This document shows positions 1 through 33,042 of a stretch of DNA of 33,042 nucleotides, piece after piece. Within the stretch, counting starts at the first letter, position 1; each line of letters opens with the position of its first letter. Location: positions 1 to 33,042 of the forward strand of contig JAGCDF010000026.1 in assembly GCA_017651225.1 (NCBI GenBank), given 5' to 3'. Below the pieces are notes generated by a model. That model had not been told where the DNA came from, made no database searches, and saw nothing but the letters and a program-made list of their open reading frames with translations. Made by a program: the position numbers and the translations under genes. The stretch comes from Bacteroidales bacterium. GTDB taxonomy: Bacteria > Bacteroidota > Bacteroidia > Bacteroidales > UBA932.

Positions 1-63
1 CTCGTCGTCAAGATGAAGGACGAGCTTGAGAAGATCCGCGAGCAGTCGATGAATATCCTTTAG
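1..63 (+). CDS. C-terminal end of an unidentified protein (partial)
   Basis: An open frame runs from the first base to a TAG at 61-63 and encodes about 20 residues ending VKMKDELEKIREQSMNIL, charged and probably helical. Too little is present to name the family. Its stop codon overlaps the stop of the leftward PIN gene (60-62), so the two genes converge with no space between them. Before the toxin-antitoxin pair arrived this gene probably converged in the same way on the ABC-F gene, because the first bases after its stop match the ABC-F 3' end (see repeat at 60-92). Confidence 0.5.
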   Translation, partial: LVVKMKDELEKIREQSMNIL

Positions 64-92
64 TCCGAGAGTTCGAGCCAGCGCTCTTCGCG
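60..92 (-). repeat. Direct repeat copy 1 (duplicated ABC-F 3' end)
   Basis: These 33 bases, the last ten sense codons plus stop of the PIN gene, match 980-1012 at 30 of 33 positions. Two differences are synonymous third-base changes and one gives D for E. The copy abuts the upstream gene's stop codon. Confidence 0.85.
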
Positions 93-521
93 GGTCCGTA
101 GAAATGCTTCCGGAGTCAGGACTTCGGGCTGGGGCCAATCAGCGGCGAGGCCGCGATGGATGGTGAAGTGCTTGATGTTGTGGGTGAGGATGATCCGGCA
201 TCCGGAAGAGACCGCGCACACGGCCTGCAGGATGTCTTCGAAGTCCGGACCCGACAACAGCATGGCTTTCTGGAGTTGTGCGTTGTCCATCGGCAATACT
301 TCCACCAGCGAAGAGATTTGTTTCAGCGTCGGAAGCAAGATACCGCCGCAGTATTCTTTTCGGAGGACATAGGCGATGTTGGCCATAGACAAATAGGACG
401 TGCAGAGGGTGGCTTTCCTATCTGCGCCCAGTTGCAGGATATCCAACGCAGGCTCATACCCTGGCCGTTCCAGCAGGATGTCCAGCAGTACATTGGTGTC
501 CAGAAATAGCCTTGGCATCAT
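60..521 (-). CDS. PIN domain toxin (VapC-like ribonuclease)
   Basis: A 153-residue PIN-fold protein, expected to be a metal-dependent ribonuclease and the toxin of a type II pair. The start LFLDTNVLLD holds the first acidic residue (D8), and DFEDILQA (D93, E95, D96) and ILTHNIKHF (N115) match the C-terminal PIN acidic cluster of the subgroup that has N in the last position. The start overlaps the antitoxin stop by 4 bases (ATGA at 518-521); a second ATG one codon later could be used instead. The length is slightly above that of typical VapC proteins. The oddity is the tail: the last ten residues REERWLELSD nearly repeat the last ten of the neighbouring ABC-F protein (REERWLELSE), and the DNA is duplicated too. 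The native C-terminus was therefore probably replaced on insertion. Family assignment is firm; the RNA target is unknown. Confidence 0.85.
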   Translation of the reverse strand: MMPRLFLDTNVLLDILLERPGYEPALDILQLGADRKATLCTSYLSMANIAYVLRKEYCGGILLPTLKQISSLVEVLPMDNAQLQKAMLLSGPDFEDILQAVCAVSSGCRIILTHNIKHFTIHRGLAADWPQPEVLTPEAFLRTREERWLELSD

Positions 522-781
522 TTCGACAGGATGTATTGCAGCCGCTCATCGTCCGGGTCCGCTTCCGCTACGGCGTGTTTGGCGATGCCGACCAGATCCA
601 GGATTCGCGGGTCGGTGATGCGGGCGGGCATCTCTGCGCGATGACGCTCCGCATCCTTCTCCAAAAGGGTCTCGATGTATTTCTTCAACGATATTCCCTC
701 CCGCTTCGCCTGCCTGGAGAGCGTCTCGAACACGGGGCCCTCGATGTCGATGAGTTTGCGTTTTGCAGTAAAAGGATTCAT
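518..781 (-). CDS. Ribbon-helix-helix-like antitoxin
   Basis: An 87-residue protein with start chosen at the ATG 779-781 (MNPFTAKRKLIDIEG), although the frame stays open to 829. The segment KRKLIDIEGPVFETLSRQAKREGISLKKYIETLLEKDA has the beta strand plus two helices of RHH antitoxins. The remaining tail (DPRILDLVGIAKHAVAEADPDDERLQYILSK) is the part that would wrap the toxin. It lies directly upstream of the PIN gene with an ATGA overlap, the usual antitoxin-first order. RHH antitoxins normally repress their own promoter, and the promoter at 799-829 lies close enough for this. The start at 781 is preferred because the -7 box lies just upstream of it and would be inside the longer form. Confidence 0.75.
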   Translation of the reverse strand: MNPFTAKRKLIDIEGPVFETLSRQAKREGISLKKYIETLLEKDAERHRAEMPARITDPRILDLVGIAKHAVAEADPDDERLQYILSK

Positions 782-798
782 TGTATATATGCTTTCCG

Positions 799-829
799 CA
801 AAAATATATATTATTGCTGAATCGTGCAA
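799..829 (-). promoter_or_regulatory. Promoter of the toxin-antitoxin operon
   Basis: On the minus strand TATTTTTG (799-806) fits the Bacteroidetes -7 box TAnnTTTG. A TTG (827-829) lies 20 bases further upstream, as expected for the -33 element. The antitoxin ATG follows 17 bases after the -7 box. This is a motif match only. Confidence 0.5.
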
Positions 830-979
830 GCACTGCCGTTGTTTTTGATAGAGCCTTGGCCGCTCAACCCCTGAATCCGTTACAGAAATCGGGCAAATAC
901 AGTTACGGCCAATTCTGTTCCGGAATTCGGGTCCCTTGGTCGGGAGGGTGACGGGGAGAAGGGGCGCCGGGACGAAGGT

Positions 980-2902
<1,923 letters not shown>

Positions 2903-2903
2903 A

Positions 2904-4106
2904 CTACATCAAGCCCAGCACGCGGGAGCGGGAGAGCAGGCAGTCGCCCACGGACGCGGCCTTGCGGCCGAGCTGCGAGAGGACGAGGGTCGTGTCGGCG
3001 GAGACGCGCGGCAGGGAGAGGCGGTTCACCGCGGTCTTGATCGGGAGCAGGAGATAATCCTTGCCGACGATCAGGCGGCCGCCGATCACCACGAGGCCCG
3101 GGTTGAAGACGTTCAGCACGCCGGAGATGCCGCGGCCGAGCGTGTCGCCGATCTGGCCGATGGCGTCGATAGCGAGCACGTCGCCCTCCTCGACGGCGCG
3201 CAGGATCTCGTCCAGCTCCACGTCGCCCTTGGTGTTATAGGCGTCGGCCATCGAAGAGGCCTGGCCTTTCTTCAGTTTCTCGATGATCATGCGGTGCAGC
3301 GCCGAGCCGGACGCGCCCGTCTCGAGGCAGCCGACCTTGCCGCAGCGGCAGATGATGTCGTTGTCCAGGACGGGGAAGTGCCCCAGCTCGCCGGAGTAGC
3401 CGGACTTGCCGTAGTAGAGCTTGCCGTCCATGATGATGCCCATGCCGAGGCCCCAGCTGACGTTGATGAAGATCATGTCGCGGTCGGCCTTCTTGCCGAG
3501 CGACATGTACTCGCCGTACGCCATGGCGCGGGAGTCGTTCTCGATCGTGACGGGCACGTTGAACTCCTTCTGGAAGATGCTGCCCAGGGGGAGGTCGTCG
3601 CTGACGAAGTAGGTGAGGCTGTAGCCTTTCTCCGGGTTGACGCGGCCGGAGAGGCTCACGCCCACGCCAAGGACCTTAATCCAGGGAATGCCGCTCTTGA
3701 TGACCTCGTCCATGACCATGCGGCACATGGTGCGGAAGGAATTCTCGTTGGCGACGAGCACGAATTCGATGTCCTGGATGTACGAAATGACCTTGCCCTT
3801 GAAATCGCTGATGGCGATGTGGAAATGGTGACGCGCCACGTCCACGCCCACGAAATAACCGGCGTCCGGGTTGAGGCCGTACACGCTCGGGCGGCGGCCG
3901 CCGGAGGTGCCCACCTTGCCCTCATCCTTGAGGAAATCCTCATCGATGAGCTCGGTGACGAACTTGGTGATCGTAGGTACACTGATTCCCAACGCGCGGC
4001 TGAAATCGGCGATGCTGTAGTTGTTGTGCGTGATGCACAAACGCAAGATTTCCCGCTTCACAGTGGCGCTCTTGCTGGTGCTGTCGTTGAGAAAAGAAGT
4101 AGTCAT
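2904..4106 (-). CDS. ROK family transcriptional regulator (NagC/Mlc type)
   Basis: A 400-residue protein: an N-terminal winged-helix DNA-binding domain (ATVKREILRLCITHNNYSIADFSRALGISVPTITKFVTELIDEDFL) followed by a ROK sugar-kinase-like domain. The latter has the ENDSRAMAYGE segment with the conserved Asp, the GELGHFPV motif and the zinc-binding CRCGKVGCLE cluster. The usual DIGGT phosphate loop is replaced by GVDVARHHFHIAI, so it is more likely a sugar-responsive repressor than a kinase. The start was set at the ATG 4104-4106; a longer form would need a TTG start at 4133 that overlaps the -7 box. It heads an operon with the ABC-F gene and is divergent from the HAMP-like/TrkH operon, whose promoter it could control. 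The effector sugar is unknown. Confidence 0.9.
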   Translation of the reverse strand: MTTSFLNDSTSKSATVKREILRLCITHNNYSIADFSRALGISVPTITKFVTELIDEDFLKDEGKVGTSGGRRPSVYGLNPDAGYFVGVDVARHHFHIAISDFKGKVISYIQDIEFVLVANENSFRTMCRMVMDEVIKSGIPWIKVLGVGVSLSGRVNPEKGYSLTYFVSDDLPLGSIFQKEFNVPVTIENDSRAMAYGEYMSLGKKADRDMIFINVSWGLGMGIIMDGKLYYGKSGYSGELGHFPVLDNDIICRCGKVGCLETGASGSALHRMIIEKLKKGQASSMADAYNTKGDVELDEILRAVEEGDVLAIDAIGQIGDTLGRGISGVLNVFNPGLVVIGGRLIVGKDYLLLPIKTAVNRLSLPRVSADTTLVLSQLGRKAASVGDCLLSRSRVLGLM

Positions 4107-4130
4107 GGCGGTTCTAATGTACAATCCGTG

Positions 4131-4138
4131 CAAAAATA
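4131..4138 (-). promoter_or_regulatory. -7 box of the ROK/ABC-F operon
   Basis: TATTTTTG on the minus strand fits TAnnTTTG, 24 bases before the ROK ATG. No clear -33 TTG is visible. The 77-base divergent spacer (4107-4183) is AT-rich and is the natural place for an autoregulatory operator. Confidence 0.45.
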
Positions 4139-4150
4139 TAAAATTTTCCG

Positions 4151-4158
4151 TATATTTG
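4151..4158 (+). promoter_or_regulatory. -7 box of the TrkH operon
   Basis: TATATTTG is a perfect TAnnTTTG match, 25 bases upstream of the ATG at 4184. No obvious -33 element was found. It lies back to back with the ROK promoter. Confidence 0.5.
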
Positions 4159-4183
4159 CCATAATTTTTGAAGAAATTTAATA

Positions 4184-5008
4184 ATGGCCTTCGGAAAATT
4201 CTTCAAACGGGCCCGGGAACAGCGCCTGTCGATGCGAACGAAACTCATCCTGAGCCTTTCGTCCATCGCCGTCATCCTGCTGGTCTCCCTGTCGATCTCC
4301 GTGATGGAGTATTCCGGGATGAGCGACTACGTGTCGGACCTCATCGCGGACGACATCAGCAGTATCAACGTGGCCAACCGCCTGGCCGACATGAGCAACA
4401 CCTACAACCTGCAGATCCTCGAGGTGATCGGCGACGAGACCTCCGTGCGGGTGCCGTCCTTCGACGACGAATACTTCAAGTCCCACTGCGACTCGCTCCG
4501 CTCGAGCGTGCCCTCCAACCAGGTCAAGCCGCTGGCGGACTCGGTGATGTATTCCTACTCCGCGTACATGCTGACCTCCCTGGAGCTGGAAGACGTGCTC
4601 CAGTCGGACTTCATCGACTCGCGCTCCTGGTATTTCGAGCGGCTGCAGCCGCGCTACGACCGCCTGCGCACGGACCTCGGCGCCCTGTCGGAGGCCATCT
4701 ACCAGGACCTGGCGAAGAACTCCGCCACCTTCGAGGGCGGCTTCTACCGGAGCATCATTCCGGGCATCGTGGCCGTGGGCGTGGGCCTGCTGCTGGTCGT
4801 GATGCTGCTCTCCTTCCTGCTGGCATTCTACGTGAATCCGCTCTACCGGATGCTGGACGGGCTGAACGCCTACCGCTCCCGGGACAAGAAATACAGCGTC
4901 AAATTCGATGGTGACGACCAGCTCGCCCAACTCAACGACGGCATCTCCGAGCTGGCCAACGAGAACCGGCAGCTCCGCAGCCGGATCAAGACCATGGGCA
5001 GGAAATGA
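4184..5008 (+). CDS. Two-TM sensor-like protein with HAMP-like tail, no output domain
   Basis: A 274-residue protein. A basic N-terminus is followed by TM1 (about 20-40), a mostly helical extracytoplasmic region of about 150 residues, TM2 (about 191-217), and a cytoplasmic segment beginning NPLYRMLDGL that resembles a HAMP start. It ends in a short coiled coil (DGISELANENRQLRSRIK). The topology is that of a histidine-kinase or chemoreceptor sensory half, but no kinase, GGDEF or methyl-accepting domain follows. It is the first gene of the operon and overlaps trkH by 4 bases (ATGA), so it may sense or modulate K+ uptake. That link is inference from position only. I do not recognise a named family. 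Confidence 0.7.
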   Translation: MAFGKFFKRAREQRLSMRTKLILSLSSIAVILLVSLSISVMEYSGMSDYVSDLIADDISSINVANRLADMSNTYNLQILEVIGDETSVRVPSFDDEYFKSHCDSLRSSVPSNQVKPLADSVMYSYSAYMLTSLELEDVLQSDFIDSRSWYFERLQPRYDRLRTDLGALSEAIYQDLAKNSATFEGGFYRSIIPGIVAVGVGLLLVVMLLSFLLAFYVNPLYRMLDGLNAYRSRDKKYSVKFDGDDQLAQLNDGISELANENRQLRSRIKTMGRK

Positions 5009-6462
5009 ACTGGAAGGTCATCAGCAGGAACATCGGCTACGCCCTCCTCGTCAGTGCGCTCTTCATGCTGCTGTCGGTGGGCGTGTCCCTGGTGAACGGG
5101 CACGATTCCGCGCTCGCCGCGCTCACGATTTCCTTCCTGATCACCTTCATCGTCGGTATTTTCCCCTTCATCTTCGTCCGTTCGACGACGGCCATCACGC
5201 TGAAGGAGGGGTACGTGATCATCTGCCTGTCCTGGTTCCTGTCGTTCATCTTCGGCATGCTGCCGTACGCCCTGTGGGGCGGTCCGTTCACCCTGCAGAA
5301 CGCCTGGTTCGAGTCTGTGAGCGGCTTTACGACCACGGGCGCGACCATCCTCGACAATATCGAAGCCTTGCCGAAGAGCCTGCTCTTCTGGCGGGCGTCC
5401 ACGCACTTCATCGGCGGCTTGGGAGTCGTCGTCTTCCTGCTGCTGCTCATTCCGGGCTCCAACCAGATGAAGATGCGCCTGACGAACATGGAGCTGACCT
5501 CGCTCTCGCGGGGCGGCTATTCCACCCGGACCAACAAGACGGTCTATATCTTCGCCTTCGTGTACCTGGGCATCCTGGTGCTGTCCTTCATCTCCTACAT
5601 CATCGCCGGCATGCCGGTCTTCGACGCGGCCTGCCACGCGATGAGCGTGAGCGCCACGGGCGGCTTCAGCACGCGCAACGCGTCGATCGCCGCCTTCAAT
5701 TCCCGCTGGATCGAGGGCATCACGATGGTGTTCATGTACCTGTCCTCGCTGCACTTCGGCGTCATCTACCTGTCCGTCATCACGCGCTCCAGCAAGCCGT
5801 ACGACAACCCGGTCGTGAAGTTTTACACCGTCTGGGTGTTGGTCATGGCCTTCATCGTGGGTGCGGGCCTGAAGGGCAACGGCATCTGCCCGAGCTGGGG
5901 GAACGCCCTCTGGAACGGCCTCTTCGAGACGCTCTGCGTCACGACCACGTCCGGCTTCGCCATCCTCGACAACGCCACCTGGCCGCTGTGGATCGTGATG
6001 GTGCTGATGTTCTCCGCCTTCATGTGCGGCAGCGCCGGTTCGACCTCGGGCGGTGTGAAGGTGGACCGCATCATCCTGCTTTTCAAGGCCACCGGCCGCC
6101 GCGTCAACGGCATTTTGCACCCCTCTTCGGTGAATGAGGTCCGCATGGGCAAGCGCATCCTGCGCGACGAAGAAGTCGCGCCGCACCTGCAGTACCTGGC
6201 GATGTACGGCCTGCTGATCGCGGTGTCCGTGACGTTGAGCCTGCTGGTCGGCGTGGACCACCAGAACAGCTTCATCGCCTCGGTCACGAGCCTGGGCAAC
6301 GTGGGCCCGGCCTACGGCGACCTCGGCACGATGGGCTCGTTCAACAGCGTGCCCGCGCTGGGCAAGCTGATCTTCTCCGTGGACATGTTCCTGGGCCGTA
6401 TCGAAATCTATCCGGTGCTGGCCGTGGTGGCGATGATCTTCGACAAACGCGCCCGCGAATGA
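5005..6462 (+). CDS. trkH: Potassium uptake protein TrkH
   Basis: A 485-residue multi-spanning membrane protein of the Trk/Ktr/HKT superfamily, the K+-translocating subunit of the Trk system. All four selectivity-filter loops are visible, each with the conserved Gly: VSGFTTTGATIL, MSVSATGGFSTRN, CVTTTSGFAI and SLGNVGPAYG. Length is as expected. It overlaps both neighbours by 4 bases (5005-5008 and 6459-6462). Trk systems need a cytoplasmic RCK subunit (TrkA), which is not in this window, so it must be encoded elsewhere if the system is functional. Confidence 0.95.
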   Translation: MNWKVISRNIGYALLVSALFMLLSVGVSLVNGHDSALAALTISFLITFIVGIFPFIFVRSTTAITLKEGYVIICLSWFLSFIFGMLPYALWGGPFTLQNAWFESVSGFTTTGATILDNIEALPKSLLFWRASTHFIGGLGVVVFLLLLIPGSNQMKMRLTNMELTSLSRGGYSTRTNKTVYIFAFVYLGILVLSFISYIIAGMPVFDAACHAMSVSATGGFSTRNASIAAFNSRWIEGITMVFMYLSSLHFGVIYLSVITRSSKPYDNPVVKFYTVWVLVMAFIVGAGLKGNGICPSWGNALWNGLFETLCVTTTSGFAILDNATWPLWIVMVLMFSAFMCGSAGSTSGGVKVDRIILLFKATGRRVNGILHPSSVNEVRMGKRILRDEEVAPHLQYLAMYGLLIAVSVTLSLLVGVDHQNSFIASVTSLGNVGPAYGDLGTMGSFNSVPALGKLIFSVDMFLGRIEIYPVLAVVAMIFDKRARE

Positions 6463-7889
6463 TGGACCGCGCGGGTTTCCTGGAGCAACAGTTCCTCAAA
6501 CGTTTCAAGGCGGAGCCGACCCCCTGTCAGGCGCGGCTGTTCCGCGACGTGGCGGCGTTCGTGACCTGCGACGACGCGGACATCCTCGTGGTGAACGGCT
6601 ATGCCGGCACGGGCAAGACGACGGCCATCGCGGCGGTGATCGCCGCGCTCAAGGACGTCGGCACGCAGTCGGTGCTGCTCGCGCCGACGGGGCGCGCCGC
6701 CAAGGTCCTGTCCGGCATTTCACGCCGTCCGGCGTACACCATCCACAAACATATCTACCGCCAGAAAGGCGTCGGGAACGACGGCTTCGGGCAGTTTTCG
6801 CTTTCGCCGAACAAGGCGAAGGGGACGCTCTTCGTCGTGGACGAAGTGTCCCTGATCGGCATCGAAGCGGCCTCCGCGCAAGGGACGGCCGCCTTCGGCA
6901 CGGGCAACCTCCTGGAGGACCTGGTGAGTTTCGTGCGCAACGGCGTGGACTGCCGGCTGGTGCTGATTGGCGACGCCGCGCAGCTCCCGCCCGTGGGGCT
7001 GGACGCGTCGCCGGCGCTGTCGAAGGCGTTTATGGACGGCTTCGGCGGCGTGCGCTACAGCGAGCTGACGAGCGTGGTGCGGCAGGCCGCCGAGTCGGGG
7101 ATCCTCCGCAACGCCACGCAGTTGCGGGAGATGATCGCCGGGGGCGGGGAGAGCTTCTCCGGCTGGAAGCTGGACCTGCGCGGCATCGACGACGTGCAGC
7201 GCATCGACGGGGGCGAGCTTATCGAGGCCCTCTCGGACGCCTACGGCCGCTACGGCGAGGACGGCACCGTGATCCTGTGCCGCTCCAACAAGCGGGCAAT
7301 CCGCTACAACCTCGGCGTCCGCTCGACGGTGCAGTTTAAGGAGGAGCGCCTGGTGCGCGGCGACAAGCTGATGATCGTCAAGAACTGCTACCAGTTCGTG
7401 GAGGACGTGCCGGGGATGGACTACATCGCCAACGGCGACATCGCGAAGCTGGTGCGCATCGGGAACTTCGAGGACCGCTACGGGCTGCATTTCGCCACGG
7501 CGACGCTCAGCTTCCCGGACTACGACGACGTGGAGATCCGCGCCAAGGTGTGTCTGGACACGCTGGAGTCGGAGTCGGCGTCGCTGACCTACGAGCAGAG
7601 CAACGCGCTCTACCAGGGCGTGTCGGCGGACCATGCCGACAAGGGGACCAAGAAGAAAATCTGGGACGCGGTGCGGGAGGATCCGTATTTCAACGCGCTC
7701 CAGCTCAAATACGCCGAGGCGATCACCTGCCACAAGTCGCAGGGCGGGCAGTGGGACTGCGTGTTCATCGACTGCCCCTTCTGGCAGGACGAGCAGACGC
7801 TCGACGACCTGAAATGGCTCTACACGGCGCTCACGCGCGCCGTTCAGAAAGTATATCTCGTGAATTTCAATGACCGGTTCTTCGTATGA
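6459..7889 (+). CDS. RecD/Dda-like superfamily 1 DNA helicase
   Basis: A 476-residue ATPase. Walker A GYAGTGKTT (near residue 50), Walker B VVDEVSLI, the motif III segment LIGDAAQLPPVG, and the C-terminal UvrD_C_2-like segment (AITCHKSQGGQWDCVFID followed by WLYTALTRA) define an SF1B 5'-3' helicase of the RecD2/Dda type. It lacks the long N-terminal region of RecD2. The exact role, probably DNA repair or replication restart, cannot be stated. It is third in the overlapping operon after trkH (overlap 6459-6462) and overlaps the next gene by 4 bases (7886-7889). There is no obvious functional link to its neighbours. Confidence 0.88.
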   Translation: MMDRAGFLEQQFLKRFKAEPTPCQARLFRDVAAFVTCDDADILVVNGYAGTGKTTAIAAVIAALKDVGTQSVLLAPTGRAAKVLSGISRRPAYTIHKHIYRQKGVGNDGFGQFSLSPNKAKGTLFVVDEVSLIGIEAASAQGTAAFGTGNLLEDLVSFVRNGVDCRLVLIGDAAQLPPVGLDASPALSKAFMDGFGGVRYSELTSVVRQAAESGILRNATQLREMIAGGGESFSGWKLDLRGIDDVQRIDGGELIEALSDAYGRYGEDGTVILCRSNKRAIRYNLGVRSTVQFKEERLVRGDKLMIVKNCYQFVEDVPGMDYIANGDIAKLVRIGNFEDRYGLHFATATLSFPDYDDVEIRAKVCLDTLESESASLTYEQSNALYQGVSADHADKGTKKKIWDAVREDPYFNALQLKYAEAITCHKSQGGQWDCVFIDCPFWQDEQTLDDLKWLYTALTRAVQKVYLVNFNDRFFV

Positions 7890-9718
7890 AAAAGACCTTG
7901 ATACTTTTGCTGCTGGCCTGCCTGGCCTTCGGGCTGCGGGCGCAGGACCAGAATGTGACGCCGTCGCCGGACGGCACGATGGAGGCGTTCACCCGCGGGG
8001 GTGACCTCTGGGTGCGCTCGGTGGCCGATTCCGTGGAGACGCGCCTGACCTTCGACGGGTCGGAGCTGATCCTGAACGGCTATGCCTCCTGGGTCTATTA
8101 CGAGGAGATTTTCGGGCGCCCGTCGCGCTACCGGGCCTTCTGGTGGAGCCCCGATTCGCAGCGCCTGGGCTTTTATCGTTTTGATAATTCGGCCGTGCCG
8201 ATGTTCCCCATCTATTCGCCCTTCGGGCAGGACGGGACGCTGCACCGGACGCGCTACCCCAAGGCGGGGGAGGCCAACCCCTCCGTGCGCGTCGGGATCA
8301 TCGAGGCCCGTGCCGGGGCGCAGCCCGTCTGGGCCGACTTCGACGACTCGCCGGAGCAGTATTTCGGGACCCCGTTCTGGGGGGCGGATTCCCGCGAGCT
8401 GTACGTCTCGCGCATGCCGCGCCGGCAGTCTGTTTTGGATTTGTACGCGGTGAGCGTGGCGGACGGCTCCAAGCGGCCGGTTTACCATGAGGAGTATCCG
8501 GACGCATGGGTGGAATGGATTGAGGGAATGATCTTTACGGAGAAGGGCCTGTACATGGCGCGCAATTTCGAGACGGGCTGGGAGCAGATCTATTTCCTGG
8601 GCTACGACGGGACGCTGAAGCGCCTGACTTCCGGCGAGAACTGGAACATCAACCTGCTGAAGGTGGACGAGAAGAAGGGCGATGTGTGGTTCACCGCGAA
8701 GCGGGACGACCGCCTGCACACGACCTTCTACCGGCTGGACAAGAAGGGCCGGATCACGGCGCTGACGGATCCGGCGCTCAATATCACCGGGACGTCCATT
8801 TCCGAGGACGGGAAGACGTTCCAGGCGGCCGCTTCCACCGCCCGGATGCCCTGGGTGGCCGTTTCGGGCCGGACGGACAAATATACGATGAAGATCGACT
8901 CGTCGCTGGTGGAGGCGCCCGACGCGCATCCGGATCCGCAGATCGTGAAGATCGAGAACGACGGCTTCGACCTGTACGGCCTGATGTCGCTGCCGGCGGG
9001 CTTCGACGCGTCGAAGAAGTATCCCGTGCAGATGCAGCTCTACGGCGGCCCGGGCACGCCCTACGTGCGCGACAACTGGCAGGACCGCGACGCCTCCGAC
9101 GCCTGGTGCTACGAGAACGGCGTCATCTATATCGTGGTGGATCCCCGCTCGTCGGGGGAGAACGGGCGCCGGGGCATGGACCAGGCGTTCCGCCGGATGA
9201 CGGTGATCGAGTTGCAGGACTACATCGCCTGGGCGAAGTGGCTGCAGGCGCTGCCGTACGTGGACGGCTCGCGCATCGGCGTGAAGGGCTTCTCCTTCGG
9301 CGGCACGACCACCGCGATGCTGGTGCTGCGCTATCCGCAGTACTTCCGCTGCGGCATCGCCGGCGGCGGGGTGTATGACTGGCACCTCTACGACACGCAC
9401 TACACCGAGCGCTTCATGGACACGCCGCAGGCCAATCCGGAGGGCTATGCCGAGGCGTCGGTGATGACCTGGGTGCCCCAGGTTTTTGCCGGCGACGGTT
9501 TGAAGCCGCTGCCGAACGCCCTGTGCCTGACGCACGGCACGGGCGACGACAATGTCCATTTCCAGAATACCCTGCAGCTGATCGACGCGCTGCAGCAGGC
9601 GGGCTACCAGTTCGAGACCCGCATCTATCCCGACGGGATGCACGGCTATCGCGGCAAGCAGCATGAGCACGATGCTGCTGCCGAAGCGATCTTCTGGCGC
9701 AAATGGTTGCTGGAATAG
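7886..9718 (+). CDS. Dipeptidyl peptidase IV (S9B), exported
   Basis: A 610-residue peptidase with a signal peptide (MKKTLILLLLACLAFGLRAQ, likely cut after AQ), so periplasmic or outer-membrane facing. The N-terminal part is a beta-propeller; WVYYEEIFGR places E73-E74 as the double-Glu motif that anchors the free N-terminus of the substrate in DPP IV. The C-terminal alpha/beta hydrolase has the triad Ser470 (GFSFGG), Asp554 (HGTGDDNVHF) and His586 (DGMHGY). It should release X-Pro or X-Ala dipeptides. The propeller is compact: the protein is shorter than the roughly 720 residues usual in the family. It is last in its operon, with a strong terminator immediately after the stop. Confidence 0.93.
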   Translation: MKKTLILLLLACLAFGLRAQDQNVTPSPDGTMEAFTRGGDLWVRSVADSVETRLTFDGSELILNGYASWVYYEEIFGRPSRYRAFWWSPDSQRLGFYRFDNSAVPMFPIYSPFGQDGTLHRTRYPKAGEANPSVRVGIIEARAGAQPVWADFDDSPEQYFGTPFWGADSRELYVSRMPRRQSVLDLYAVSVADGSKRPVYHEEYPDAWVEWIEGMIFTEKGLYMARNFETGWEQIYFLGYDGTLKRLTSGENWNINLLKVDEKKGDVWFTAKRDDRLHTTFYRLDKKGRITALTDPALNITGTSISEDGKTFQAAASTARMPWVAVSGRTDKYTMKIDSSLVEAPDAHPDPQIVKIENDGFDLYGLMSLPAGFDASKKYPVQMQLYGGPGTPYVRDNWQDRDASDAWCYENGVIYIVVDPRSSGENGRRGMDQAFRRMTVIELQDYIAWAKWLQALPYVDGSRIGVKGFSFGGTTTAMLVLRYPQYFRCGIAGGGVYDWHLYDTHYTERFMDTPQANPEGYAEASVMTWVPQVFAGDGLKPLPNALCLTHGTGDDNVHFQNTLQLIDALQQAGYQFETRIYPDGMHGYRGKQHEHDAAAEAIFWRKWLLE

Positions 9719-9760
9719 TAAACAGAAAACCCGGTCGAGCGACCGGGTTTTCTGTTTACT
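9717..9760. terminator. Bidirectional intrinsic terminator
   Basis: A perfect 21-bp inverted repeat (9717-9737 with 9740-9760), GC-rich at the core (CCCGG/CCGGG) and flanked by A- and T-rich arms on both sides. It overlaps the end of the peptidase stop codon and ends 11 bases before the convergent esterase gene, so it can serve both. Confidence 0.88.
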
Positions 9761-9771
9761 TGGCCCTGAAC

Positions 9772-11055
<1,284 letters not shown>

Positions 11056-11097
11056 TCACGTTTCCGTCAAAAGGTTTTACTATTGGGCGGTGTTTTC

Positions 11098-11192
11098 CGT
11101 AAAGAGCTATCTTTCAATTATTTATGAAACTAACAGGGTGTTTTTGCTCCTGGTTACTTTCGTAAAGTGCAGATATTCAATTTCTTATGAAA
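11098..11192. repeat. Imperfect direct repeat with 63-base offset
   Basis: Bases 11098-11129 and 11161-11192 match at 24 of 32 positions (shared blocks cgtaaag, ttcaatt and ttatgaaa). They lie in the 251-base AT-rich gap between the leftward methyltransferase end and the esterase start. No gene is seen here; a duplicated regulatory site is possible. Confidence 0.4.
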
Positions 11193-11225
11193 AACAGCAG
11201 GGGTGACTGGCGGGGGCGGAGGCTG

Positions 11226-12551
11226 TTATACCGGTTCGGTGACGAGGAGGACGGGGGAGCTGTCGGCGAGGCGGCAGCCGAAGATGTGGACGTCGCCGCC
11301 GGACGCGACGCCGAGCCGCTTCTGGAGCTCTGCGCTGCCCAGCGGCAGGTTGCGGGCGGTGACGTCGGCGTGCGGGTAGCGCTGCTTCAGCGCCTTGAAC
11401 GCCGCGGCGCCCAGCGGCAGCACCTCCGCGATGCGCCAGGCCTTGAAGAATCGGCTGCCGGGGGCGCTGGGGGCTGTTTCCGCCCCTGGCGACGGGAAAA
11501 ACGGGTTGCCGGGGGCGCTGGGGGCTGTTTCCGCCCCTGGCAGGAGATAAAGGTGGGTGGAGGGGGCGAGTTTCTGGAGACCCCAGCGGGCGCAGGGGAG
11601 ACGGAAGGCGCCGGCCTTCAGCAGCGCCGGGCAGGGCTCCAGCAGCACGTCGCCCGGCCGGACCTCCGCCGCGAAACGGACCTCCGCCGCCCGCTCCTCG
11701 GCCATCCGGAAACGCAAAATATCCCCACCGGCTGCCTGGCCGGACAAGCGGACAACGAGGATGTCGGGTTCGGGGGAGGAGTTGTCCCGGAGGAGCAGAC
11801 AGAGGAGTTCTTTGACCTCGCCGTCGCACTCCACCACATGGATCTCGCGCAGCGCGGGCCCGAAGCGCTCGGCGAGCATCGCCAGGTCGGCCATCGGCGA
11901 GAGCTTGACCAGCACCGCCGGCGCCTTCCGGAGTAACATCGGGAGCAGCGTCAGGATGTCCGGGGTGCAGTCCTCCAGCAGGAAGACCTTACGCCCGGCG
12001 GCGTCGCGGCGCGCCGGATCGGCGTAGATCAGGTCCGCTTCCGGCAGCTCGGTCTGCGGCGTCACGGTCTCGCAGCGCACGTCGATATTTCCAGCGCCCA
12101 GGCGCTGGAAATTCCGCCCCGCCGCCGCGGCCAACTCCTCGTTCCGCTCGAAGTACACCACCCGCTCCGCCACCTGGCTCAGCGCCCAGCTGTCCACACC
12201 CAGCCCGCCGGTCAGGTCCAAAATCGTCGCCAGCGGCACGGAAGCGGGAACTGCCCCCGGAAACCGTGCCACCCTCGGCATCGTAAGAGGGAGGGGCCCA
12301 TCGTCAGATGGGAGGGGTCCGGCGCAGCCGGACGTTTCAGGGGGCAGTTGCCCGCTCCGTGCCGCAGCAGCCACCTGCCCGGCGACAAGTGCTTTGTAGC
12401 GGGCGGTGGCGGAGGATGAACATTGTTCGAGGGAGAGGGCGGAGGGGATTTCGATGCCGTCCACGGCGGACCAGGCGGGCAGCTTCCGCGCCACTTTCTG
12501 CGCCCGCTCGCTGTCCAGCCCGGCCATTATGTCCGCAAAACTCCGTTTCAT
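11226..12551 (-). CDS. Class I SAM methyltransferase with THUMP-like domain
   Basis: A 441-residue protein of a family typical of Bacteroidetes. Its N-terminal signature (RKLPAWSAVDGIEIPSALSLEQCSSSATARYKA, residues 22-54) precedes a Rossmann methyltransferase with SAM motif I LDLTGGLGVD (111-120), the acidic YFERNEEL, and DLIYADPARRD, which resembles the nucleic-acid methyltransferase DPPY/DPAR site. The C-terminus (about 365-441) is the THUMP-like part. The substrate is unknown, probably RNA. Two stretches look foreign: residues about 66-104 (encoded by the structured element 12244-12355) and about 338-365 (a tandem GAETAPSAPG repeat encoded at 11457-11541). Both sit between recognisable blocks, so the core may still fold. 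The start at 12551 fits the family. Confidence 0.85.
   Translation of the reverse strand: MKRSFADIMAGLDSERAQKVARKLPAWSAVDGIEIPSALSLEQCSSSATARYKALVAGQVAAAARSGQLPPETSGCAGPLPSDDGPLPLTMPRVARFPGAVPASVPLATILDLTGGLGVDSWALSQVAERVVYFERNEELAAAAGRNFQRLGAGNIDVRCETVTPQTELPEADLIYADPARRDAAGRKVFLLEDCTPDILTLLPMLLRKAPAVLVKLSPMADLAMLAERFGPALREIHVVECDGEVKELLCLLLRDNSSPEPDILVVRLSGQAAGGDILRFRMAEERAAEVRFAAEVRPGDVLLEPCPALLKAGAFRLPCARWGLQKLAPSTHLYLLPGAETAPSAPGNPFFPSPGAETAPSAPGSRFFKAWRIAEVLPLGAAAFKALKQRYPHADVTARNLPLGSAELQKRLGVASGGDVHIFGCRLADSSPVLLVTEPV
11457..11541 (-). repeat. Two 34-base palindromic repeats, 51-base period, in frame in methyltransferase
   Basis: Copies at 11457-11490 and 11508-11541 are identical, start to end, with a 17-base spacer. 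Each contains GGGGC/GCCCC arms around ggaaaca on the sense strand and wider GCC/GGC ends. They encode GAETAPSAPG twice, adding about 28 residues between the block APSTHLYLL and GSRFFKAW. Confidence 0.8.
12244..12355 (-). repeat. 112-base structured palindromic element, in frame in methyltransferase
   Basis: An outer inverted repeat (12244-12264 with 12334-12355) pairs at 20 of 21 positions with one bulged base. Inside it are two perfect hairpins, CCCATC/GATGGG (12297-12302 with 12307-12312) and GTCCGGC/GCCGGAC (12317-12323 with 12327-12333), and a weaker one, CCCTC/GAGGG (12272-12276 with 12287-12291). It encodes the Pro-rich stretch 66-104 of the methyltransferase. Its shape is MITE-like, but no target duplication was confirmed. 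Confidence 0.75.
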
Positions 12552-12556
12552 CCCTG

Positions 12557-12564
12557 CAAAAATA
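12557..12564 (-). promoter_or_regulatory. -7 box of the methyltransferase gene
   Basis: Minus-strand TATTTTTG fits TAnnTTTG but lies only five bases before the ATG. Initiation here would give an almost leaderless mRNA. No -33 element at the right distance was seen. Confidence 0.35.
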
Positions 12565-12585
12565 ACACTTTCGCCAAAAAATTAG

Positions 12586-12593
12586 TATATTTG
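12586..12593 (+). promoter_or_regulatory. -7 box pointing into the hairpin array
   Basis: TATATTTG is a perfect TAnnTTTG match on the plus strand, 30 bases before the first array unit. Transcription from here would cross the four hairpins and reach phosphoglucomutase about 310 bases on. No other good plus-strand box was found closer to that gene. A minus-strand match (TATCTTTG, 12877-12884) faces it from the far side. Confidence 0.4.
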
Positions 12594-12623
12594 ACCTGTT
12601 CCACCCGAACCGCAGCCGGGCCG

Positions 12624-12805
12624 GTACACGAAAACCGCCAGATTTGTGTACGGATGGCTGAAAATCCGGGGTCCGTCCACAAATACACCCCTTTTTGTGT
12701 ACGGCCGACGGAAAAACCGGGGCTTCGTCCTCAAAAACACCCCGATTTGAGGACAAACAGTGGAAAAATGGACTTTTGTCCTCAAAAATGCCCTGTTTTG
12801 AGGAC
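12624..12805. repeat. Array of four 28-base hairpins at about 51-base spacing
   Basis: Units at 12624-12651, 12675-12702, 12727-12754 and 12778-12805, each 28 bases with 8-10 bp stems and 8- to 10-base loops; spacers are 23, 24 and 23 bases. The stem sequences change in pairs: units 3 and 4 have GTCCTC/GAGGAC, while unit 1 has GTACAC/GTGTAC and unit 2 is mixed (GTCCAC/GTGTAC). The first two spacers share a core (GGCTGAAAATCCGGGG, GACGGAAAAACCGGGG), and the third has a weaker form. I do not recognise the element. Confidence 0.8.
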
Positions 12806-12908
12806 GGGTCGGGCGGACAAACGAACGGCGTAGACAAGCGGGCAAATTGGAAATAGAACGTTAGATTGATAAATAGCAAAGATAAAACAAACAAAACCAG
12901 ATAACCAC

Positions 12909-14573
12909 ATGAAAGAATTTGAACTGAGAGCACAGGCCTGGCTCGACGGCGATTTCGACCAGGAGACCAAAATCAAGATTACCCAGCTCCGCAACGAAGA
13001 CCCCGCGGGCTTCGAGGACGCCTTCTACAAGAACCTCGAATTCGGCACCGGCGGCCTGCGCGGCATCATGGGCGTGGGCACCAACCGTATGAACCGCTAC
13101 ACGGTGGGCATGGCCACCCAGGGCCTCGCGAACTACATCCTGACCCACTGCGACCAGGACGACCCGAAGGTCGTCATCTCCTACGACTCCCGCAACAACA
13201 GTAAGGAGTTCGCCCGCATCACGGCCGACGTCCTGTCCGCCAACGGCATCCACGTCTACATCTTCGACAACATCCGCCCGACGCCCGAAATGAGCTACGC
13301 GGTGCGGCTGAAGGGCGCCGTGGCCGGCGTGATGATCACCGCCTCCCACAACCCGAAAGAATACAACGGCTACAAGGTGAGCTGGTCCGACGGCGGCCAG
13401 GTGACCTCCCCGGTCGACAAGGACATCGTGGCCGAAGTGGCCAAGATCACCGACCCGTCGATGGTCAAGTTCAAGGCCGGCCTGCGCTGCGGCGAGATCG
13501 AAGCGATCGGCGCCGACGTGGACGAACAGTACCTCCGCGACCTGCTCTCCCTGAGCCTCAGCCCGGAGCTCTGCGAAAAGCACGGCGACCTCAAGATCGT
13601 CTACACCCCGCTGCACGGCTGTGGCGTGCGCATGATCCCCGAGATCCTCAAGCGCAAAGGCTTCAAGAACATCATCCACGTCCCCGACCAGGACGTCTCC
13701 GACGGCGACTTCCCGACGGTCGTCTCCCCGAACCCCGAAGAGCCCGCGGCCCTCAAGATGGCCCTCGACAAGGCTGACGAGACGGGCGCCGACCTCGTGA
13801 TGGGCTCCGACCCGGACGCCGACCGCCTCGGCATCGCCGTGCGCGATAACGACGGCAAGATGGTGCTCTTCAACGGCAACCAGACGGCCGCCATGCTGAC
13901 CTACTACATCCTCAACCGCTGGAAGGATCTGGGCAAACTCGGCGCCGGCAAGTACGTCGTCAAGACCATCGTCACCACCGAGCTCATCGCCGACATCTGC
14001 AAGGGCTTCGACGTGCCGGTGTACAACGTCCTCACGGGCTTCAAGTACATCGCCGAGGTCGTCAAGCGCGAAGAGGCGAAGGGCGGCGAATTCATCTGCG
14101 GCGGCGAAGAGAGCTACGGCTTCAACGTGGGCATGTTCGTCCGCGACAAGGACGCGCAGGTGGCCGCGATGATGGTGGCCGAGTGCGCCGCTTGGGCCAA
14201 GGAGCAGGGCCTCTCGCTCTACCAGCTGATGCAGCGCATCTACAAGGAGTTCGGCTACCGCAAGGAAGGCCTCGTGTCCGTGGTCCGCAAGGGCATCAGC
14301 GGTGCCCGCGAGATCCAGCAGATGATGGTGGACCTGCGCAGCAACCCGCCCAAGGAGCTCTGCGGCTCGCCCGTCACGAAAGTCATTGACTATCTGGAGC
14401 CTGAGAAGACCGGCCAGCCGTCCTCGAACGTGCTGCAGTTCTTCGACAAGGCCGGCGACGTCGTGTCCGTCCGTCCGTCCGGCACCGAGCCGAAGATCAA
14501 GTTCTACTTCGGCGCCAAGGGCAATGACGCGGACGAGAAGATCGCCGCGTTGAAGCACCAGTTCTGCGAGTAG
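12909..14573 (+). CDS. Phosphoglucomutase/phosphomannomutase (alpha-D-phosphohexomutase)
   Basis: A 554-residue cytosolic enzyme interconverting hexose 1- and 6-phosphates, linking glycolysis with sugar-nucleotide synthesis. All four family signatures are present: phosphoserine loop ITASHNPKEYNGYK with Ser146, metal-binding DPDADR (D301, D303, D305), sugar-binding GEESYGF (E400-S402), and phosphate-binding RPSGTEPK (522-529). The N-terminal FGTGGLRGIMGVGTNRMN also matches the long PgcA-type mutases; length is normal. It is a single gene whose stop is directly followed by the stop of the convergent nth gene. Its promoter may lie beyond the hairpin array, which would place those hairpins in the 5' leader. 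Confidence 0.95.
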   Translation: MKEFELRAQAWLDGDFDQETKIKITQLRNEDPAGFEDAFYKNLEFGTGGLRGIMGVGTNRMNRYTVGMATQGLANYILTHCDQDDPKVVISYDSRNNSKEFARITADVLSANGIHVYIFDNIRPTPEMSYAVRLKGAVAGVMITASHNPKEYNGYKVSWSDGGQVTSPVDKDIVAEVAKITDPSMVKFKAGLRCGEIEAIGADVDEQYLRDLLSLSLSPELCEKHGDLKIVYTPLHGCGVRMIPEILKRKGFKNIIHVPDQDVSDGDFPTVVSPNPEEPAALKMALDKADETGADLVMGSDPDADRLGIAVRDNDGKMVLFNGNQTAAMLTYYILNRWKDLGKLGAGKYVVKTIVTTELIADICKGFDVPVYNVLTGFKYIAEVVKREEAKGGEFICGGEESYGFNVGMFVRDKDAQVAAMMVAECAAWAKEQGLSLYQLMQRIYKEFGYRKEGLVSVVRKGISGAREIQQMMVDLRSNPPKELCGSPVTKVIDYLEPEKTGQPSSNVLQFFDKAGDVVSVRPSGTEPKIKFYFGAKGNDADEKIAALKHQFCE

Positions 14574-15199
14574 TTATTTATTGAAATCCTTGCACCATTG
14601 CGCGAGCGGACAGCTCGCGCAATTTGGTTTCAGGGCCGTGCAGACGTAGCGGCCGTGGAGGATGAGCCAGTGGTGGGCGATGGGGCGCAGCTCCGCGGGG
14701 GTGTGGCGCTCCAGGTCGAGCTCCACCGCGCGCGGCGTCGTGCCGCGGGAGAGCCCCAGCCGCCGCGCCACGCGGAAGACGTGTGTGTCGACGGCGATGA
14801 CCGGCTCGCCCCAGGTAATCGATGCGACCACGTTCGCCGTCTTGCGGCCCACGCCCGGCAGGCTCATCAGCTCGTCGACCCCTGAGGGGACCTGCCCGCC
14901 GAAGTCGGCGAGCAGCTTCTGCGCCATGCCGATCAGGTGCTTGGCCTTGCTGTTGGGGTAGGAGATGGAGCGGATCAGCTCGAAGACCTCCTCGAAAGAA
15001 GCCGCCGCGAGCGCCTCCGGCGTGGGGTAGGCGGAAAACAGTGCGGGCGTGGTCATGTTCACCCGCTTGTCCGTGCACTGGGCCGAGAGCATCACGGCCA
15101 CCAGCAGCTGGTAGGGCGAGTCGAAATGCAACTCCGACTCGGCGATGGGGACGTTGTCCCGGAAATAGCCGAGGATGGCGTCGTAGCGTTGCTTGAGCG

Positions 15200-15203
<4 letters not shown>
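14574..15203 (-). CDS. nth: Endonuclease III
   Basis: A 209-residue base-excision repair DNA glycosylase/AP lyase for oxidised pyrimidines. The helix-hairpin-helix is LMSLPGVGRKTANVV with catalytic Lys121, and Asp139 lies in VDTHVFRVARRLGL. The [4Fe-4S] cluster ligands are C188, C195, C198 and C204 with the canonical 6-2-5 spacing. Length equals the family norm. The start overlaps the stop of the FtsE-like gene by 4 bases (15200-15203), so it is probably translated from the same mRNA. Confidence 0.96.
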
Positions 15204-15886
<683 letters not shown>

Positions 15887-15916
15887 AAAGCAGGTGAAAA
15901 AGTTGGATGAACCCTA

Positions 15917-15924
15917 CAAATATA
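15917..15924 (-). promoter_or_regulatory. -7 box of the ftsE-nth operon
   Basis: Minus-strand TATATTTG is a perfect TAnnTTTG match, 30 bases before the ftsE ATG. No clear -33 element was seen. Confidence 0.5.
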
Positions 15925-15937
15925 GCGCAAAAATGAG

Positions 15938-15945
15938 TAAATTTG
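15938..15945 (+). promoter_or_regulatory. -7 box of the TPR protein gene
   Basis: TAAATTTG is a perfect TAnnTTTG match, 24 bases upstream of the ATG at 15970. It is divergent from the ftsE box 13 bases away, so the two promoters share one short control region. Confidence 0.5.
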
Positions 15946-15969
15946 TAACTTTAGAAACAGAATAAGCTT

Positions 15970-18942
15970 ATGAGGTTGAAAACACTGCTGACCACCTTGC
16001 TCGCGCTGGCGTTCTGCGCCTCCGGGCTCGCCGGCGTCCCGGACGGGGGCGTGCGCGCCTGGGAGCAGGCGATGCGGCTTTACGGAAACGGGCTCTACGA
16101 ACAGGCCCGTATCCTGTTCGAGGAGATGCCCGACGGCCCGCTGAGCGACGGCTACGAGGTGCTCTGCGCCCTGAAGATGCAGACGTCCGACAGCGACGAC
16201 CTGCTGGCGACCTACCGCCTGCGCTACCCGTCGTCGCGGCTGACCGGCGTGCTCCACTTCGAGCAGGGACGCATCCTGTTCGACCGGAAGAAGTATCAGC
16301 AGGCCGCGTCCGAGTTCTCCTTCGTGAGCTCGACGGACCTGGAGGAAGAGGAGCTCCCGGAATACATCTTCAAGTGCGGCTTCTGCGCGTTCAGCCTGGG
16401 GCAGTACGCCGAGGCGACCCGCTTCTTCACCCTGCTGGAGTCGCTCCCGCAGTCGGACTACACGGCGCCGGGCCGCTACTTCACCGGCATCATGCTCTAC
16501 GAGAACAAGGAATTCGCCCGGGCGGAGGCCAATTTCTGGCTGGCCTCGGCCGACAGCCGCTTCCAGGCGCTGACGGATTTCTACATCGTCGACTGTGAAT
16601 TCAACCAGAAGAACTACGACTTCGTGATCCGCGAGGGCTCGCGCATCTACGAATCCCTCCCGCCCGAGCGCCGCGAGCGCGTGGCGCGCGTGCTGTCGGA
16701 GTCGTACCTGATCAAGGGCGAGAAAGAGAAGGCCCGCGAATACTACGACGACCTCTCGCACGAGGACATGAACCGTAAGGATTTCTTCTACGCGGGCACG
16801 GTCCTCTACTCCGTCGACGACTACGCCGGCGCCATCGCCAATTTCCTGCAGATGGGCAGCCGGGCGGACTCGCTTGGCCAGGTGGCCAACTACCTGCTGG
16901 CCAACTCCTACCTGCGCACGCACGACCAGGTGTCGGCGATGCAGGCGTTCAACGACGCCTCGAAGGTGGATTTCGATCCGGAAATCACGGAAGACGCCGC
17001 GTTCAACTACGCGAAGCTGGCCTTCGACCTCAACAAGGACACCTCCGGCTTCGCCCGCTACATCGAGCGCTGGTCCACGAAGACGCGCGGCGACATGATC
17101 TACGGCTACATGGCCCTGGCGGCCCTGGTGGACAAGGACTACGCCGGCGCGGTGGCGGCCTACGACAACATCGACGAGCTGACGCCCGACATGCGGAACA
17201 ACTACACCAAGGCCAACTTCCTGCGCGGCGAGCAGCTGTTCGCCAGCGGCTCGTACCGCGACGCGGCCCCGTTCTTCCGGGCTACGGCCTACTACGTCCC
17301 CCGCACGGACCGCTTCAACCAGCTGTCCCGCTACTGGATGGGCGAATCCTACTACCGCTCGGGCAATTACAAGGAAGCGCAGAGCGTCTTCTCGGAGCTG
17401 CACAACGCCGCCGCGCTGGACGACCTGCCGGAGGGCCGGCTGCTGCCGTACAACGTCGGCTACAGCTACTTCAAGGCGGGCGACTACGCCGCCGCGGCCC
17501 GCTGGTTCGACAGCTACATCTCCTCGGGCGACCCGACGGCGCGCGAGGACGCGATGAACCGCCGGGCGGACTGCGACTTCGGCCGCCGCGACTACAAGGC
17601 GGCCGTCAGTTCCTACCAGAAGGTGATGACGGAATTCTTCACGCCCGACAATATCTATCCCTACTACCAGCAGGCCGTGGCCTATGGCCTCTCCGGCGAC
17701 AAACGCCGCAAGGTGTCCACGCTGCTGCATGTGGAGGACGCCACGCCCGGCGTGCCGCTCTATGAGGAGGCGCTCTACGAGCTGGGCCGCGCGCAGATGG
17801 ACCAGAAGAACAACAACGACGCGGTCCGCACCTTCACCCGGCTGCGCCACAACACCAAGGACAACACCTGGGTGGCGCGGGCGATGATTGGCCTGGGCAT
17901 GGTGTACCGCAATATGGGCGAATATGATGCCGCCCTGGAGTACAACAAGGAAGTCGTCCGCCTGATGCCGAACAGCGACTACGCCGCCGAGGCGATGGCG
18001 GCGATCGAATCCATCTACACCGCCCGGCGCCAGCCGGAGAAGTTCCTCGAGTACGTGGAGCAGAACTCCCTCGCGCAGAGCCGCAGCGACGCTGACCGCG
18101 AGAAGCTGTATTTCAATACCGCCGAGCAGCTCTACCTGGCCGGCAACCACCAGCAGGCCGCGACCACGCTGCGCAAGTACCTGGAGGAATATCCGGGCGG
18201 CGCCGACCGGCTGCTGGCGGAGTTCTACCTGGCCGAGTGCTACAACGCCCTGGGCCAGAAGGAGCAGGCCGTCGGCCACTACGCCGCCGCGACCGCGGGC
18301 GAGTCCGTCTATTCCTTCTCCGAGATGGCGCGCCTGCGCTATGCCGAACTCTCCTATGCGCTGGAGCGCTACCAGGACGCCTTCAAGGGCTACCAGGAGC
18401 TGCTCGCCACCGCGAAGATGGACGCCAACAAGCAGACCGCCCGCGTGGGCATGATGCGCGCCGCCTACCGGAGCAAGGACTACACGACGGCGATCGCCGC
18501 CGCCGACGACGTGTCCGCCCTGCGGGGCCTCTCCAACGAGCTGAAGCGCGAGGCGACCTTCGTCAAGGCGAAGTCCAGCCTGGCCACTTCGCAGCGCGAC
18601 CAGGCGATGCGCCTGTTCCGCCAGCTCGCCAATGAACCTTCGACGGCCATCGGGGCCGAATCCGAATACCTGCTGATCCAGAACCTCTACGACACCGGCA
18701 AGTTCGACGCCGTGGACGATGAGGTGTATGCCTTCTCGCAGAAGGCCGGCGACCAGTCCTACTGGCTGGCGCGCGCCTACGTGACGCTGGGCGACTCCTT
18801 CGCGGAGCGCGGGCAGTACGCCCAGGCCAAGGCCACCTTCGAGAGCATCCGGGACGGCTATGAACCCGAGAAGGGCGCTGACGACATCCTCGACAGCGTC
18901 AAGATGAGACTGGAACGTCTCGCCACCTTAATGCAAGAGTAA
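15970..18942 (+). CDS. Large exported tetratricopeptide-repeat protein
   Basis: A 990-residue protein with a signal peptide (MRLKTLLTTLLALAFCASGLAG) followed almost entirely by helical TPR-type repeats. Representative units are GLGMVYRNMGEYDAALEYNKEVVRLMPNSDYA, FYLAECYNALGQKEQAVGHYAAA and YRSGNYKEAQSVFSEL. No catalytic motif is visible, so it is probably a periplasmic scaffold or adaptor. It is followed four bases later by an outer-membrane beta-barrel gene, a pairing I associate with Bacteroidetes. Its job is probably tied to that barrel, for example in envelope assembly or substrate delivery, but this is inference. Codon use is like its neighbours. Confidence 0.85.
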   Translation: MRLKTLLTTLLALAFCASGLAGVPDGGVRAWEQAMRLYGNGLYEQARILFEEMPDGPLSDGYEVLCALKMQTSDSDDLLATYRLRYPSSRLTGVLHFEQGRILFDRKKYQQAASEFSFVSSTDLEEEELPEYIFKCGFCAFSLGQYAEATRFFTLLESLPQSDYTAPGRYFTGIMLYENKEFARAEANFWLASADSRFQALTDFYIVDCEFNQKNYDFVIREGSRIYESLPPERRERVARVLSESYLIKGEKEKAREYYDDLSHEDMNRKDFFYAGTVLYSVDDYAGAIANFLQMGSRADSLGQVANYLLANSYLRTHDQVSAMQAFNDASKVDFDPEITEDAAFNYAKLAFDLNKDTSGFARYIERWSTKTRGDMIYGYMALAALVDKDYAGAVAAYDNIDELTPDMRNNYTKANFLRGEQLFASGSYRDAAPFFRATAYYVPRTDRFNQLSRYWMGESYYRSGNYKEAQSVFSELHNAAALDDLPEGRLLPYNVGYSYFKAGDYAAAARWFDSYISSGDPTAREDAMNRRADCDFGRRDYKAAVSSYQKVMTEFFTPDNIYPYYQQAVAYGLSGDKRRKVSTLLHVEDATPGVPLYEEALYELGRAQMDQKNNNDAVRTFTRLRHNTKDNTWVARAMIGLGMVYRNMGEYDAALEYNKEVVRLMPNSDYAAEAMAAIESIYTARRQPEKFLEYVEQNSLAQSRSDADREKLYFNTAEQLYLAGNHQQAATTLRKYLEEYPGGADRLLAEFYLAECYNALGQKEQAVGHYAAATAGESVYSFSEMARLRYAELSYALERYQDAFKGYQELLATAKMDANKQTARVGMMRAAYRSKDYTTAIAAADDVSALRGLSNELKREATFVKAKSSLATSQRDQAMRLFRQLANEPSTAIGAESEYLLIQNLYDTGKFDAVDDEVYAFSQKAGDQSYWLARAYVTLGDSFAERGQYAQAKATFESIRDGYEPEKGADDILDSVKMRLERLATLMQE

Positions 18943-18946
18943 GCGT

Positions 18947-20593
18947 ATGAAAAGAATCAACCTGGCAATTGCCGTGATGGCGCTCTGCGCGCCGCTTTCC
19001 GCACAGAATATCAACCAGTCCGTGCAGGTGACCAACGACTATGTGTCCCGTTTCGCGGACTACCAGAAGACGGGCCCGTCCCTGCAGGTCCCGGACTCGC
19101 TGTACCGCTTCGACTACGCGTTCGACTATTCGGTCTTCGAGACGCCCTACAAGGGCTCGTACGAGTTCTCCCCGTACCGGATTTCCGTGACGCCGGAGGC
19201 GCGCCTGTATGACGGCAGCAAGTTCTTCCTGCGCCTCGGCGCGGGCTACACCATCCATCCGCAGTTCGAGATGGCCTGGCAGATGATGCAGACCCAGGAC
19301 TTCGCCATCGGCGTGTTCGCCGAGGCGGGGGGCTACGCGGGCCGGTACAGCCGCCGCGGGGTGGCCGGGACTTTCGCCGGCCATGACCTGAGCGGCCGCG
19401 TCGGCCTGGGCGGCCAGTACCTGCGCCCGGCGACCCGCCTGTCCTATCACTTCGGCTACGAAGGCATCTTCGCCGGCATGGACGGGACGGATCCGTACTA
19501 CCGCAGCGGCTTCAGTTCCGTGGTCGCCGCGGGCCGCATCCAGTCGCGCGAGCGGCCGGGCAACCAGATGTTCTACGACATCGACGTGCAGTACCGCTAC
19601 TCCAGCGACGAAGGCCGCCTGGAGGGCGAGCCCCGCGCCACCGGCGAGAACAACATCCGCGTGGCCCTGTCGGCCGGCCCCGTGCTCGCCAGCAAGTACC
19701 GCATCCTGCTGGACGGCCTCTTCGAGCTGGAAATGCTGCGCGGCGAGGACTTCCTTTCCGGTTCCTCCCTGCAGGGCGAGATGTTCGTCGGCAAGCGGAT
19801 GGTCTGCCTGGGCTCCATCAAGCCGCACGTGGACTTCGTGCTGGGCCCGGTCCGGCTGGACGCGGGCGTCCGGGTGGATTACTCCAAGGGCACGGAGCAG
19901 GGCGCTTTCAGCGTGTCGCCGGACGTGACCGCCCGGATGGCGCTGCTCGACGCGGACATGGAGCTCATGGCCAGCGTGAGCGGCGGACAGTATGTCCAGA
20001 GCCACTACGCCGTCAAGCAGATCAACCATTTCGCCTTCCTGGCGGGCTCCTCCGCCAAGATCTCCCGGGAGAAACTGCACGTCCGCGCCGGCCTGCAGGG
20101 CCACGTGCGCTCCCGGCTGCAATATGAAGTCGCGGCGGGCTATGTCTCCTACCAGGGCATGCCGCTCGCGTCGCTCTACGGCGTGGAGCAGGTGGACTAC
20201 AACTCCGCCTACGTCCAGGGCCGCTTCTCCTGGCGCAGTCCCCGGCTGGAGCTGGACGCCGACGCCAAGTACAGCTACCTCCGGCTGAACGCCCATAACG
20301 GCGCCTTCGCCCCGCCCGCATTCGTGGGCGAGATGCGCGGCCGCTACAACTGGGACAACCGCTTCTGGCTGGGTCTCTTCGTGGAGACGCAGACCTCCCG
20401 CCTGTCGCTGGCCGGCGACGGCGTGTGGATTCCCTGGTTCGTGAATCCGGGCCTGACGGCCGAGTACCGCGTCAACGACCGCTGGACCTTCTGGGCCGAG
20501 GCCGGGAACCTCCTGGGAATGGCCATCGAGCGGGCTCCCGGCTTCGTCGAAAAAGGCCAGTACGGGACCGTTGGTTTCAGCCTGAAACTGTAG
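18947..20593 (+). CDS. Outer membrane beta-barrel protein (TonB-dependent-receptor-like, plugless)
   Basis: A 548-residue protein with signal peptide (MKRINLAIAVMALCAPLSAQ) and alternating aromatic/polar strands throughout, ending in the aromatic-hydrophobic GTVGFSLKL typical of outer-membrane barrels. Charged turns alternate with strands such as RLGAGYTIHPQFEMAWQM and YRVNDRWTFWAEAGNLLG. There is no recognisable plug domain or TonB box, so it is shorter than a full TonB-dependent receptor. It directly follows the TPR gene and is probably cotranscribed with it. The cargo or partner is unknown; a structural or assembly role with the TPR protein is as likely as transport. Confidence 0.75.
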   Translation: MKRINLAIAVMALCAPLSAQNINQSVQVTNDYVSRFADYQKTGPSLQVPDSLYRFDYAFDYSVFETPYKGSYEFSPYRISVTPEARLYDGSKFFLRLGAGYTIHPQFEMAWQMMQTQDFAIGVFAEAGGYAGRYSRRGVAGTFAGHDLSGRVGLGGQYLRPATRLSYHFGYEGIFAGMDGTDPYYRSGFSSVVAAGRIQSRERPGNQMFYDIDVQYRYSSDEGRLEGEPRATGENNIRVALSAGPVLASKYRILLDGLFELEMLRGEDFLSGSSLQGEMFVGKRMVCLGSIKPHVDFVLGPVRLDAGVRVDYSKGTEQGAFSVSPDVTARMALLDADMELMASVSGGQYVQSHYAVKQINHFAFLAGSSAKISREKLHVRAGLQGHVRSRLQYEVAAGYVSYQGMPLASLYGVEQVDYNSAYVQGRFSWRSPRLELDADAKYSYLRLNAHNGAFAPPAFVGEMRGRYNWDNRFWLGLFVETQTSRLSLAGDGVWIPWFVNPGLTAEYRVNDRWTFWAEAGNLLGMAIERAPGFVEKGQYGTVGFSLKL

Positions 20594-20613
20594 GAAAATC
20601 CGGTAAAATTTCG

Positions 20614-20621
20614 TACCTTTG
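20614..20621 (+). promoter_or_regulatory. -7 box of gyrB
   Basis: TACCTTTG is a perfect TAnnTTTG match, 27 bases upstream of the gyrB ATG in the 55-base gap after the barrel gene. It probably drives gyrB and, by read-through, the genes down to tig. Confidence 0.55.
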
Positions 20622-20642
20622 ACGGATTTTAAGAGATACTAA

Positions 20643-22658
<2,016 letters not shown>

Positions 22659-22686
22659 TCTTTACGGACTGTTGTCATTGACTATT

Positions 22687-22712
22687 GTCATTCTGAGTGA
22701 AACGAAGAATCT
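22687..22712 (+). repeat. Palindromic intergenic element upstream of spt
   Basis: A 26-base element from GTCATTC to GAATCT with a 5-bp ATTCT/AGAAT stem. It has the same end sequences and exactly the same length as the GTCATTC...GAATCT core of the element after spt (23986-24011), although the middle differs. A heptamer TGTCATT just upstream repeats its beginning. Confidence 0.5.
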
Positions 22713-22721
22713 AAACCTGAT

Positions 22722-23984
22722 ATGTTAGACATTTTTGACAGAATCGAACGCGACAGCGGCGGCCCGATCGGACAGTATTTCGAGCAGGGCTTCGGCTACT
22801 ATATGTATCCCCGCCTGGAGGGCGAACTCGGCCCCCACATGATCTTCAACGGCACCCCGGTGCTCAACTGGAGCCTGAACAACTACCTGGGCCTGGCCAA
22901 CCACCCGGCCGTCCGCAAGGCGGACGCCGATGCGGCGGCACAGTGGGGTCTCGCGTATCCGATGGGCGCCCGCATGATGAGCGGCCACACCCGTTACCAC
23001 GAGCAGCTCGAGCAGACTTTCGCCAAGTTCGAGAAGAAGGAGGACGCGTTCCTCTACAACTTCGGCTACCAGGGCATCGTGTCCACGATCGACGCGCTGA
23101 CGGCGCGCCACGACGTCATCGTCTATGACGCCGAGTGCCACGCCTGCCTGCTGGACGGCATCCGCCTGCACATCGGTGAGAAGTACAAATACCGTCACAA
23201 CAACATCGCCGACTGCGAGAAAGTTCTCGCCCGCGCCTGCCAGGTGGCGGAGGAGAACGGCGGCGGCGTGCTGCTGATCACCGAAGGCGTGTTCGGCATG
23301 ACCGGCGCGCTCGGCATCCTGGACCAGATCGCCGCGCTGAAGAAGAAATACAAGTTCCGCATCATGATCGACGACGCCCACGGCTTCGGCCTGCTGGGCG
23401 CGCACGGCCGCGGCACCTCCGAGCAGCTCGGCTGCATGGACGACATCGACCTCTACATCGGCGCCTTCGCCAAGTCGATGGCCTCGATCGGCGGCTTCGT
23501 CGCCGGTCCGCACAAGATCATCAACTACCTGCGCGCCAACATGCGCAGCCAGATGTACGCCAAGTCCCTGCCGATGCCGCTCGTGATCGGCAACATGAAG
23601 CGCATGGAGATCATCGACTCCCCGGAGGGCGACGCGCTCCGCGCCAAGTGCTGGCAGATCACCCACGCCATCCAGGACGGCTTCAAGAAGGAAGGCTTCG
23701 ACATCGGCGAAGCCCAGGCCTGCGTGACGCCGGTCCACATTTTCGGCGGCGTGGCCCAGGCCACGAAGATGGCCAAGGACCTGCGCGAGAATTACAAGAT
23801 CTTCTGCTCGATGGTCATCTACCCGGTGATCCCGAAGGGCATGATCATCTTCCGCATCGTCTCCACGGCCGCCCACACGATGGAAGACGTGGAGTATACG
23901 CTCAAGGCCTTCAAGGAGATCAAGGCGAAGCTCGACGCCGGTCTGTACGACGGCGACGACATCGCCTCTATGACCATCCAGTAA
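22722..23984 (+). CDS. spt: Serine palmitoyltransferase (alpha-oxoamine synthase)
   Basis: A 420-residue PLP enzyme condensing L-serine with an acyl-CoA to 3-ketosphinganine, the first step of sphingolipid synthesis. PLP-binding residues: Lys251 in FAKSMASIGGF, Asp217 and His220 in MIDDAHGFG, and His140 in DAECHAC, which stacks on the ring. The segments NYLGLANHP and MGARMMSGHTRYHEQLE are alpha-oxoamine synthase hallmarks. The family also contains Kbl, BioF and HemA; overall pattern, length and Bacteroidetes context favour SPT, but this cannot be proved by eye. There is no TM segment, so it is a soluble homodimer. It is followed after 36 bases by a short-chain reductase that may do the next step. 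No good promoter was found directly upstream. Confidence 0.85.
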   Translation: MLDIFDRIERDSGGPIGQYFEQGFGYYMYPRLEGELGPHMIFNGTPVLNWSLNNYLGLANHPAVRKADADAAAQWGLAYPMGARMMSGHTRYHEQLEQTFAKFEKKEDAFLYNFGYQGIVSTIDALTARHDVIVYDAECHACLLDGIRLHIGEKYKYRHNNIADCEKVLARACQVAEENGGGVLLITEGVFGMTGALGILDQIAALKKKYKFRIMIDDAHGFGLLGAHGRGTSEQLGCMDDIDLYIGAFAKSMASIGGFVAGPHKIINYLRANMRSQMYAKSLPMPLVIGNMKRMEIIDSPEGDALRAKCWQITHAIQDGFKKEGFDIGEAQACVTPVHIFGGVAQATKMAKDLRENYKIFCSMVIYPVIPKGMIIFRIVSTAAHTMEDVEYTLKAFKEIKAKLDAGLYDGDDIASMTIQ

Positions 23985-23985
23985 A

Positions 23986-24013
23986 GTCATTCCCGGCCTG
24001 ACCGGGAATCTCC
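23986..24013 (+). repeat. Palindromic REP-like element between spt and reductase genes
   Basis: A 28-base element with an 8-bp perfect stem (23989-23996 with 24002-24009, 5-base loop) immediately after the spt stop. It is 25 of 28 identical to the element within the ABC-F gene (1197-1224, minus strand). Lacking a T tract, it is a poor terminator. Confidence 0.8.
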
Positions 24014-24020
24014 AAAAACC

Positions 24021-24830
24021 ATGGAACTAAAGGACAAAGTAATCATCGTCACAGGAGCCAGCTCGGGTATCGGGCTGGCCTCTGCGCGTCAATTCGGCAG
24101 CGAAGGCGCCCGGGTCGTGATGGCCGCGCGCTCCATCGCCAAGCTCGAGGAGCTGGCGCCGTCCGTCGCTCCGGCGGAGCGCGTGCTCTGCGTGCAGTGC
24201 GACGTGACGCGCGAGGAGGATTGCCGCGCCCTGGTGGAGGCGACCGTGGCTCGCTTCGGCCGCATCGACATCCTCGTGAACAACGCAGGCATCTCGATGC
24301 GGGCGATGTTCAAGGACCTGGACCTCAAGGTGATCCACTCCCTGATGGACGTCAATTTCTGGGGCACGGTCAACTGCACGAAGTTCGCGCTGCCGTACCT
24401 GCTGGAGACGAAGGGCTCCGTGGTGGGCGTCATCTCCATCGCCGGCTATTCCGCGCTGCCCGCGCGGACCGGCTATAGCGCCTCGAAGTACGCCATCCGC
24501 GGCTTCCTGGACACGATCCGGATCGAGCACCTGAAGGACGGACTGAACGTCCTCGTGTTCGCCCCGGGCTATACTTCTTCCAACGTCCGCAACGCGGCCC
24601 TGACCGCCGACGGCTCCGCCCAGGGCGAGACGCCGCTCGACGAGGGCAAGCTGATGAGCGCGGAGGATTGCGCGAAGCGCCTTTCCCGCGCGCTGCGCCA
24701 TCGCCGCTCGCAGGTCATCCTGACCCCGCTGGGGCGTGCGACCGTGCTGCTCCACCGCCTGTTCCCGCGCCTGCTGGACCGTCTGACCTACAGCTACATC
24801 GCCCGCGAGGCGGGCAGCCCGTTCAAATAG
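24021..24830 (+). CDS. Short-chain dehydrogenase/reductase, possible 3-ketosphinganine reductase
   Basis: A 269-residue classical SDR: cofactor motif TGASSGIG (11-18), NNAG (87-90), active-site Asn112, Ser139, Tyr152 and Lys156 (YSASK). Arg37 after the second strand (MAARS) indicates NADPH rather than NADH. The C-terminal extension VLLHRLFPRLLDRLTYSYIAR is amphipathic and could associate with membranes. It is encoded directly after serine palmitoyltransferase on the same strand, so reduction of 3-ketosphinganine to sphinganine is the obvious hypothesis, and the DHRS7/KDSR-like sequence style agrees. SDRs are numerous, so the substrate stays inferred. Only 7 bases separate it from the phosphodiesterase gene. 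Confidence 0.85.
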   Translation: MELKDKVIIVTGASSGIGLASARQFGSEGARVVMAARSIAKLEELAPSVAPAERVLCVQCDVTREEDCRALVEATVARFGRIDILVNNAGISMRAMFKDLDLKVIHSLMDVNFWGTVNCTKFALPYLLETKGSVVGVISIAGYSALPARTGYSASKYAIRGFLDTIRIEHLKDGLNVLVFAPGYTSSNVRNAALTADGSAQGETPLDEGKLMSAEDCAKRLSRALRHRRSQVILTPLGRATVLLHRLFPRLLDRLTYSYIAREAGSPFK

Positions 24831-24837
24831 CCGCCCG

Positions 24838-26862
24838 ATGAGAACTTCGCTCCGCATACTGTTCCCGCTCGGCATCGCGTTCCTCCTGCTGGTCCTGCTG
24901 ATGCCGCGCAGCGCCAAGTTCGCCTACGACTACCGTAAGGGGCGGACCTGGAAGTATGAGACGCTCTACGCGCAGTTCGACTTCCCGATCTACAAGACCG
25001 AGGAGCAGATGCTCGCGGAGCGGGGCGAGGTGTCGGATCCGATTCCGTATTACCGCTATTCCGACGAGATCGTCACGCGCAACCTGCTCGCCGCCGAGCG
25101 CCTCGAGCTGGGGACGCTGCGCAGCGCGACCGTGTCCGCCCTCCGCGCCATCTACCAGAAGGGCGTGGTCGCCGACGACCAGAACCGCCGGAGCGGATCT
25201 TCCGATCCGGAAGTGCTTTATATCCAGCGCGACAAGCGCGCCGCCAAGGTGCCCTTCTCCGAGGTGTACCGCCTCACGGACGCGCGCGCCCGCCTGCTCT
25301 CCGACCTGTCGGCGGTGTCCGACGCCAACGTGGATTCGCTGCTGCGCGTCTCCGGCGCCTATACGCTGCTGGTGCCGAACCTGCTCTACGACGAGCAGAC
25401 CACGGCGCTGGTGCACGCCGAGTCCAACACGAGCGTGTCGCCCACGTCGGGCTACGTCAACGCCGGCCAGCTGATCGTCAAGGAGGGCGAGATTGTGACG
25501 GGGGAGATCGCGCAGATGCTCGATTCCTACAAGCGTGAGTTCGAGGCCAACATGGGCACCAACCGCTCGCCGGCCCTGATGCTGCTGGGCAACATCCTGA
25601 TCGCCCTGGTCCTCGTGACGCTGCTGTACCTGTCCATCCTGCTGAACAACAAGCGGATCCTGCGGGATTCGCGTTTCCCGTACGTGGTGACGGTCTTCCT
25701 GCTGGGCGCCCTGACGGCGCTCATCCTGGTCCGCGTGGACGAGAAGATCCTTTACTACGTGCCCTTCACCCTGGTGGCCCTGCTGCTGCAGGCATTCCTG
25801 AAGAACCGTTTCGTGGTGTCGCTCTACGTGGTGACGCTGCTGCCGCTGCTGATTTTCAGCCATGACGGCGCGGTGCTTTTCGTGATGTTCTTCGTGGCCG
25901 GCATGGTCGGGACGCTCGCGTTCCGCTACTTCAACCGGGGCTGGAAGCAGTTCATCACCGCGCTGATCACCTTCGGCGTGCTGGCGCTTTCCTACCTGGG
26001 CTTCCACGCCGCCGAGCTGGTGGCGGGCAATGTCTGGGCGGCGCTGCTGAGCCTCTTCATCGGCTCGATGCTGACGGTGGCCGGCTATCCGATGGTGTAC
26101 CTCTTCGAGCGCCTCTTCAACCTGGTGTCCAATTCCCGCCTGATCGAGCTCTGCGACGTGTCCAACCCGCTGATCCGCGAGCTGGAGCAGAAGGCGCCGG
26201 GCACGTTCCAGCATTCGCTGCAGGTGATGAACATGGTGGACGTCGTGGCGCGCGCGGTCGACGCGAATGCCGACCTGGTGCGCGCGGCCGCCTTGTACCA
26301 CGATATCGGCAAGCTGTACAATCCGCTGTGCTTCGTGGAGAACGAATCGCTGGTCCCGCGGGACGGTGGTCCGCGCTACCACGAGGGCATGCCCCCCGAG
26401 CAGAGCGCCCGGGAGATCATCCGCCACGTCCCCGAGGGCGTGGAGCTGGCGCAGAAGCACCGCCTGCCGGAAATGATCATCGACTTCATCCGCAGCCATC
26501 ACGGCACCACCACCACCGGTTACTTCTACGGCCAGTTCCTGGCGGCCGGCGGCGACCCCGCCATGGCGGACGAATTCCGTTATCCCGGCATTAAGCCGGA
26601 GACCAAGGAGCAGATCATCCTGATGCTCTGCGACAGCATCGAGGCTGCTTCCCGGACCCTGACCGAGTACACGCCGGAGGCGTATTCCGCCTTCGTGGAG
26701 CGCATCGTGGCCGGCAAGATGGACGAGGGGCAGTTCGAGCACGCCGACATTTCCATCAGCGAGCTCGGCACGGTCAAGGAGACCATCAAGCAGTATATCG
26801 CGCAGACCCACCACGAGCGGGTCGCGTATCCGAAGAAAAAAATCAAAAAGAACACAAAATAG
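24838..26862 (+). CDS. 7TM-HD phosphodiesterase (PgpH-type, c-di-AMP)
   Basis: A 674-residue membrane enzyme. An N-terminal TM (about 7-22) and a large extracytoplasmic domain (7TMR-HDED-like, to about 245) are followed by a seven-helix membrane region (about 247-425) and a cytoplasmic HD domain with QHSLQV (His459), LYHDIGKLYNP (His488-Asp489) and the later SHHGT. This order is that of PgpH, which hydrolyses cyclic di-AMP to pApA; the HD set is intact, so it should be active. The substrate is by family, not shown here. It is tightly spaced after the reductase and 4 bases before tig. Cyclic di-AMP controls K+ transport in many bacteria, and a trkH lies elsewhere in this window; no direct link is shown. 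Confidence 0.9.
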   Translation: MRTSLRILFPLGIAFLLLVLLMPRSAKFAYDYRKGRTWKYETLYAQFDFPIYKTEEQMLAERGEVSDPIPYYRYSDEIVTRNLLAAERLELGTLRSATVSALRAIYQKGVVADDQNRRSGSSDPEVLYIQRDKRAAKVPFSEVYRLTDARARLLSDLSAVSDANVDSLLRVSGAYTLLVPNLLYDEQTTALVHAESNTSVSPTSGYVNAGQLIVKEGEIVTGEIAQMLDSYKREFEANMGTNRSPALMLLGNILIALVLVTLLYLSILLNNKRILRDSRFPYVVTVFLLGALTALILVRVDEKILYYVPFTLVALLLQAFLKNRFVVSLYVVTLLPLLIFSHDGAVLFVMFFVAGMVGTLAFRYFNRGWKQFITALITFGVLALSYLGFHAAELVAGNVWAALLSLFIGSMLTVAGYPMVYLFERLFNLVSNSRLIELCDVSNPLIRELEQKAPGTFQHSLQVMNMVDVVARAVDANADLVRAAALYHDIGKLYNPLCFVENESLVPRDGGPRYHEGMPPEQSAREIIRHVPEGVELAQKHRLPEMIIDFIRSHHGTTTTGYFYGQFLAAGGDPAMADEFRYPGIKPETKEQIILMLCDSIEAASRTLTEYTPEAYSAFVERIVAGKMDEGQFEHADISISELGTVKETIKQYIAQTHHERVAYPKKKIKKNTK

Positions 26863-26866
26863 CATT

Positions 26867-27868
26867 ATGAAAGTAAAAGAAAAGAAGATTGACGATCTGA
26901 ACCGCGAGCTGACCATCGAGGTGGCCGCGGCAGACTATGCTGAGATTGAAAAGAAAAAACTTGCCGACCGTCGCCGTACGGCCGAATTCAAGGGCTTCCG
27001 CAAGGGCATGGTGCCCGCTTCCCTGATCAAGCGCGTCTATGGCGAGCAGGCGCTCGTCGAGTCCGTCAACCAGGTGATCGGCCAGGCCCTCGACAAGCAC
27101 ATCAACGACAAGAAGCTCCACATTCTGGGCGAGCCCCTCGCTTCCGAGAACCAGCCCGAACTGACGTGGGAGTCCGGCAACGACTTCACCTTTGTCTTCG
27201 ACCTGGGTCTGGCCCCGGAGGTGAATGTGGAGGTGGAGAAGGCCGACACCGTTCCTTCCTATACCGTGTCCGTCGCCGCGAAGGACAAGGCGCCGATGAT
27301 CGACAGCATGAAGAAGTACTATGCCGAGCACAAGGAGGAGGGCCAGGAGGCCAAGTCCGACGAGGACATCGAGAAGGAAGTCTCCGAGCGTCTGAAGAAT
27401 CAGTACGAGAGTGAGGCCCAGTGGCGCCTGACCAAGGACATCCGCGACTTCTTCGTGAAGAAGGCCGACGTGAAGCTCCCTGAGGAGTTCCTGAAGCGCT
27501 GGCTCATCGAGGCCAACAACGGCAAGCTTTCCAAGGAGGATGTCGAGAAGGATTTCCCGGGTTTCGCCGAGGACTTCAAGTGGCAGCTGGTGCGCGGCTC
27601 CCTGATGCAGAAGTGGGGCTTCAAGGTGGAGGAGAAGGACCTGCACGAGCAGGCCGAGGCTTTCGCCCGCTACCAGTACGCGATGTACGGCATCGGCAAT
27701 GTGCCCGATGAGATGGTGAAGGAGATGGCCGTGAACATGCTCCAGGATCAAAAGCAGATCGACCGCCTGGTCGAGCAGGTCGAAGACCGCAAGGTCCTCG
27801 ACAAGATCAAGGAGACCATCACCCTCAAGCCCACGAAGATCACCGCCGCGAAGTTCCGCGAGCTGTAG
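26867..27868 (+). CDS. tig: Trigger factor, short form lacking PPIase domain
   Basis: A ribosome-bound chaperone of 333 residues, against roughly 430-450 in typical trigger factors. The N-terminal ribosome-binding domain is present with the docking loop GFRKGMVP (43-50). After about residue 135 the chain passes straight into the helical C-terminal arms (SDEDIEKEVSERLKNQYESEAQWRLTKDIRDFF... KLPEEFLKRWL), and the FKBP-type PPIase domain is missing. The junction holds only a charged helix (APMIDSMKKYYAEHKEEGQEAKSDEDI). No frameshift or stop marks the site, so it is a domain loss rather than damage. It is the last gene of the rightward run, followed by a terminator. Confidence 0.88.
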   Translation: MKVKEKKIDDLNRELTIEVAAADYAEIEKKKLADRRRTAEFKGFRKGMVPASLIKRVYGEQALVESVNQVIGQALDKHINDKKLHILGEPLASENQPELTWESGNDFTFVFDLGLAPEVNVEVEKADTVPSYTVSVAAKDKAPMIDSMKKYYAEHKEEGQEAKSDEDIEKEVSERLKNQYESEAQWRLTKDIRDFFVKKADVKLPEEFLKRWLIEANNGKLSKEDVEKDFPGFAEDFKWQLVRGSLMQKWGFKVEEKDLHEQAEAFARYQYAMYGIGNVPDEMVKEMAVNMLQDQKQIDRLVEQVEDRKVLDKIKETITLKPTKITAAKFREL

Positions 27869-27883
27869 TTAGTATCCAAAAGG

Positions 27884-27917
27884 AAAGCGGCAGGTTGCAA
27901 ACGCAGCCTGCCGCTTT
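27884..27917. terminator. Bidirectional terminator between tig and M20 peptidase
   Basis: AAAGCGGCAGG (27884-27894) pairs perfectly with 27907-27917. The stem continues through TTGC/GCAG with one G-T pair to a 4-base loop (27899-27902). The arms end in A and T runs, suitable for both convergent genes. Confidence 0.8.
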
Positions 27918-27921
27918 TCGC

Positions 27922-29271
27922 TTATTGCCAGTAGTCGTAGAACTTCGCGATGGATTCCATGCCGGCGAAGAATTGCGAGAGGAGGTAGCTTTCGTTGGGG
28001 GAGTGGATGGTGTCGCGCTCGAGGCCGAAACCCATCAGGAGCGGGTCGATGTGCAGGATCTTCTGCATTTCGCCGAGGATGCCGATGGAGCCGCCGCCGC
28101 GCGCGGGGACGTGCTCGCAGCCGTAGGTCTCGCCGATGGCGCGCGCGGCGGCGCGGTAGGCGGCCGAGCTCATCGGGATGGTGAAGCCGTCGCAGCCTTC
28201 GCAGGGCGTGACTTCCACCTGGACGTATTTCGGGGCGATCTTCCTGAAGTGCTTCTCGAAGAGCTTGGTGATCTCGGCGCTGCGCTGGTCCGGGACCAGG
28301 CGCATGGAGATCTTGGCGTGCGCCTCGGAGGGGAGGACGGTCTTGGCGCCGGGACCGGTGTAGCCGCCCCAGATGCCGCAGACGTCCAGGCAGGGGCGGA
28401 TGGCGGTGCGCTCCATCGTGGTGTAACCCTTCTCTCCGCGCACCTCGCGGATGCCGAGGAACTCCTTGTATTCCTGCATGTCGAACGGGGCCCGGGCGAG
28501 CATCCTGCGCTCGGCGCGGGAAAGCTCCGCGACGCGGTCGTAGAAGCCCGGCACGGTCACGCGTCCGTCGGCGTCGAGGAGCGTCGCGATCATCTCGCAG
28601 AGCACCTGGATGGGGTTGGCGACGGCGCCGCCGAAGTGGCCGGAATGCAGGTCCTTGTTCGGGCCCACGACCTTGACCTCGAGGTAGCTCAGGCCGCGCA
28701 TGCCGCAGTTGATCGAGGGGACCTTGTCGCTGATCATCGTGGTGTCGCTGACCAGGCAGATGTCGGCTTTGAGCAGTTTCTTGTGGGCCTTGATCCAGGC
28801 CGGCAGGGACGGGCTGCTGATTTCTTCCTCGCCCTCGAAGAGGAACTTGACGTTGTGCGCGAGCTTGCCGCTGCGCACGAGGTATTCGAAAGCCTTGACA
28901 TGCATGAACAGCTGGCCCTTGTCGTCGTTGGCGCCGCGGCCCCAGATGGCGCCGTCGTGCACCTGCGGATCGAAGGGATCGTGCTTCCACTTGTCCAGCG
29001 GCTCGACCGGCTGGACGTCGTAGTGGCCGTAGACCAGCACGGTCTTCGCCTTTGGATCGATGATCTTCTGGCCGAAGACGACCGGGTGGCCGGCGGTCTC
29101 GCAGACACCCGCCTCGTCCGCGCCCGCTTCGAGGAGCAGGTCGGCGAGGGTCTCGGCGCAGCGGTACATGTCGGCCTGGTGCTCCGGCTTGGCGCTGACG
29201 GAGGGAATGCGCAGGAGCGTGAAGAGCTCCTCGAGGAAGCGCTCCCGGTTCTGTTCGATGTAGGCTTTCAT
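27922..29271 (-). CDS. M20 family cytosolic dipeptidase
   Basis: A 449-residue zinc metallopeptidase of the M20 (carnosinase/PepV-like CNDP) type. Metal ligands and catalytic residues: His in YGHYDVQP, Asp in GANDDKGQ, the catalytic Glu pair in EGEEEISS, Asp in SDTTM, and the last His in HSPNESY. The dimerisation lid domain is in between (about 195-335). There is no signal peptide, so it should act in the cytosol on di- and tripeptides. It is the last gene of a leftward operon with an S9 peptidase, 4 bases after the preceding gene, which fits a peptide-use pathway: S9 enzyme outside, M20 inside. Confidence 0.92.
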   Translation of the reverse strand: MKAYIEQNRERFLEELFTLLRIPSVSAKPEHQADMYRCAETLADLLLEAGADEAGVCETAGHPVVFGQKIIDPKAKTVLVYGHYDVQPVEPLDKWKHDPFDPQVHDGAIWGRGANDDKGQLFMHVKAFEYLVRSGKLAHNVKFLFEGEEEISSPSLPAWIKAHKKLLKADICLVSDTTMISDKVPSINCGMRGLSYLEVKVVGPNKDLHSGHFGGAVANPIQVLCEMIATLLDADGRVTVPGFYDRVAELSRAERRMLARAPFDMQEYKEFLGIREVRGEKGYTTMERTAIRPCLDVCGIWGGYTGPGAKTVLPSEAHAKISMRLVPDQRSAEITKLFEKHFRKIAPKYVQVEVTPCEGCDGFTIPMSSAAYRAAARAIGETYGCEHVPARGGGSIGILGEMQKILHIDPLLMGFGLERDTIHSPNESYLLSQFFAGMESIAKFYDYWQ

Positions 29272-29275
29272 GGGA

Positions 29276-30400
29276 TCAGTTCCTTCTGAGGTTCTTGGAG
29301 GTGAGGTTGAGGCGGTACTTGAAGGTCCGGTTGCCGTGGTAGTAGGACATCGCGAGCGTGTTGGCGTCGTCGAAGGCGATGCTGTTCAGCAGGCGGTCGC
29401 GGTAGTGGTCCTGGCACTCGGGCTCGGCCCAGGCGAGGACGTAGTTCTCGTCGGCCTTCTGGTAGATCACGATCACGGTGTAGCCGCGGTGGTCGAACAT
29501 GGCGGCTGAGTACTTCGAGGAATTCTTCTTGCCCTTGACGTTGGAGAACTCCTCCACGAGGGAGCTCTCCGGCTGGAGGATGTTGAATTTCATGTGCGTG
29601 GCGGTGGTCAGCGCGTCCGGATTCTGCGTCAGCCACCAGTCGATGGCGGCGTCGGTCAGGTAGAAGTTCTCGGGGATCTGCTCCAGGGCGGGATTGTCCT
29701 GGATGTCCTTGAGCAGCAGGCGCATCCACGGGCGGTCCATGCCGCTGAGCAGGGCCTCGTCGGAGCGGCCGCTCAGGCGGTACGGTTCGTCGCCGCTGCG
29801 GATGTCCTTGCCGCGGAAGGAGACGCAGCCGAACTCGTCGGTCTGCGGGGCGTAGGCGGCCGCGACGTAGGCCGGCTGCGCGCCTTCCATCAGGTAGTGG
29901 AAGAAGAGGTAGCGCGTGCCGCGGATGCTGACCACGGAGGTGCCGTCCACGAAGGCGCGGGCGGTCATTCCCTCGGCGTCGGTCGCAGGCGCGTCATAGA
30001 CGCCCTCCTGCTCCCAGTCGCCGCCCTTCTTCACGAAGGTGACGATGCGCACCTGGTCCAGGGCGAGGCCCTCGCCGTCGAGGCAGATCGCATAGATGCG
30101 GTCCACCGCCTCGCGGCGGTCGGCGATGGCGCGGAACTGCGCGCCGCCGGGCAGGAGCGTGCCGACAATGGCCGCGGCCTGCGCCTCGTCATAGGGCGTG
30201 ATATTGAGCAGCGTGTCCTTGCGCGCCAGGATGTCGGCCGCGTAGACGGACGTCGGATACTTCTTCAGGAATTTGTCGAAGGCGGCCAGGGAAGGGGCCG
30301 CGATGGTCCTGTCGTAGAGTTTGGTCTCCGCCTTCTTCTGCGCGGCCAGCGGCGCGGCGGCCAGCAGCAGGAGCAGGGCGGCGAAAAGGAGTTTTTTCAT
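29276..30400 (-). CDS. Exported protein of unknown function
   Basis: A 374-residue protein with a clear signal peptide (MKKLLFAALLLLLAAAPLAAQ), then a short TPR-like segment (SLAAFDKFLKKYPTSVYAADILARKDTLL) and a mainly beta region with many aromatic residues. I see no catalytic or metal-binding motif and do not recognise the family. The start ATG overlaps the stop of the S9 peptidase by one base (TAATG at 30398-30402), a sign of translational coupling. It sits between two peptidase genes, so it may assist peptide handling in the periplasm; this is inference from position alone. Confidence 0.75.
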   Translation of the reverse strand: MKKLLFAALLLLLAAAPLAAQKKAETKLYDRTIAAPSLAAFDKFLKKYPTSVYAADILARKDTLLNITPYDEAQAAAIVGTLLPGGAQFRAIADRREAVDRIYAICLDGEGLALDQVRIVTFVKKGGDWEQEGVYDAPATDAEGMTARAFVDGTSVVSIRGTRYLFFHYLMEGAQPAYVAAAYAPQTDEFGCVSFRGKDIRSGDEPYRLSGRSDEALLSGMDRPWMRLLLKDIQDNPALEQIPENFYLTDAAIDWWLTQNPDALTTATHMKFNILQPESSLVEEFSNVKGKKNSSKYSAAMFDHRGYTVIVIYQKADENYVLAWAEPECQDHYRDRLLNSIAFDDANTLAMSYYHGNRTFKYRLNLTSKNLRRN

Positions 30401-32247
30401 TATAAGAACGTTTCGAAATAGTCAGTTATCTTTTCGTACAGGTGCACGCGGGCCTTGCCGCGCATGTTGTGCTCGTCGAGCGGGTAGGGGAACCAGTCCA
30501 CCGGGACGCCCTCCTCGATGCAGGTCTGCACGAAGCTGAGCGAGTGCTGGGGCACGACGGTGCCGTCCTGCAGTCCCTGGCAGATGAGCACGCGGCCGGT
30601 CAGGTCTTTGGCGCGGGCGATGAGCGAGCTCTCGGCGTAGCCCTCGGGATTGGTCTCCGGGGTGTCCATGTATCTTTCTCCGTACATCACTTCGTACCAT
30701 TGCCAATCAATAACCGGGCCGCCCGCCACGGCGACCTTGAAGAAGTCGGGGTTGCGGGTGTTGAGCGACAGGGTCATGAAGCCGCCGTAGCTCCAGCCGT
30801 GCACGCCGATGCGCGAGCGGTCGATCCAGGGCGCGCGGTCCAGCAGCGCCCGGATGCCGGCCATCTGGTCTTCGACCTCGGCCGTGCCGCAGCGGCGGTT
30901 GATGGCCTTCTCGAAGGCCGCGCCGCGGTTGGAGGTGCCGCGGTTGTCCTGCACGTAGACGACGTAGCCGCGCTGGGCCATGAGCATTTCCCACATGCGG
31001 ATGTTGCCCAGCCAGGAATTGGTGACCATCTGCGAGTGCGGGCCGCCGTAGACGTACACGATGAGGGGATATTTCTTCGACGGGTCGAAGCCGCGCGGGT
31101 AGAAGAGGCGGTAGTAGTTGTCGAACTGCCCGTCGGCGGAGGGCGTCGTGCCGAGCTCGACGCGGCACTGGGCGTACTCGTCCAGCGGGTCGAGGGCGTT
31201 GAGGATCATCTCCCGCAGCGACCCGTCCGTGCCGCGCACCTGCGTGACGCCGGGCACGTTCAGGGAGCTGAAGCGGTCGATGAACTGGCTGCAGTCGGGC
31301 GCCATCGAGATCTGGTGCCAGCCCTCCTCGGGCGTGAGGCGCTGGGGCTTGCCGACAAGCTTGCGGCCTTTCAGGCGGATGCGGAAGAGGTGGTTCTCGA
31401 TGGGCGAGACCTCCGCGGAGGTGTAGTAGACGTAGGTGCCGTCGTTGGCCACGTACTCCACGTCCGCGTCGACCGGGGTAATGCGCGTGATGCGGCAGAG
31501 GGTGTCGCAGAGGTAGAGGTTGCGGTAGCCGTCGCGGTTGTCCGTGCGGTAGATGAAGTCGTAGCTGCCCTTGATGAAGTAGAGCGGGTCGAGCGGCTCC
31601 ACCCAGGCGTCGTTGGTCTCGGAGAGGATGGTGCGCACGTAGCGCCCGTCGTCCGCGCGGTACATGTTGAGGTTCATCCAGTTCTGCGCCCGATTGACCA
31701 CCTGCACGAAGATGTACTTGCTGTCGGGCGACCAGGTGACGTTCGTCAGGTAGCGCTCGTCGTCGAGGTCGTCGACCTGCAGGGTCGTGAGGATCTGGCC
31801 CTCCATGTCCGTCACGCACAGGGAGACGTGCTCCGAGGCCATGCCGGCCATGGGGTAGCGGATCAGCATCGTCTCGCCGGTGCGGGATGTGATGTTGTAG
31901 ATGGGATACTGGGTGACGGCGGACTCGTCCTTGCGGTACACGGCGAGGCGCCGGCCGTCCGGAGCGGGGAAGACACCGCCGCTGATGCCGAACTCATTGC
32001 GGCTCACGGATTGGCCGTACACGATGCCGGGGCCCTCCGGGACGGGGAGCTTCCACTTCGGGGGCTCCCGCTTGGGGCGCTCCTTGGTCAGCTGGCTGTC
32101 GGCCGTCCAGTAGAGGGGGACCTGCTCGGGATAGACGGAGCGCTCGCCCTGGCCGACGGATTCGGCCACGGTGAGCAGACGGGCGTTGGGGTTGCCCTCG
32201 GGGTGCGTCGCGAGGAGGCCCGCGACGAGCAGCAGCGCGCCGATCAT
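30400..32247 (-). CDS. S9 prolyl oligopeptidase-family peptidase, shortened N-terminus
   Basis: A 615-residue S9 serine peptidase. The hydrolase domain is intact: Ser486 (GWSYGG), Asp561 (GLQDGTVV), His593 (DEHNMRGKARVHLY). The blade segment GPGIVYGQSVSRNEFGISGGVFPAPDGRRLAVYRKDESAVTQYP is typical of Bacteroidetes DPP IV-like enzymes. That segment starts near residue 75 here, though, versus around 180 in normal full-length members, so about 100 residues of early propeller seem absent and a Lys/Pro-rich linker replaces them. The YEE anchor motif of true DPP IV is not seen, so specificity is uncertain. The start overlaps the upstream stop by 4 bases (ATGA); the hydrophobic first 14 residues lack the basic start of a normal signal peptide. 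Confidence 0.85.
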   Translation of the reverse strand: MIGALLLVAGLLATHPEGNPNARLLTVAESVGQGERSVYPEQVPLYWTADSQLTKERPKREPPKWKLPVPEGPGIVYGQSVSRNEFGISGGVFPAPDGRRLAVYRKDESAVTQYPIYNITSRTGETMLIRYPMAGMASEHVSLCVTDMEGQILTTLQVDDLDDERYLTNVTWSPDSKYIFVQVVNRAQNWMNLNMYRADDGRYVRTILSETNDAWVEPLDPLYFIKGSYDFIYRTDNRDGYRNLYLCDTLCRITRITPVDADVEYVANDGTYVYYTSAEVSPIENHLFRIRLKGRKLVGKPQRLTPEEGWHQISMAPDCSQFIDRFSSLNVPGVTQVRGTDGSLREMILNALDPLDEYAQCRVELGTTPSADGQFDNYYRLFYPRGFDPSKKYPLIVYVYGGPHSQMVTNSWLGNIRMWEMLMAQRGYVVYVQDNRGTSNRGAAFEKAINRRCGTAEVEDQMAGIRALLDRAPWIDRSRIGVHGWSYGGFMTLSLNTRNPDFFKVAVAGGPVIDWQWYEVMYGERYMDTPETNPEGYAESSLIARAKDLTGRVLICQGLQDGTVVPQHSLSFVQTCIEEGVPVDWFPYPLDEHNMRGKARVHLYEKITDYFETFL

Positions 32248-32675
32248 AGCGACTCGGCGCCCGTGACGATCGGGATCTCGGAAACGGTCGAAGCCGGGCT
32301 CACGGACACGATGCGGTCCACGATATAGTGCTGCATGCCGCGCCAGGGCAGCATGCCGTTGTACTCCTTGTAGTGGAGCTCCACCTGCTTGCCGCTGCAG
32401 AGCATCAGCGAGTCGGCCACGGCCTTGTCCACGACCGAGAAGTTGAACTCGTTGGACTGCAGGCTGCCGCCGGCCTTCGAGTTGCTCTTGAAGCCGGTCT
32501 GGATGAGGCGGCCCTCGTAGGTCTTCCAGACCCAGCCCTTATAGACGATCTGGTTCAGCTCGCCGGCCTTGACGCCCTCGCCGAACACGAAGTAGAACTT
32601 GAAATACACGAACACGGCGGCGGCCACCAGCAGGATGGCGGTGACCCAGGAGATGATTTTGCCCTTGGTTGTCAT
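32244..32675 (-). CDS. Small single-TM protein of unknown function
   Basis: A 143-residue protein with one N-terminal membrane anchor (about 7-28, KIISWVTAILLVAAAVFVYFKFYFVF) and a small globular outer domain (KAGELNQIVYKGWVWKTYEGRLIQTGFKS... VELHYKEYNGMLPWRGMQHYIVDRI). It resembles a conserved Bacteroidetes family that databases sometimes mislabel as 6-phosphogluconate dehydrogenase; no dehydrogenase motif is present. It is the first gene of the leftward peptidase operon and overlaps the S9 gene by 4 bases. Its function is unknown. Confidence 0.75.
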   Translation of the reverse strand: MTTKGKIISWVTAILLVAAAVFVYFKFYFVFGEGVKAGELNQIVYKGWVWKTYEGRLIQTGFKSNSKAGGSLQSNEFNFSVVDKAVADSLMLCSGKQVELHYKEYNGMLPWRGMQHYIVDRIVSVSPASTVSEIPIVTGAESL

Positions 32676-32705
32676 AGTATTGACGGATTGTAGTTTTCTA
32701 AACTA

Positions 32706-32713
32706 CAAAGATA
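32706..32713 (-). promoter_or_regulatory. -7 box of the peptidase operon
   Basis: Minus-strand TATCTTTG is a perfect TAnnTTTG match, 30 bases before the ATG at 32675. It directly follows the L31 terminator, so the two units are insulated. Confidence 0.55.
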
Positions 32714-32715
32714 AC

Positions 32716-32748
32716 AATAATCCCGGACACCTGGTGCCCGGGATTATT
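32716..32748 (-). terminator. Terminator of rpmE2
   Basis: AATAATCCCGG (32716-32726) pairs perfectly with 32738-32748, with a further CAC/GTG pairing inside the loop. It lies 23 bases after the L31 stop on the leftward transcript. The T tract downstream is weak. Confidence 0.7.
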
Positions 32749-32771
32749 TTACCTATGCTGACGCAGAAGAA

Positions 32772-33023
32772 TTACTTCTTGCGGCTCTTGTAACGCTGAT
32801 AGAACATATCAACACGGCCGGCGCTGTCGACGATCTTCATCTTGCCGGTGTAGAAAGGGTGAGATGTGTTGGAAATCTCAAGCTTTACGAGGGGGTACTC
32901 AACACCGTCAATGGTGATGTTCTCCTTGCTGGTAGCGCAGGAGCGGGTGATGAACACGTCCTCGTTTGACATATCCTTGAAAGCTACAAGACGGTAGGTT
33001 TCGGGATGGATTCCTTTTTTCAT
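32772..33023 (-). CDS. rpmE2: 50S ribosomal protein L31 type B
   Basis: An 83-residue ribosomal protein starting MKKGIHPETYRLVAFKDMSN, with the conserved ISNTSHPFYTGKMKIVDSAGRVDMFYQRY end. It is the zinc-independent type B form: only one cysteine (RSCATSKEN) and no CxxC pairs. It is alone between its terminator and the window edge. Its promoter would lie in the AT-rich last bases or beyond the window. Confidence 0.97.
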   Translation of the reverse strand: MKKGIHPETYRLVAFKDMSNEDVFITRSCATSKENITIDGVEYPLVKLEISNTSHPFYTGKMKIVDSAGRVDMFYQRYKSRKK

Positions 33024-33042
33024 TACACTAGTGTTTTTTGAA

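Follow-up and report, generated by a model that had tools for sequence, protein, structure and literature searches.

The locus raises the question of why four similar hairpins, whose stem bases differ from unit to unit, should stand in a row in front of a gene of central metabolism. The analysed stretch of 33,042 nucleotides (the window) carries these four 32-base hairpins at 12622-12807, between a gene for phosphoglucomutase/phosphomannomutase (PGM, 554 aa, plus strand, 12909..14573) and a divergent gene on the minus strand (11226..12551) whose 441-aa product has THUMP-like and PG_1098 ferredoxin-like domains. The initial annotation described four dyads spaced 51, 52 and 51 bases apart, and exactly this spacing was found. 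Each unit has an 8-bp stem, an A/T-rich inner 4 bp and an 8-nt loop, and the units form two pairs, neither with an assigned strand. Pair A (units 1 and 2, 12622..12704, hairpins 12622-12653 and 12673-12704) has stem class GTACAC, with unit 2 mixed, and an orthologous pair in the relative RUG11407; Pair B (units 3 and 4, 12725..12807, hairpins 12725-12756 and 12776-12807) has stem class GTCCTC. The spacer of units 1/2 (12654..12672, plus strand) is similar in RUG11407, and that of units 3/4 (12757..12775, plus strand) contains the A-tract used to set orientation. The proposal that the spacers resemble one another and that the 51-base block is the real unit was borne out, as was the observation that stem bases differ in pairs between units, although unit 2 is intermediate (left arm GTCCAC, right arm GTGTAC) and the outer stem pairs are imperfect, with 7, 7, 7 and 6 Watson-Crick pairs of 8 in units 1-4. 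Folds of single units as DNA are modest, unit 1 on the plus strand folding no better than shuffles (40/200 as good), and pairs of units folded as DNA gave one long hairpin in 3/5 cases and two hairpins in 2/5.

The placement of the array in the PGM leader had been argued from a -7 box at 12586. The promoter-like box TATATTTG (12586..12593, plus strand), which we take to fit the Bacteroidetes -7 box consensus, is kept in the relatives RUG11407, G123 and G081, and since the array lies between this box and the PGM start, it would be transcribed with PGM as part of the untranslated leader; in that conditional form the placement stands. As RNA, the leader folds at -101.3 kcal/mol (z -3.85, 0/100 dinucleotide shuffles as good), and Rfam gave no match at the gathering score within the window.

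Comparison of the PGM locus among relatives shows how recent the array is likely to be. PGM is 95% identical in RUG11407, the nearest relative found, 92% in G123 and 88% in G081, and the distance between the start codons of PGM and the divergent gene is 357 bp here, 868 bp in RUG11407, 82 bp in G123 and 81 bp in G081. In the RUG11407 leader there are three stem blocks, which together make seven units: two GTACAC-like, two GTGCGC and three GTCCTC-like. Purine-rich repeats come after them. No array was found in the same intergenic region of G123 and G081. The absence in these two genomes, together with the block differences from RUG11407, indicates that the leader array is young and changes by stem-class blocks; the number of units differs by whole units between close relatives. 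The purine-rich tandem repeat of RUG11407 has a 79-bp period (L249:3353-3584) and was not seen in the PGM leader of the present genome. When the PGM loci of 16 relatives were scanned with the covariance model described below, four had matches. In RUG11407 the match lies in the leader, in G123 within the THUMP-like gene, and in both G107 and G054 about 0.4 kb past the 3' end of PGM (L259:1054-1109 and L262:3433-3539, respectively).

The units are not confined to this leader. BLAST of the array region against its own genome returned 15 further rows, in which some places appear twice, once per strand. Eight of these rows start at query base 125-129 and stop at 205-209, covering units 3-4 from one end to the other, and the best match of these units (E=1.9e-14) is beyond chance. 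The check proposed earlier, a search with a paired-stem covariance model, was carried out with a model built from 35 units (31 from this genome), and the units do recur: at least 56 distinct ones at E<=0.001, at 26 places of a genome that is 78.7% complete, the number being a lower bound because 150 of 357 candidates were scored. The gap between neighbouring units is exactly 51 bp in 19 of 30 cases; four gaps are 42 bp instead (G000:C12, C47, C6, C72). Surroundings differ among the 11 loci examined of the 26 places, and in a set of six two-unit copies (four from this genome and two from relatives, L039 being left out) the hairpins had a mean majority fraction of 0.82 and 0.81, compared with 0.66 for the spacer and 0.44-0.52 for the bases outside. 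Model matches were present in 80/121 genus genomes at E<=0.1, where some weak ones are chance and the E-values of the model are rough.

Units also occur in coding frames, 51 bp being equal to 17 codons. Three of them lie within a 434-aa open frame on contig C75 (L007:1428-1578), in a region that looks linker-like by eye. In the window itself, the THUMP-like gene contains in-gene unit 1 (11458..11489, stem CCGGGGGC/GCCCCTGG), which has the same architecture as the array units and is read in frame, and in-gene unit 2 (11509..11540) at a distance of 51 bp, both without an assigned strand. The THUMP-like protein of G081 is without the segment that holds both units; G123 has the segment, and model R1 matches the corresponding part of its gene. 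Inside the same gene, at about 12250-12350 of the window, there is a second element of about 100 bp with inverted ends, the core of which recurs in RUG11407 (L249), G081 (L251) and L271, and in G123 its ends, by eye, differ yet stay complementary. Another palindrome, a CGTC-type REP (repetitive extragenic palindrome; CGTCATTCGCCGG...CCGGCGAAT), is dispersed in this genome too (L005:468-495, L007:1391-1417, L008:1390-1417, L096:2460-2487), and in L007 and L008 it directly adjoins 51-bp arrays.

A transposase-like subfamily accompanies the arrays; it was found only via a sub-threshold match between two arrays. Its member in this genome is a gene of 322 aa (L004:555-1523, corresponding to G000:C66:4494-5462) with arrays on both sides (C66:3671-3826 and C66:5425-5582) that have the stem GTCCTC/ATCCTC. 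The protein has an HUH motif (NHIH) and a tyrosine motif (YVNRNG) with 58 residues from H65 to Y123, and M62, H65, H67, R118, Y123, N127 and D249 are invariant in 65 aligned sequences. No Pfam or NCBIfam model matched it at E<=0.01; the best NCBIfam match was REP-associated tyrosine transposase (E=0.083), and PF01797 scored 12.4 bits. Within the family there are weak matches to RAYT, IS200 and PF01797 models: REP_Tyr_transpos matches 10/65 relatives (best 2.8e-4) and PF01797 7/65 (best 1.1e-5), both at E<=0.01. There is also a weak match to transposase structures, e.g., 2xm3 (E=0.007), which we take to be the ISDra2 protein, and profile-profile comparison gave a match, at a probability of 99.8%, to a group of genus proteins the first of which exceeds the PF01797 cut-off; this alignment covers the HUH region and not the tyrosine motif. 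These weak model, structure and profile matches support a putative, distant Y1 transposase family, and the combination of HUH and a single tyrosine resembles the REP-associated tyrosine transposases (RAYTs), of which the protein would be a divergent relative with predicted catalysis.

Relatives of the protein at E<=0.001, distant ones included, occur in 104/121 genus genomes. A scan of named genomes gave 217 relatives, and the titles of the best 80 of these, which were kept, are those of uncultured Bacteroidales/Bacteroidia, many from ruminants, with one Rikenellaceae and one Bacteroidaceae title among them. The 30 best loci of the subfamily had a model match at E<=0.05 in 18 cases. A link to the best PF01797 proteins of the genus was tried and dropped, as 0/20 of their loci had a model match. 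In this genome a further reading frame (L002:1678-2481, on G000:C66) separates the transposase-like gene from its upstream array, and neither Pfam (E<=0.01) nor NCBIfam (E<=1) gave a match to it; its RUG11407 counterpart (L169:1911-2504, 197 aa) overlaps the gene start by 4 bases, and the frame is possibly an accessory gene.

The association of arrays with these genes was measured on the DNA itself, with the covariance model not used. The criterion, set after arrays had been seen, asked for 8-bp arms with at least 6 pairs each plus 13/16 in two, arms alike in at least 12/16, and a lag of 49-53. It was applied to 70 loci, namely the 30 best and 40 from further matches (31-43% identity), at least six of which (L137, L143, L155, L159, L160, L161) had already been seen near model matches. 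A 51-periodic hairpin pair lies within 1 kb of 60/70 genes, against a mean of 0.05/70 in 20 rounds of dinucleotide shuffling. Among controls, other Y1 loci had such a pair in 1/20, and pieces of the window in 2/16, which are the PGM-leader set and the in-gene set of the THUMP-like gene. In a later set of 60 loci, found by protein only and after dropping 20 of 80 that share gene DNA with the first set, 42/60 genes had a 51-periodic pair, compared with 2/99 far flanks, and in the lag spectrum of this set 63 flanks show a lag of 51, while each of the other lags between 35 and 79 is seen in five flanks at most. An array was not detectable at 10/70 and 18/60 genes.

The stem is particular to the gene. 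Arrays are present on both sides of 33/70 genes, and the best stem match between the two flanks of one gene is 8/8 in 26/33, while between genes this holds in 33/1056; in 10,000 permutations flank stem sharing was never as high (0/10000). Stem similarity also follows protein similarity (Mantel r=0.23, 60 loci, 0/2000 as high): where proteins are 80-100% identical, at least 7/8 stem bases are common in 0.83 of 6 pairs, and where they are 30-40% identical, in 0.15 of 1084 pairs. Units proper (span 32 only) number 262, from 60 of the 130 loci, and the majority stem six-mers of these 60 are of 33 kinds if register shifts and one-base variants are counted separately; the five genes of G096 have different stems. 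Two units are the commonest non-zero number in a flank (at 60 loci, 36 flanks upstream and 27 downstream), in a strict extraction that cannot count single units. When the spacers of one flank are compared, direct agreement is the better in 187 pairs and inverted agreement in 23. Of 30 loci, 27 were informative on the orientation of the flanking arrays, which was direct in 22 and inverted in 5; for the gene of this genome (L099) the flanks look inverted by model strand. The foot GT[AG]G is absent, with 5/306 readings against a background of 5/305, and CGTC within 6 nt 5' of the hairpin was likewise seen in 5/306.

Stem classes were then compared with genes across genomes, leaving out the flanks of G114 and G135. 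Perfect GTTCAC hairpins occur in 1/121 genomes (G119, 5 copies), the gene of which (L105) has a GTTCAC stem; TTGTTCC-type hairpins in 4/121 (G136 with 13, G100 with 9, G114 with 5 and G061 with 3 copies); and perfect GTCCTC hairpins in 5/121 (G000, the present genome, with 10, G120 with 2 and three genomes with 1 each). G119, G136, G100 and G000 have both a matching gene and copies away from it. All copies found in G061 (3) and G120 (2) lie at the gene itself, and G023 and G074 have a single GTCCTC copy each, while their examined genes have other stems. Strong model matches, at a chosen cut-off of 1e-4 on rounded E-values, are present in 61/104 genomes with a relative of the gene and 2/17 without one (Fisher p=0.0004), an association that is only supportive because the genomes are related and incomplete. 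The units extracted at 60 of the 130 transposase-like loci included none with the left arm GTACAC, GTGCGC or GGGGGC. A perfect GTACAC hairpin was present in 2/400 genomes, as a single copy in each: this one and G339, which by position is probably RUG11407. For the GTACAC class, neither the units of the loci nor the genus-wide stem search pointed to a cognate gene.

It remains to say what the paired stem changes mean, which had been attributed to selection on a folded structure or to strand-symmetric conversion. In the covariation set of 35 units, of which 31 belong to this genome, 83.8% of cells keep the named pairs. Shuffling the 3' letters lowers this to 77.1% (0/500 as high) and sliding the partner by 1-3 columns to 38-51%, and the covariation score is 0.267 vs 0.143 shuffled (0/500 as high). 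Two measures are weaker: pairs with a two-sided change (8 vs 6.2 shuffled, 47/500 as high) and further pair types (16 vs 13.2, 31/500 as high). The paired differences are real, but they are not visibly compensatory at fixed sites. When the homologous array was checked for paired changes, no orthologous unit in RUG11407 had both sides of a pair altered with the pairing preserved; changes are one-sided, and in unit 2 one pair is altered on both sides and unpaired in both genomes. Between the two orthologous PGM arrays, whole stem classes are gained or lost as blocks. Selection on an RNA strand was also sought through an excess of G-U over A-C, and none was found: among the 262 units beside transposase-like genes, G-T and A-C mismatches number 70 and 63 (p=0.60), in a count that took upstream flanks as inverted, whereas most turned out direct, and with both flanks on one strand the upstream counts (39, 36) swap to give 67 G-T and 66 A-C, which is balanced too. 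In the 35 model units A-C is commoner than G-T (21 vs 12). Because the mismatches are balanced, they give no pointer to selection on one RNA strand. Given gene-specific stems and the relation of stem to protein similarity, the simplest reading is that the covariation best fits distinct REP-like classes, each tied to its own transposase, placed side by side.

The closest known systems are REP/BIME elements with their RAYT (TnpA_REP) proteins, or REPtrons, which are described as short dispersed palindromes, with an HUH/single-tyrosine gene flanked by palindromes particular to each gene, in which stem and protein co-vary (PMC2817692, PMC6006769, PMC8266576); all of this is matched here. In some gene-bearing genomes (G119, G136, G100 and G000) the matching stem is also abundant, with G023 and G074 as exceptions. 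Unlike the REPtrons so described, the present arrays have no GT[AG]G foot, their dyads stand at a fixed 51-bp period, their flanks are mostly direct where known RAYT genes are reported with inverted REPs, and the protein is about 310 aa, with a Y[IV]NRN[GA]-type motif in many members, and mostly below family cut-offs. RAYT subclass 2.6 (group 5) is alike in being from Bacteroidetes and in its reported "atypical secondary structures" without GT[AG]G and with copies elsewhere in the genome (PMC6006769); the same source gives it a median of 179 aa, an HUH-Y distance of 82 aa and the motif YIH[QN]NP, in contrast to 322 aa, 58 residues and YVNRNG here. As in REPINs, REP doublets that form a hairpin, the homologous block here is often a pair of units; a REPIN is described as two inverted REPs with a highly diverse spacer (PMC8049555), whereas the spacer here is partly conserved and agrees better directly than inverted. 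CGTC-tagged REPs are likewise palindromic, dispersed and found in genes too, and are reported with an unpaired CGTC tag, an 8-9 bp stem, a 4-5 nt loop and no associated transposase (PMC3733652), whereas CGTC, where present here, is inside the stem, and the loop is of 8 nt within an A/T inner stem. The system would work like REP/RAYT, yet on two defining features, the foot and the flank orientation, it is non-canonical. The initial annotation knew no named element of this kind; this holds insofar as those two marks of REP/RAYT are lacking, and does not hold insofar as the resemblance to REP/RAYT elements is evident. A search by title and abstract, outside the subscription literature, found no paper on such arrays in this group.

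We therefore consider it quite probable that two REP-like elements make up the array, each consisting of two dyads at a distance of 51 bp, and that they come from families spread by divergent RAYT-like HUH/Y1 proteins, so that of the candidates named earlier the "mobile satellite with dyad symmetry" came closest. For the GTCCTC/ATCCTC stem, the predicted protein is the one whose gene stands at another place of this genome, with arrays of that stem on either side. To hypothesize, each protein would recognise hairpins with its own stem, probably on folded single-stranded DNA, as known RAYTs do, and would cut and rejoin the DNA there; pairs of units may then be copied or moved in trans, and arrays would grow or shrink by units. 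We infer in this way that the units are mobilised, and that the GTACAC pair would stem from a second transposase now unseen. Any effect of the array on PGM expression would be secondary.

Three other explanations have to be weighed against this one. The array could be a cis-regulatory RNA, its repeated hairpins sensing a signal or controlling stability or translation of the PGM mRNA, and both its position, downstream of a conserved promoter-like box and ahead of the PGM start, and the better-than-shuffled fold of the leader would suit this; we nevertheless regard it as very unlikely, since the array is missing from this position in G123 and G081, has seven units in RUG11407, and has units at 26 places of the genome, with surroundings differing among the 11 examined, as well as inside coding frames, and since G-U is not in excess of A-C and no Rfam match was obtained. 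A regulatory RNA of PGM is accordingly not supported, and the idea of a conserved PGM leader RNA was given up. An array bound as double-stranded DNA by a nucleoid or replication factor, with the stems as half-sites and 51 bp as about five helical turns, is unlikely too, if slightly less so: many dyads are near perfect, the spacing is strictly 51 and the mismatches show no strand preference, but the stem differs between genes of one genome, e.g., the five genes of G096, and is usually common to both flanks of one transposase-like gene, which points to the product of that gene and not to a general factor. If a RAYT-like protein bound the duplex, this explanation would merge with the REP-like one.

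The least probable alternative, in our view highly unlikely, does without a transposase: tandem duplication and quasi-palindrome correction would shape the arrays, and the genes would merely sit in repeat-rich regions. Template switching is a known way to perfect palindromes, unit number differs by whole units between close relatives, and the mostly direct flanks look as if the gene had split one array. However, this would leave gene-specific stems and the stem-matched copies elsewhere in some genomes unexplained, and pairs are found in only 2/99 far flanks of the same genes and at 1/20 other Y1 loci.

If the reading as REP-like elements with RAYT-like proteins is extended to the whole genus, a broader picture is plausible, which we put forward tentatively and with less than even confidence. 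A large, apparently unclassified HUH/Y1 branch in gut Bacteroidales may have radiated together with tandem 51-bp dyads that have no classical guide sequence; the variable stem would carry the specificity, the fixed period would mean that several dyads are read together, and unit pairs would move as one element, which could enter genes in frame because one period is 17 codons. With specificity in the variable stem, the dozens of gene-array pairs would form a natural protein-to-hairpin code book. Few protein-hairpin pairs have had their REP recognition dissected, three of them in one study (PMC8266576). The present genus alone has dozens of related genes whose neighbouring arrays differ in stem, and G096 contributes five of these genes, which makes a protein-to-stem rule directly testable. 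The reading as REP-like elements also accounts for hairpins whose covariation could make them pass for a regulatory RNA in a search for structured RNAs, and it adds a central metabolic gene whose leader has an array in some close relatives and none in others. Elsewhere in the genus, other Y1 (PF01797) genes (L093, L082, L094) have their own, different palindromes on both sides.
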